Below, piece after piece: positions 1 to 49,345 of a DNA stretch of 49,345 bases. The position numbers and the translations under genes were made by a program. A model generated the notes under the pieces. It did not search any database and had not been told where the DNA came from. It was given only the letters and a program-made list of their open reading frames with translations. How positions within the stretch are numbered: the first letter of the stretch is position 1; every line of letters starts with the position of its first letter. The DNA is taken from the NCBI GenBank assembly GCA_019311105.1, contig JAFDDA010000007.1, positions 1 through 49,345 of the forward strand, in the 5' to 3' direction. This DNA comes from Deltaproteobacteria bacterium (GTDB lineage: Bacteria; Myxococcota_A; UBA9160; JAFDDA01).

Positions 1-543
1 GATCGCATCGCCTTCGCCGGCCACAGCATGGGCGGCGGCATCGGCTATCGGCTCGGGCTCGAGCATGCCGATCGCTTGACGAAACTGATCCTCATGGCGC
101 CGATCCCCGCCAACGGAACGGGGCCGAATCCGACACCGGAGTTCGAGGCGCGCGCTGCGGAGCGTCGAGCGGGGGATCGCCAGGCCCTGCTCGCGCGCTA
201 CCAGGCGGATCGCTTCCGCGAAGACGTCGAAACCGACGCGTGGCTCGAGAGCCGCGTCGACCATGTCCTCGGCGTCTCGGAAGGCCACTACGTGTCGGGC
301 GCCCAATCGATGAGCCAGCTCCGGCTGAAGGATCGCCTCGGCGAACTCACGACACCGACGCTCATGATCGCGGGCGGCGCCGACCTGCTGATGCGGCCCA
401 ACCTCTCGGACTTCCGTCGTCTGCCGAACGCCACGCTCGAAGTGATCTCCCGCGCGGGCCACGAGGTCGCGGTTCACGAACCCGAGCGCGTGGCCTCCGC
501 AATCCGGGAATTCATGATCCACGGGCCGCCGCGAGCGAGGTAG
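1..543 (+). CDS. Alpha/beta hydrolase, C-terminal part (5' end outside window)
   Basis: The frame is open from the first base, so the start lies upstream of the window. About 180 residues remain. The fragment opens with the nucleophile elbow GHSMGG, whose serine is residue 9 of the fragment. An acid candidate follows in the strand-end motif GGADLLMRP, and a catalytic histidine in GHEVAVHEPERV near the C-terminus. Together these are the triad order of alpha/beta-fold hydrolases of the single-domain esterase/haloperoxidase type. The oxyanion HG loop and the N-terminal strands are missing. Substrate cannot be told from this part. The gene is convergent with the carboxylase gene, whose stop lies 16 bases away. 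Confidence 0.85.
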   Translation, partial: DRIAFAGHSMGGGIGYRLGLEHADRLTKLILMAPIPANGTGPNPTPEFEARAAERRAGDRQALLARYQADRFREDVETDAWLESRVDHVLGVSEGHYVSGAQSMSQLRLKDRLGELTTPTLMIAGGADLLMRPNLSDFRRLPNATLEVISRAGHEVAVHEPERVASAIREFMIHGPPRAR

Positions 544-559
544 GAGCGAACGCCCCGCG

Positions 560-3500
560 TCACCAGGTGTCGACGCAGGGCCGTTTCTTGCCCTCGCGGG
601 GCGCGGGCGGCGGCGCACTCTCGAGGCCTGCGAGCACCCAGTCGCGGCTGGTGGCGGGGTCGATGACGTCGTCGATCTCGAAGAAGGGCGCGTAATTCAC
701 CGCCTTCCCGACGTCGTACATGCGGGCGACCATCTTCTCGTAGAGCGCCTGGCGCTTCGCCGGGTCTTCCTCGGCCTCGAGCTCCTTGCGGAAGCCGAGC
801 TTCACGGCGCCCTCGAGGCCCATGCCGCCGAACTCGCCCGTGGGCCACGAGACGCTGAACATCGGGTTCTTGAAGCTGCCCCCGGCCATGGCCTGGGCGC
901 CGAGGCCGTAGCCCTTCCGCAGGACGATCATGAAGAAGGGCACCGTGATGCTCGTGGCGGTGACGAACATGCGCGATGCGTGGCGGACCGTCGCTTCCTT
1001 CTCGGCCTCGGGGCCGACCATGATGCCCGGCGTGTCGCACAGGAAGAGCAGCGGGATGTCGAAGGCGTCGCAGAGCTGCATGAAGCGCGTGGCCTTGTCG
1101 GCGCCGTCGCGATCGATGGCTCCGGCGAGGTGGTGCGGGTTGTTCGCGACGATCCCGATCGCGCGGCCATCGATGCGCGCGAGCGACGTCACCATGCCGT
1201 GCCCGAAGTGGCGGCGGATCTCGAGCACCGAATCTTCGTCGGCGAGGGTCTCGATGACGTGGCGCACGTCGTAGATGCGCAGGCGATTTTCCGGGATCGC
1301 CGAGCGCAGCAGGCGCTGATCGGGCACCGGGCCAGGCTCGCTGCGGCCCTGGAAGAAGGCCAGATACTTCTTCGCCACCGCCGTCGCTTCGGCTTCGTCG
1401 CGGACCGCGATGTCGACGACACCGTTGGGAACCTGCACCTCCATCGGGCCGACCTCCGACGGATGGAAGACGCCGAGACCGCCGCCCTCGATCATAGCCG
1501 GGCCGCCGACACCGATGTTCGACCCTTCGGTGGCAATCACCACGTCGCACGTTCCGACGAGGACGGCGTTGCCGGCGAAGCAATAGCCGTTGGTGATGGC
1601 GACGAGCGGGACGAGCCCCGAGAGTTCGCCCATCAACTGGAAGGCGAGGCACCCGAGGCCGCTGCCGCCCCGGCCGTCGGTGTCGCCGGGCCGCCCGCCG
1701 CCGCCTTCGCCGTAGAGCACCACGGGAAGGCGCTGCTGTTGGGCGATCTCGAGCATGCGGTCCTTCTTCAGATGGTTGTAGAGACCCTGGGTGCCCGCGA
1801 GCACCGAATAGTCGTAGGCCAGGACCACCGCTCGGGCCGCGTGCCCAGAGAACAGATCGCCGTTGATGCTCGCGATACCGGCCACCATGCCGTCGCCCGG
1901 GGTCTTTTCCCGCAGGTCCTGGAGCTCGCGTCGGCGGCGCTGGGCGGCGAGGGTCAGCGCTCCGTATTCGCGCAGGGAACCCGGGTCGATCAGGTCGGCA
2001 ACGTTCTCGCGCACCGTGCGGTGGCCCTTGGCGTGACGCTTCTCGCGCGCCGCCTCCCTGTTCTCGTCGAGACCGAAGGCGTGTGCATCGATCGCCTCAC
2101 GAAGATCGGGTCGAATCGCGTCGGGGTCGATCGCTTCGGCTGCGGCGGCGACGGCCGCATCCACCGCGCCGGGCTCCAGCACGAGCAGGGTTGCGCCTTC
2201 GTAGACCGCATCGCCTACGCCGACACGAACCTCGCGCACCGTGCCGCTCTCGGGCGCCTCGATCACGTGTTGCATCTTCATGGCTTCCATCACCAGGACG
2301 GCGGCGCCCGCTGCGACCGAGTCGCCCGCCTCGACCTCGAGGCTCACGACCGTGCCCTGCAGCGGCGCTCGGATCGCGCCGGGCAGGGTCGGCTCGGAGC
2401 CCGGCTGCTCACCCAAGGGCTGTGCCCCGCCGTGCTTCAAGACGGCGAGGGGGTCGCCCGCGTCGACTCGGACCCCCGCATGGGCGCCTTCGCTCACTTC
2501 GAGTCTGCGAGCCAGCGCCTCGTTCAGCCGGGCCGCGTGGCGCGAGATGTACTTCGTGTCCACGTCGTTCGCGAGAACGGCTTCTTCACACAACAGCGCC
2601 GCGAGGAAAGGTGCGTTGGTCTCCAGGCCTTCGATCTGCAGCTCGCTCAAAGCCCGACGCGCCTTGCCCACGGCAGAGGCATGGTCGCCCGACGCGTGCA
2701 CGATCACTTTAGCCAGCAGGGAGTCGAAGCTCGGATTCGTCGCCCAGCCCACGGCGGCGTGGGTGTCGACTCGAACCCCCGGGCCTGTGGGCGGGCTGAA
2801 CCGGGTGAGCGTGCCGCCGGCGGGCCGGGCGGCACCTTCATCGCTGAGGGTCTCGGTGTTGATCCGCAGCTGGATCGCGTGGCCGCGTGGCGCCCGGCGC
2901 TGGGCGAGGCCGAGGGCCTCGAGGGTTTCGCCCGCCGCAATACGGAGCTGCGTCTGCACGAGATCGACGCCCGTCACCGCCTCGGTCACGGTGTGCTCGA
3001 CCTGGAGGCGCGGGTTCGCCTCGATGAAGAACGACTCGCCCGAATCCCGATCGAGAAGGAACTCGAACGTGCCGAGGTTGCGATAGTCGACCGCAGCCGC
3101 CAGGCGGCGCGCCGCGTCCACGATCGAAGCGCGAACCTGCGGGTCGAGGCCAAAGGACGGTGACTGCTCGACGACCTTCTGATTCTGGCGTTGCAACGTG
3201 CACTCGCGCTCGCCGAGGTCGACGACCGAACCCGAACCATCGCCGACGATCTGCACTTCGAGATGGCGTGCACTCTCGACGAGCCGTTCGACATAGAGGT
3301 CGGGCGACCCGAACCATGCCTGAGCCTCCTTGGCGCAGCGCTCGAACGCAGCTTCGACATCGCTGCCGGCATCGACGATTCGCATCCCGCGCCCGCCGCC
3401 ACCGGCCACGGCCTTCACCATCAACCGCGCGCCCGGCGCCCGCTCGGCAAGCATCGCTTTGGCCTCGGCCGGGCGGGTCGGTTCCGTCGTGCCCGGCAGC

Positions 3501-3892
3501 ACGGGGACGCCGAGGCCCGCGGCGCGCTGGCGGGCGGCGAGTTTGTCACCGAGCAAGCGGAGCTGGCTTGGCGTCGGCCCGACGAAGACGAGGCCCGCGG
3601 CCTCGCAAGCCTCAGCGAAGTCGGCGTTCTCGCTGAGGAAGCCGTAGCCCGGGTGAACCGCCTCGCACCCTTCCCGTCGCGCGATCGCAACGAGCTGTGC
3701 GACATCGAGATAGGCCGCAACGCCCCGGCCCTCGAGACGCACGAAGGCATCGGCACGACGGGTGTGCAGGCACGAAGCGTCGTCATCGGGTGCAACGGCA
3801 ACGCTTTCGATGCCAAGCTCCGCGGCGGCACGCGCCACCCGGATGGCGATCTCGGCACGGTTGGCGATCAGCAGCTTGCGAATCTCGGCCAC
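560..3892 (-). CDS. Single-chain biotin-dependent acyl-CoA carboxylase
   Basis: This 1110-residue protein joins all parts of an acyl-CoA carboxylase in one chain. Residues 1-450 are biotin carboxylase: the ATP-grasp glycine loop is at about 160-170 (VKAVAGGGGRGM), followed by the EANPRLQVEH segment. The biotin carrier domain has VMEAMKM with the biotinylated lysine at residue 539. Residues from about 590 to the end carry fused beta and alpha carboxyltransferase halves. This layout matches the single-chain long-chain acyl-CoA carboxylases known from mycobacteria and some proteobacteria, which form homohexamers. The substrate (acetyl-, propionyl- or longer acyl-CoA) cannot be read from sequence. 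The start is GTG, with AGGAGA about 7 bases upstream. A TAGACT hexamer lies 25 bases before the start (3918-3923). Nearby genes also handle acyl-CoA. Confidence 0.93.
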   Translation of the reverse strand: MAEIRKLLIANRAEIAIRVARAAAELGIESVAVAPDDDASCLHTRRADAFVRLEGRGVAAYLDVAQLVAIARREGCEAVHPGYGFLSENADFAEACEAAGLVFVGPTPSQLRLLGDKLAARQRAAGLGVPVLPGTTEPTRPAEAKAMLAERAPGARLMVKAVAGGGGRGMRIVDAGSDVEAAFERCAKEAQAWFGSPDLYVERLVESARHLEVQIVGDGSGSVVDLGERECTLQRQNQKVVEQSPSFGLDPQVRASIVDAARRLAAAVDYRNLGTFEFLLDRDSGESFFIEANPRLQVEHTVTEAVTGVDLVQTQLRIAAGETLEALGLAQRRAPRGHAIQLRINTETLSDEGAARPAGGTLTRFSPPTGPGVRVDTHAAVGWATNPSFDSLLAKVIVHASGDHASAVGKARRALSELQIEGLETNAPFLAALLCEEAVLANDVDTKYISRHAARLNEALARRLEVSEGAHAGVRVDAGDPLAVLKHGGAQPLGEQPGSEPTLPGAIRAPLQGTVVSLEVEAGDSVAAGAAVLVMEAMKMQHVIEAPESGTVREVRVGVGDAVYEGATLLVLEPGAVDAAVAAAAEAIDPDAIRPDLREAIDAHAFGLDENREAAREKRHAKGHRTVRENVADLIDPGSLREYGALTLAAQRRRRELQDLREKTPGDGMVAGIASINGDLFSGHAARAVVLAYDYSVLAGTQGLYNHLKKDRMLEIAQQQRLPVVLYGEGGGGRPGDTDGRGGSGLGCLAFQLMGELSGLVPLVAITNGYCFAGNAVLVGTCDVVIATEGSNIGVGGPAMIEGGGLGVFHPSEVGPMEVQVPNGVVDIAVRDEAEATAVAKKYLAFFQGRSEPGPVPDQRLLRSAIPENRLRIYDVRHVIETLADEDSVLEIRRHFGHGMVTSLARIDGRAIGIVANNPHHLAGAIDRDGADKATRFMQLCDAFDIPLLFLCDTPGIMVGPEAEKEATVRHASRMFVTATSITVPFFMIVLRKGYGLGAQAMAGGSFKNPMFSVSWPTGEFGGMGLEGAVKLGFRKELEAEEDPAKRQALYEKMVARMYDVGKAVNYAPFFEIDDVIDPATSRDWVLAGLESAPPPAPREGKKRPCVDTW

Positions 3893-3959
3893 GGACTCTC
3901 CTGCTCGCTGGCCCGTCAGTCTAGGTCAGGCGGGCGCCTCGGATGCATCCTCCCACAAA

Positions 3960-4691
3960 TCAGCGGCCCGCGATGATCAACTCCAGAACGCGGTCGGGGT
4001 CGAGCTCGCTGCGGGGGGCCGTGGCGACGAGGCGGCCGTTCTTCATTACGGTGATGCGGTCGGAGAGGTCGAAGACGTCGTGGAGGTCGTGACTCACGAG
4101 CACGATCGCGATGCCGCGCTCGGCGAGGCGGCGAATCAGCGCGCTCACGTTCTGCGACTCGGCGGGCCCGAGGGCGGCAGTTGGCTCGTCCATGACGAGA
4201 ATGCGCGCGTCGAAGAGCAACGCGCGCGCGATGGCAACCATCTGGCGCTGCCCTCCGGAGAGACGACCGACGGGCTCGCGCAGTTGGTGGAAGTCGGGGT
4301 TCAGGTCGCCGAGCAGCTCGGTGGCGCGGCGTTCCATGGCCCCTTCGTCGAGCAGACCCAGGCGCGTGCGCAGCTCTCGCCCGAGGAAGAGGTTGGCGAC
4401 GGAGTCCAGGTTGTCGGCCAGGGCGAGATCCTGATAAATCATCTCGATGCCGTGGCGTTGCGCGTCGCGTGGGCTACGAAGTTCGATCGCGGCGCCCGCG
4501 AGACGGATCTCCCCCGCATCGATGCGATGGACCCCCGAGAGCAACTTCATCAACGTCGACTTGCCGGCGCCGTTGTGGCCGAGCAGGCCGTGCACCTCGC
4601 CGGCAACGAGGCCGAGATCCATTGTCTCGACGGCATGGACCCCGCCAAAGGTCTTGGTGACGCCCCGGAGTTCGAGGAGCGGCTCGCTCAC
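3960..4691 (-). CDS. Sugar ABC transporter ATP-binding protein, single nucleotide-binding domain
   Basis: This 243-residue ATPase powers the sugar importer encoded just upstream. The Walker A loop GHNGAGKST is at residues 38-46. The signature LSGGQRQ is near the middle, followed by the Walker B segment ILVMDEPTA and a switch histidine in VLVSHD. It belongs to the CUT2 (ribose/xylose) branch. Most CUT2 ATPases (RbsA, XylG, about 500 residues) have two fused domains, while this one has only one, as in some rhizobial fructose transporters, and would have to act as a homodimer. The GTG start overlaps the permease stop by four bases (GTGA), so translation is probably coupled. The open frame continues upstream, but that part is a shadow of the permease gene. 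Confidence 0.9.
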
Positions 4692-5893
4692 GCGCCCTCC
4701 TCGGCGAGGCCACCGGCGCGGCGTTGCCAGACCGCGTCGAGCCAGACGGCCAGCAGCAACACGAGACCGATCCCCACCTGGCGCACGGCGCTCGAGACGC
4801 CGAGCAAGACCATTCCGTTCTCGAGGCTCTGCATCAACACCGCGCCCAGCACGGCGCCCGCAATGCTCCCGACGCCGCCGGCGAGACGGGTGCCGCCGAT
4901 CACGGTGGCCGCAATCACCGCGAGCTCCGAGAGCGTCCCCATGGAACTCGTGCCCGCGCCGAGCCGTGCCACGGTCAGGGCGCCCGCCACTCCGGCCAGG
5001 GCGCCCATCACCGCGAACAAGCCCACCGTCGTCCGAGCCACGTTCACCCCGGCTCGAACCGCCGCACGCTGGCTCCCTCCCATCGCGAAGACGTGCCGAC
5101 CGAACGGCGTCGTACGCGCCAGGGCGTGCATCCCGACCGCCACCACCGCCAGGACCACGACCGGGATCGGAATCCCACGGGCTTCGTCGCTCTGTGGGAG
5201 GGTGTGGAGATTGATCACGGCCACGAAGCCGAGCACGCCCATGACACCGAGACCCATCTGAAGGGCTTCGCTCCAAACCGCCCGAGCGGGAATCCCGTGC
5301 CGTGCGCGATCCATGCGAACCCGAAGCTGGCGCGTGACGAACACGGCCACCGCCGCGAGACCGAGAACCCAACTCGCCTCGGGCCCGATCGCTCCGTCGA
5401 TGCCTCCGCCCAACCGCTCGAAGGTCGGATCGAGGGGCGAGATCGTCCGGCCGTCGGTGAGCAGGTAGGCACACCCGCGATAGATCAAGAGGCCGGCAAG
5501 CGTGACGACGAAGGCCGGAAGGCCGGCGTAGGCAACCCAGACTCCTTGCAACGCGCCGAGTCCGGCGCCGACCGCGACTCCGACCGCGATCGAGAGTGGC
5601 CAGGCCCACGCGGCTGCTGGGAGCACGTCGGCTTGCATCGCCGCGAGCAACATCCCAGTTAGGCCGAGCAACGAACCCACGGAAAGGTCGATGTGCCGCG
5701 CAACGATGACGAGGACCATCCCGCAGGCCATGACCCCGACGACGCTGCTCTGAACGGCCAGGTTGTAGAGGTTGCGCGGTGTGAGGAAGAGCCCGCCGGT
5801 GACGCGGTCGAGAACGAGCCAGATGGAAAACAGAGCCAGCAGCGTTCCGATCAGGCGCGGGTCGAGTTCGCTTTCGCGCAGCCAGCGGCCCAT
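4688..5893 (-). CDS. xylH: Xylose-type ABC transporter permease
   Basis: This 401-residue inner-membrane permease has about ten hydrophobic segments and the CUT2 permease hallmark ARHIDLSVGS near residue 70, followed by conserved glycine-rich helices (VIGGTRLAGGVGS). Length matches XylH (about 390 residues). It would form the sugar channel between the binding lipoprotein and the ATPase. The ATG start lies 8 bases after the stop of the binding-protein gene, and the end overlaps the ATPase gene by four bases, so the order is binding protein, permease, ATPase. A longer upstream frame exists but only covers the binding-protein gene in another frame. Confidence 0.9.
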   Translation of the reverse strand: MGRWLRESELDPRLIGTLLALFSIWLVLDRVTGGLFLTPRNLYNLAVQSSVVGVMACGMVLVIVARHIDLSVGSLLGLTGMLLAAMQADVLPAAAWAWPLSIAVGVAVGAGLGALQGVWVAYAGLPAFVVTLAGLLIYRGCAYLLTDGRTISPLDPTFERLGGGIDGAIGPEASWVLGLAAVAVFVTRQLRVRMDRARHGIPARAVWSEALQMGLGVMGVLGFVAVINLHTLPQSDEARGIPIPVVVLAVVAVGMHALARTTPFGRHVFAMGGSQRAAVRAGVNVARTTVGLFAVMGALAGVAGALTVARLGAGTSSMGTLSELAVIAATVIGGTRLAGGVGSIAGAVLGAVLMQSLENGMVLLGVSSAVRQVGIGLVLLLAVWLDAVWQRRAGGLAEEGA

Positions 5894-5901
5894 GTTGCGA
5901 G

Positions 5902-6936
5902 CTACCGGCAGGCCGGCGGCGGGTCGTCGCCCACAGCCCGGCAGACCACCTCGCGCGGAACCCAACCCGCGTCGATCACGACATCGAGGTTGTCGCGCGT
6001 GATCGGGACAGGTTCGAGCAGGATCGCATCCACCGCTAAACCGCGCGGGCCGCGCTCGTAGCGGGTGGCGCCGTCGATCTCGCCAGGCCCCGCCCCGGCA
6101 GCCAACTCCAAGGCCACCCTCGCGGCGGTGGCGCCGAGCGCCCGCGCGTCCTTCCAGACGCTCACGGTCTGGTCGCCGCGAGCGACTCGATTCAGGGCCG
6201 CGTGGTCGCCATCCTGCCCCGAGAGGGGAACGCCCGAGAGACCCTGGCTTCGCAGGGCAGCGGCGACGCCGCTCGCCATCCCGTCGTTCGAGCACACCAC
6301 CGCGTCGACGCGATCGTCGGTGGCCGTCAGGATCTGCTCCATCACGCGCTGCGCCAGCTCGGGCAACCAGGCGTCGATCGATTGCTCGCCCACGACCTCG
6401 ATCTCGCCCCGCGCGATCGCATCGCCCAACACGTCGAGCTGGCCGGCATGGACGAAGCCGGCGTTCGGATCCGTCGGCGCCCCCTTGATGAAGACGTAGC
6501 GCCCCTCGGGCTGCACGGCGTGAATCGCTCGTGCCTGGAGGCGGCCGACCTCGCGATTGTCGAAGGAGAGATAGAAGACGCCGGGCGCCTCGATCAGACG
6601 GTCATAGGCGACGACCGGGATCCCTTCGGCGCGCGCGAGGGCCAGGGCGGGTGCGATGGCTGCGGCGTCGTGCGGCACCACGACCAACACGTCGGCACCC
6701 CGAGCCACCAGACTCTCGATATCGGTGATCTGCTTCTCGCTCGAAGCCTGAGCGTCGGTGGCGATGTAGCGCGCCCCGCCTGCTGTCAGCGCGGTCTCGA
6801 TGGCAGAAGCATCGATGTGCCAACGCTCCTCTTGGAAGTAGGCCCAGCTCACTCCGACGACCAGGGTGTCGGGCTCAGAGCCGCAGCCGAGCAGCAGGGA
6901 GAGGGCCGCGAACAGAGGCAGGGCATGGGCGCGCAT
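5902..6936 (-). CDS. xylF: Xylose-binding lipoprotein of ABC transporter
   Basis: This 344-residue periplasmic sugar-binding protein begins with a short lipoprotein signal ending in LLGC (Cys18), so it is probably lipid-anchored. The mature part follows XylF closely: an ERWHIDASAIE segment, VARGADVLVVVPHD, VAYDRLI, YLSFDNREVG, a GAPTDPNA loop, WLPE, VCSNDGMASG and SGQDGD. These surround the pentose pocket in the E. coli protein. Xylose is therefore the best guess, although no xylose isomerase or kinase gene lies in the window. The ATG at 6936 is chosen because it gives a clean signal peptide; an in-frame start further upstream at 7047 would bury it. Confidence 0.9.
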   Translation of the reverse strand: MRAHALPLFAALSLLLGCGSEPDTLVVGVSWAYFQEERWHIDASAIETALTAGGARYIATDAQASSEKQITDIESLVARGADVLVVVPHDAAAIAPALALARAEGIPVVAYDRLIEAPGVFYLSFDNREVGRLQARAIHAVQPEGRYVFIKGAPTDPNAGFVHAGQLDVLGDAIARGEIEVVGEQSIDAWLPELAQRVMEQILTATDDRVDAVVCSNDGMASGVAAALRSQGLSGVPLSGQDGDHAALNRVARGDQTVSVWKDARALGATAARVALELAAGAGPGEIDGATRYERGPRGLAVDAILLEPVPITRDNLDVVIDAGWVPREVVCRAVGDDPPPACR

Positions 6937-7033
6937 CTCAGAGAGAGAACCACATTCGAGGCGCCTGCGAACCACCTCGACGGGCGATCCGAGCCGGGGG
7001 CAGCGCTTGGGTCCCAAGGCAGTTAGCCCTTCT

Positions 7034-7504
7034 TCAGAAGCTCGCACGTCGCAGTCGGAACACGCGGATGTTCCGATCGGTCCGCCTGACGTAGACGTTC
7101 ATCTGGGAAATGGCGCTGCACACCTCGCCCCAGATGGCTTCTTTCTCTGCGTCGCTCAGCATCTCGGCCTGCGCGGTGAATCGCTCGCCCGGCATCTGCA
7201 CCTCGACCTCGGGATGGGCTTCGAGGTTGTAACGCCAGGCGGGGTGCCGTTCCTGCCCCATAGCGCTCGCGACCACATGGGGATGGCCGTCGTGTTCGAC
7301 GCACGCCAGATGGACGGGCCGCGGCTCGCCGGATCGCCGACCGATGGTCGTCACCGTGGCCATCGGCATGGCGGGCGGGCCCATGGAGGTGAGCCGACCG
7401 TTCGTGGCCTTGAAGATCGCCGGGTCGAGCCGCGAGAACACATTGCGCACCAGCCAGGTCGTGACCGGATTCGTCGAGAGCCAGACGATGAAACCTTCGC
7501 TCAC
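7034..7504 (-). CDS. Deazaflavin (F420)-dependent nitroreductase-family protein
   Basis: This 156-residue protein matches the split-beta-barrel DDN/nitroreductase family, with the hallmark TTIGRRSGEPRPVHL (contact region for deazaflavin F420) in its first half and an RHPAWRYNLEAHPEVEVQM segment. Family members use reduced F420 to reduce quinones, nitro compounds or enones. The GTG start at 7504 lies 7 bases after the stop of the alcohol dehydrogenase gene. An in-frame start at 7546 would overlap that gene and lacks family similarity, so it is less likely. It is the last gene of the run with the crotonase and dehydrogenase genes. Use of F420 here is inferred from the family. Confidence 0.82.
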   Translation of the reverse strand: MSEGFIVWLSTNPVTTWLVRNVFSRLDPAIFKATNGRLTSMGPPAMPMATVTTIGRRSGEPRPVHLACVEHDGHPHVVASAMGQERHPAWRYNLEAHPEVEVQMPGERFTAQAEMLSDAEKEAIWGEVCSAISQMNVYVRRTDRNIRVFRLRRASF

Positions 7505-7511
7505 TGCGGTC

Positions 7512-8600
7512 TCAGTCGAAGACGATGACCTGCCGGGCGGCCTCACCCTTGCGCATCTTGTCGAAGGCCTCGTTGACCTCGTCGAGCTTGATCCGCGAGG
7601 AGATCATCTCGTCCAGGAAGAGCCGCCCGTCGAGGTAGAAGTCGATGTACTTGGGCATGTCGAAGCGGAAGCGATTCGAACCCATGTAGGAGCCCTGGAC
7701 CTTCTTCTCCTGGAGGGTCAGGTCGGCAGCCGAAAGCGCCACCGTCTCGGTGATCGGAACCACGCCGACGAGCACCGCCGTACCTCCCCGACCGGTCATC
7801 GCGACCGCCTGCTGCACCGTGGGCACGAGACCGATGCACTCGAACACGAAATCGGCGCCCCCGCCCGTGAGCCCCTGAACCGCCGCGACGGCGTCGCCGT
7901 CGGTGGCGTCGATGCAGTCGGTCGCACCGAGCTTCCGGGCGAGATCGAACTTCCAGGCCTGTGCGTCCACCGCGATGATCTGGCTCGCGCCGATGATGCG
8001 TGCGCCCTGGACCGCCGAGAGGCCGACGCCTCCACAGCCGATCACCACGACGCTGGACCCGGCGGGGACGTGCACGGTGTTCAGCACGGCGCCGAGCCCC
8101 GTGGTGACCCCGCAGCCAATCAGGGACGCCCGATCGAGGGGCATGTCGTCGCGGATCTTCACGAGGGAACGCTCGGGGCAGAGCATCTGCTCCGCGAACG
8201 AAGAGAGGTTCGCGAACTGGCCCAACGGGTCGCCGCTCTCGCTCGAGAGGCGAGGCTTGGCGCCGGGCGGACGGCCCACGAACTGCGTGGGGCACAGGTA
8301 GGGGCGACCTGCCGTGCAGAACTTGCAGACGCCGCACCAAGCCGTGAGGCAACCGATGACATGATCGCCCGGCACGAAGTCCGTGACGCCCGCGCCCACG
8401 GCTTCGACGACGCCGGCCGGCTCGTGGCCGAGCACGCACGGCGGCGGCACCGGCAGCGCGCCCTCGATCACGTGCAGGTCGCTGTGGCAGATCCCCGTGG
8501 CGGCGGTCTTCAGCAAGACCTCGCTCGGGCCCGGGTCGTCGATCGCCACGTTCTCGATCGAGAGCGGGGCCTTGTATTCGCGCATCACAGCAGCCTTCAT
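7512..8600 (-). CDS. Zinc-dependent alcohol dehydrogenase (class III-like MDR)
   Basis: This 362-residue cytosolic enzyme oxidises an alcohol (or reduces an aldehyde) with NAD(P). Catalytic zinc ligands are Cys38 (GICHSD), His59 and Glu60 (GHE), plus a cysteine in IGCGVTTG. The structural zinc cluster is complete: Cys89, Cys92, Cys95 and Cys103. The nucleotide fold carries GCGGVG near residue 195. The overall pattern is that of the class III/formaldehyde-dehydrogenase-like branch often found beside fatty-acid and xenobiotic genes. The ATG at 8600 is preferred over the GTG directly before it because GAGGAG sits 6-7 bases upstream. It lies 23 bases after the crotonase gene, so both are probably cotranscribed. 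Confidence 0.92.
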   Translation of the reverse strand: MKAAVMREYKAPLSIENVAIDDPGPSEVLLKTAATGICHSDLHVIEGALPVPPPCVLGHEPAGVVEAVGAGVTDFVPGDHVIGCLTAWCGVCKFCTAGRPYLCPTQFVGRPPGAKPRLSSESGDPLGQFANLSSFAEQMLCPERSLVKIRDDMPLDRASLIGCGVTTGLGAVLNTVHVPAGSSVVVIGCGGVGLSAVQGARIIGASQIIAVDAQAWKFDLARKLGATDCIDATDGDAVAAVQGLTGGGADFVFECIGLVPTVQQAVAMTGRGGTAVLVGVVPITETVALSAADLTLQEKKVQGSYMGSNRFRFDMPKYIDFYLDGRLFLDEMISSRIKLDEVNEAFDKMRKGEAARQVIVFD

Positions 8601-8623
8601 CACGTTCTCCTCGGGCTCTTGCC

Positions 8624-9421
8624 CTATTCGCCTCGGTAGACGGGCTTACGTTTCTCGGCGAAGGCCTTCGGGCCTTCGCGTGCATCCTTCGAACCAAAGA
8701 CCGGCCCACCGATCTCGAGTTCCTTCGCCAAGGCATCGGCCTCGGGGTAGCTCTCGTCGACCTCGCGCAGCATCCGCATCAGGGCTCGGATCGACAGGGG
8801 GCCATTCTCGCAGATCTCGGCGGCGATCTTCCGGGCTTCGTCGAGGGCCTGGCCCTTCGGCACGATGCGGCCGATGAGGCCGAAGTCGAGGGCCTCCTGC
8901 GCCGTCACGTGCCGACCCGTCAGGAGGATCTCCGCGGCCAGCGTGTAGGGGATTTGGCGCCGGAGCCGAACACTGCTGCCGCCGAGGGGGAAGAGGCCGC
9001 GCCGGGCCTCGGTGACACCGAATATCGCGTCCTCGGCGGCAACGCGGATGTCGGTGCCTTGCAGGATCTCCGTCCCACCGGCGACGGCAAAGCCCTCGAC
9101 CGCCGCGATGATCGGCTTCATCGGTCGGTTGTGACGCAGCAGCGCCTGCCAATGGAGATCGGGCACTTCGGCCCGGAGCGCCTGAAACGCCTCATCAGTC
9201 TGGCCGCCGCCCATCGCCTTCAGGTCGGCTCCGGCGCAGAAGACATCGCCGCGCCCGGTCAGGATCGCGACGCGGAGTTCGGGGTCATCGTCGAGTTCGC
9301 GCCAGGCGCGATACATGCCGGCCATCATCCCGCCGGAAAGCGCGTTCTTGGCTTCGGGCCGGTTCAACGTGACGACGAGCACGTGGCCTTCGCGCTCGAC
9401 GAGGCAGTGCTCCGCGATCAC
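8624..9421 (-). CDS. Enoyl-CoA hydratase/isomerase (crotonase) family protein
   Basis: This 265-residue protein has the crotonase fold: oxyanion-hole segments FCAGADLK (61-68) and VAGGTEI (113-119). Both glutamates used by classical enoyl-CoA hydratases appear to be kept, at residue 138 (GVTEARRG) and residue 164 (AAEILLTG). It therefore probably hydrates a trans-2-enoyl-CoA, although substrate range is open. The GTG start overlaps the stop of the truncated monooxygenase remnant by four bases (GTGA), an odd junction that may have been created by a deletion. The alcohol dehydrogenase gene follows 23 bases downstream. Confidence 0.9.
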   Translation of the reverse strand: MIAEHCLVEREGHVLVVTLNRPEAKNALSGGMMAGMYRAWRELDDDPELRVAILTGRGDVFCAGADLKAMGGGQTDEAFQALRAEVPDLHWQALLRHNRPMKPIIAAVEGFAVAGGTEILQGTDIRVAAEDAIFGVTEARRGLFPLGGSSVRLRRQIPYTLAAEILLTGRHVTAQEALDFGLIGRIVPKGQALDEARKIAAEICENGPLSIRALMRMLREVDESYPEADALAKELEIGGPVFGSKDAREGPKAFAEKRKPVYRGE

Positions 9422-9576
9422 GAAGACCCTCGCGTCTTCAAGTCGTCGGCCTTCTCGTAGATCGCGAAGTCATCGAGGCCTGCTTCCTGGAGCTTGATGG
9501 CGGCGAGCACCCCCGCCATCCCTGCGCCGATGATCTCGAAGCGGGGAGATTGACGGGTAGCGGTCGAGGGCGGCAT
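9418..9576 (-). pseudogene. Truncated N-terminus of a flavin-containing monooxygenase
   Basis: The 52-codon frame keeps only the FAD-binding start of a flavin monooxygenase: FEIIGAGMAGVLAAIKLQEA followed by GLDDFAIYEKADDL, as in Baeyer-Villiger-type enzymes such as the intact one at 41284-42756. The next expected motif (GGTWR) is absent: after KADDL come six unrelated residues (KTRGSS) and TGA, which overlaps the crotonase start. AGAGG still stands 9 bases before the ATG, so the stump may be translated and may couple to the crotonase. The simplest reading is an internal deletion that removed about 440 codons. A selenocysteine reading of the TGA was considered and rejected. Confidence 0.7.
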
Positions 9577-9700
9577 AAGCGTGATCCTCTGCGATAAGGG
9601 GCCCAGCGGCAACGGGGCCTAGCTTAACTGCGTCTCCGGCTCTTCGCGACGGCCACGTGCAGCCCCGCGAGCGGTAGAATCGCCGGACGAAGGGGAGCTC

Positions 9701-10846
9701 ATGTCCGACGACACGACGGCAACGAAGACGGGAGACGAGGCGGCGCTCGCCTACGCCGAGCTTTCCGAGGCGCTTGCCGAGATCGAAACCGGGTACATCA
9801 CCCCGGAGCGCGGCATGAACACGGCCGAGGAACGCGCTGCCGGCCGCTATCTCCTGGCCAACGCGCTGCAGCACGGCTTCCAGTGCTGGTTCGATGTCGA
9901 CCCCGCGCGGCCGATCTTCCAGCGCTGGCTGAGTTCGACGAAGAAGCTGCTGGGCGACAACCCCGACGCCGTCTACTACGGATGCGTTGCCGACCCGGCC
10001 GGGACGTACCGCATCCGCGGCAACACCCACGGTGCCTGCTACACCAGCTTCACCGTCGAAGCCGGCGCCGAGGAGGGGCACCTCTCGAAGGGCGCCGTCA
10101 CCACCTTGAACGACCGGGAGTTCGACATCGCCGCCGACGGCAGCTACGAGCTCATCGCGAGCGCCGCGCCGCAGCCGCGCAACTGGCTGAAGCTCGAACC
10201 GGGCGCCGGCTCCATCACGACGCGCCACTACTGGGAGTGGGAGCGAAGCGTCGCCGCGGACCCGACCTTCCACGTGCCCCTGTGGATCGAGCCCGTCGAC
10301 CCCCCCAGGCCGGCAGCCCCCATGGACGATGCCGCCATCGCCGCGGGCATCCGGCGCGTCATCAACTTCGTCCGCGGCGTGACGATCGGCTTTCCCGAGC
10401 TGCCACCCGAGATCATGCCCGCCTGGGTCTCGAACGAGATCAACGCGTTCGACAACTCCGACTACGACGAGAGCAACACCGAGATCGGCTACGCGGCCGT
10501 CGACAATGCCTACCTGCAGACCCGCTACGAACTGGGCCCCGACCAGGCACTCGTCATGCGAGGCCGCTTCCCACGCTGCTGCTTCGCCAACGTCGTCCTG
10601 TGGAACCGCTGCCTGCAGACACCGCCGTACCGCCACCGATGCGTGTCCCTGAACCGGAACCAGACCGTGTACGAACCCGACGGCAGCTTCCGCATGGTCG
10701 TCGCGCATCGTGACCCGGGCGTGCCGAACTGGCTCGACGCGGCGGGGCTATCCGCCGGGATGATCTTCTGGCGCTTCCTGCTACCCGACGAGCCGACCCC
10801 ACCGATCGAGGCCGAGGTCGTGGACGTCGGGTCGCTCGCCAACTGA
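9701..10846 (+). CDS. DUF1214 domain-containing protein
   Basis: This 381-residue protein has no signal peptide. Its C-terminal third has the DUF1214 pattern (DGSFRMVVAHRDPGVPNWLD, then GMIFWRFLLPD). The biochemical role of the family is unknown, though members are common near lipid and steroid degradation genes in actinobacteria and environmental proteobacteria. The ATG is preceded by GGGGAG at 6-7 bases. A TAGAAT hexamer at 9675-9680 is a fair -10 candidate. The gene is convergent with the GH16 gene, with only 12 bases between the stops, and divergent from the monooxygenase remnant. Confidence 0.85.
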   Translation: MSDDTTATKTGDEAALAYAELSEALAEIETGYITPERGMNTAEERAAGRYLLANALQHGFQCWFDVDPARPIFQRWLSSTKKLLGDNPDAVYYGCVADPAGTYRIRGNTHGACYTSFTVEAGAEEGHLSKGAVTTLNDREFDIAADGSYELIASAAPQPRNWLKLEPGAGSITTRHYWEWERSVAADPTFHVPLWIEPVDPPRPAAPMDDAAIAAGIRRVINFVRGVTIGFPELPPEIMPAWVSNEINAFDNSDYDESNTEIGYAAVDNAYLQTRYELGPDQALVMRGRFPRCCFANVVLWNRCLQTPPYRHRCVSLNRNQTVYEPDGSFRMVVAHRDPGVPNWLDAAGLSAGMIFWRFLLPDEPTPPIEAEVVDVGSLAN

Positions 10847-10858
10847 GCCAGCGCGCGG

Positions 10859-11749
10859 CTAGCGACGGAAGCGGAGTACGAGCCCGAACCCGGCTGCAAC
10901 AGCCAGAAGCGCGACACTCGGCTCGGGGGCCGCGTAGACGCGCACGTAGTCGACGGTCATGCGCGGTGTCGTCTCCGAACGCAACCCATAGCCTCCCGCC
11001 GGGATGCCGTTGATCAGGCTGTTCTCGACCTCCGAACTCAGGATCAAGAATTCGGCTCGGTGTGAGATCGGCCCGACCGAGGCGTCCCAGACGAGCATGC
11101 CGTCGTAGTAGAAGTGCAGAGTCGTCGGGGTCCACTCGAGCGCATAGGTGTGGAAGCCGTCGCCGATGCCGGGCATCGGGACGAGCGAGTTGCGGAACTT
11201 GTGTTCCGGGCCGTACCCGTCCCAGTGGAGGGCCCCGTGCCAGATGGGTAGGGTGGCGACGCTCGTGAACAGATCGTGTTCGACGATGTCCATCTCGACG
11301 CCCGCACGACCCGGGTCGCCCAGGAAGCTCCCCATGTCAGGCGATTGCAACCAGAAGGCCGACCACATACCCGGCGCGTCGTGGAAGTCGATGCGCGCCT
11401 CGAACCACCCGTAGGTCTGCTCGAAGCGACCCTGGGTCCCGACCATTCCGGTGTAGTGCACGCCCCCTTCGGTCCAGGTGTCGATGACGAGGTGGCCTTC
11501 ACCATCGAGCCGCACCGCCTCGGCCGTGTTCACGGCGTGGCGCCGCGGGCCAGGCAGGCGGTTCTCCCAGATCGTCTCGTCGAGCATGTCGCCATCGAAC
11601 TCGTCGCCGAGGGTCAAGACGTAGCCTGCCGGGACGGCGCCGGCGGGTGCCGACAGCAGCGCCAGGCAGGCGACCCCGGCCAGATGGAGAAAGAGACGTG
11701 GTATCACGAGAAGTAGGTGGGCGGGTCGGCCGTGCGGGTGGCGAGGCAA
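10859..11749 (-). CDS. Glycoside hydrolase family 16 protein with PEP-CTERM tail
   Basis: This secreted beta-glucanase-type hydrolase (about 296 residues) has the GH16 catalytic motif EMDIVE: nucleophile Glu152 and acid/base Glu157, with Asp154 between. A signal-like hydrophobic stretch ending in APAGA lies near residue 35. The last 23 residues form a PEP-CTERM sorting tail: PEPS, a hydrophobic span (VALLAVAAGFGLVL) and the basic end RFRR. PEP-CTERM proteins are processed by an exosortase and sent to the cell surface or matrix, so the enzyme may act on exopolysaccharide (inference). The start is uncertain: TTG at 11749, or GTG at 11707, which gives a shorter, more typical signal peptide. Neither has a clear ribosome site. 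Confidence 0.85.
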   Translation of the reverse strand: MPRHPHGRPAHLLLVIPRLFLHLAGVACLALLSAPAGAVPAGYVLTLGDEFDGDMLDETIWENRLPGPRRHAVNTAEAVRLDGEGHLVIDTWTEGGVHYTGMVGTQGRFEQTYGWFEARIDFHDAPGMWSAFWLQSPDMGSFLGDPGRAGVEMDIVEHDLFTSVATLPIWHGALHWDGYGPEHKFRNSLVPMPGIGDGFHTYALEWTPTTLHFYYDGMLVWDASVGPISHRAEFLILSSEVENSLINGIPAGGYGLRSETTPRMTVDYVRVYAAPEPSVALLAVAAGFGLVLRFRR

Positions 11750-11985
11750 ATCGCCAAAGAGCCGGCATTTTCGGGCGAATCAGGCGGCTCGGTGGCCGAC
11801 GTGGTTGAATGGCCCACCTGCAGCCGCGACCTGCCCGCGGGCTGGCCAGCACGAGGCGGCGCGCCCTGGGCCGACGGCGCAACCCGGGTCCCGACTCTCC
11901 CGACCCGAGCACGCGCGCCTGGCTGCGCAGCCGATTCGACATGGATTGGTAGACTCGGGCCGCGCCCATCCAACCCGGGAGATTC

Positions 11986-12432
11986 ATGCACGCGAAAACA
12001 GCTCTGCTGCTCTCCAGCATCGCAGCGCTGACCTTCAGCTGTGGCGGGCCCTTCCTCGTCTTGCCGGGGGGCGCCCTCAACGGAACGCCGGCCGCCGCCC
12101 CGGGCAACTGGGCCTTCACTCGCGACGTCAGCACCGTCCAGCTCGAATCGAACCCGGCCGACCCGTACTCGGTGAACATCTGGGCCGTCGGGATGGACGC
12201 AGCAATCTATGTCCACGCCGGCGCGAGCCGATCCACCTGGGTCGAGAACATGGAGGCCGACGCGAACGTTCGCCTTCAGGTGGAGAGCACGGTCTATGAC
12301 CTTCGGGCCGAGCGCGTCGAGGCTCAGGAAGAGTTCGATCGGTTCAGTGCTGCGTACGAAGAGAAGTACGGCTCGCCCCCGCGCAACCCGAACGTCGACG
12401 AGGCCTACCTGTTCCGCCTGGGCCCCCGCTAG
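11986..12432 (+). CDS. Small lipoprotein, possible split-barrel (nitroreductase-like) domain
   Basis: The 148-residue product starts with a lipoprotein signal ending in TFSC (Cys19). The mature part (VNIWAVGMDAAIYVHAG, then NVRLQVESTVYDLRAERV) resembles the split-beta-barrel of pyridoxamine-phosphate-oxidase/F420-type proteins by its strand pattern. This is my reading and not firm. No cofactor-binding residues can be assigned. GGGAGA sits 4 bases before the ATG, and a TAGACT hexamer at 11950-11955 could be the -10 box. Its stop TAG shares the palindrome CTAG with the stop of the convergent RND exporter gene. Confidence 0.7.
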   Translation: MHAKTALLLSSIAALTFSCGGPFLVLPGGALNGTPAAAPGNWAFTRDVSTVQLESNPADPYSVNIWAVGMDAAIYVHAGASRSTWVENMEADANVRLQVESTVYDLRAERVEAQEEFDRFSAAYEEKYGSPPRNPNVDEAYLFRLGPR

Positions 12433-15095
12433 CCCTCTCTTCGCGCGGCGACGCGCTGCTTCCGCAACTCGATCAGCGCTGGCAAGACGACGAGGTTGCA
12501 GAGGACGATCATCAGCATCCCGATGCTCAGGGCGATGCCGAGCCCCGACATCCCTCGGTGCGACGAGAAACCGAGCGTGCCGAAGCTCATGGCCGTGGTG
12601 AGAGCGCTGAAGAATACGGCTCGCGCGGTGGTCGTCTCGAGCAGGGACTCCTGGGCCAGGACGGGGTGCTGAACGCGATGGACGAGGTGGATGCCGCTGT
12701 CCACTCCAATGCCGAGCAACAACGGCACGACCAGCACGTTCATCAGATTGAGCGGCATGTCCAGAGCCGCCATCACACCGATCGTCCCCACCGCGGTCAT
12801 CACCAAGGGCGTCAGCACCAGAACGACCGGCACGACGGCCCGCCACAAGAAAAAGAGCGAGCACACGATCAACATCAACGAGAGGGCGATCGCTTGCCGG
12901 AACGAGCTCCGCGTCGCACGGCCGAGGGCGATCACGTTCACCGAGATGCCGCTCGCGGTCGGGACCACGGCCGTCACGTCGTCCGCGAAACCACGGAACG
13001 CCTCGGTGGTCGAAAGCACTTCGGCCGGGAAGATCTGGACCCGGGCGCGCCCATCTTCGGCAATCATCCGCTCCTTCAACGACTCGGGTAGCCGTTCGAG
13101 CGTGATCTCTTCGACCTCGGTGGCGCGGCGCAGCCGATCGAACAGCTCGGGGACCCCGGAAAGAAGGATCGATTCGAGCTTCACGAGGGCATCGGCCGCA
13201 TGGGCCGGGTCGGCGTCGACGCGCTCGAGAAACTCGCTCAAGCGGTCGGCGAGTAGACGCATGCTGCGGCCCATGCTGGAGTCGCGCTCCGGAGACGCGC
13301 TCCGCAAGTAGTCTCGGAAGGTACGCAGGGCAGCCACCTGGGCCTCGGTGGTTCGGGGGGACGCATCGACCAGCGAGCCGGGCGGCGTGTCCAGCAGGAA
13401 GCCGAGGTCTGCGAGGATGTCGAGCTTGTCCTCCTGATCCTCCGGCACGTAGTCACGGAGATGGATCGCCTTCGAGACTACGTCGAGGGCCTCGAGTTCT
13501 TGCGCCATCTCTTCCGCGGCGTCGAGGTCGGCGGCGATGGCGTTGATCGGCCAGGGCGAGCGCTCGCCCGACTCCTCGACCAACTCCTCGAATATCTGGA
13601 CGCTCACGGTCTCTGGGTCGCGAATATTCAAGATGTTGTCGTCGAAGCGAACCTCCGTGGCCGCGACGGCCGCAAGCGCGAATGCGGAGAACGCCACACC
13701 CGCCACGACACGCGGGTGGTGAGCAAGGCCCCGGCGGAAGCCCCCATCGAGCCGAAAGCGCGGCGGTGGAGCCGTCTTGCCCTCGATCCGAAGCCAGCCG
13801 GCGAGCAGCGCCGGGAAGAGCGTCACCGTGACGAAGAGATTGATGATCATCCCCGACCCGGAGATCAGCCCGAGCTCTGCGATCGCGAGGTTGTCGGTGG
13901 GGATGAAGACGAAGAAGCCCATGCTCGTCGTGAGCGTACAGAGCAGGAAGGAGTTCCCGACGGCCGCGATCGACTCTTCCATCGCGGCTTCGGCGGTGAT
14001 GCCGCGACTGATCGCACTGGCGTAGGCCATGCCGAGGTGGATGGTGAAGTCGACCCCGAGGCCGACGAAGAAGATCGCGAAGGTCAGGGAGGCCAGGCTC
14101 AGGTCGCCGACGGCGAACGCCGCGAAGGCCGTGGTCCACAGCAAGCCGCAGACCAGCGTGATGAGAGCGGCAATCACCATGCGGACGGACGACAGCGCTC
14201 GGTAGAGGACGAAGAGCACGAGGCCGAGGAAGAGGAACGTCCCGGTCACGATGTCGAGGATGACGCCCTGCATCTCTTCGTGGTTCAAGGCCGGATGGCC
14301 GGTGATGCGGACCTGCACGCCGCGTTCGGCGACGAGCCCCAGCTCTTCGGTGACGCGGTGCACTTCGAGCATGGGTCGCTCGGCGGGGAAGACCGCGGCG
14401 AAGTCGAGGACCGGCTCGACGATCAGCGTGTAACGGGTCTGCGCATCGACGGGCGTGCCCTCGAGGGTCAGATCTTCCCAGGATATGGCGAGGGGATACT
14501 CCGAATAGACGGTGACCGTGGCGTCGCTGAAGCGATCGAGCACACGGCCCCACTCGTCGGGCGAGTCGAGAGCGCCGCCGGTCGCATCGAGCCCCTCTTC
14601 GATGAGCGACACCAGGTTGGCCAGACTCGGCTCGCGCTCGAGGGAGGCGAGCAGCGGTTGGATGGTGACGATCTGTTCGCTGAAGAGTTCGAGGTCGTCG
14701 AGTGGCTGGTAGAGCAGGCCGTGCTGCTCGAAGAAGTCGCCCGCGCCGGGGAGGTGCACGTCGTGAAAGAACGTCGGGCGTGTGCGCAGGGCGTCGGCCA
14801 GGGTCGTGGCGGCCTTTCGTGCCACCTCGGGCGTTTCGCCGTCGACCACGACGACCAGGACGTTCTCGAAGCTCGGGAAGACCTCCTCGAAGGCCTCGAA
14901 GTGGATCCGTGTCGGCATGTCCTTGGGCATCATCCGCGGGTTGTCGGAGTTCACGCCTAGATTCTGGAAGGCATACCCGGCGCAGAGGAGTGTGATGCCC
15001 AGGCAAGCAAGGGTCGCCGCCTGGGCGTGACGCTGGACGCCGCGCACCCAGGGTGCCAACCAGGCTCGCTGTGAGTTCTCGGTGCCTTCGGACAT
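12429..15095 (-). CDS. hpnN: HpnN-like RND/MMPL lipid exporter
   Basis: This 888-residue inner-membrane transporter has the duplicated RND layout: one helix near residues 28-50, a long periplasmic loop, five clustered helices (about 275-450), a second loop, and a final helix cluster (about 720-875). The first loop contains the HpnN-type segment FFEQHGLLYQPLDDLELF followed by a PLLASLEREPSL motif, as in hopanoid-biosynthesis-associated RND exporters that move hopanoids to the outer membrane. No other hopanoid gene is in the window, so lipid substrate is inferred. The GLGVDFTIHLG and GIGVDSGIHLVH segments match the proton-relay helices of the MMPL superfamily. No Shine-Dalgarno is seen; TAGACT lies 10 bases before the ATG. 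Confidence 0.85.
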   Translation of the reverse strand: MSEGTENSQRAWLAPWVRGVQRHAQAATLACLGITLLCAGYAFQNLGVNSDNPRMMPKDMPTRIHFEAFEEVFPSFENVLVVVVDGETPEVARKAATTLADALRTRPTFFHDVHLPGAGDFFEQHGLLYQPLDDLELFSEQIVTIQPLLASLEREPSLANLVSLIEEGLDATGGALDSPDEWGRVLDRFSDATVTVYSEYPLAISWEDLTLEGTPVDAQTRYTLIVEPVLDFAAVFPAERPMLEVHRVTEELGLVAERGVQVRITGHPALNHEEMQGVILDIVTGTFLFLGLVLFVLYRALSSVRMVIAALITLVCGLLWTTAFAAFAVGDLSLASLTFAIFFVGLGVDFTIHLGMAYASAISRGITAEAAMEESIAAVGNSFLLCTLTTSMGFFVFIPTDNLAIAELGLISGSGMIINLFVTVTLFPALLAGWLRIEGKTAPPPRFRLDGGFRRGLAHHPRVVAGVAFSAFALAAVAATEVRFDDNILNIRDPETVSVQIFEELVEESGERSPWPINAIAADLDAAEEMAQELEALDVVSKAIHLRDYVPEDQEDKLDILADLGFLLDTPPGSLVDASPRTTEAQVAALRTFRDYLRSASPERDSSMGRSMRLLADRLSEFLERVDADPAHAADALVKLESILLSGVPELFDRLRRATEVEEITLERLPESLKERMIAEDGRARVQIFPAEVLSTTEAFRGFADDVTAVVPTASGISVNVIALGRATRSSFRQAIALSLMLIVCSLFFLWRAVVPVVLVLTPLVMTAVGTIGVMAALDMPLNLMNVLVVPLLLGIGVDSGIHLVHRVQHPVLAQESLLETTTARAVFFSALTTAMSFGTLGFSSHRGMSGLGIALSIGMLMIVLCNLVVLPALIELRKQRVAARREG

Positions 15096-15105
15096 GGAGC
15101 GCCGG

Positions 15106-15111
15106 AGTCTA
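15106..15111 (-). promoter_or_regulatory. Candidate -10 box (TAGACT) for the HpnN-like gene
   Basis: TAGACT ends 10 bases before the ATG at 15095 and no ribosome site lies between. If used, the mRNA would start within a few bases of the start codon. No clear -35 box is visible. Confidence 0.35.
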
Positions 15112-15131
15112 GCGACCTGCTCCGCGAGCGG

Positions 15132-15149
15132 GCCGGCCTTTGGCCCGGC
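15132..15149 (-). terminator. GC-rich hairpin after the SDR gene
   Basis: Arms GCCGGCC and GGCCCGGC enclose TTT, with one bulged base, and touch the SDR stop codon. There is no T tract, so termination is uncertain. It could separate the SDR gene from the exporter gene. Confidence 0.3.
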
Positions 15150-15946
15150 TAGGCGAGCCGACCGGGGACGAAGGGATGGCTGCTCGACAGGCCGCCATCC
15201 ACGGCGATCGCCTGGCCGTTGACGTAGGAAGCCTCGTCACTAGCCAGAAACAGGGCCATGTTCGCGATCTCCGCGGGCTCGCCGGCGCGCCGCAGCGGAT
15301 TCAGCTGGCCGATCTTGTGGGTCTTGCCCGCGGCCCGCGCCATCTCGAACATGGGCCGCGTCATGCCGGTTTCGATCAGGCCCGGGCAGATCGCATTCAC
15401 CCGCACACCCGTCCCGACCAGCTGGTTCGCGGCGGTCTGGACGAGGCTCACGACGCCGGCCTTGCTGGCGCTGTAGGCGGTCGGCCCGGCGCCCGAGCGC
15501 AGCCCGGCCACCGATGCGGTGCAGAGGATCGAGCCCCCGCCGGCTTCGCGCATCACCTTCGAGGCGTACTTGATCGCGAGAAAGGGGCCTATCAGGTTCA
15601 CGTCGAGGACGCGCCGCCAGTCCTCGACGGTCGTATCGAAGAGCGCGACGGGCTGGCCCACAATGCCCGCGTTCGCGTAGACGACCTCGAGGCCACCGAA
15701 CTCCCTGACGCAGGTCTCCACGAGGCCCGCCACCGCAGCTTCCTCAGAGACGTCGGCCACGACGCCGCGTGCCCGACCGCCGGCCTTCTCGATCTGCTCG
15801 ATCGTCTCAGCGAGCCCGTCCTCGGCGACATCCGACACCAGCACGGCAGCGCCTTCCTGGGCAAAGAGCCGCGCACTCGCGCGCCCGATGCCGCTGCCGG
15901 CGCCCGTCACGACCGCCCGTTTTCCTTCGAGTCTCGATCCAGGCAT
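15149..15946 (-). CDS. Short-chain dehydrogenase/reductase (SDR)
   Basis: This 265-residue classical SDR oxidises or reduces an alcohol/ketone with NAD(P)(H). It has the nucleotide motif TGAGSGIG near residue 15, the NAG triplet (YANAGIVG), the catalytic serine in CTASVAG, and YSASKAG with the Tyr-x-x-x-Lys pair. VDGG is near the end. An acidic residue follows the second strand (VSDVAED), which favours NAD over NADP. The ATG at 15946 fits the family; the frame continues upstream to 15994 without similarity. It lies 56 bases after the Coq4-like gene and 53 bases before the exporter gene, so it may be in one operon with both. Confidence 0.9.
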
Positions 15947-16002
15947 TTCTTGGGGTACTCCCGAGGCTCCCGGCCGTCGTTCAACGCGGCCCACTCGCGG
16001 CG

Positions 16003-16782
16003 TCAGACGAGTTCGACGTTCCGCTCGACATGGAGCAGTGTCGCGCCAGGCTGCGGAATCCCGCGCGTGTGGACCTCTGCAACCGAGCGCATGCCGATCA
16101 CGTGCCGCGCATCAGCGAGCGGCGTCGCCAGGATCCCCTCGTAGTCCACGCAGGCAAGCGACGGGGTCTGGCGCCCGTGGCGATAAGCATCCCGCACATA
16201 GCGCCCCCAGGCCAGCGGGCGGGTCGGGTAGAGCGCGAACAGATAGGGCAGCAGCAGCCGCAACGGCAGCAGCGGGATCTGGCCGGCCGTGAATGCGATG
16301 ACCCCGATCTCGCCCGTTATGTCGCGGTCGTAGCCAGCGACCACATGAAAGATGTCGTGGCTGTTGGCCATCCGTCGCACATACCAGAGTTGGTCCTCGC
16401 TCCAGCCAAACCGCTCCGCCTTCTCTTCGAGGCCTGCTGCATCGAGGAAGTAGTCTGCTGCACCCATGCCCTCGCCACCGAGGTAGTCAAGATAGACGCG
16501 ACCGACACTCCCGGGCGGCATCTCGGCCAGGGCAGCATGGTCGCAGAGCAATGCGTTCAGGTCGGGGCGCGGACGCTGGCTCAGCAGGCGGGCACCGACC
16601 GGGTCGGCAGCGAACCGATCGAACTCACGCTGCACCGTCGGGCCGGCCAGCGAGAACATCGCCTCGAAGCTGTTGGCCAGATCACTCGGCGTCGTGATGA
16701 AACGCCAAAGGCTCCGCAGGCCGCGCCGCCAATGGCGGCGAAGCCGGGGCGCGGGGTCAGCGGGAAGGGTTGCTTGCACCAT
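16003..16782 (-). CDS. Coq4-like protein
   Basis: This 259-residue protein matches the Coq4 family. It carries the metal-binding motif HDxxH-x11-E exactly: His142, Asp143, His146 and Glu158, in the stretch [17 protein letters not shown]. Eukaryotic COQ4 supports ubiquinone assembly and has been linked to removal and replacement of the C1 group of the ring; bacterial relatives often occur in other operons with unknown substrates. Its start lies inside the end of the PhyH-type dioxygenase gene (26-base overlap), with GGGAGAG upstream of the ATG. The two proteins may therefore act on the same lipid or quinone (inference). Confidence 0.82.
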
Positions 16783-17998
16783 CTTGCTCTCCCGGGTCCC
16801 CAAGATAGCCGGGCTCCTGGGAGACCGTCGTGTGGGCCTTGCCGCGCACGTCGTGGAGTTTCTGACGTTGCGCCTCGGCGGCAGCGACATCCACGGGCCG
16901 TTGTGCGAAACCCGTGTAGAGCACCTTTCGCGAGCGCTCGACGGGCGGCTGACTCATGTGAAGCGTGCAACTCAGATGGACGGTGACGTCACCTGTCTCC
17001 GTGGGCAGGTCGACGGGCTCGAGGTCGAGGCCAGGCTGCAGACACGGCGCGGGCCAGATGAGGGCTCGATGGCTCCCGGGGACGACCCGCAGCTGGCCGG
17101 ACTCCGCATCGGCGCCCGTCACGGAGATGCCGACGGTCAGCGAACAACATTCGTAGGAGTGGCGCCCGAGGCTGCAGTCCTTGTGCCACGGGACGTCCGA
17201 GATGCCCTTCACGACACCGATGGGCTTGTCGAGGGCGCCGATCCGGGCGCCGGGCTTCCTGCGCTGCACGTGGCCGAGGCCGGGGATTCGACCGATGCGC
17301 TGAAAGCGATCGTCGTCGATCAATTGGACGCTGGCGTCGGAGTAGGCGTCGAAGCCCTCCATCCGCACGAGATGTTCGGCGCCATCGTTCGTGGTCGCGA
17401 ACCAGGCGCGGCGGTCACCCTTCTCGAAATGCGGGGCTGCCTTGGGATAGTCGGCCTCGACGGCGGCCATCTCTTCCTTGCTGAAGAGGCCGCGAATGTG
17501 CAGATAGCCGGCCTCTTCGAGGAAGGCGCGCATGTCCTCGTCGGAGTCGTCCACGTCGAAGCTGCGGGGCACTCGGGTCTCGAGCGAAACGTCGCCGGCG
17601 GCATGGATGCGGCAGCCGTCGAGGGCGCCCCGCAGGACGAGCCACCAGTCGAGGAAGTCGGCGAGCCGGCCGCTCGGCATGTCGAGAGTTCCGCTGCTCA
17701 TGAAGGCAACCGGAGTCGTCTGGTCGTTTGCGAGGTCACTCAGCTGTTCGGCGGTCAACCTCACATGGGCGGCGCCACCATTCCCCGGCTCGACCGATGC
17801 CCGGTCGCCGTGCCAACGAAGTGTCCAGGGCTCGCCCTCAACTTCGATGCAGAGATCGTTCAGCCGCAGCGAGTTTCCACCGGGGGCGATCAAGCCCTGG
17901 TGGGCATCGAGCTTTGCGGGCAGGTCCTCCCCGAAGAAACGGCCCGCTTCGACGGGCTGCTGATCCGGGTCGACCCGGGTCCGAAAATCGACCGACAT
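16757..17998 (-). CDS. SCP2-like domain fused to phytanoyl-CoA dioxygenase (PhyH) domain
   Basis: This 413-residue protein appears to have two domains. Residues about 45-128 have the pattern of an SCP2 sterol/lipid-transfer domain (VRLTAEQLSDL, then FMSSGTLDMPSGRLADF). Residues about 145-370 form a Fe(II)/2-oxoglutarate dioxygenase of the PhyH type, with His272-x-Asp274 (WHKD), distal His347 (TLHMSQ) and the 2-oxoglutarate arginine at 357 (SRKVLY). PhyH enzymes hydroxylate acyl-CoA or other lipids and natural products. The SCP2-like part would hold or deliver a hydrophobic substrate (inference). GGAGG lies 4 bases before the ATG. The gene overlaps the Coq4-like gene downstream. Confidence 0.85.
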   Translation of the reverse strand: MSVDFRTRVDPDQQPVEAGRFFGEDLPAKLDAHQGLIAPGGNSLRLNDLCIEVEGEPWTLRWHGDRASVEPGNGGAAHVRLTAEQLSDLANDQTTPVAFMSSGTLDMPSGRLADFLDWWLVLRGALDGCRIHAAGDVSLETRVPRSFDVDDSDEDMRAFLEEAGYLHIRGLFSKEEMAAVEADYPKAAPHFEKGDRRAWFATTNDGAEHLVRMEGFDAYSDASVQLIDDDRFQRIGRIPGLGHVQRRKPGARIGALDKPIGVVKGISDVPWHKDCSLGRHSYECCSLTVGISVTGADAESGQLRVVPGSHRALIWPAPCLQPGLDLEPVDLPTETGDVTVHLSCTLHMSQPPVERSRKVLYTGFAQRPVDVAAAEAQRQKLHDVRGKAHTTVSQEPGYLGDPGEQDGASNPSR

Positions 17999-18014
17999 GG
18001 CGCCTCCAAAACAC

Positions 18015-18060
18015 GCTTCATCGAGATCACCATACTCGTGGTGCAGGATTTTTTCATCTC
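18015..18060. promoter_or_regulatory. AT-rich intergenic patch with small inverted repeat
   Basis: Between the divergent dioxygenase and epoxide hydrolase genes lies an AT-richer stretch. It holds arms CACCA and TGGTG, six bases apart, and a run of six T. It may be an operator or promoter for the dioxygenase gene. On the minus strand TATGGT could serve as a -10 box. The remaining intergenic bases up to 18221 show nothing clear apart from TATCAT at 18153-18158. Confidence 0.3.
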
Positions 18061-18221
18061 ACAGCAGAGCGCAACGGCGTGGGCAGCGTTGGGGCGTGCT
18101 ATCACGCAAGGCGGAAGGCGAACGGGCGGGTCGGGGACATCGCGGGGGAGGCTATCATGGCGCGCCGCGACGCAGTCGCACTACCGTCCCGCCCGAACCC
18201 CGAGTCACCGCGAGGAGCCTC

Positions 18222-19367
18222 ATGTCCGACGCCATCCAGCCCTTTCGAATCTCCGCCAGCGACGAAGAACTCGCGGACCTCAAGCGGCGCCTGCAAGCCA
18301 CCCGTTGGCCCGACGCCGAGCCGGTGGACGACTGGTCCCAGGGGATCCCGCTCTCCTACGTCCAGGAGGTGTGCGCGTACTGGGCCGGCGGGTACGACTG
18401 GCGCAAGCGCGAGGCACTCCTGAACCAGCACCCGCAGTTCGTGACGAATCTCGACGGGCTCGACATCCACTTCATCCACGTGCGTTCGTCCGAAGAAGAC
18501 GCGATCCCGCTCGTGATGAGCCACGGCTGGCCGGGCTCAATCGTCGAGTTCCAGAAAGTGATCGGGCCGCTGGTCGACCCGGCCTCCCATGGCGGCGACC
18601 CCGCGGACGCCTTCCACGTCGTGTGCCCGTCGCTTCCCGGCTACGGCTACTCGGGCAAGCCGACCGAGACGGGCTGGGGTGTGGAGAAGATCGCGGACAC
18701 GTGGTCGGCGTTGATGCAGCGCCTCGGCTACGACCGCTACGTCGCGCAAGGGGGTGACTGGGGCGCCATGGTCACGACCTGCATCGGGATGCGCGACGCG
18801 GAGCACTGCCGACAGATCCACCTGAACATGCCCATCGTCCCGCCCGACGGCGACACGATGAGCGAGTTGACCGAGGCGGAGCAGAGCGCCCTGGCCGGCA
18901 TCCAGCACTACCAGCAGTGGGATTCTGGATACTCGAAGCAGCAGAGCACCCGACCCCAGACCGTCGGGTACGCGCTCACCGACTCGCCGAGCGGCCAGGC
19001 GGCGTGGATCCTCGAGAAGTTCTGGTCGTGGATGGATTGCGACGGCCACCCCGAGAACGTGGCCAGCCGCGACGAGCTGCTCGACAACGTGATGCTCTAC
19101 TGGTTGCCGGGGACGGCCGCCTCGTCGGCGCGCCTCTACTGGCAGAGCTTCAACACGCCGCCCATGGGGAAGGTGCAAGTGCCGGTAGCCTGCTCGATCT
19201 ACCCGAAAGAGATCTTCCGCACCTCGGAGCGCTGGGCGCGTAAGCACTTTGGTGACCTGCTCGTCCATTTCAACACGCTCGACAAAGGCGGACACTTCGC
19301 GGCCTTCGAACGACCGGAGACGTTCGTCGACGAGGTCCGCACCGCATTCCGACGGCTGCGCAGCTAG
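18222..19367 (+). CDS. Epoxide hydrolase (EHN-type alpha/beta hydrolase)
   Basis: This 381-residue protein begins with the epoxide-hydrolase N-terminal domain (FRISASDEELADLKRRL) and continues as an alpha/beta hydrolase. It has the oxyanion motif HGWPGS, the nucleophile aspartate in QGGDWGAM, and the charge-relay histidine in GGHFAAFERPE. Such enzymes open epoxides to diols, in the microsomal/juvenile-hormone branch, but it has no N-terminal membrane anchor. GAGGAG lies 6 bases before the ATG. The Nudix gene starts 3 bases after the stop, so the two are coupled. The oxygenases in the window could supply epoxides (inference). Confidence 0.92.
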   Translation: MSDAIQPFRISASDEELADLKRRLQATRWPDAEPVDDWSQGIPLSYVQEVCAYWAGGYDWRKREALLNQHPQFVTNLDGLDIHFIHVRSSEEDAIPLVMSHGWPGSIVEFQKVIGPLVDPASHGGDPADAFHVVCPSLPGYGYSGKPTETGWGVEKIADTWSALMQRLGYDRYVAQGGDWGAMVTTCIGMRDAEHCRQIHLNMPIVPPDGDTMSELTEAEQSALAGIQHYQQWDSGYSKQQSTRPQTVGYALTDSPSGQAAWILEKFWSWMDCDGHPENVASRDELLDNVMLYWLPGTAASSARLYWQSFNTPPMGKVQVPVACSIYPKEIFRTSERWARKHFGDLLVHFNTLDKGGHFAAFERPETFVDEVRTAFRRLRS

Positions 19368-19370
19368 CTC

Positions 19371-20285
19371 GTGGCCGACCCCATCACCTTTTCGGGGAGC
19401 CCGCTCGATCGGGTTTCGGTCGAGCGGCGCGACGCCACCTGGATCGAAACGCTCCGCGCCGCCGAGGCGACGCGCTTCCTTCCGCTCTTCCGGCTCGACC
19501 CCCTGGTGAAGCTCGGCGACGCCCGCGCGCTCGCCTGGGCCACGAACGCGCTCTTCGATGGGCTCGACCCGGCGCCGCCCATGGTGCTGCTCGGCATGGA
19601 CGGCGAGGTCGCGCACTTCGCCGTGGATGTCTCGGCCATCGAAGACCCGATGGAAGCCTTCGGCCTGAAGGACGCCGCCGCGTTCGAGGATCTGCGCGCG
19701 ATCGCGGGCCAGCTCACGCCGGGCGAGACCAGCATCGCGGCCCAGGCGCGATCGCTCGTCGACTGGCATGCGCGCCACCCCTTCTGCGCCGTGTGCGGCG
19801 GGAAGACCGTGGTCGAGATGGCGGGTGCGCACCGCCGTTGCATCGAATGTGCCGCCGAGCACTTTCCCCGCACCGACCCCGTCGCCATCGCCGTGATCGT
19901 TCGTGGCGACCGCTGTCTGCTTGGCCGGAGCCCGGGCTGGCCCGCCGCGATGTTCTCGGCCCTGGCCGGCTTCATCGAGCAGGGCGAGACCCTCGAGGAA
20001 GCCGTCCGCCGGGAGATCTACGAAGAGAGCCGGATCCGCGTCGGGAAGGTTCGTTACCTGACCTCACAACCGTGGCCCTTCCCGTCGTCGCTGATGATCG
20101 GCTGCATCGGTGAGGCCACGACCGAGGAGATCGAAATCGATGCCGCCGAGATCGAGGAAGCCCGCTGGTTCCACCGCGACGAGGTGCGCGAGGCCCTCGC
20201 GGGCGAGACCTCGAAGTTGATCGTGCCGCCGCCCTTTGCCGTGGCACACCACCTGATCCGCGCCTGGGTCGAAGAGGGCCGCTGA
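19371..20285 (+). CDS. nudC: NudC-like NAD+ diphosphatase (Nudix)
   Basis: The 304-residue protein matches NudC, which cleaves NADH/NAD+ and removes NAD caps from RNA. It has a four-cysteine zinc ribbon (CAVCGG ... CIECA), a Nudix box starting at GFIEQGE and containing REIYEES, and the NudC-specific SQPWPFPSSLM element just after it. One deviation is seen: the usually conserved glycine near the end of the Nudix box (EExG) is arginine here (EESR). The metal-binding glutamates remain, so activity is likely. It starts with GTG three bases after the epoxide hydrolase stop; no separate promoter is seen. Confidence 0.92.
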   Translation: MADPITFSGSPLDRVSVERRDATWIETLRAAEATRFLPLFRLDPLVKLGDARALAWATNALFDGLDPAPPMVLLGMDGEVAHFAVDVSAIEDPMEAFGLKDAAAFEDLRAIAGQLTPGETSIAAQARSLVDWHARHPFCAVCGGKTVVEMAGAHRRCIECAAEHFPRTDPVAIAVIVRGDRCLLGRSPGWPAAMFSALAGFIEQGETLEEAVRREIYEESRIRVGKVRYLTSQPWPFPSSLMIGCIGEATTEEIEIDAAEIEEARWFHRDEVREALAGETSKLIVPPPFAVAHHLIRAWVEEGR

Positions 20286-20334
20286 TCCCCGCCGGCTCGG
20301 GGGTGTATCCTGGCTCCGCAGACGGGAGGCATCC

Positions 20335-20826
20335 ATGAGTCGAGGCATCCATCACATCGGCGTCGCCACGCACGACATGGAGGCGACCCTCGAGTTCTAC
20401 GAAGACGTCCTCGGGTTCCCCGCGGTGGTCTGCGAGATGATCGAACTCTCGGTGGGCGGGGTGATCCGCCACGCCTTCTTCGACACCGGCGGCGGTGAGC
20501 TGATCGCGTTCATGGAGGCGAACGACGTCCCGGGGATGTCCACCGATTTCGATGCGGGCATCAACCGCGGCCTCGGAACAGGGCCGGGGATGTACCACTT
20601 CGCCTTCGCCGCCGCCGACCCCGAAGACCTCGCACGCAAGCACGCCGACCTCGAAGCCAAGGGCGTGAAGGTGCGCGGCATCGTCGACCATGGATGGTGT
20701 CAGTCGATCTACTTCCACGACCCGAACTTCCTTCAGCTCGAGTTCTGTTGCCTGAGTGGGCCCCTCGACGAGAAGCGCCGTGCAGGGCGCTTCGACGAAG
20801 CCTGGAAGCGCCTCTCTCGCAGGTAA
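20335..20826 (+). CDS. Glyoxalase/VOC family protein
   Basis: This 163-residue protein has paired beta-alpha-beta-beta-beta units of the vicinal oxygen chelate fold. Metal-ligand candidates are a histidine near residue 7 (IHHIGVA), a histidine in GMYHFAF, and the glutamate in LQLEFCC near the end, as in glyoxalase/bleomycin-resistance/dioxygenase proteins. The reaction cannot be assigned. GGGAGG lies 6 bases before the ATG, and TATCCT at 20306-20311 is a possible -10 box, so it may have its own promoter in addition to reading through from nudC. The stop is 13 bases from that of the convergent serine hydrolase gene. Confidence 0.85.
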   Translation: MSRGIHHIGVATHDMEATLEFYEDVLGFPAVVCEMIELSVGGVIRHAFFDTGGGELIAFMEANDVPGMSTDFDAGINRGLGTGPGMYHFAFAAADPEDLARKHADLEAKGVKVRGIVDHGWCQSIYFHDPNFLQLEFCCLSGPLDEKRRAGRFDEAWKRLSRR

Positions 20827-20839
20827 CGAACGCCGGCCG

Positions 20840-22717
20840 CTAGAAGGCGCCTAACAGATTCCAGTGATGGGCCAACGCCAACATCGCGATCGCCGCCAAG
20901 GCGAGCGTGACGTAGTGCAGGCGGGCGAGCGGCGCGCGAGCCGCCACGCCACGAACGGCGAACCAGGGCAGGGCCAGGCTCGGCAACACAGCAACGACAG
21001 GCAGGAAGAGCAGCACTCGGAAGTTCGTCGGAAGATCCTCGTACAGGAACTCGAACAGGTTTCCGGCAGACAGGTTGAGCGCCGTGCCGACGACCGCCAC
21101 CGTCCAAAGGCCTGCCGTGAAGGCACCGACGAGGCGAGCGGTCCGTGAGACCGCGCTCGCAGGGCCGCTTGCGAAGAGCCGCACGAGCGCTCCGAGCGTC
21201 CACCCGAGCAGCGTCCCGACGAACAACACCGCACACACGACCGCCACGATGACATGGGCGGCCGGGCTGCGAAGGAACGAGACGCGGTCGTACGCAAAGT
21301 TCTCCGCAGCCATGTACGCGACCCGTCCGTCGTCGCCGCGCAGAAAGGCCACGTCCATCTCGCCGTCGCGCTCGCGGAAGTGATCTTCGCCTGCGGGAAG
21401 GACACGCATGGCCCCCAAAGCGGCGGTCCGGATCGTCAAGACGCCGTCGTCGTCCGGCGCCACGCTGGCCAGGCCGAGCAGCGTGCCCAGCTTGAGGAAG
21501 CTCCCACGCATCCGCCGGTTCGGGATGTAGACGCCGGAATAGGGTTCGAGCGCGACCGCGTTCGCTTCGGGCCCAACGGGAGCCTGCCCGGGGTAGTAGT
21601 GCTCGACGAAGGTCTTCATGAAGGTCCGGAAGAGCGGCTGCTGGAGTTCCACGTTCACGGAGATGAAGATCCCCATGTCGGCCTCGGGAACGAGCGTGAG
21701 GAAGGTTCGGAAACCGCGCCAGGAGCCGCCGTGGCTGATGCGGCGCACGCCGCGCTCGCGCGTCTCCACGAAGCCGTAGCACCAGCCGTCGAGTTCGGGA
21801 TGGTGGCGGAAGTGCGTCTCCTGCATCAGGCGAGCCGTGTTTTCGCTCAGCACGCGCGCATCGCCGAGCCGGCCGAGCTGTAGCTGGGCGATCATGAAGC
21901 GCGCCATGTCGGTGCCCGTGGTGTTGAGCTCGGCGGCGGGCCCGAGGAGCGTGTGGTCGTAGCCGAAGGGGACGACGCGGCCGTCCTGGATCCGATACGG
22001 CGTGGCGAGGTCGGGCGACAGCGGCACGTCGAGGAAGAAGCGCGAGTTCGCCATCCCGAGCGGGCCGAGCACGTGGGCATCCACGTACTCGGTGAACTCG
22101 GTGCCCGACGCCTGTTCGACCAGATGGCCCACCAGGGCAAGGCCGTGGTTCGAGTAGCTCAGTAGCTTGCCCGGCGGCATCACGCGTGGCGGCATGCGCT
22201 CGGCCAGGTAGTCGCCGAGCGGCGGCAGGGCCGCGCCCGTGCGCCGGCTCGACTTCGCGAAGCGATCATCGAAGCCCGCCGTGTGGGTCAGCAGATGATG
22301 GAGCGTCACCGGGTCGGGATAGTTCGACTCGAGCTGGAAACCATCGAGGTAGGTGTTCACGTCCGCGTGGAGATCGAGCTTGCCTTGCTCCACCTGTTGC
22401 AGAGCCGCGATGGCCGTGATGAGTTTCGATACGGATGCGACGCGAAAGAGCGTCGTCTCGGGGTCGATCGGGCGGCGCGTCTCGATGTCCGCGTGACCGT
22501 AGCCCTTGGAAAAGAAGACACGGCCATCCTTCACCATCACGAAGACCGCGCCGGGCGCGTGGTGCGTCTTCATGAGCCCGGGGAGCAGGCCGTCCACGAA
22601 CGCTTCGAGCTCGGCCGGATCGCTCGGCCCGATGCGGGGACCGATGTCGTCTGCCCGAGTCGGTGTGGAGAAGGACAGGGCCAGGATGGCAATCCACAAG
22701 AGGCGCTTGGTCTTCAT
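20840..22717 (-). CDS. Beta-lactamase-family serine hydrolase with C-terminal membrane domain
   Basis: This 625-residue protein starts with a signal peptide (KRLLWIAILALSF, cleavage near residue 22) followed by a class C beta-lactamase/D,D-peptidase-like domain. It has SVSK with Ser95 and Lys98, the SYSN motif in its middle, and HGGS as the third motif. After about residue 480 come four hydrophobic helices, ending in a short tail, so the enzyme domain would be anchored at the membrane facing the periplasm. Targets could be peptides, esters or cell-wall fragments; the family is broad. The ATG overlaps the stop of the upstream methyltransferase gene (ATGA). A frame extension to 22762 lies inside that gene and is rejected. 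Confidence 0.88.
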   Translation of the reverse strand: MKTKRLLWIAILALSFSTPTRADDIGPRIGPSDPAELEAFVDGLLPGLMKTHHAPGAVFVMVKDGRVFFSKGYGHADIETRRPIDPETTLFRVASVSKLITAIAALQQVEQGKLDLHADVNTYLDGFQLESNYPDPVTLHHLLTHTAGFDDRFAKSSRRTGAALPPLGDYLAERMPPRVMPPGKLLSYSNHGLALVGHLVEQASGTEFTEYVDAHVLGPLGMANSRFFLDVPLSPDLATPYRIQDGRVVPFGYDHTLLGPAAELNTTGTDMARFMIAQLQLGRLGDARVLSENTARLMQETHFRHHPELDGWCYGFVETRERGVRRISHGGSWRGFRTFLTLVPEADMGIFISVNVELQQPLFRTFMKTFVEHYYPGQAPVGPEANAVALEPYSGVYIPNRRMRGSFLKLGTLLGLASVAPDDDGVLTIRTAALGAMRVLPAGEDHFRERDGEMDVAFLRGDDGRVAYMAAENFAYDRVSFLRSPAAHVIVAVVCAVLFVGTLLGWTLGALVRLFASGPASAVSRTARLVGAFTAGLWTVAVVGTALNLSAGNLFEFLYEDLPTNFRVLLFLPVVAVLPSLALPWFAVRGVAARAPLARLHYVTLALAAIAMLALAHHWNLLGAF

Positions 22718-23406
22718 GGGCCCAGTGTATCGCCGGGGGTCGGCGTCAGGTCGGCCAGCCACATGTGACGGATCGGGCTGTAGCGTGCGCTCGATTCGAC
22801 GCGCAGGCCCAGGCGTTCGATCCGCTCGAGCAACTCGCCCTCGGTGTAGTAGTGGTGCCCTCCGTCGACGAGCCGGTACCAGAGCAGCAAGAGGAACCGT
22901 GTGATCCCGCGCTCGGGGACCAGGCCTTCGAGCAGGACGATCCGGCCGCGGGTCACCCGTGCGATCTCGGCCAACACTTCTTCGGCGTCGGCGGGCACGT
23001 GATGAAGACTCGAATAGAGCACGCTCACCTCGAAGGCATCGTCGGCATGGGGGATCGCCAGGAGATCACCGCAGAACACACTCCACTCGGGTCGCCGCCG
23101 GGCGCAGACCTGCGCGAAGCCAGGTGAGAGATCGAAGGCCGTCACGCTGGCGGCACCCACGATCGGCGGGCCCGTGATGTCGTCGCCGGGGCCGCACGCG
23201 CCGACCAGCACCTGACGGCCGGCGTACTTCGCGGCGAGGTCCGGCAACGGATGTGCATCCAAGCGGAACACGCGCGAGAGCAGGAAGCCCCAGATCACGT
23301 CCTCGATCAGGAAGCGCTTGATCTGGTAGAGTCGCGGGTGGCGAAACAACGTGCGCTCGACGAAGGCTTCCGGAACCTTGTCGCCGCGTTGACCCTCAGA
23401 GGACAT
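22714..23406 (-). CDS. SAM-dependent methyltransferase (class I)
   Basis: This 230-residue protein has the Rossmann SAM-binding pattern: VLVGACGPGDDI as motif I, TAFDLSPGF as the acidic second strand, CGDLLAIPHADDAFEVSVLYSSLHHV as motifs II-III in outline, and VLLEGLVPE as motif IV. Substrate unknown. Its ATG at 23406 lies in the palindrome CATG, whose other strand supplies the ATG of the neighbouring divergent methyltransferase, so the two genes share start-codon bases and have no intergenic promoter. Its stop overlaps the serine hydrolase ATG. Confidence 0.85.
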   Translation of the reverse strand: MSSEGQRGDKVPEAFVERTLFRHPRLYQIKRFLIEDVIWGFLLSRVFRLDAHPLPDLAAKYAGRQVLVGACGPGDDITGPPIVGAASVTAFDLSPGFAQVCARRRPEWSVFCGDLLAIPHADDAFEVSVLYSSLHHVPADAEEVLAEIARVTRGRIVLLEGLVPERGITRFLLLLWYRLVDGGHHYYTEGELLERIERLGLRVESSARYSPIRHMWLADLTPTPGDTLGP

Positions 23407-24217
23407 GGTCGTCGAACCGCCCTGTGGACATGGAAGTGCTGCACTCCTCGAGAAGGGGTACCGCCTCCAATGCCGGCGCTGCAAGTCGTTCTTCGACGGC
23501 GACTTCGCCGGCCAGAACTTCGACTACGACGCGTCCTATCCGGAACTACGCGGCCACTTCGACGGAGCCACGGGCGAGATGAAGCGCCGCACCTTCGAGC
23601 GCTGGCTCGACGGTGCGGGGATCGACCTTGCGGGGAATGCCGTGTGCGAGGTGGGGTTCGGGGGCGCGCACTGCCTGGCCTTCGCAGCCGAGCGTGCCGC
23701 GCAGGCGTTCGGCATCGAAGCCGTGCCGGAGAACCTCGCCCGGGCGCGCGCCCTCGGCGTCCCCGACGTCTTCCCTTTCGACGGACGGCCCGACCGCCTG
23801 CCCACACCCGTCGACATCTGGGTCCTGCTCGACAGCTTCGAACACCTTCCCGAACCCGCGGGGGTGCTCGACTGGATGGCCGCGAACTCGGCGCCCGGCG
23901 CGAAGGCCCTGGTCGTGGCGCCGGAAGCCGGCTCGACCTCGGAGCGTGCCCTCGGCCGCCTCTGGCCCCATAAATTGCCCGACCACGAGTTTCACTGGTC
24001 ACGCGCTGGCCTGGTCGAGATCTTCGAACGCCACGGGTTCGCGCGGGCCTCGGAGTTCCATCCATGGAAGTACGTCTCCGGGGCGATGCTGGCGAACCAC
24101 CTGAGGCACAAGTTTCCGGCCCTCGCCCTGCCCGGGCCGGCCGTAAAGGCGCTCGCACGAGTCCGGCTGTACTTTAACGTCGGCCAGATGGGGCTGACGT
24201 TTGAGAGGGCACGATGA
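23405..24217 (+). CDS. SAM-dependent methyltransferase with N-terminal Cys motif
   Basis: This 270-residue methyltransferase opens with a short putative zinc knuckle (CGHG ... CRRC, residues 7-25) before the SAM-binding fold: CEVGFGGAHCLAF, AFGIEAVPENL, and LLDSFEHLPEP as motif II. Similar proteins modify cell-surface glycans or lipids. The ATG at 23405 is the first start in the frame that keeps the first cysteine pair, and it overlaps the divergent gene's ATG in CATG. AGAGG lies only two bases away, so initiation may be weak. Its stop overlaps the GT9 start by four bases (ATGA), placing it in a glycan-type operon. Confidence 0.8.
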   Translation: MVVEPPCGHGSAALLEKGYRLQCRRCKSFFDGDFAGQNFDYDASYPELRGHFDGATGEMKRRTFERWLDGAGIDLAGNAVCEVGFGGAHCLAFAAERAAQAFGIEAVPENLARARALGVPDVFPFDGRPDRLPTPVDIWVLLDSFEHLPEPAGVLDWMAANSAPGAKALVVAPEAGSTSERALGRLWPHKLPDHEFHWSRAGLVEIFERHGFARASEFHPWKYVSGAMLANHLRHKFPALALPGPAVKALARVRLYFNVGQMGLTFERAR

Positions 24218-25371
24218 ACCTCGGGCAGAAACAGAAGCTCGACTACTACGTCGGCGGAGGGTTGATCTTCTTCCTGCGGCCGTTGGTCTTCGTACTCGGC
24301 CATCTGCTGCGCCGGGACCACGAGCATCGTGCCGGCGGCGCGGTCTGTGTTCAAAAGCTCGTCGGTGGGGGAAGCCTGCTGCTCGCCTTCCCGGCGCTGC
24401 TCGGCTTGCGCAAGCAGCGCCCCGATGCGGAGATCTCGTTGCTCTGCTCACGCGAGGTCGCTGCCTTTGCCGAGACCCTCGGCGTGTTCGACCGCCTGAT
24501 CGTCATCGACGACTCGAGCCCGCTCCGTCTCGTCCGGTCCTCTCTTTCGGCATGGTGGGCCTGCCTCGGCGTCGATACGGTCGTCGACTTCGAGGTTCAC
24601 AGCCGACTCTCCACGATCTTCTCGGTGTTCACCGGCGCGCGAAATCGGCTCGGCTTCTTCCTGCACGACGTCTTCTGGCGACGTGGCCTGCACACACAGC
24701 TCATCTTCTTCAACCGCTACTCGGGCAGCTACTTCTTCTACGAGAAGGCGATGGAGCTGGTGGGAGCCGAGCCGGCGACGATGGCAGAGTGTGGCGCGAG
24801 GGTTCGGGAGCAGCTCCCGTCCGTGCCCGCTGCCCGACCCGCCGAGCGCACCTGCATCGGCGCCTCGTGCTCCGACCTCGCCCCCGAGCGCATGCTGACT
24901 CCCGAACACTGGCGACGGGTGTTCGTCGAACGCGCATCCGGCGCGGAGGCTCGGCACTTCGTCTTCCTCGGTGCGGCCCGCGACCGGGCGCTGGCGGAAG
25001 AGATCCTGGAGAAGGCACGCGCTGCGCTCCCGCAGCATCGCTACGAGAACCGCTGTGGCGAGCTCGCCCTTCCCGAGAGTCTGGCGGAGCTGGCCGGCGC
25101 CTCGGAGTATTGGGGCGTCGACTCGGGGCTGCTGCACTACGCGCGCCTGTTCGGGCTGCGCTGCCTTTCCTGGTGGGGCCCGACGGACCCTGCCACGCGG
25201 CTCAAGCCGGTGGTCGGCTTGGAAGAGGAGGTCGTGTACCGGAAGCTCCCGTGCTCCCCCTGTGTGCACCTCGCCGAGACGGCCCCGTGCCGGGGCAACA
25301 ACCTCTGCATCCAGAACCTGTTCGAGCCGCCGCAGCAGGGGGACCCCGAGTGGTCCCCCTACGTCGTCTAG
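24214..25371 (+). CDS. Glycosyltransferase family 9 (heptosyltransferase-like)
   Basis: The 385-residue protein fits GT9 (heptosyltransferase/lipopolysaccharide core) enzymes, which have two Rossmann halves. In the C-terminal half, GVDSGLLHYARLFG matches the nucleotide-sugar contact region (D-S-G-x-x-H), then LSWWGPTDP and a cysteine-rich loop (LPCSPC ... CRGNNLC) that many GT9 proteins carry. The N-terminal helix (LIFFLRPLVFVLG) may touch the membrane. The first glycine-rich loop is KLVGGGSLLLA in place of the usual GDxxLxxP form. It is joined to its neighbours by ATGA upstream and TAGTG downstream, so it is translationally coupled in both directions. Confidence 0.85.
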   Translation: MNLGQKQKLDYYVGGGLIFFLRPLVFVLGHLLRRDHEHRAGGAVCVQKLVGGGSLLLAFPALLGLRKQRPDAEISLLCSREVAAFAETLGVFDRLIVIDDSSPLRLVRSSLSAWWACLGVDTVVDFEVHSRLSTIFSVFTGARNRLGFFLHDVFWRRGLHTQLIFFNRYSGSYFFYEKAMELVGAEPATMAECGARVREQLPSVPAARPAERTCIGASCSDLAPERMLTPEHWRRVFVERASGAEARHFVFLGAARDRALAEEILEKARAALPQHRYENRCGELALPESLAELAGASEYWGVDSGLLHYARLFGLRCLSWWGPTDPATRLKPVVGLEEEVVYRKLPCSPCVHLAETAPCRGNNLCIQNLFEPPQQGDPEWSPYVV

Positions 25372-26720
25372 TGTCGACCGACCTCGAGACCACCGGCACC
25401 GCCTCGCGCAGCGTCGCCCCGCTCGTGCTCGCACTCACCGTCGCGCTCGGCGCCTTCGCCCTGGGCTACGGGCAGCTCGAACGGATCGAGACGGGCACCG
25501 AAGCCGAGCACACGACGCTGGCCGAAGCCCGGGCCATGGCCGCCGGAGACCAACGCTTCGGGATCGTCGAGTACACCCACTTCCCCAACGGCCCGCTCTA
25601 CATCGCAGCGACCCTGACCCGAGCCGGGCTCTCCGAGCGGAGCATGCGGCTCGTGCCCCTCGGGCTCGCAGCCGCCGCCTTCGGGTTCATGGCCTTCGCC
25701 CTGCTCGCCTGGGCGCCGGGCGTCGTTTCGCGCGCCTGGATCGTCACCGCATCCGCGGTGTTGTTGTTGCAGCCTGCCGCGATCCTGTGGATGGGCGCAC
25801 TTCACGAACATTCCTACGCCTTCGCGATGGTGCTGACCCTCGTGGCCATCTCCATCCGAGTGGGCCCGAGCACCAGCTGGGCGCTCTTCCCCTTCGGTTT
25901 CCTCGCGGGATGGATCGGCTACGACTGGCTGCCCGCCCAGGCCATGACGGTGCTGGCCATCCGTTGGCTGGTTCTCGCCCGGGACGAAGAGACGCCGCTG
26001 CTCCATGCCGCAGCCGGGGCGGCCCTCGACGCGATGAAGTTCGCATCCGGCGTCGCGCTCGCCGTGCTCGCGCATCTCGTCCAGCTGGGCTTCTACTTCG
26101 ATAGCTTCGAAGCCGCCTCCCGCGACTTGCTGGGCTCCGCGGCCGCGCGGGCGAACACCGGTGGTGCGAGCCAGATCAACCCCGAGTACGGGCGCTTCAT
26201 CGCGGCGGACACCGCTCGGCTCGAGCACGCCTACTCGCAACGGGCAGACCTCGCCCCGATCTTCGGCGAGGGGTTCGACTTCGAAGACCCGCCGCGCCTG
26301 CGCCTTTCATGGTTGCTCTACCGACAATTCGGGTTGCCACGTTGGAGCCACGCCAGCCTTCTCGCGCTCGCGGCCGCCCTCGGCGTCGCGCTGAGCGGGC
26401 TCCGTCTCTTCCGTGAACGGGCTCGGCGTGGCGCCCTCGTGGGGGCGGTGGCCCTGCTGTTCGCCGTCGCCGCGCCCATGGTGTGGGTCTTCCTCATGCC
26501 TCAACACGCACTTTCCCACATGCACATGCTGCCCCGCCACGGGCTCGTGCCCTTCGCCGTGGCCTTTGCAATCCCGGTGTTGATCGTTGCGCGCGAGGGC
26601 GGCATCCCACTGCGCCGCGAGTTCGATGCGAGAGCCTTCGCGCAGACGGCCGCGCTCTACGCGCTCTGCCCGGGCTTGCTCGTAGCCACGGTGCTGCACG
26701 CACTGATCGCACTCGGCTGA
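25371..26720 (+). CDS. Polytopic membrane protein, GT-C glycosyltransferase-like
   Basis: This 449-residue protein has about nine hydrophobic helices. After the first helix there is a short outward loop with acidic residues (TGTEAEHTTLAEARAM) and a YTHFPNGPLYIAATL segment, a layout typical of GT-C enzymes (ArnT/PMT-like) that use polyprenyl-phosphate sugars on the periplasmic side. Assignment to this fold is inferred from topology. The GTG start shares its G with the GT9 stop (TAGTG). A much longer upstream frame is only a shadow of the GT9 gene. The stop is four bases from the convergent arylsulfotransferase-like gene. Confidence 0.75.
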   Translation: MSTDLETTGTASRSVAPLVLALTVALGAFALGYGQLERIETGTEAEHTTLAEARAMAAGDQRFGIVEYTHFPNGPLYIAATLTRAGLSERSMRLVPLGLAAAAFGFMAFALLAWAPGVVSRAWIVTASAVLLLQPAAILWMGALHEHSYAFAMVLTLVAISIRVGPSTSWALFPFGFLAGWIGYDWLPAQAMTVLAIRWLVLARDEETPLLHAAAGAALDAMKFASGVALAVLAHLVQLGFYFDSFEAASRDLLGSAAARANTGGASQINPEYGRFIAADTARLEHAYSQRADLAPIFGEGFDFEDPPRLRLSWLLYRQFGLPRWSHASLLALAAALGVALSGLRLFRERARRGALVGAVALLFAVAAPMVWVFLMPQHALSHMHMLPRHGLVPFAVAFAIPVLIVAREGGIPLRREFDARAFAQTAALYALCPGLLVATVLHALIALG

Positions 26721-26724
26721 CGCG

Positions 26725-27978
26725 TCAGCGGCGCGTTGGCTTCGGGAAGGCGTCGATCATCGCGCGCGGGTAGCGCTCGATTCGCTCGATCGTGGCTCGG
26801 TGGCCCTCGTCGCTGCGGTAGGGCGCCAGAAACTCCCAGACGATCTCACCGGCCGGCGTGACCTCGAAGGCTCGCCCACTGTCCGAATCTGCGATCAAGG
26901 TGTTGCCGTTCGGCAGGCGTTGATTCGAACCGCGATTCTTGCTGAAGAAGGGCTCGGCCTCGTTGCCCTCGTACTGCCAGACGACCTCGTTCGCGATCGG
27001 GTCCACCTCCAGCACGCGGGAACGTCCGGTTCGGAATCCGTTGTCGAAGACGAGCACGTTGCCGTTGTCGAGCATCGTCGGGTGATGAGGCAGCTCCAGT
27101 TCGTCGCGCCCCCAGACCCACACGAGCTTCCTCGCCTCCCAGTCGAAGATCGCGATCACGTCCTGGTTGCGAAGGCAGGTGAGGACGTTCCCCTCGGCGT
27201 AGATCGGGCTGCGCTCGGCGAGACCCGGACGTGACATGGCCTCGACCGCGTTGGCGTGGAAGAGTTCGACCTCGCTGCGACCGTTTCGCTCGCGCGCGGC
27301 CACACGACGGATGCGGTAGAGCTCGGGCGTGCGTTGAAGCATCTCCAGGATGGAGCGATGTTCGAGCACCTCGCCGCCGGGCGAGAGCCGCGTCAAGCGT
27401 TCGTCCTTCACCCAGGCGTCGGGGTAGATGGCAGGGATACGACGGTAGTGAGCGACGACCGTGAGGACGTCGCCACTCGGCGCTTCCTCGGCATCGTGGT
27501 GAGCGGGGATCGCGGCTTTCCAACGAACGTCGCCGTCCCAACCGAGCCGCATCAGATACACCCGATCGAGCCCTTCGCCTTCCTCGATCGGGTCCTGCCC
27601 CGTGACGAGCAGATCGCCCGAGGCGAGCAGCTCTGCCGTGGACCAGAACTGGCAGGGTGCGTGCTCCCACGAGTTCACCAGCGTGCCATCGAGATCGATC
27701 AGCTCGGCCCGGCAGCGATGGCGGATGGAGTAGAGGCTGTAGCCCGGCGAAGCGCGCTTCACGTCGAAGCGCACGACCCCGTCCTGCTCGCCCGCCTCCT
27801 CTTCGGCGAAATAGACGTAGCCGAGAGCGGCGAGATGCTCGCGCTCCTCGGCAGAAAGAGGCTGGGGCACGGCGGGCGCGGGCGCCTCGCTGGCCTCGCC
27901 GCAACCCAGGCTGGCGGCCGCCCCCCACGCGAGCGCGAGGAACAGCGAGCGAAGGCGCGGCGGCAGCGATGCAGGCAA
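26725..27978 (-). CDS. Arylsulfotransferase-family (ASST) lipoprotein
   Basis: The 417-residue product has a lipoprotein signal ending in SLGC (Cys26) and a beta-propeller-like series of blades: DLDGTLVNSW, HHDAEEAPSGDVLTV, HHPTMLDNGNVLVFDNG, VWQYEGNEAEPF, NQRLPNGNTLIADSDSG and AGEIVWEF. These repeats (HxDxxxLxNGNxL-type) match arylsulfotransferases, which move sulfate between phenolic compounds in the periplasm. Whether it transfers sulfate is unproven. A TTG start at 27978 is chosen since AGGGGA lies 4-6 bases upstream and it gives a clean signal; the upstream open frame has no similarity and runs opposite the GST gene. Confidence 0.8.
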   Translation of the reverse strand: MPASLPPRLRSLFLALAWGAAASLGCGEASEAPAPAVPQPLSAEEREHLAALGYVYFAEEEAGEQDGVVRFDVKRASPGYSLYSIRHRCRAELIDLDGTLVNSWEHAPCQFWSTAELLASGDLLVTGQDPIEEGEGLDRVYLMRLGWDGDVRWKAAIPAHHDAEEAPSGDVLTVVAHYRRIPAIYPDAWVKDERLTRLSPGGEVLEHRSILEMLQRTPELYRIRRVAARERNGRSEVELFHANAVEAMSRPGLAERSPIYAEGNVLTCLRNQDVIAIFDWEARKLVWVWGRDELELPHHPTMLDNGNVLVFDNGFRTGRSRVLEVDPIANEVVWQYEGNEAEPFFSKNRGSNQRLPNGNTLIADSDSGRAFEVTPAGEIVWEFLAPYRSDEGHRATIERIERYPRAMIDAFPKPTRR

Positions 27979-28092
27979 GGCGTCCCCTCGGAGCGAGCCC
28001 TCTGGATACCCGGCGGGGCGCCGGGCCGCCAGCCTCCCAGCTACGCACCTCCGACCCTGATAGAGTCGAGCCACCGCAGAAGGAGTGACTCG

Positions 28093-28866
28093 ATGAACGA
28101 GACCCGCGCGCCGATCACCCTCTACACCTACGCGATGAGCCCCTTCTCCGCCAAGGTGCACTGCTTCCTGCTCTACAAACAACTCGACTTCGAGTGCTTC
28201 TACATCAACCCCCTTCACGTGAAGCGCGACCTGCCCGTGGGCCGACAGATCCCGGTCGTGACGATCGGCGACGAGAGCCGGGGAGACTCGACTCCCATCG
28301 GCCTCTGGCTCGACGAACGCTTCCCCGACGGGCCGCGGCTGTTGCCAGAAAGCGGAGCCGAACGCGACCTGCTCTTGAAGCTCGATGACTGGATCTCGCA
28401 GCGGTTGATCCCGGCGTCCTTCCGTTTCTTCCCGGGGCCAGGGCTCGACAAGTATCGGAACGGTTGGAAGCTGGGATCGGTCATGGGGCAGACTGCCGAA
28501 GGGGGGCTGCCGTGGCTGATGCGGGCGGGTTGGCCGGCCCTGGTGACACGCGTCGGCTTCGTGAAGCGCCTCGTCGCCCAGGCCGACGACGGCCTGCCCG
28601 TCGCCGAATCGAAGCGCAAGCTCTACGACACGTTCTGCGGGCACCTCGAAGGCGGGCCGTTCCTGTGCGGGCGGGATGCGCCCTCCATGCCGGACCTCGC
28701 CGCCTACCCGCAGTTCACCCTCTATTGGGCGCACGGGTTCCACGGCGGGCGCGACATCCTCGACTACCCCGAGATCATGGGCTGGCTCGAACGGATGAAG
28801 CCCTACGTGTCGGGCGAGCCACCGCTCATTCCGCGCGGGGTGGGCAAGCACGAACTCCCGGGCTAA
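28093..28866 (+). CDS. Glutathione S-transferase family protein
   Basis: This 257-residue protein has an N-terminal thioredoxin-like domain (LYTYAMSPFSAKV, then the cis-proline element IPVVTIGD and TPIGLWLDE in place of the usual E-S motif) and a helical C-terminal domain ending in a DAPSMPDLAAYPQF segment, which matches the GST capping box (xSxxDLxxxP). No catalytic cysteine stands at the N-terminus of the first helix; a serine does. Substrate unknown. AAGGAG sits 8 bases before the ATG, and TAGAGT at 28061-28066 is a possible -10 box. Its TAA overlaps the stop of the convergent methyltransferase gene. Confidence 0.88.
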   Translation: MNETRAPITLYTYAMSPFSAKVHCFLLYKQLDFECFYINPLHVKRDLPVGRQIPVVTIGDESRGDSTPIGLWLDERFPDGPRLLPESGAERDLLLKLDDWISQRLIPASFRFFPGPGLDKYRNGWKLGSVMGQTAEGGLPWLMRAGWPALVTRVGFVKRLVAQADDGLPVAESKRKLYDTFCGHLEGGPFLCGRDAPSMPDLAAYPQFTLYWAHGFHGGRDILDYPEIMGWLERMKPYVSGEPPLIPRGVGKHELPG

Positions 28867-29537
28867 CGCCGCGTCTTCGGCTCCTGGCGCACGGCGATCG
28901 TCACGGCATGGCGTCGGCCGCCGCGGCCGGGGCGGTGGCGCGTGACCTCGAAGCGCGCCTTGCGCAACCGTGCCTCGAAGTCGGGGTCCGGGTCTTCGGA
29001 CCAGACGGCGAAGACACCACCCGGCGCCAGTGCCGCCCAGGTGCGATGCAGCGCCTCGTTCCCGTAGAACGGATCCTTCCGCGGAGTGTGTGCGTGAGGC
29101 CCCTCGTAGAGATCGAGCAGGATGGCGTCGAGGCCGCGGCTCGCCGCAATCGTGCGCGCGGCGTCCTCGAGTCGAACCTCGACGCGCGGGTCGGCGCAAG
29201 CGCCGTGATTCGTCGCGGCGAGGGGGCCGCGACACCAATCCACGATCACGGGGTTCAACTCCGCGACCACGACGGTGGCCGTGGCGGGGAGTGCATCCAG
29301 CGCGGCCCGAAGCGTCAGCCCCATGCCGAGGCCACCGACCAGGACGCGCGGCGCCTCGCGCTCGGCCACCCGCTCGCAGGCGCGCTCGGCCAGCGCCCGC
29401 TCCGAACGGCTCGCGTGGCTGTTCATCAGGATGCGCCCGTCGATGCAGACGAGGTAGTCGTCCTCGCCACGGAGGCGTAGCTCGAGCACGCCGTCGGGCG
29501 TCTCGCTGCGTTCGAGGGTCTGCCAGGGGGTCGCCAT
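28863..29537 (-). CDS. Spermidine-synthase-like SAM-dependent methyltransferase
   Basis: The 224-residue protein resembles the spermidine synthase/SpeE-like methyltransferase group: VLVGGLGMGLTLRAA as motif I, VVAELNPVIVDW as motif II, and ILLDLYEGPHAH as the DxYE-type active-site region, followed by GGVFAVWSEDP. The polyamine-specific gatekeeping residues cannot be checked by eye, so the substrate is open. GGAGGAC lies 4-5 bases before the ATG. It is the last gene of a four-gene run with the decarboxylase-like gene; a longer upstream frame runs through that gene and is rejected. Confidence 0.82.
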   Translation of the reverse strand: MATPWQTLERSETPDGVLELRLRGEDDYLVCIDGRILMNSHASRSERALAERACERVAEREAPRVLVGGLGMGLTLRAALDALPATATVVVAELNPVIVDWCRGPLAATNHGACADPRVEVRLEDAARTIAASRGLDAILLDLYEGPHAHTPRKDPFYGNEALHRTWAALAPGGVFAVWSEDPDPDFEARLRKARFEVTRHRPGRGGRRHAVTIAVRQEPKTRR

Positions 29538-29578
29538 CGGCCGTCCTCCGCGCCTTGCTGGCGCGGAAGCTCCTTCTG

Positions 29579-30277
29579 CTAGAGCGGCGTCGACGGGCCG
29601 AAGCTCCCGCGCATGTGCTCGCACCAGTTGCTGAGAATCGGGTCCTTCGGCAGGCCGAGCTTGCGCAGCTCCTCCGCCACCGGGTGGTCGCCGAGTTCGA
29701 GGCTCACGCCGGCGGCGCCGGGAACCGTCTGTTCGCCGCGGCCGCCGCGGGTGAACTGATTGGCGTGGGCGGCGCCGTCGATGAGCGTATACCCCGTGCT
29801 CGGCGCGTCGGCCGTCTCGTCGCTGCCACCGCGCGGGACGGTCAGGGTGAAGACGTGCTGGCCGTCCATCACGAGGCGACACGTCGCACTGTCGTCTTCA
29901 TAGTCGAGATCGATCTCCTGGACCGACTTCGGGAAGCCCCAGATCTTGCAACCCGCCTCGCACGTAAAGCTCTGATTCACGGGCAGTTGATGGATGTAGG
30001 TCCCGGCCTGCTCATCGCCCGCGCCGCGCGGCTTCACGAAGAAGACGATGCCCACCTCGTTGTAGTCGCCGAGGTCGTTGTCGCGATAGTCCACCATCAG
30101 CAGCGACATCTGCGTCAACCCCGGTGCCGGCTGGAGGACCTCGAAGACATCGGGCACGAGCCGCTGGGCCTCGTTGGCATCGACCATGTACATCGTCGTC
30201 CCCGAGGACGCGTCGCGCACGTCGCAGGGAAGGGTCACCGTCTGGCCCTGGATCTCGTAGCTCGTCTTCGTTCCCAT
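29579..30277 (-). CDS. Acetoacetate decarboxylase family protein
   Basis: This 232-residue protein fits the acetoacetate decarboxylase (ADC) superfamily, including the YNEVGIVFFV segment and CKIWGFPKSVQEI, where the lysine in GFPK is the candidate Schiff-base residue. ADC-like proteins act as decarboxylases, aldolase-dehydratases or have unknown roles; conversion of acetoacetate to acetone is therefore not certain. The extra cysteines (FTCEAGCKIW) are unusual. GGGAGAACGAG precedes the ATG. It lies 41 bases from each neighbour in a run of minus-strand genes. Confidence 0.85.
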   Translation of the reverse strand: MGTKTSYEIQGQTVTLPCDVRDASSGTTMYMVDANEAQRLVPDVFEVLQPAPGLTQMSLLMVDYRDNDLGDYNEVGIVFFVKPRGAGDEQAGTYIHQLPVNQSFTCEAGCKIWGFPKSVQEIDLDYEDDSATCRLVMDGQHVFTLTVPRGGSDETADAPSTGYTLIDGAAHANQFTRGGRGEQTVPGAAGVSLELGDHPVAEELRKLGLPKDPILSNWCEHMRGSFGPSTPL

Positions 30278-30318
30278 CTCGTTCTCCCGTACGTCGCCCC
30301 ACCCGGATCGCCCCGGTG

Positions 30319-30963
30319 TCAGGGCCGGAACTCTCCGATGCGCGTGAAGCTGTTGACGTAGTCGATGCGAAGCTCAGGATGGCCCATCCAGTCCCGGACC
30401 GCCTGTTTCCCCCGCGGCTTCAACCGGGCGATCGTGAGCGGCGCCATCTCACGGAAAGCGGCTTCGGCGTCCGGGGTGTCGATCTCGTAGAGGTGGAGGA
30501 AGCGCGGCTCACCCCCCGCTGCGTCCTCATAAGGTGTGATCATCGTGAGCCCCGGGACCGCCGCCGAGGCGATCTCGCGGATGTGCAGGAAGTCGGCCCA
30601 ATCCCGCAGCGCCCCCGCACCGCCAGAGGTCCGCGGGCTCACGAGGACGAGTTCGAGGCCGAGCGTCGGGCGCCCGCTGAGCGAACCCTGCGCGGGCCGA
30701 TCGACGCGGCGGAAGTGGTGACCGCGCACACCTTCCTGCGCGGCGGGCGGCTCGAAGCCCGTGCCCACCTCGTAGACCGCGAGGGTTTCGAACTCTGGGA
30801 TCGTGCGCTCGTAATCGCTGCGATCCGGGCACTGATTCCGCCACAGGCTCGCGACCTGCACGCCCGGTGCCGCCAGCCGTCCCGGCAAGACCGCGCGCCG
30901 ATAGGACGCCGTGTCCCCTTCCACGAGTTCGAGATAGAGGGCTTCGCTACGGCGGGCCTCCAC
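30319..30963 (-). CDS. Conserved hypothetical protein, possible tandem ferredoxin-like (EthD-like) repeat
   Basis: This 214-residue protein seems to hold two similar halves. Each begins with a strand carrying LYLELVEG or LHLYEID, then a helix (ASYRRAVLP or AEAAFREMAP), which is the pattern of dimeric alpha/beta-barrel domains such as EthD or DUF4286. I cannot name a function. The GTG start shares one base with the stop of the esterase gene (TAGTG), which decides the start and shows coupling. The open frame continues far upstream opposite nothing else and is a shadow of the esterase gene. Confidence 0.6.
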   Translation of the reverse strand: MEARRSEALYLELVEGDTASYRRAVLPGRLAAPGVQVASLWRNQCPDRSDYERTIPEFETLAVYEVGTGFEPPAAQEGVRGHHFRRVDRPAQGSLSGRPTLGLELVLVSPRTSGGAGALRDWADFLHIREIASAAVPGLTMITPYEDAAGGEPRFLHLYEIDTPDAEAAFREMAPLTIARLKPRGKQAVRDWMGHPELRIDYVNSFTRIGEFRP

Positions 30964-31877
30964 TAGCTCGGCTCCGGGTCGGGGATCCGACTGCGGACGA
31001 ATGCGCCGAGCCGATCGAGAGCCGCCACCGCTTCCGGGATGCCCGCGCTCGCGAGGCCCTGGAAGCCGTGAATCATCTCCGGGACGATCTCGAGCGTGAC
31101 GTCGACGCCGGCACGCCCGGCGCTCTTTGCGAGGCGGACGGCGTCGTCGCGCGTCAGATCGACCTGGCCGGCTTGCAAGAAGAGAGGCGGCAAGCCGGTC
31201 GGGTCGGCGTGAATGGGCGAAACGAGCGGGTCGCGCAGGTCGCCACCCGGGCCCACATAGTCGCGCCCGCGTGCGCGGGTGAACTCGGGGTGGGCGAACG
31301 GGTCGGGCCCCACCGGGTGGGTGGCTGACTCGCCGCCGGCCTCGAGGTCGAACCAGCCGCCCAGCGTCGCCGCCAGCGCCGGCATGGGAACGCCCTGGTC
31401 GCGCAGATGGAGAAGCGAGGTGATTGCCAGCGTCCCGCCGCACGAGTCGCCGACGAATCCGATGCGGCCCGGTGCGTGGCCCTCATCGAGAAGCCCGCGG
31501 TAGGCGCTGGCGCAGTCTTCGAGGGCAGCCGGGTGACGATGGGCAGGTGCCAGCCGGTAGTCGACGAGCAGCAGCCGCGCCGCGCAGGGCCGCGCCAGCA
31601 TCTCGGCGTAGAAGAGATACCCGTCCCCACACGCCGCAACGTAGGCGCCGCCGTGACACAGGACCAACGTGCGCGGGGCCTCGCGCGTCTCCGGCGTGTC
31701 GACCCAGGCGCAACGGACGCCACCGAGCTCCACCCACTCGACGCGCGTGCCTTCGCCGATGGCGTGGCCGTGGACGGCTTCGAGCTTCTCGCGCGCCTCT
31801 TCGAGCGTGTCGTCCGGGCCCACCAGCGGATGGACGGCGAGGCCTTTCAACAGGGCCGCATACGGTTTGCTCGCCAC
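30963..31877 (-). CDS. Alpha/beta hydrolase, hormone-sensitive-lipase (acetyl esterase) type
   Basis: The 304-residue enzyme belongs to the HSL/bacterial family IV esterases. It has the oxyanion motif HGGAY, nucleophile serine in GDSCGG, the acid in QAGQVDLTRDDA, and the histidine in EMIHGFQ. It would cleave short-chain esters in the cytosol, as it has no signal peptide. The nucleophile motif GDSCGG differs from the common GDSAGG by one residue. The GTG start is preceded by GGAG at about 8 bases. It is the first gene of a four-gene run ending at 28863 and is divergent from the selenoprotein gene. Confidence 0.9.
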   Translation of the reverse strand: MASKPYAALLKGLAVHPLVGPDDTLEEAREKLEAVHGHAIGEGTRVEWVELGGVRCAWVDTPETREAPRTLVLCHGGAYVAACGDGYLFYAEMLARPCAARLLLVDYRLAPAHRHPAALEDCASAYRGLLDEGHAPGRIGFVGDSCGGTLAITSLLHLRDQGVPMPALAATLGGWFDLEAGGESATHPVGPDPFAHPEFTRARGRDYVGPGGDLRDPLVSPIHADPTGLPPLFLQAGQVDLTRDDAVRLAKSAGRAGVDVTLEIVPEMIHGFQGLASAGIPEAVAALDRLGAFVRSRIPDPEPS

Positions 31878-31970
31878 GCTTCACTCCAGACGTCGATCTC
31901 GAGGTCGATCGCGACGTCGGGATGATACGCTGTCGGCCCGACCAAAAGGGAAGCGAACCCGCGGCGAACG

Positions 31971-31977
31971 AGGAGGG
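31971..31977 (+). promoter_or_regulatory. Strong Shine-Dalgarno site of the UGA-interrupted gene
   Basis: AGGAGGG ends three bases before the ATG at 31981. It decides the start codon and argues that the 13-codon stretch before the TGA is translated. A possible -10 hexamer TACGCT is at 31926-31931. Confidence 0.7.
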
Positions 31978-31980
31978 ACC

Positions 31981-32319
31981 ATGGCCAAGCGAATCGACTG
32001 GTACTACCACCGCAAGGGCTGAACGTCTTGCACCCGAGCGTCCAAGTTCTTGGACGCCAATGGAATCGAGGCGAAGGAAACGATCCTGGCCAGCGCGCAG
32101 CTCGGCCGCAAGGACGCGGCCGCCATGGCGAAGGCGGCTGGCAAGGTCATCGTGGCCAAGGGCAAGAAGCTGACCGAGTTCAAGGGCGGCTCCGCGGGCA
32201 AGGACGTGGTCGACGCCATGCTCGGCCCGACCGGGAACCTGCGAGCCCCGACGCTGCGCAAGGGCAAGACCGTGATCGTCGGCTTCAACGACGAGACCTA
32301 CACGAAGGCGCTGCTCTAG
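31981..32319 (+). CDS. ArsC/Spx-fold selenoprotein with in-frame TGA (Sec14)
   Basis: Reading through one TGA at 32020-32022 gives a 112-residue thioredoxin-fold protein of the ArsC/Spx family. The start reads MAKRIDWYYHRKG, then U-T-S-C-T-R-A-S-K-F-L. In Spx the same place holds the redox pair C-T-S-C, so selenocysteine replaces the first cysteine (Sec14) and Cys17 is the partner. The C-terminal half keeps the family elements: an R-A-P segment (cis-proline region) and VIVGFNDE, as in ArsC and Spx. A strong Shine-Dalgarno site stands before the ATG, and a SECIS-like hairpin lies 15 bases after the TGA. It is probably a cytosolic reductase or redox sensor, but the partner is unknown. No sel genes are in the window, so decoding by selA/B/C/D elsewhere is assumed. 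Plain gene calling would report only 32050-32319. Confidence 0.85.
32038..32057 (+). promoter_or_regulatory. Bacterial SECIS-like hairpin
   Basis: Inside the coding sequence, arms GCGTCCAA (32038-32045) and TTGGACGC (32050-32057) pair perfectly over 8 base pairs and enclose a GTTC loop (a ninth G-C pair is possible). The stem begins 15 bases after the TGA and the loop begins 23 bases after it, with G as first loop base. This meets the published bacterial SECIS model (loop 3-14 bases, about 16-37 bases from UGA, G among the first two loop bases). It would bind SelB. Confidence 0.75.
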
Positions 32320-32361
32320 AACCCATTGCCAGCCGGAACGATTGGATACGCAAGGCCTGAT

Positions 32362-32381
32362 CCGATTCCGCCTTCGGCGGC
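32362..32381. repeat. Copy 1 of a 20-base dispersed repeat
   Basis: TCCGATTCCGCCTTCGGCGG contains a small palindrome (CCGCC, TTC, GGCGG). A second copy with one difference lies at 37997-38016. Both sit just beyond gene ends. No function is known; it may be a terminator-type hairpin or a small dispersed repeat family. Confidence 0.5.
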
Positions 32382-32416
32382 CTCTGCTGACACGACGTTG
32401 GCAGCAGAGGCCGCCG
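32377..32416. terminator. 14-bp inverted repeat after the selenoprotein gene
   Basis: Arms GGCGGCCTCTGCTG (32377-32390) and CAGCAGAGGCCGCC (32403-32416) are perfectly complementary with a 12-base loop. There is no T run on either side, so it is either a factor-dependent terminator, an mRNA 3' stabiliser, or an operator. It overlaps the end of the small repeat by five bases. Confidence 0.5.
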
Positions 32417-32481
32417 GCGCGGAGCCGAGCGGCACCTTTCCGTCATCGAAGGGCGTAGTCTCGGGCGCAAGCCGTCCATCC

Positions 32482-32533
32482 CAGGAGGAGGACCCAGATC
32501 GCGCAGGAGGAGTTCCTGTATCTGATGGCCTAG
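32482..32533 (+). pseudogene. Possible aborted gene start (strong ribosome site, no ATG)
   Basis: AGGAGGAGG (about 32483-32491) is followed at a normal distance by ATC, then codons for A-Q-E-E-F-L-Y-L-M-A and a stop TAG. The order QEEFLYL is reminiscent of the beginning of deazaflavin nitroreductase proteins. It could be the relic of a gene whose ATG became ATC. The evidence is thin; the rest of the gene is absent because the GT2 gene follows. Confidence 0.2.
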
Positions 32534-32547
32534 GACGTGCTCGCCGT

Positions 32548-32564
32548 CGCCCCTGCTAGGGGCG
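32548..32564. terminator. Hairpin across the GT2 stop codon
   Basis: Arms CGCCCCT and AGGGGCG with loop GCT span the TAG of the GT2 gene. No T run follows on the minus strand, so it is only a weak terminator candidate. Confidence 0.3.
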
Positions 32565-33542
32565 GCGGTGGCGTCGGATCGAGAGAGGCTGACGCGGGAC
32601 GTTCTGCATGTCGTAGCCCAGGAAGGCGAGCAGCAGCTGCACGCCGATCATCACGGGCAAGGCCGCCAGCATCACGGTGCCGGCGGTGGCGGGCTCCCCC
32701 GTTCGAGCGCTCTCGGCCCAGTGCCCCAGACCGATCCAGGCGCCGAAGCCGAGCAGCAGTGTGCCGAGCACGAGCTCGACGGACGCGATGTTGAAGTTGC
32801 GCAGGAAGTATCCGTAGAAGATCCGCTTCCCGAGGTTGCGCAGATTCTTCCACACGAACTCACCCGCCGTGCGACGCACCGAGAGATTGCTCCGTTCCTC
32901 TCCATAGTGCGCCGCCATCGGGACGTCGCGCACCACCGCGCGCTGTGTGCCGAGGCGGAAGAGCAGGTCGGATTCGAAGAAGTAGCCGTCGCTGATCTTG
33001 TCGAAGGGCAACGCGCCGGCGGTTTCGGCGTCGATGGCGGTGAAGCCATTCGTCGGGTCGAAGAGATCCCAATAGCCGCTCGACAGCTTTGTGACGAAAG
33101 AGAGGATCGAGTTCCCGACGAGCCGGATCGTCGGCATGGCGCGTAGGCCTTCGAGGGAGTGGAAACGATTCCCCTTCACGTAGTCCGCTTCGCCGGTGAG
33201 GATCGGCTCGACCAGGCGCGGGATCGACGCCGGATCCATCTGGCCGTCGCCATCGAGTTTCACGATGACCCCCGCACCGGCCTCGATGGCCGCGCGGTAG
33301 CCCGTCAGGGTCGCCCCACCCACGCCCCGGTTTGTTTCATGCCGCAGCACACGAACGCGTGGGTCCGCGACACTCGACTCGACGTGAGCCCCGCTGCCCT
33401 CGGGACAGGCATCGTCCACCACCCAGATCGCAGAGACCTCGGGTCCGATCCCAGCGAGCACGTCGACGATGCGGTCCTTCACGCGGAAGCACGGCAAGAC
33501 GACGGCGATGGCGGAGGTCTGTCGTTGAGCGTCGTCCGTCAC
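32556..33542 (-). CDS. Family 2 glycosyltransferase with C-terminal membrane anchor
   Basis: This 328-residue GT2 enzyme resembles dolichol-phosphate-mannose synthase/GtrB proteins that load a sugar on a polyprenyl phosphate. It has VVLPCFRVKD at the N-terminus, the nucleotide-contact pair VVDDACPEG, the metal-binding KLDGDGQMDP, and two hydrophobic helices near the C-terminus (VLGTLLLGFGAWIGL and MLAALPVMIGVQLLLAFLG). A polyprenyl-linked sugar could feed the GT-C-like protein at 25371 (inference). It starts with GTG and has no Shine-Dalgarno; TAGAAT ends 9 bases before the start (33552-33557). It lies 75 bases after the gluconate-dehydrogenase-like subunit gene. Confidence 0.88.
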   Translation of the reverse strand: MTDDAQRQTSAIAVVLPCFRVKDRIVDVLAGIGPEVSAIWVVDDACPEGSGAHVESSVADPRVRVLRHETNRGVGGATLTGYRAAIEAGAGVIVKLDGDGQMDPASIPRLVEPILTGEADYVKGNRFHSLEGLRAMPTIRLVGNSILSFVTKLSSGYWDLFDPTNGFTAIDAETAGALPFDKISDGYFFESDLLFRLGTQRAVVRDVPMAAHYGEERSNLSVRRTAGEFVWKNLRNLGKRIFYGYFLRNFNIASVELVLGTLLLGFGAWIGLGHWAESARTGEPATAGTVMLAALPVMIGVQLLLAFLGYDMQNVPRQPLSIRRHRRP

Positions 33543-33551
33543 GGCCCGCTC

Positions 33552-33557
33552 ATTCTA
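33552..33557 (-). promoter_or_regulatory. Candidate -10 box (TAGAAT) for the GT2 gene
   Basis: TAGAAT ends 9 bases before the GTG at 33542, with no ribosome site between, so a nearly leaderless transcript is possible. It lies in a true intergenic gap. The -35 region is not recognisable. Confidence 0.4.
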
Positions 33558-33617
33558 GCGAGTCGCCCGGTCGGCGAGCCCGCGCAATCGGCGTAGGGAT
33601 CGTAGGCCGGAGACCGG

Positions 33618-34088
33618 TCAGGGTTGGCGGTAGACGGGGCCTCGGTCACGGACGGCGTCGAGCAGGCTCTCGTCCGATGGCGCCACGGGATAGCCCTCGG
33701 GATGCGGCGGTCGGCCGGGGATGCCGAGACCTTCGAGCACGGCCGCCTGGTGGTAGTACGTGGTGTAGGTCTGGAAGATCAGGCCGGGCAGGAACGCCGG
33801 CGCGTCGGCGGCGAGGCGGTTCAAGAGGTCGACACGCTCGCCAGCGGCCACGTCTGCAAAGTTGCCGGCACCGGCTTCTCGTGCCAGAGCAGCCAGGGTC
33901 TCGAGGCCGCCCACCACCGCCGGCTGCAGGATGGGCTGCTCGCGCATCTTGTCCTCGATGGCTGCGGCCAGACCGAGCGCGCCAGCGCCGGGCAGGCGGC
34001 CGTCGCGACTCGGCGGAATGATCTCGTCGAGCACCGCGGTGAGGGCGCGGCTCTGGTCGGGAGAAAGGGCTTCGTACGCTTCGCTCAT
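33618..34088 (-). CDS. Gluconate 2-dehydrogenase subunit 3-like protein
   Basis: This 156-residue protein matches the small subunit (subunit 3, gluconate_2-dh3) that accompanies GMC-type dehydrogenases: LTAVLDEIIPPSRDG at the N-terminus, then AAIEDKM, and a FLPGLIFQTYTTYYHQ segment. In membrane-bound sugar dehydrogenases this subunit carries a Tat signal and exports the complex. Here there is no signal peptide, so the pair is probably cytosolic. It follows the GMC gene with a 7-base gap, which supports a two-subunit enzyme. Confidence 0.85.
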   Translation of the reverse strand: MSEAYEALSPDQSRALTAVLDEIIPPSRDGRLPGAGALGLAAAIEDKMREQPILQPAVVGGLETLAALAREAGAGNFADVAAGERVDLLNRLAADAPAFLPGLIFQTYTTYYHQAAVLEGLGIPGRPPHPEGYPVAPSDESLLDAVRDRGPVYRQP

Positions 34089-34095
34089 GACGGCC

Positions 34096-35700
34096 TCAGT
34101 CGAAGAGATTCTCGAGGTTGTTCTTGATCCGGTCCGCGACGTAGAGCGCGAAGGCCTGCAACGTGTTCGTCGGGTTCACCCCGGCCGAGGTCACGAAGAC
34201 ACTGCCGTCGACGACGAAGAGGTTCTTCACGTCGTGGCAACGGCCCCACTCGTTCACGACCGAGGTCGCCGGGTCGGTGCCCATGCGGGCCGTTCCCATG
34301 AGGTGCCAGCCCGCGACGGCCAGCAGCGGCTCGCCGAGCACCTCCTTGGCGCCGGCCGCCTCGAGCACCTCGCGCCCGCGGGCGACGGCGTGGTCGCACA
34401 TCTTGCGGCTGTTCTCACTGAGCGTGTAGTCGATCTTGGGCGACGGCACGCCGTTGGAATCGACGAGCTCGGGGTCGAGGGTCACACGGTTGTGTTCTTC
34501 GGGCAGGTCTTCGCAGATGGCCACCATCCCGGCCGTCCGGTCGTGGAGCTGTGCGAAGGCCTCGTGGTGCCCTTCGCCCCAGGGCACACGGCCCGTGCCC
34601 ATGCCGAGCATCGAGGTCGAGACCGCGCCCATCCCACGCGTCGTCTCCAAGGTGTAGCCGCGACTGAACCCGCGCGAGAGATCCGTCTCGTAGAACTCCT
34701 GGCTCATGATGCAGCAGCCCGTCGGGCCTTTGTAGCCCTCGAGCGGGTCATCGAAGATGCCGGTGATCATGGCGTAGGGGTGGAACATGAAGTTCTTGCC
34801 TACGAGGCCGGAAGAGTTTGCGAGGCCGTTCGGGTGGGTGGCCGACGCCGAATTCAGCAACAAGCGGGGCGTGCCCACGCCGTTGCAGGCGACGATGACG
34901 ATCTCGGCGCGCTGCCGACGCTCGACCCCTTCGGCGTCGTAGTAGAGGACACCGTCGGCCAGGCCGTCGGCGCCGATCGTGACCTCACGAACACGACAAC
35001 GTGTCGCCAGCCGGACGCCCTTTCGCGTGGCCGCGGGCCAGTAGGTGACGTCGGTGCTTCCCTTCGCGCCCTGGGCGCAACCCGTGAGACACGGACCGAG
35101 ATTGATGCAAGGCGCGCGGCCTTCGTACTCCTGCGTCGCGATGGCGCTGTCCGACGGCCACCAATGCCACCCGAGCTGGTTGAACCCACCCGCCAGGGTC
35201 TCGCCGAGCTTACCGAGCGGAACGGGCGGCAGCGGGACACTCTTCGGCGGGTAGGCCGGGTCGCCGGCAAGGCCCGCGACTCCCATCATCCGCGCGTTCA
35301 CGTCGTAGTAGGGCGCAAGAGTTTCGTAGTCGATGGGCCAGTCGTCCCCGACGCCGTCGAGGCTGCGCACACGGAAGTCGCCCGGGTGGAAGCGTGGGAA
35401 GTGCCCGGCATAGAGGATCGTGCTGCCCCCGACTGCGTTGAAGTTCGAGATCTGGATCGGGGAGCCCGAGTCGTTGACCGGGTAGTCCGTCTCGCGCCCG
35501 CGCGAGTTCGGACTGAGGCCGAACTCGCCGAAGCGACCGAGATCCCAGTCGAGACGCGTGCTCGGATACTGGGCTGGGTCCATCCAGTCGCCCTGTTCCA
35601 TGCACAGGACGTTCATGCGGGTGTCGGCGAGGCTCCAGGCGATGGCGGCGCCGGCGGCGCCGGCCCCGACGATCAGGACGTCGACGGTCTCTTCGGACAT
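34096..35700 (-). CDS. GMC-family flavin oxidoreductase
   Basis: The 534-residue flavoenzyme has the FAD-binding GAGAAGA motif at residues 12-18, the NFNAVGGSTILYAGH segment, a second glycine-rich stretch (VACNGVGTPRLLL), the active-site histidine region WHLMGTARMG and the C-terminal NPTNTLQAFALYVADRI. This is the glucose-methanol-choline group, closest in shape to gluconate/sorbose dehydrogenases that work with a small partner subunit; the partner gene follows directly. The alcohol substrate is unknown. No Shine-Dalgarno stands before the ATG at 35700; TATGAT ends 6 bases before it. The longer upstream frame to 35841 covers the deformylase gene. Confidence 0.9.
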   Translation of the reverse strand: MSEETVDVLIVGAGAAGAAIAWSLADTRMNVLCMEQGDWMDPAQYPSTRLDWDLGRFGEFGLSPNSRGRETDYPVNDSGSPIQISNFNAVGGSTILYAGHFPRFHPGDFRVRSLDGVGDDWPIDYETLAPYYDVNARMMGVAGLAGDPAYPPKSVPLPPVPLGKLGETLAGGFNQLGWHWWPSDSAIATQEYEGRAPCINLGPCLTGCAQGAKGSTDVTYWPAATRKGVRLATRCRVREVTIGADGLADGVLYYDAEGVERRQRAEIVIVACNGVGTPRLLLNSASATHPNGLANSSGLVGKNFMFHPYAMITGIFDDPLEGYKGPTGCCIMSQEFYETDLSRGFSRGYTLETTRGMGAVSTSMLGMGTGRVPWGEGHHEAFAQLHDRTAGMVAICEDLPEEHNRVTLDPELVDSNGVPSPKIDYTLSENSRKMCDHAVARGREVLEAAGAKEVLGEPLLAVAGWHLMGTARMGTDPATSVVNEWGRCHDVKNLFVVDGSVFVTSAGVNPTNTLQAFALYVADRIKNNLENLFD

Positions 35701-35706
35701 GGCGAA

Positions 35707-35712
35707 ATCATA
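35707..35712 (-). promoter_or_regulatory. Candidate -10 box (TATGAT) directly before the GMC gene
   Basis: TATGAT is followed by TTCGCC and the ATG. Exactly 6 bases separate it from the start codon, which would put the transcription start on the A of ATG (leaderless). It lies in the 17-base gap after the deformylase stop. Confidence 0.45.
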
Positions 35713-35717
35713 CCTGC

Positions 35718-36266
35718 TCAGGCGTCGTCCGGGGCGGGCTGATGGAAGCGCTCGTATTCCTCGACGAACGCGAACCGTTCGGGGTCGGCGATCTTGTCCA
35801 CGTAGAGGACGCCGTCGAGGTGATCGAGCTCGTGCTGACACACCGTCGAGAGGAAGCCCTCGGCCAGCAACTCGCAGGGTTCGGCGTTCTCGTCGAGGTA
35901 TTCGACCCGGATCTTCGACGGACGCTCGACGAAACCTCGCAACCCGGGCACCGAGAGACAGCCCTCCCAGAACCCCGCTGGCTCGGCGTCGAGCACGTCG
36001 ACCCGGGCGTTGAAGAGCACCAGAAGGGCTTGGTCCGCGTCGACCCGGTAGCGGTCGTCGCCCTCCTCGAATTCGACCAGGGCAAGCCGCACGGGCTCAT
36101 GCACCTGGGGCGCAGCCAACCCGACCCCGGCGTACTCCGACATCGTGGCGCGCATGTCCGCAACGAGCTGACGGACGGGCTCGGAAACGATCTCCTCGGG
36201 TGTGAGATCGCGACACTTCTCGCGCAACACCGGGTGGCCGAGCCGAGCGACTTTCAGGATCGCCAT
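35718..36266 (-). CDS. def: Peptide deformylase
   Basis: This 182-residue metalloenzyme removes the formyl group from nascent proteins. All three motifs are present: GVGLAAPQ (residues 47-54), EGCLS (101-105, metal ligand Cys103) and HELDH (145-149, with catalytic Glu146 and two histidine ligands). Length is normal. It lies away from fmt and other partners, downstream of the sigma factor gene with a 35-base gap, so it could be a second, accessory deformylase (inference). The ATG has no Shine-Dalgarno; TACGTT ends 6 bases before it. The longer upstream frame overlaps the sigma-factor gene. Confidence 0.95.
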   Translation of the reverse strand: MAILKVARLGHPVLREKCRDLTPEEIVSEPVRQLVADMRATMSEYAGVGLAAPQVHEPVRLALVEFEEGDDRYRVDADQALLVLFNARVDVLDAEPAGFWEGCLSVPGLRGFVERPSKIRVEYLDENAEPCELLAEGFLSTVCQHELDHLDGVLYVDKIADPERFAFVEEYERFHQPAPDDA

Positions 36267-36272
36267 GCCGCG

Positions 36273-36278
36273 AACGTA
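36273..36278 (-). promoter_or_regulatory. Candidate -10 box (TACGTT) directly before def
   Basis: TACGTT is followed by CGCGGC and the ATG; 6 bases separate it from the start. The pattern matches the GMC and monooxygenase genes. The hexamer itself is a weak -10 match. Confidence 0.35.
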
Positions 36279-36301
36279 GCTCGCTCCGGCGCGCAGGCCC
36301 T

Positions 36302-37309
36302 CTACTCGTCCTTGTAGTTCCCGCCCGGGTCGGGCGTGGGGTAGCGGTACATGCCGGTGCGCACGGGGACGTCCAAGGCCCCGGCCACCTCGCGCATCGT
36401 CTCGGGGCAGAAGCTGTAGGAGCGAATCCGTGTGATCTGGCCCGCCTCCTCTTCGACCCGGAAGATCCCCTCCAGCGCCTCGCCACCCCAGCGCTCGCGG
36501 GTGCGGAAGAAGAGCGCCATCGGCTCGCCTTCGTAGACCGCACATTCGCAACGCATCGACTCGAAGCGGAAGGCTTCGGGCCACTCCGGGTGCCCGCCGA
36601 GCACGCCTTCGAGCCAGCTGTGCTCGCCGCGCAGGGACTCGTCGCCGTACTGGTTTCCGACGCCGAGGTTCGAGATGCCGGCGTTGGCTTCGATGAGCGT
36701 CAGCAGACCCTCACGATCCGCGGCGTTCAGCAGCTCGACGAAGCGATCCACGACCGCCGCCGAGGGCACCGTTCGGCCGCTCGGAATGGCTTCACCCTCG
36801 CTGCGCAAGCGTTCGCGCCCTCGGTGGAGAGCCGACTTCACCGCGCCCACGCTCGTCTCCAACACCACGGCCGCCTCCTCCAAGCTGAGATCGAAGAGGT
36901 CCTTCAGCACGACCGCGGCCTGCTCCCGCGGCGCCAGGCGCTCGAGCAAGCGACGGCTCGCATCGTGGGTCTCGCCCACGGCGGCCGGCGGCTCCACCGC
37001 TTCGACCGCGGCTTCGGGCGCAAGGCGCGCCTCGGTCTCGCGCCGCCGCAGCTGGTCGATCCAGCCGTGGGTGGCGATGCGCAACAGATACGCACGCGGG
37101 TTGTCGATCGGGTCGTGGTGATAGGCCAGGCGGTGAAAGCCGCGGATCAAGGTCTCCTGCGAGAGATCCTCGGCATCCCACACGTCGCGGGTCAGCTTGC
37201 GGCAGTAGCCGTGGAGGAGCGGGCGGAAGGGCGCCACCCGGTCGAGGTAGCGGTGCCAGGCGGCCCGCAGTTCGTCGCGCATCCCATCGGTCAGTTGGAA
37301 GTCGTCCAT
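36302..37309 (-). CDS. ECF RNA polymerase sigma factor with SnoaL-like C-terminal domain
   Basis: This 335-residue sigma factor has region 2 at the N-terminus (DAEDLSQETLIRGFHRL and WIDQLRRRETEARL) and region 4 near residues 130-185 (LAPREQAAVVLKDLF, then the helix-turn-helix EEAAVVLETSVGAVKSALHRGRERL). The C-terminal 140 residues resemble a SnoaL/NTF2-like pocket that in related ECF groups replaces an anti-sigma factor by sensing or regulating. AGGAGGAAC precedes the ATG. A TATCCT hexamer at 37356-37361 could be its promoter. The gene is divergent from a HAMP-like membrane protein gene that may be its sensor or target (inference). Confidence 0.88.
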   Translation of the reverse strand: MDDFQLTDGMRDELRAAWHRYLDRVAPFRPLLHGYCRKLTRDVWDAEDLSQETLIRGFHRLAYHHDPIDNPRAYLLRIATHGWIDQLRRRETEARLAPEAAVEAVEPPAAVGETHDASRRLLERLAPREQAAVVLKDLFDLSLEEAAVVLETSVGAVKSALHRGRERLRSEGEAIPSGRTVPSAAVVDRFVELLNAADREGLLTLIEANAGISNLGVGNQYGDESLRGEHSWLEGVLGGHPEWPEAFRFESMRCECAVYEGEPMALFFRTRERWGGEALEGIFRVEEEAGQITRIRSYSFCPETMREVAGALDVPVRTGMYRYPTPDPGGNYKDE

Positions 37310-37355
37310 GGTTCCTCCTGGGGTTCCGACCTGCAGGACGGCTCGCAGAGGGGCC

Positions 37356-37361
37356 AGGATA
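37356..37361 (-). promoter_or_regulatory. Candidate -10 box (TATCCT) for the ECF sigma gene
   Basis: TATCCT followed by GGC resembles the sequence upstream of the VOC gene at 20306 (also TATCCTGGC). It lies 46 bases before the start codon. Only a similarity argument supports it. Confidence 0.3.
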
Positions 37362-37436
37362 CGCGCGGTGGGGCGAGTTTCGGGAGGGTTCAGCTGCGAC
37401 CCCCGGCGGTCGAAAGAGGGAGCCAGGGAGGGCCCC

Positions 37437-37919
37437 ATGGACGAGACCTGGATCCCGATGGATACGGAACGCCCGAAGCGCGCAACGTTGCGCCTGATCG
37501 AGCCGGCACTCCAACTGCGACTGCCGCTCTACCTCTTCGGCATCACGATGGTTTTCGCGACGGCGGCAACCGCACACAGCTGGTACGCCTACAGCTCGCT
37601 GCTCGAGAACGCCCTGCCCGAGGCCTCGTACGGCTATCTTGAGCTGTTGGGCCAGCAGACCAACGCCTTCCTGGGCGTGTCGCTCGTCCTACTCTTGGCC
37701 TACGGCCTGACCGTCCTCGCTGTCTGCGTCGCCTACCTGCGCCGCGTGGTCGGCCCGATGGTGGCCTTCCGACGTCAGATCGAAGCCATGCGCCGCGGCG
37801 ACTACACCGCGCGCAACTCACTCCGCGGCGGCGCCCCCTTCGAAGAACTCGGCCAGGATCTCAACGACCTCGCCAAGGCCCTCGAAGTGCGCCGCGAGAT
37901 GAAGCTCCTGAACCACTAG
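37437..37919 (+). CDS. HAMP-like small membrane protein
   Basis: This 160-residue protein has two hydrophobic helices (LYLFGITMVFATAATAHSW near residue 30, and FLGVSLVLLLAYGLTVLAV near 85) followed by a cytosolic HAMP-type linker: VVGPMVAFRRQIEAMRRGDY, then LGQDLNDLAKAL. No kinase, cyclase or chemotaxis output domain follows, which is unusual for a HAMP protein; it may pass its signal to a partner. AGGGAGG lies before the ATG. It is divergent from the ECF sigma factor, so the two may form a sensing pair. The gene ends at a strong hairpin terminator. Confidence 0.7.
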   Translation: MDETWIPMDTERPKRATLRLIEPALQLRLPLYLFGITMVFATAATAHSWYAYSSLLENALPEASYGYLELLGQQTNAFLGVSLVLLLAYGLTVLAVCVAYLRRVVGPMVAFRRQIEAMRRGDYTARNSLRGGAPFEELGQDLNDLAKALEVRREMKLLNH

Positions 37920-37927
37920 CCAACGAA

Positions 37928-37957
37928 AAGCGCCCGGCCGTTTCCGACCGGGCGCTT
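37928..37957. terminator. Bidirectional intrinsic terminator hairpin
   Basis: Arms AAGCGCCCGG (37928-37937) and CCGGGCGCTT (37948-37957) pair over 10 bases around a 10-base loop. On the minus strand the stem continues into CTTTTCG, a short T tract. It lies between the convergent HAMP-like and thiolase genes and can end both transcripts. Confidence 0.7.
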
Positions 37958-37996
37958 CAGGAAAATTGGGGAGGTACCGCCGAGGGCGGTGCCAGC

Positions 37997-38016
37997 TCCG
38001 ATTCCGCCTTTGGCGG
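37997..38016. repeat. Copy 2 of the 20-base dispersed repeat
   Basis: TCCGATTCCGCCTTTGGCGG matches the copy at 32362-32381 in 19 of 20 positions; the palindromic arms CCGCC and GGCGG are unchanged. It stands just before the thiolase stop codon. Confidence 0.5.
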
Positions 38017-38018
38017 GG

Positions 38019-39254
38019 CTAAACGCCCAAGACGAAGCTCACGCTCGTCGTGCCGCTGCCGCCGATGTTGAGGGTCTGGCAGTTCTTCGCGCCGTCGACT
38101 TGGAAGTCACCGGCGGTGCCCGTGACCTGCTTGTAGCAGTCGAGCAGCTGGCGCGTCCCCGTGGCGCCCACCGGGTGCCCGGCGCCGATCAGGCCGCCGC
38201 TCGGGTTGATGGGGTGCTTGCCGTCGATCTCGAGCCAGCCTTCGTCCACGGCCTTCCAGCTCTCGCCCGGCTTGGTGATGCCGAAGTGATCGATCGCCAT
38301 GTACTCGCTCGTGGTGAAGCAGTCGTGGGTCTCGATGGCGTCGATGCCGTTGACGTCGTCGATGCCGGCGCGCTTCATGGCCGAGAGGATCGTGCTGCGC
38401 ACGTGGGGCAGCACGTACTCGTCGTTCGCGCTCTCGGCGACCTTGTCGGCGAAGCGCATGCGCGCCGTGTTGTGCCCCCAGCCCTTGATGCGCGGGATCT
38501 GCTCGAGCTTCAGGCCCATGCCCTTGGCGTACTTCTCGGCGTACTCGCGCGAGGCCAGGAAGACGCACACGGCGCCGTCGGTGACCTGCGAGCAGTCCGC
38601 GATGCGGATCCGGCCGCCCACCGCGGGGTTGTCATCGGTGCGGCAGAGCGCGTGCTCCTTGTTCATGTACCAGCTGCGCGTCTGGGCGTTCGGGTTGAGC
38701 TTCGCGTTGTCGTAGTTGAGCCGGCTGATCTCCGCGAGGTGCTCGTCCTTCAGGCCATAGCGCTTGTCGTACTCGTCGCCGAGCTTGCCGAACAGCGTCG
38801 GGAACGGGAAATCGACGCCTTCAGCTTCCTGCTCGTACCAGGCGGCCGTGCCGAGGTAGGAGCCACCGACGTCCGGCGCAACGGTCTTCATCTGCTCGAT
38901 GCCGACCACAGCCTGGAGGTCGTAGCGGCCGGCCTCGATCTCGGCCGACGCCGCGAGCACCGCGATGCTGCCCGACGCACAGGCCGCTTCGTGGCGGCCC
39001 GTGGGCAGGCCACTGAAGGAGGGGTGCGCCTCGGTGAAGAAGGCGCCGAGGTGGCCCTGCATGCAGTAGAGCTCGGCGGCGAAGTTGCCGACGTGGGCAC
39101 TCTCGATCTCTTCGGGGGCGATGTCGCAGGTTTCGAGGGCACCGAGCACGCTCTCGCGCATCAGCGCGGAGAAGTGCTTGTTCTCCTTCGTCCAGTTGCG
39201 CGCGAAGTCCGTCTGGTAGCCACCGAGAACGTAGACATCAGATCCTGCCGCCAT
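38019..39254 (-). CDS. Thiolase (SCP2/lipid-transfer-type acetyl-CoA acyltransferase)
   Basis: This 411-residue thiolase has the nucleophile cysteine at residue 92 (AACASGSIA), the ETHDCFT segment, and [14 protein letters not shown] with the catalytic histidine. The C-terminus is NIGGSGTT rather than the CxG motif of classical thiolases, which fits the SCP2-thiolase branch acting on bulky or branched 3-ketoacyl-CoA. It would cleave ketoacyl-CoA with CoA in the last beta-oxidation step. AGGAGG lies 8 bases before the ATG. It follows the hydroxyacyl-CoA dehydrogenase gene by 42 bases, so both steps are encoded together. Confidence 0.9.
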
Positions 39255-39296
39255 CTTCTGATCCTCCTCTGCGAATTTCGCGAACCGGGCGCCGGG

Positions 39297-40646
39297 TCAA
39301 CCGGCGACGAAGAACTTCCCGATGTTGATCCGGCGATGGTTGAAGAAGCGCTCGGGCTTGCCGCTCTTGGCGGCGTCCTCGAGGAACTTCGGCACGTCCA
39401 CACCCGTCTTCGAGATCATCTCGACGGCCGCGGCCGCGCCACCCATGGTGTCCACCAGGACGCTCGGCGGCGCCCAGTTGAAGCCCATGCCCATGATGCG
39501 GTCGATTCCGTCGATGGTCTCAGTCACTTCGCCAACGCGGTGGAAGGCGTAGCTGATGTACCCGGCCACGACCTTGCGGGCCAGCGCCGCCTCGTCGCCC
39601 TCGGCACCGAGGAAGATCTGCATGCCCTCCTCGTAGCGGCCCTCCTTGTAGAGGGTGGCGACGTCGTCGATGTAGGAGAGATCGGGCAGCTTCACGTCGG
39701 CCACCGGGCTGTAGTCGCCGGTCTTCGGGTCGAGCACGTGCTGCTTCTTGTCGTCGTCCTTGTAGAAGAAGCCGCGCCCGGTCTTGTTGCCGAGCACGCC
39801 CTTCTCCATCAGGCGGTCCATGTAGGCGGGAAGCTTGTTCGTCTCGTGGGCCTCGTCGCTCGTCTTCTCGTAGACGTTGTCGACGATGGCGCGGTGGATG
39901 TCCCAGCCGACGAGGTCGATGGTGGCGAGCGGCGTGAGCGCGCGGCCGGTGTAGGGCCCGATCAGGCGATCGACCAGCACCGGGCCGAGCTCTTCCGCGA
40001 GCTGCGCGGCCTCGTTCAGCACCTTGAAGCCGACGCGGTTGCCCGCGAAGGCCGGCGTGTCGGCGGTGCGGATCATCTCGCGGCCCAGGCGGACGCGCGA
40101 GAAGGCCTCGATGAAGTCGAGCAGCTCGGCGTCGGTGTCCGCGCCGGCGATCAACTCCGTCCCGACGATCACGTTCGGCGGGTTGAAGAAGTGAAGGCCC
40201 AGGAAGTTCCTGCGGAACGAATCGTTGCGCCCTTCGCAGAGCGAGTTGATCGAGAGGCCCGAGGTGACGGTCGCGATGATCGAGTCGTCGCTCCGGCAGC
40301 TCTCGACCTTGTCGAACATCTCCTTCTTGACGTCGAAGTCCTCGGTGAGAGCTTCGAAGATCAGATCCGCGCCGGCGACCGCAGCCTCGAGGTCGTCCTG
40401 GTAGGAGCCGACCCTCGCGCGCGATGCGACGGTGGGCGAACGCACCTGCTTGACGGCGGCGCCAAGGCCTTCTTCCGCCTTGGCCTTGGTGCGTGCGAGA
40501 AAGGTCACCTGCGGCACGGCCTGGGTGAACAGCGCGGCACTGCCGTAGCCCATGGTGCCGTTGGCACCGAGCACGACGACCTTTTCGATCTTGCGACTGG
40601 CGAGGAGGCGTCGCACGTCGGCGGCGCTCTGGGGGGTCTGCGACAT
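39297..40646 (-). CDS. 3-hydroxyacyl-CoA dehydrogenase
   Basis: The 449-residue protein has an N-terminal NAD-binding fold with VLGANGTMGYG (a modified GxGxxG) near residue 27, ADLIFEALTEDFDVKKEMF, the catalytic-histidine region LGLHFFNPPNV and the domain-linking NRVGFKVLNEAAQL. The C-terminal helices (about 190-440) are the dimer/substrate domain, here longer than in FadB-type single enzymes, with an extra part after GRGFFY. It oxidises 3-hydroxyacyl-CoA to 3-ketoacyl-CoA. The frame continues upstream to 40730, but the ATG at 40646 fits the family. No crotonase gene lies in this pair; one is at 8624. Confidence 0.9.
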   Translation of the reverse strand: MSQTPQSAADVRRLLASRKIEKVVVLGANGTMGYGSAALFTQAVPQVTFLARTKAKAEEGLGAAVKQVRSPTVASRARVGSYQDDLEAAVAGADLIFEALTEDFDVKKEMFDKVESCRSDDSIIATVTSGLSINSLCEGRNDSFRRNFLGLHFFNPPNVIVGTELIAGADTDAELLDFIEAFSRVRLGREMIRTADTPAFAGNRVGFKVLNEAAQLAEELGPVLVDRLIGPYTGRALTPLATIDLVGWDIHRAIVDNVYEKTSDEAHETNKLPAYMDRLMEKGVLGNKTGRGFFYKDDDKKQHVLDPKTGDYSPVADVKLPDLSYIDDVATLYKEGRYEEGMQIFLGAEGDEAALARKVVAGYISYAFHRVGEVTETIDGIDRIMGMGFNWAPPSVLVDTMGGAAAAVEMISKTGVDVPKFLEDAAKSGKPERFFNHRRINIGKFFVAG

Positions 40647-40877
40647 GTCGGTCTCTGGCTCTCCGATGCTGCCCAAGCACCGACGGTACAGGAGTCGGGG
40701 CCCGGAACCGGTGATGACGCGCCGCGGCACTCAGCCTTGATTGGCAAGTCAACCCGAGGCGGGAAGGCACACGGGACGACCGGCACTGGCGCAGCGGGCA
40801 GTGTGCCAGCGACGCCGCGCCATTGCAAGTCCCGGCCAATGCAGGAGATTCCGGCGCTGAGCCCACGCCCGGATTGC

Positions 40878-40892
40878 CGGCCCGAAGGGCCG
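40878..40892 (-). terminator. Short GC hairpin after the PilZ gene
   Basis: Arms CGGCCC and GGGCCG with a GAA loop lie five bases beyond the PilZ stop. No T run follows. The remaining intergenic bases to 40646 hold no gene; only weak inverted repeats are seen. Confidence 0.35.
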
Positions 40893-40897
40893 AGGCG

Positions 40898-41227
40898 TTA
40901 GCGCGGGAGGGTGCTCACGAAGACGTGATAGGCGTGGGGGGCCTCGTCGATCTCGAGGCCGAGGCCGCGGCGAGGCGTCGTGACCGGCCGGCGGCCGGTA
41001 TTGCGGGCCACCCGGGTCTCCAGCTCCCAGATCTCGCCCCCAGGCCGCCGCATGATCACCCGGACCTCGGTCCCCTCGGCCGGCATGACGTTGGTCCGGA
41101 CGAAGATCCCCGTGGCCGAGAGGTCCATGATCACCCCAGTGAAGGCCTTCCCCCCCACATCGAGCTCGCAGCTCGTGTGGCGGGTGGTGCGCTGGGCCTG
41201 CCGGGATTCGAGCGGACGGGTCGCCAT
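40898..41227 (-). CDS. PilZ domain protein (c-di-GMP binding)
   Basis: This 109-residue stand-alone PilZ domain has the arginine-rich entry (ESRQAQRTTRH) and the DLSATG motif (DxSxxG), which together bind cyclic di-GMP, followed by a beta-barrel pattern (VRVIMRRPGGEIWELETRV). Such proteins pass c-di-GMP levels to motility, polysaccharide or gene-control targets; the partner is unknown. A longer frame upstream belongs to the monooxygenase gene in another frame. The monooxygenase stop is 57 bases upstream. Confidence 0.85.
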   Translation of the reverse strand: MATRPLESRQAQRTTRHTSCELDVGGKAFTGVIMDLSATGIFVRTNVMPAEGTEVRVIMRRPGGEIWELETRVARNTGRRPVTTPRRGLGLEIDEAPHAYHVFVSTLPR

Positions 41228-41283
41228 GGTCGTCTCGTCGGCGTTTCCGGTGAGCGTCTTGAGCCGAGGGCGAGGCCGGCCGG

Positions 41284-42756
41284 CTAGGCGACTTCGTGAT
41301 AGTCGCGGAAGTCGACCTTCCGGGTGCGCCACCAGTATTCGATGGTCGGCCCCGACCAGTTGTTCGTGATCTTCCCGGCGGCAGTCTTGTACCAGCTGCT
41401 CGCCGTCTTCGCCCAGGCCGTCCGCTGGAGGTCGTGGTGGAGCTTGGCGTTGAAGGCCCGCTGGGCCTCGGCATCGACGTCGAGGTAGCGAAGCCCGCGC
41501 TCGGCCACGCGCCGGACACACTGAAGGATGTACTCCGCCTGGCACTCGATCATGAAGATGATCGAGTTGTGGCCGAGGTTCGTGTTCGGGCCGTACATCA
41601 TGAAGAAGTTCGGGAAGCCCGACGCGGTGAGCCCGAAGAAGGCCTCCGCACCGTCCTTCCACTCCTGGTCGAGAACTCGGCCTTCGAGCCCTTCGATTCG
41701 CATCGGCGCCAGGAACTGGTTCGTATCGAAGCCCGTGCTGTAGATGACGACGTCGAAGTCGTGTCGGCGCCCATCTTCCGTTTCGAGGCCCGCCGCGTTG
41801 GCGCCGACGATCGGCGATGTCTCGAGCGAGACGTTGTCACGCGCCAGGGCCGGGAAGTAGTCGTCGTGGATGAGGACGCGCTTGCCCCCGATCGGGTAGT
41901 CGGGCGTGAGGGCGCGACGCATCGCCGGGTCGGTGATGTGGGCCTCCATGTTGTCGCGAGCCATCTGTTCGAGGCGCTTCGTGAGGCGAGGACTGCCGAT
42001 CATCACGGGGAAGAAGACGAGCTCCTGGCGCGCCCAGATCAGCCACCGGTAGAGCTTCGCGAGCCAACGGTGGCGCCCGTAGCGGCGCTTCTCGCCGTCG
42101 GTGTATTCGCGGTCGCCGCGCTCGATGATCCAGTTCGGCGTGCGCTGGAAGACAGTCAGATGCGCCGCCTCGCGCGCGACCTCCGGGATGAACTGGATTG
42201 CGCTGGCGCCGTTGCCGATCACCGCGACGCGCTTGCCAGCAAGCGGGACGTCGTTCCGCCACTCCGCCGAGTGGAACTGCGCGCCAGCAAACTCGTCGAG
42301 CCCGGCGATGTCCGGAGCCACGGGCCGATGGAGCTGCCCGACGCCCGACACCAGAGCGTCGGCCTCGATCACCTCCTCGCGGCCCTCATGGCGCGTACGC
42401 AACTTCCAGGTCCCCGTGGCCTCGTCGAAGTTCGCGCCGAGGACCTCCGTGCCGAAGTGCACGTGGGGCAGCAGGCCGTACTTCTCGGCGCAGTGATCCA
42501 TGTAGTCGAGGATCTCGGGCTGCGGCGACCACTTGCGCGACCAATCCGTCTTCTGCTCGAAGGAGAAGCAGTACGCGAAGCTCATCAGGTCGCAGGCGGC
42601 GCCGGGATAGGTGTTCTCGCGCCAGGTGCCGCCGAGACGCTCGGCCTTCTCCAACAAGATCGGCTCACCCGCGCCGGTCTGCTTCAGACGGATCGCGAGG
42701 CACAGCCCGGAGAAACCCGTTCCGATGATCGCGATGCGCGGCGTCTTGTCAGCCAT
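41284..42756 (-). CDS. Baeyer-Villiger-type flavin monooxygenase
   Basis: This 490-residue enzyme has the FAD-binding GTGFSG motif near residue 12, GGTWRENTYPG at 42-52, the Baeyer-Villiger fingerprint FxGxxxHxxxW exactly at 156-166 (FAGAQFHSAEW) and a second, NADPH-binding GNGASA motif. It would insert oxygen into a ketone or aldehyde, or oxidise a heteroatom. The substrate is open. The ATG at 42756 has no Shine-Dalgarno; TATACT ends 6 bases before it. A longer frame upstream lies in the DUF2889 gene. Compare the truncated relative at 9418. Confidence 0.93.
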   Translation of the reverse strand: MADKTPRIAIIGTGFSGLCLAIRLKQTGAGEPILLEKAERLGGTWRENTYPGAACDLMSFAYCFSFEQKTDWSRKWSPQPEILDYMDHCAEKYGLLPHVHFGTEVLGANFDEATGTWKLRTRHEGREEVIEADALVSGVGQLHRPVAPDIAGLDEFAGAQFHSAEWRNDVPLAGKRVAVIGNGASAIQFIPEVAREAAHLTVFQRTPNWIIERGDREYTDGEKRRYGRHRWLAKLYRWLIWARQELVFFPVMIGSPRLTKRLEQMARDNMEAHITDPAMRRALTPDYPIGGKRVLIHDDYFPALARDNVSLETSPIVGANAAGLETEDGRRHDFDVVIYSTGFDTNQFLAPMRIEGLEGRVLDQEWKDGAEAFFGLTASGFPNFFMMYGPNTNLGHNSIIFMIECQAEYILQCVRRVAERGLRYLDVDAEAQRAFNAKLHHDLQRTAWAKTASSWYKTAAGKITNNWSGPTIEYWWRTRKVDFRDYHEVA

Positions 42757-42762
42757 GGGCGC

Positions 42763-42768
42763 AGTATA
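42763..42768 (-). promoter_or_regulatory. Candidate -10 box (TATACT) directly before the monooxygenase gene
   Basis: TATACT, a near-consensus -10 hexamer, is followed by GCGCCC and the ATG. The 6-base distance would place the transcription start at the A of the start codon. It lies in the 32-base gap after the DUF2889 gene. Confidence 0.5.
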
Positions 42769-42788
42769 TCGGGCTCGCGTGTGCGGAT

Positions 42789-43877
42789 TCAGCCGTCTTC
42801 GTTGCTGGGCCGCCTGAAACGCTCCGAGGCGAGCGGGCCCCCGCTGCGCCACATCCAACACGAGTCGGCCTTGCCGCCGATGGCGCCAATGGGCGGGCCG
42901 TCTTGCGGGTCGGCCAACGCCGTCCGGATGTTGCCCTCGCCGCGCGCCTTCGCTTCGGCGGCCTGCACGAACCAACGGTCCGTGATGGCGGCCATCGCCT
43001 GGATCTGGCCGGGCGCGAGCTGCAGAAGCGCGTCGCGGAGCAGCTCGGTCTCGAGGTCCGCCCCAAAGCGTTTGAAGATCCGCCCGGCGAGGCCCGGGAT
43101 CAACGGCGTGCCAACGAGCGGCGCCACCTCCGCGGCGAGGTCACGCCATTCGGCACTCGCCAGCGTCGTCCGCTCTCGGATGCGCTCGGCGGCGACGAGC
43201 GACTCGATCCCGAGCCCCGGGCTCGAGACCCGGGCGAACACGCGCATCTCGTCCTGGCGATGGAAGCGGTCGAGGGGGCCCGCAAGGCCCACCTGAGGCC
43301 GGCCGTGGAAGTCATGCAGTTGGACGGCGAGTTCGATCGAGCCGTCCTCGGCCTCGAAGCCGTCGAGAAACCCGCTCCGCCAGAAGAGACGCTCCCCCGC
43401 TTCGCGCTCGGCGCCGAGCTCTGCCAACAGCGCGGCCTCGCGGTCGAGGGCGCGCGGGATCGCCGAAGTCATGAGCTGGAAGAGCGTCAGCATGTGCGAG
43501 CAACCCCGCGGCCCGCCGAAGACGGCCGAGAGCTTGCGCGGAAAGCCGGCGTCGATGGTTTCGCCCACCAACGTGTCGAGGTGCCCGGACGGGTCGCGGC
43601 AACACTCGCCCTTCGTCCCCGCCGACGGCTCGATGGCGATGAACGGTTGATCCGTTTCGAGCGATTCGATGCGCCGGCTCTCGAGGTCGAGAGTCAGGTC
43701 GATCGACATCTGATGGATGAGCCCGGCCGGCTGGATGCCGTAGTTCATCGGCACGAAGCCGCACTTGCGCAGATCGTTCACGACCCCGCGCGCGCGAACG
43801 CGGCCCGCGTCGAGACGGGTGAGGACGAGTGTGAGAGAACGTGTGTGAAGAGGGTGGCCAGTGATCGGGAGCTGCAC
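42789..43877 (-). CDS. DUF2889 domain protein
   Basis: The 362-residue protein carries a DUF2889-like N-terminal half (IHQMSIDLTLDLESRRIESL, then ECCRDPSG and GFPRKLSAVFGGPRGCSHMLTL, with conserved Cys and His residues) and a less characteristic C-terminal half with DIHF-type segments. The family has no established function; conserved Cys/His hint at metal binding (inference). The GTG at 43877 is taken as start: TACCGT lies 7 bases before it and no ribosome site is visible. The open frame continues upstream to 44039 through the next gene. Confidence 0.7.
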   Translation of the reverse strand: MQLPITGHPLHTRSLTLVLTRLDAGRVRARGVVNDLRKCGFVPMNYGIQPAGLIHQMSIDLTLDLESRRIESLETDQPFIAIEPSAGTKGECCRDPSGHLDTLVGETIDAGFPRKLSAVFGGPRGCSHMLTLFQLMTSAIPRALDREAALLAELGAEREAGERLFWRSGFLDGFEAEDGSIELAVQLHDFHGRPQVGLAGPLDRFHRQDEMRVFARVSSPGLGIESLVAAERIRERTTLASAEWRDLAAEVAPLVGTPLIPGLAGRIFKRFGADLETELLRDALLQLAPGQIQAMAAITDRWFVQAAEAKARGEGNIRTALADPQDGPPIGAIGGKADSCWMWRSGGPLASERFRRPSNEDG

Positions 43878-43884
43878 GCGCGGG

Positions 43885-43890
43885 ACGGTA
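43885..43890 (-). promoter_or_regulatory. Candidate -10 box (TACCGT) before the DUF2889 gene
   Basis: TACCGT ends 7 bases before the GTG at 43877 in the 28-base gap between genes. It keeps the TANNNT pattern but is otherwise a poor match. Confidence 0.25.
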
Positions 43891-43905
43891 CCAGATCGCG
43901 TGGCT

Positions 43906-44217
43906 TCAGCGGCCGAGGCGATCCAAGACCGAGGCGGCGTCGCCGGCGCGATCGTGAGTCTGGGCGAACTGTCGCGTGGCCAACGTGCGCAGCAGTCGTT
44001 CACAGAGTTCGTCGGCCCCTTCGATGCGATGCGAGGCAAGCTCGATGGGCAAGATCTTGTCCACGACGACCTCCATGCCGGCCGGGTCGACGCTCTCGGG
44101 GTTCAAGCCCGCCTCCTTCAAGGCGAGGCGCACCGTGCCGCGCGCGACGGGCCCCTCGAGTGGAGTGCTGCGCTCGATCTCAGCACACACGTACTCGAAG
44201 ACGCCGACGTTCGACAC
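43906..44217 (-). CDS. Hypothetical protein (about 103 residues)
   Basis: I do not recognise this small protein. It has no signal peptide or membrane segment. The sequence alternates helices (EYVCAEIERS, RLALKEAGL, ADELCERLLRTLATRQFAQ) and has a conserved-looking VVVDKILPIEL strand. The GTG at 44217 starts one base after the stop of the upstream membrane-protein gene (TAG, C, GTG), which supports coupling; a TTG at 44226 is an alternative. It lies between the membrane-protein gene and the DUF2889 gene on the same strand. Confidence 0.5.
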   Translation of the reverse strand: MSNVGVFEYVCAEIERSTPLEGPVARGTVRLALKEAGLNPESVDPAGMEVVVDKILPIELASHRIEGADELCERLLRTLATRQFAQTHDRAGDAASVLDRLGR

Positions 44218-44218
44218 G

Positions 44219-44965
44219 CTAGGCAACCCCGGAGGTGTCGGGGGCCACGGGCGCCTCGAACCGTCGTCGGTAGAACGCGGGCGGGAAGAACCCGAACCAG
44301 ATCGACGTCGCGCATGCGAGGCCGCAGAGCGATTGGAACGTGGACACCCAGGCCGGCGGCATCTGGCCCGGGCCCATCACGAGCCGTGCCAGGAGCGAGC
44401 TCGAAACCATCGCCACGACCGCGCCGAACGCCATGGCCCATAGCCGCGCCCGGTCTGCCAGGTGCGCCGGTGCGAGACCGAAACGCACGCGTTTGCGAAG
44501 GAGCAGATGGAGCCGAGCGCATTCGCTCGTCGACCAGAGGTAGGTCGCGCCGGCCCCTCCCATCGAGAGCCAGAAGAGCCAGTGCTCCTGGCCGCTCGTA
44601 TTGAAGAGCGTGTCCACCCAGCCGATCGACATCACGGTGGCGAAGGCCAGCAGCAGGAGGCGTGCGCGCGAGTCGGCAGGGCGGAAGGCGGCGCGGATCC
44701 CGGCAGCGTTGGTGATCGCACCGAGGCAGGTCAGCGCGAGGCCCACGACCGCGATCGTGTGCGGCTCGCCGGAAAGGTTGCCCATGAGGACCAGCGAGTA
44801 GACGAACCAGGCTGCGTAGCCGAAGGCACCGCCCAGCAGGAACGAAAGGCCCATGGCGAACTCGGGCACCTCGCCCGTGCGGCGCCAGAGCAGCAGCAGG
44901 CGCACTCCGAGCAGGAGACTCGTGACGATGAATGCGCTGAATCCGAGCATCTGAACGAGTTGCAT
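44219..44965 (-). CDS. Seven-helix integral membrane protein
   Basis: The 248-residue protein has seven hydrophobic segments and short loops, with the N-terminus probably outside. Basic residues after the first helix (WRR) and the last (FYRRRF) sit on the cytosolic side. The number of helices recalls 7TM sensory membrane domains, but no signalling domain is attached and I cannot name a family. GGGAGG lies 9 bases before the ATG. The following small gene starts one base after its stop. Three cysteines lie in or near helices. Confidence 0.7.
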   Translation of the reverse strand: MQLVQMLGFSAFIVTSLLLGVRLLLLWRRTGEVPEFAMGLSFLLGGAFGYAAWFVYSLVLMGNLSGEPHTIAVVGLALTCLGAITNAAGIRAAFRPADSRARLLLLAFATVMSIGWVDTLFNTSGQEHWLFWLSMGGAGATYLWSTSECARLHLLLRKRVRFGLAPAHLADRARLWAMAFGAVVAMVSSSLLARLVMGPGQMPPAWVSTFQSLCGLACATSIWFGFFPPAFYRRRFEAPVAPDTSGVA

Positions 44966-45067
44966 GACGCAGGCCTCCCAAGCCGGATCCGACGACGCGA
45001 GCCACCTTTGGACGTGTCGGCCAAAGCTCGGCGACCCTTTAGGGTGTAGGGGGGACGAGGCACGGAG

Positions 45068-45145
45068 CTAGAGGATGGGGTCGTAGCGCTCGAGGTCGGC
45101 GTCTTCGGTGATCGAGGATTCGGCCGGGGCGAGACGCAGAGTCAT
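45068..45145 (-). CDS. Possible microprotein (25 residues)
   Basis: An ATG frame of 25 codons ends at TAG just before the region upstream of the membrane-protein gene. The sequence starts MTLRLAPAESS and is acidic towards the end (ITEDADLERYDPIL). GGCGG stands before the start but is a weak ribosome site. It may equally be a chance frame or a decayed gene tail. Confidence 0.2.
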   Translation of the reverse strand: MTLRLAPAESSITEDADLERYDPIL

Positions 45146-45164
45146 CCACGCCGCCTAGCGTCAC

Positions 45165-46025
45165 TCACGAGAAGATGCCGGTCCGTTCGCGCAGGCCGCG
45201 CGCGAGCAAGCCCCGCATGGCGGCCTTCACCACGTCGACCCGGCCTTGGATCGCCGAGTCCTCGTCGTTGGGGCTGCCGTCGAACTGCAGCGGCTCGCCG
45301 AAGTACATCCGATATTTCACCGGCAGGGCTGCTGCCGCGCCGAGCGGGCCGAACCACGGTGACGTGATCGTGATCGGGAACGACGGCAGGCTGAGCGAGC
45401 GGCCGAAGTCTTCGAGGTTCGCGAAGCCCGGCTGCTGCTCCTCCGAACCCACGATCCCGACGGGCACGATGGGAGTCCCCGTCTCGAGCGCCAACCGCAT
45501 GAAGCCCTGGCCAAATCTCTGCAGCTGGTAGCGCTTGCGGAACGGCTTGTTCGCCCCGCGCGCGCCTTCGGGGAAGACCATCACGCATTGCTCCTGTTCG
45601 AGCATGGCGACGCAGTTCGCAGGCGTGCCCACCATCATTCCGGCCCGCGCCCCCGTCGCGCCCACCCACGGCAGCCGGAACAAGAAGAATTCGGCCATGC
45701 CCCGACAGACCCGCGGCGGGTTCGCCCGGGTGAGCATGGCGATGGTCAGCATGCCCCCGTCCCAGGCGAACTGTCCGGCGTGGTTCGCGATCAGCAGAAC
45801 GCGGCCCGTCGGCACGTTCTCGATGTCGAAGGTGTCGACCCGGAAGTAGTGCTTGTAGAGCAGGGCCCAGGGCAGCATGAACTTGCGCGCGCTGGCGGGG
45901 CGGAAGCCGAACGGGTCGTAGCCGTACTCGTTCAGATCGATGGCGGCCTTGGCGAGGCAGCTTCCGATCTCGGCATCGAGTTCGCGCAAGGGCGGGGGAA
46001 GGATGGAGGGGAACAGACTGGCCAC
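45165..46025 (-). CDS. Lysophospholipid acyltransferase (PlsC/LPLAT type)
   Basis: This 286-residue enzyme would transfer an acyl group to a lysophospholipid or glycerol derivative at the inner membrane. The acyl-binding H/D motif has the form NHAGQFAWD (His, six residues, Asp), as in the NHSG branch of acyltransferases. The second motif is VMVFPEGARG, where the phosphate is held. A hydrophobic stretch (FMLPWALLYKHYF) lies before the motif. The GTG at 46025 is chosen since GGAGA lies 5 bases upstream; a TTG at 46040 is a less likely start. TACGCT, a possible -10 box, lies about 21 bases before the GTG. Confidence 0.85.
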   Translation of the reverse strand: MASLFPSILPPPLRELDAEIGSCLAKAAIDLNEYGYDPFGFRPASARKFMLPWALLYKHYFRVDTFDIENVPTGRVLLIANHAGQFAWDGGMLTIAMLTRANPPRVCRGMAEFFLFRLPWVGATGARAGMMVGTPANCVAMLEQEQCVMVFPEGARGANKPFRKRYQLQRFGQGFMRLALETGTPIVPVGIVGSEEQQPGFANLEDFGRSLSLPSFPITITSPWFGPLGAAAALPVKYRMYFGEPLQFDGSPNDEDSAIQGRVDVVKAAMRGLLARGLRERTGIFS

Positions 46026-46130
46026 GGGAGTCTCCGACAACCTGAAGCGTAGCCCGAGACGCCTGGGGTTCCAGCCGGCGCCTCGGGCCTCCCGCCATCG
46101 ATGGCGCCGGGGATGGTAGGCTGGCTCGCC

Positions 46131-46889
46131 ATGGATTCACGACTCGACGGCAAGGTGGCGCTCGTGACCGGCGGCTCGCGGGGCATCGGCAAGGCCATCG
46201 CCCGGGCCTTCGCGGAGGCGGGGGCGCAGGTGATGATCTGCTCGCGCAAGGCTGAGGCCTGTGAGGCCACTGCAGCGGAGCTCGGGCCCGCCGTTTACTG
46301 GGAGGCGGGGAACACGGGCAACCCGGCCGATGCCGAGCGCATCATCGAAGCGACGGTCGCGCGCCTGGGTGGCCTCCACATCCTCGTGAACAACGCCGCG
46401 ACCAACCCCTACGCCGGACCCACCATCGACGTGGATCTGCCGCGTTGGGAGAAGACCCTCCAAGTGAACCTCACGGCGCCGCTCGTCTGGACGCAGCTCG
46501 CGTGGCAGAAGGCGCTGCGCGAGGGCGGCGGGTCGGTGATCAATATCTCGAGCGTCGGCGGGCTCGCCACGAACCCGATCCTCGGCGTCTACGACGTGAC
46601 CAAGGCCGCACTCATCCACCTGACCAAGCAGCTCGCGGCCGAGCTCGGCCCCGGCGTCCGCGTGAACGCGCTCGCGCCGGGGCTCATCAAGACGGATTTC
46701 GCCCGGGCGCTCTGGGAGGGCGATGGGGCCGAGCGCGTCGCGGCGGCATACCCGCTCAAGCGGCTCGGCGAGCCCGAGGACATCGCGGCGGCGGCGCTCT
46801 ACCTGGCGAGCGATGCGAGCGGTTGGGTGACGGGGCAGACCCTGGTGCTCGACGGCGGCGGGCTGATCGCCTTCAACCGGGCGAGCTAG
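46131..46889 (+). CDS. Short-chain dehydrogenase/reductase (SDR)
   Basis: The 252-residue enzyme is a classical [11 protein letters not shown] at the nucleotide site, NNAAT as the structural triplet, the catalytic serine in NISSVGG, and YDVTKAA with Tyr-x-x-x-Lys. VLDGGG stands near the end. SRKAEAC after strand two has a basic residue that favours NADP(H). The ATG at 46131 fits family starts; no strong ribosome site is visible, and TAGGCT lies 8 bases before it. Substrate unknown, possibly a ketoacyl or hydroxy compound. Confidence 0.9.
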
Positions 46890-46990
46890 CCGCACAGCGA
46901 GGCAAAAACTCAAGCTTTTACAAGGATATAGAAGATCCCACCTATGCGAACCCGATCGCATTCTCGGCTTGCCCAGGTCTCAAAAATATC

Positions 46991-47005
46991 TGGTACAGTG
47001 TTCCA
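46991..47005. promoter_or_regulatory. Candidate TetR operator (15-base near-palindrome)
   Basis: TGGTACAGTGTTCCA is a palindrome with one mismatched pair (arms TGGTACA and TGTTCCA around G). It stands 14 bases before the regulator's ATG in the AT-rich gap 46890-47019 and overlaps a likely promoter. It is the natural place for autorepression and control of the coupled desaturase gene. Confidence 0.5.
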
Positions 47006-47019
47006 CGTTTGGAGACGCC

Positions 47020-47676
47020 ATGAGCCAACGAGCCCTCGCCAAGGAAGGCCGCCGAGCCCGGATCCTCGACGCCGCCCGAGCCATCGTGGGTCTCGACGGG
47101 GCGGCCGCCCTCTCGATGCGAAAGGTCGCCCGAAGCGCCGGCGTCTCGGTCACCACGCTCTACAACCTGTTCGGATCGAAAGAGGAGATCCGCCTCGCGC
47201 TGTGCGCCGGGTTGCTCGACGGCATCGACCGCGAGCTCGAACGCTTCCCCCTCGACCGGCCCATCGAGCGCGCCGAGGCCGTCATCACAGTCGGCGTGGC
47301 CCATGTCGTGGGCGCCGACGAGTCGGCCCGGGCCGGGCTGCTCGCCATGGCCCAGGCCCCGGAGCTGCCCGACCCCGCCGCACCCCGCGCCAGCGAGATG
47401 CAGCGGGTGGCCTTCCAAGCCGCGATGGACCGCGGCCTGCTGCGGGGCGACCTCTGCGCAGGCGCCCTGGGGGCCCGGGTCTACCAGGGCTTCAGCCAGG
47501 CGGCCCTCGACTGGGCCGCCGGCCGCTTCGACGAGGCAGAGTTTCGCGACCACGCCCTTTACGGCCTCTACGTCTGCCTGCTCGCCGCAGCCAGCGACTC
47601 GCTCCGCCCGCAGCTCGTGGCATCGATCGCCGAACTCGAGCCCCGCATCACCCACTGCGCCCCCCGGGCCGCGTGA
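47020..47676 (+). CDS. TetR-family transcriptional regulator
   Basis: This 218-residue repressor has the TetR DNA-binding domain at the N-terminus: RARILDAARAIVG, then LSMRKVARSAGVSVTTLYNLFGSKEEI (residues about 35-60). The C-terminal helices form the ligand pocket and dimer face; the ligand is probably acyl-CoA or another lipid, given that the desaturase gene begins 10 bases after the stop. GGAG lies 6-7 bases before the ATG. A frame extension to 46969 would run through the palindromic operator and is rejected. Confidence 0.9.
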   Translation: MSQRALAKEGRRARILDAARAIVGLDGAAALSMRKVARSAGVSVTTLYNLFGSKEEIRLALCAGLLDGIDRELERFPLDRPIERAEAVITVGVAHVVGADESARAGLLAMAQAPELPDPAAPRASEMQRVAFQAAMDRGLLRGDLCAGALGARVYQGFSQAALDWAAGRFDEAEFRDHALYGLYVCLLAAASDSLRPQLVASIAELEPRITHCAPRAA

Positions 47677-47686
47677 GGAGGACCCC

Positions 47687-48673
47687 ATGACCACCGCCGA
47701 CCTCGAAATCGCTTCGAACCCCCGCGACCAGAAGAAGCTCGAACAGAGGATCGCGGCCAAATACCGCGGCGATTTCTCCTTCCGGCTCGTCTTGGCGACC
47801 GTTGCCCAACTCGCAGCGTGGGTCGGCGTGATCGCGCTGGCCATGAACGGGGTGCTCCCCTACGCGGTGGCGTGTCTGGCCAACGGCTGGATCGCCTACT
47901 TGATGTACATGACGCTCCACGGGGCCACCCACGGCAACGTGAGCGGCCGCCACGCGAAACTGCGCTGGGCGGACGACCTCGTCGGCTCGGTGAGCGCGAT
48001 CCCGCTGTGGTTCAGCTACCGATCGCACCGCATCTCGCACATGAAGCACCACGCCTTCACGAACGACCCGAAGCGCGACCCCGACTTCTTCGTCGCCGGC
48101 TCGTTCTGGCAGCTCTTCCCGAAGATCGGGCTCATCATCGTGCTACGGACCGTGATCCCGATCCTGACGCTCTTCCCGAACGGCGTGGACCTGCTCCCGG
48201 CATCGCTGCGTCGGCTCCGCGGCGAGGAGGCCGCCGTGCTCGACCCGCTCGAAGCCCGCTACAGCCAGCGATTCGAACGCCTGTGCCTCGCCCTCTTCCT
48301 AGGGCTCTCGCTGGCGGGGTTCTTCTGGGAGGCCTTGTGGCTCTGGTTCGTGCCGTCGCGGATCGGCTTCTTCCTGATCGCGGCGATCTTCGCCTGGCTC
48401 CCCCACCACCCGCACAACGAACGCGGCCGCTACCGCGATACCCGAGTGACACTCTTCCCGGGTGGCACGTTCCTGCTGCGCGGCCAGAACCATCACATCC
48501 TCCACCACATGTTCCCGCGCGTGCCGCACTACCGGTTGCCGACGCTGTTTCGCGAGATGCGTCCGATCCTGGAGGCCCATGACGTGCGCATCGAAGGGCC
48601 GCTGGCCGGGCCCGACACGCCGCCGATCTTGCTCCGCTGGGACGAATCGATGAAGGGCGGCGCCGGGGCCTAG
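47687..48673 (+). CDS. Membrane fatty acid desaturase
   Basis: The 328-residue integral-membrane desaturase has three histidine boxes that hold the di-iron centre: HGATH near residue 83, HRISHMKHH near 111, and NHHILHHMFP near 266. Hydrophobic helices frame them (VLATVAQLAAWVGVIALAM, IGLIIVLRTVIPILTLF, LCLALFLGLSLAGFF). It would introduce a double bond or hydroxyl group into an acyl chain or similar lipid using O2. GAGGAGG lies 4 bases before the ATG. The TetR gene upstream is probably cotranscribed and regulates it. Its stop TAG shares the palindrome CTAG with the convergent transglycosylase gene. Confidence 0.9.
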   Translation: MTTADLEIASNPRDQKKLEQRIAAKYRGDFSFRLVLATVAQLAAWVGVIALAMNGVLPYAVACLANGWIAYLMYMTLHGATHGNVSGRHAKLRWADDLVGSVSAIPLWFSYRSHRISHMKHHAFTNDPKRDPDFFVAGSFWQLFPKIGLIIVLRTVIPILTLFPNGVDLLPASLRRLRGEEAAVLDPLEARYSQRFERLCLALFLGLSLAGFFWEALWLWFVPSRIGFFLIAAIFAWLPHHPHNERGRYRDTRVTLFPGGTFLLRGQNHHILHHMFPRVPHYRLPTLFREMRPILEAHDVRIEGPLAGPDTPPILLRWDESMKGGAGA

Positions 48674-49345
48674 CCGCGACAGGCGCGCAGGGTGCTGCGG
48701 TCTTCGAGTTCGTCGGCGAGGGCGCCCACCGAGATCGCGAAGAAGGTCGAACGGTTCCACGTCATGAAGACGCGGTAGTTCTGGTAGACGAGGAAGGCCG
48801 GGTCTGCCGTGCGCAGCGGCAGCACGAGCCGCGCACTCAGGTTCGCCACGGGCAGGGCACCCCCATCGCTGCGACGGACGCCGAGGTTGCTCCAACCCTT
48901 GAGGCCACGCGGGCTCTTGCGAAGCGAACGCGCTTGCCCGTGCAGCTCGGAGGGAAGCATGACCTGCCGCCCCCAGGTCTCGCCCGGCCGCCAACCCGAA
49001 CGGCGCAGCAGGTGCGCCGCGGAAGCGAGGGCGTCGGGGATGCTCGTCCAGATGTCGCGCCGCCCGTCGCCGTCGTGGTCGACGGCGTAGTCGAGATAGG
49101 TGCTCGGCATGAACTGCACCTGACCCGTGGCCCCGGCCCAGGAGCCTTCGAAACCCTCGGGCGGGTGGTGACCGTCTTCCACCATGCGCAGGGCGGCAAA
49201 GATCTGCTGGCGGAAGAACTCGCCGCGGCGCGGGTCGCGGGCCAGGGTGACGAGCGTGTCGAACAGCGGGTGGTCGCCCTGGTAGTCGCCGAAGTTCGTT
49301 TCGAGGCCCCAGAGCGCCACGACGTAACGTGCCGGCACGCCGTAG
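48670..49345 (-). CDS. MltB-like lytic murein transglycosylase (5' end outside window)
   Basis: The fragment of about 224 residues lacks its N-terminus, including any lipoprotein signal, as the start lies beyond the window. It begins YGVPARYVVALWGLETNFG, in which the glutamate in GLET matches the catalytic acid of MltB/SltB. It continues with SWAGATGQVQFMPSTY and a D-rich loop (VDHDGDGRRDIW), as in the EF-hand-like site of family 3 enzymes. The enzyme cleaves peptidoglycan glycan strands to 1,6-anhydromuramyl products in the periplasm. Its TAG overlaps that of the desaturase gene in CTAG. Confidence 0.88.
   Translation of the reverse strand, partial: YGVPARYVVALWGLETNFGDYQGDHPLFDTLVTLARDPRRGEFFRQQIFAALRMVEDGHHPPEGFEGSWAGATGQVQFMPSTYLDYAVDHDGDGRRDIWTSIPDALASAAHLLRRSGWRPGETWGRQVMLPSELHGQARSLRKSPRGLKGWSNLGVRRSDGGALPVANLSARLVLPLRTADPAFLVYQNYRVFMTWNRSTFFAISVGALADELEDRSTLRACRG

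Follow-up and report, generated by a model that had tools for sequence, protein, structure and literature searches.

Selenocysteine (Sec) has been placed in proteins of the arsenate reductase (ArsC) superfamily by several surveys. The Sec arsenate reductase reported from the Sargasso Sea in 2005 carries the motif UxxS (PMC1088965), and Table 2 of the 2008 Global Ocean Sampling (GOS) selenoproteome lists an "Arsenate reductase 2" (cd03032) with the motif UxxC, represented by 42 Sec and 238 Cys sequences (PMC2398784). An ArsC UxxC entry is also found in a 2022 review (PMC9312934). Table 1 of a review from 2026 gives, after the heading "Predicted with high confidence", the row "Arsenate reductase-like protein, NF041106, UxxC", citing for it the 2008 GOS paper as its reference 61 (PMC13188914). 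Among the texts retrieved when the literature was searched for NF041106 by name, this was the only paper to appear; limited searches on selenoproteins together with ArsC and Spx, NCBIfam and PGAP, or Myxococcota returned no paper, and in the material they covered no experimental study of the NF041106 family was found. The related Spx is described in PMC2801614, in the sections available, as a regulator of Gram-positive bacteria whose Gly52 is absolutely required for Spx-activated transcription.

The gene analyzed here lies in a window of 49,345 nucleotides, the whole stretch of DNA that was studied, from a genome assembly of 4.76 Mb (258 contigs, 89.9% complete) whose nearest named relatives are Myxococcota. 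Its frame opens with the ATG at 31981, ends with the stop codon at 32317-32319, and is otherwise broken by one TGA, readthrough of which yields 112 residues with the motif U14-T-S-C17. The features of the locus are as follows.

31970-31977, plus strand: Shine-Dalgarno-like site GAGGAGGG, read directly from the sequence, with AGGAGG 4 nt 5' of the ATG.
31981-32319, plus strand: ArsC/Spx-fold selenoprotein gene of NCBIfam family NF041106 (ArsC_rel_Se_1), 112 aa, from open reading frame (ORF) reading and profile score.
32020-32022, plus strand: in-frame TGA, very probably selenocysteine 14 of U-T-S-C, from the codons of relatives and the Sec machinery of the genome.
32029-32031, plus strand: TGC, Cys17, the presumed resolving cysteine, coded as Cys in 59 of the 61 TGA-form sequences that were aligned.
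32038-32057, plus strand: bacterial SECIS-like hairpin with an 8-bp stem (32038-32045/32050-32057) and the loop GUUC (32046-32049).

A previous, sequence-only reading of this DNA had pointed to a single TGA in a continuous frame behind a strong Shine-Dalgarno site, and had placed that TGA at the first cysteine of the C-T-S-C motif of Spx. Direct reading of 31981-32319 bears out the former, and alignment of U14 and C17 with Cys10 and Cys13 of Spx bears out the latter. The same reading called the selenoprotein one of "unannotated type", which is wrong: the protein scores 113.2 bits with the curated model NF041106, "ArsC family (seleno)protein" (cut-off 85), over profile positions 1-107 of 107, and this model is the one listed in PMC13188914. 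NF041106 calls for a [U/C]xxC motif that begins with Sec or Cys, and here codon 14 is TGA and residue 17 is Cys. The gene is the sole NF041106 match in its genome. Other models score below their cut-offs, namely Spx/MgsR TIGR01617 (29 bits; cut-off 75.05), Pfam ArsC (PF03960; 17 bits; gathering score 24), which is the second Pfam match, and Pfam glutaredoxin (17.1 bits; cut-off 22.9). With its full-length score above the cut-off, its one Sec and its UxxC motif, the protein has no feature found to distinguish it from the "Arsenate reductase-like" UxxC entry as tabulated. It shares the UxxC motif and the ArsC/Spx domain with the GOS "Arsenate reductase 2", the source of the NF041106 entry according to the citation in PMC13188914. 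With the Sargasso Sea protein it shares the ArsC superfamily and a Sec in the first position of the motif, the difference being UxxS there and UxxC here (PMC1088965). The gene is a member of an already catalogued selenoprotein family and no new type of selenoprotein.

The identity of the TGA codon was approached through relatives. When named genomes were scanned, a procedure that favours close relatives and so does not give an unbiased count, 30 loci came up, from Deltaproteobacteria/Myxococcota, Planctomycetota and a few more groups; all 30 have TGA at the Sec codon. Alignment A1 comprises 29 of them (L029, cut off by a contig end, is omitted); these relatives are 45-80% identical to the window protein and are conserved in one frame on both sides of the TGA. 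Residues D6, W7, Y9, R11, G13, U14, A37, G61, G82, G85, L87, R88, A89, P90, G95 and G101 are invariant in A1, and K60, K62 and K63 nearly so. Of 377 genomes sampled from the window's phylum, an NF041106 match over the cut-off occurs in 77, and 77 of the 78 matches hold one TGA, the remaining one (G363) none. In a second phylum, that of a planctomycete recovered in the scan (L016), 80 of 392 genomes have such a match, with TGA present in 70 of 81 and absent from 11. The 12 matches lacking TGA were read individually: 11 have Cys (TGC or TGT) and one has Asp. The Asp (GAC) occurs in a second copy, L112 (G426:C12:140623-140940), whose genome also has a TGA form (L113). Relatives with TGA and relatives with Cys at this codon, both of which the sequence-only reading had proposed to look for, thus exist. 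NF041106 in the two sampled phyla is Sec-dominated, in contrast to the Cys-rich GOS table (PMC2398784), whose Cys count may be drawn from a wider family than NF041106.

The same reading had also suggested a search for selA, selB, selC and selD. The window's genome contains selA (525 bits), selB (274 bits; cut-off 242), selD (279.4 bits) and a tRNA-Sec (74.4 bits) with anticodon TCA according to ARAGORN; the whole window itself gives no match in Rfam at gathering scores and none with ARAGORN. Two tRNA-Sec genes of equal score lie 1.3 kb apart on one contig (L039 and L040, G000:C140:707-801 and 1978-2072), which is either a real duplication or an assembly repeat. A third Rfam tRNA-Sec match over the cut-off (L041) is called tRNA-Ser by ARAGORN.

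The presence of selA follows the form of the gene. In the window's phylum, selA is found in 75 of 76 Sec genomes as against 238 of 377 genomes overall (Fisher p 2e-16, uncorrected for relatedness). In the second phylum it is found in 66 of 70 Sec genomes as against 2 of 10 Cys-only genomes (p 7e-7, likewise uncorrected), selA-positive being defined there as E below about 1e-70, which gives 242 genomes compared with 239 over the cut-off, the borderline ones apparently being neither Sec nor Cys genomes. The TGA form occurs without a selA match in G191 of the window's phylum and in G713, G683, G645 and G554 of the second; incomplete assembly is my guess for these. The Cys form occurs with selA in G363, the sole Cys-form genome of the window's phylum, and in G516 and G640. 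A tree of 72 sequences, built with the Sec column masked, contains six changes involving Cys, of which at least three are forced by well-supported branches, the small number of columns leaving many forks unresolved. Such changes and the selA pattern would be expected if Sec and Cys replace one another as the ability to make Sec is gained and lost. In the two sampled phyla Sec is the usual form of the NF041106 subfamily, and Cys is a recurrent alternative, mostly in genomes without selA.

Bacterial Sec insertion involves a hairpin (bSECIS) downstream of the UGA, for which PMC13188914 gives, in the portion consulted, a loop of 3-9 nt, a stem of 4-16 bp, G in the first two loop positions and a distance of 16-37 nt from the UGA. 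The window hairpin conforms to all four rules, with a 4-nt loop, 8 bp and a spacing of 23: its stem starts 15 nt, and its loop 23 nt, after the UGA. Its energy is -12.6 kcal/mol for the hairpin alone and -14.8 kcal/mol for the 48 nt from the TGA (z -2.15; 5 of 200 shuffles equally good), the threshold used being a minimum free energy of -7.5 kcal/mol or lower. Since 29% of the 921 TGAs in the window also pass the SECIS rules, and 6.3% reach the energy of the selenoprotein hairpin, the hairpin at this one TGA is on its own weak evidence. The family is clearly unlike controls: 44 of 56 distinct sequences, window included, have a passing hairpin at this threshold (12 have none), whereas among 3528 control codons taken from these genes the share is 28%. 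The loop starts 23 nt after the TGA in each of the eight hairpins listed, among them that of L061, which narrowly misses the energy rule. In a synonymous-shuffle test the mean z over the 48 nt that follow the TGA was -1.11, compared with -0.17 to -0.57 in five later segments. One helix common to all sequences has 65.7% of its cells paired; its covariation score and its number of cells changed on both sides exceed every shuffle, but neither the both-side-changed pairs (182 of 500 shuffles as high) nor the pair types (86 of 500) stand above shuffles, slid versions of the helix share many of the changes, and a second register scores too. Because the covariation of the common helix is mixed, the SECIS case rests on the single-hairpin and synonymous-shuffle tests. 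Loss of the hairpin in Cys-form genes is a weak signal (p 0.046 on 48 nt, 0.76 on 39 nt), and 19 planctomycete Sec genes give no signal in the 39-nt test either. Taken with the machinery of the genome, the codons of relatives and the relation of Sec and Cys to selA, this evidence supports very well the earlier inference of Sec at the TGA. The TGA at 32020-32022 very probably specifies selenocysteine, and as a computational case this reading comes close to certainty.

Further TGA-bearing sequences lie around the family. L087-L091 and L093 form another ArsC/Spx-related branch, in which the corresponding motif (U-T-[ST]-C) contains an in-frame TGA and R-R-P or K-R-P has been kept; their best NCBIfam model is TIGR01617, at 34-58 bits (cut-off 75), and they score 28-39 bits with NF041106. 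They may be a Sec family of their own, closer to Spx/ArsC. L083-L086 make up one more branch with TGA, L083 scoring 68.5 bits with NF041106, below the cut-off. In L092 (G078:C82:7508-7819) the TGA is found four codons upstream, at the position of a Trp in L091, while Cys takes the usual Sec place and Ala that of the second Cys; a shifted Sec and a sequence error are both possible.

An AlphaFold2 model computed from 30 sequences (mean pLDDT 90.2) was compared with known structures. The best Foldseek matches are Spx chains, headed by 6gho (E 1.7e-3, TM 0.57, rmsd 6.1). All Foldseek matches have E above 0.001, and the fold assignment therefore draws in addition on a profile search, whose top match is Spx 3l78 (E 1.8e-8). 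In the profile alignment, U14, C17, Lys60, Arg88 and Ala89 correspond to Cys10, Cys13, Arg60, Arg91 and Arg92 of Spx. The window protein thus shares with Spx (6gho, 3l78, 7f75) the fold, the place of the redox pair and a VGFNE-like end. It differs in having Sec for Cys10, in being shorter, in Ala89 for Arg92, in its score below the Spx/MgsR cut-off, and in the loop before Gly52: four Spx residues are missing there and Gly52 itself aligns with Ala52, some relatives (L014, for example) having Gly. The Spx/ArsC-like fold put forward by the sequence-only reading is supported, with Spx as the nearest known structure. Of the hallmarks that it cited, the VGFN end stands; the R-A-P region departs slightly from the Spx/ArsC pattern, since in Spx and in the putative arsenate reductase 2m46 the conserved Pro is immediately preceded by Arg, where the window protein has Ala89.

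The surroundings of the gene say little about what it does. In the window it is flanked by two genes on the opposite strand, encoding an alpha/beta hydrolase (30963-31877) and a family-2 glycosyltransferase (32556-33542); Pfam identified, among six neighbouring ORFs, acetoacetate decarboxylase, hydrolase, glycosyltransferase, gluconate dehydrogenase subunit, GMC oxidoreductase and deformylase. Neighbours were compared across 61 loci including the window, with flanks of up to 3 kb (L001-L030 and the window) or 1.5 kb (L052-L081). Among the 25 clusters listed, no true neighbour cluster occurs in more than 6 of the 61 loci, and the one that reaches 6 consists of ABC ATPases in varying places. Of 126 flanking ORFs picked, 109 were compared with Pfam, 17 being omitted for size, and no family occurred in more than 3; the picked ORFs are the longest ones, some surely in the wrong frame, and the TetR frame of L005 was missed. 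No arsenic-resistance family is among the 25 commonest of the 80 Pfam families in these 109 ORFs. In 4 of the 61 loci (L005, L059, L068 and L069) a TetR-family regulator encoded on the strand of the gene lies just upstream, ending roughly 70-140 nt before it. In the lineage of L007 and L009, genes for glutathione-disulfide reductase and an endonuclease III-like protein precede the gene and a MAPEG-family gene follows it, all on the same strand; the endonuclease, slightly under its cut-off, and the MAPEG protein were tested in L009 alone, and the L078 protein is identical to that of L007. In the window's genome (about 90% complete) no glutathione reductase scores over the cut-off. Assigning a function from neighbours was rejected, as none is widely shared and the glutathione reductase lineage offers too few cases. 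Apparently free-standing for the most part, the gene is a better fit to a general redox protein than to a member of an arsenic operon.

The gene, the position of Sec, the Sec/Cys exchange, the Sec machinery, the hairpin and the fold are computational results, and with high confidence I take them to describe a 112-residue NF041106 selenoprotein of ArsC/Spx fold in which the UGA at 32020-32022 is Sec and the pair Sec14/Cys17 is redox active. The protein is most likely a selenol-based thiol oxidoreductase. SelB and tRNA-Sec, aided by the hairpin, would decode the UGA, giving a thioredoxin-like product of ArsC/Spx fold with Sec14 placed just before the first helix. Sec14, with a low pKa, would be the nucleophile that attacks an oxidized substrate, and Cys17 would resolve the intermediate; the resulting selenenylsulfide would then be reduced by a thiol system of the cell, either thioredoxin or a low-molecular-weight thiol. 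Redox catalysis, the order of the steps and the reductant are what I infer, and since no neighbour is widely shared, reductant and substrate are guesses. The two exceptions to Cys17 in alignment A2, L023 (Ser) and L027 (Ala), retain the TGA and read U-T-S-S and U-T-S-A. As they are without the resolving Cys, the two-residue cycle fails for some members; the sequences of this branch suggest a one-selenol cycle, which would need a thiol from outside.

A related possibility, which I consider unlikely, is that the protein is the Sec version of an Spx-type redox switch, or a one-selenol reductase; its grounds are that Sec is the rule, that Cys replaces it repeatedly and mostly without Sec synthesis, and that the L023/L027 branch manages with Sec alone. 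Another reading is an Spx-like transcription factor that senses redox state through a Sec-Cys switch binding the alpha subunit of RNA polymerase; in its favour are the fold and profile matches, which are best with Spx structures, and the position of U14 and C17 over Cys10 and Cys13. I regard it as very improbable, given the score of 29 bits with TIGR01617, the missing residues before Gly52, the Spx contact to the alpha subunit, and the Ala52 of the window protein (Gly in some relatives) at a position called absolutely required in Spx, itself described as a Gram-positive regulator (PMC2801614). Classification as an Spx regulator by family model was rejected on the TIGR01617 score.

Sec14 could also attack arsenate or another oxyanion held by Arg11, Lys60/62/63 and Arg88. 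That Pfam ArsC is the second Pfam match, that Lys60 and Arg88 align with Arg60 and Arg91 of Spx, and that these basic residues are invariant or nearly so in A1, as Gly61 is, would suit such a reductase, but the ArsC score lies under its cut-off, arsenic-resistance families are missing from the commonest neighbours, and the oceanic Sec arsenate reductase has UxxS rather than UxxC. Moreover, the Arg that precedes the conserved Pro in Spx and 2m46, a residue with a catalytic role in the R773 enzyme, is replaced by an Ala89 that is invariant in A1. Spx Arg92 holds sulfate in one Spx crystal, according to the part of PMC2801614 consulted, and the invariant Ala89 therefore speaks against a plain ArsC-type oxyanion site. 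Reduction of an oxyanion by this protein is thus very improbable as well. Finally, that the TGA truly ends translation or stems from a sequencing error, leaving a short peptide or a broken gene, is scarcely credible and was rejected: in the standard code TGA does mean stop, and assemblies do carry errors (L096 has a frame break), but codon and flanking protein are conserved, the TGA recurring at the same place across several phyla, and Cys replaces it mostly where selA is absent.

Read as a Sec-containing thiol oxidoreductase of the ArsC/Spx fold, the window gene adds a well-supported member to NF041106, a family without a tested function. The exchange of Sec and Cys within this family makes it a natural experiment on what selenium gives to a thioredoxin-fold protein.
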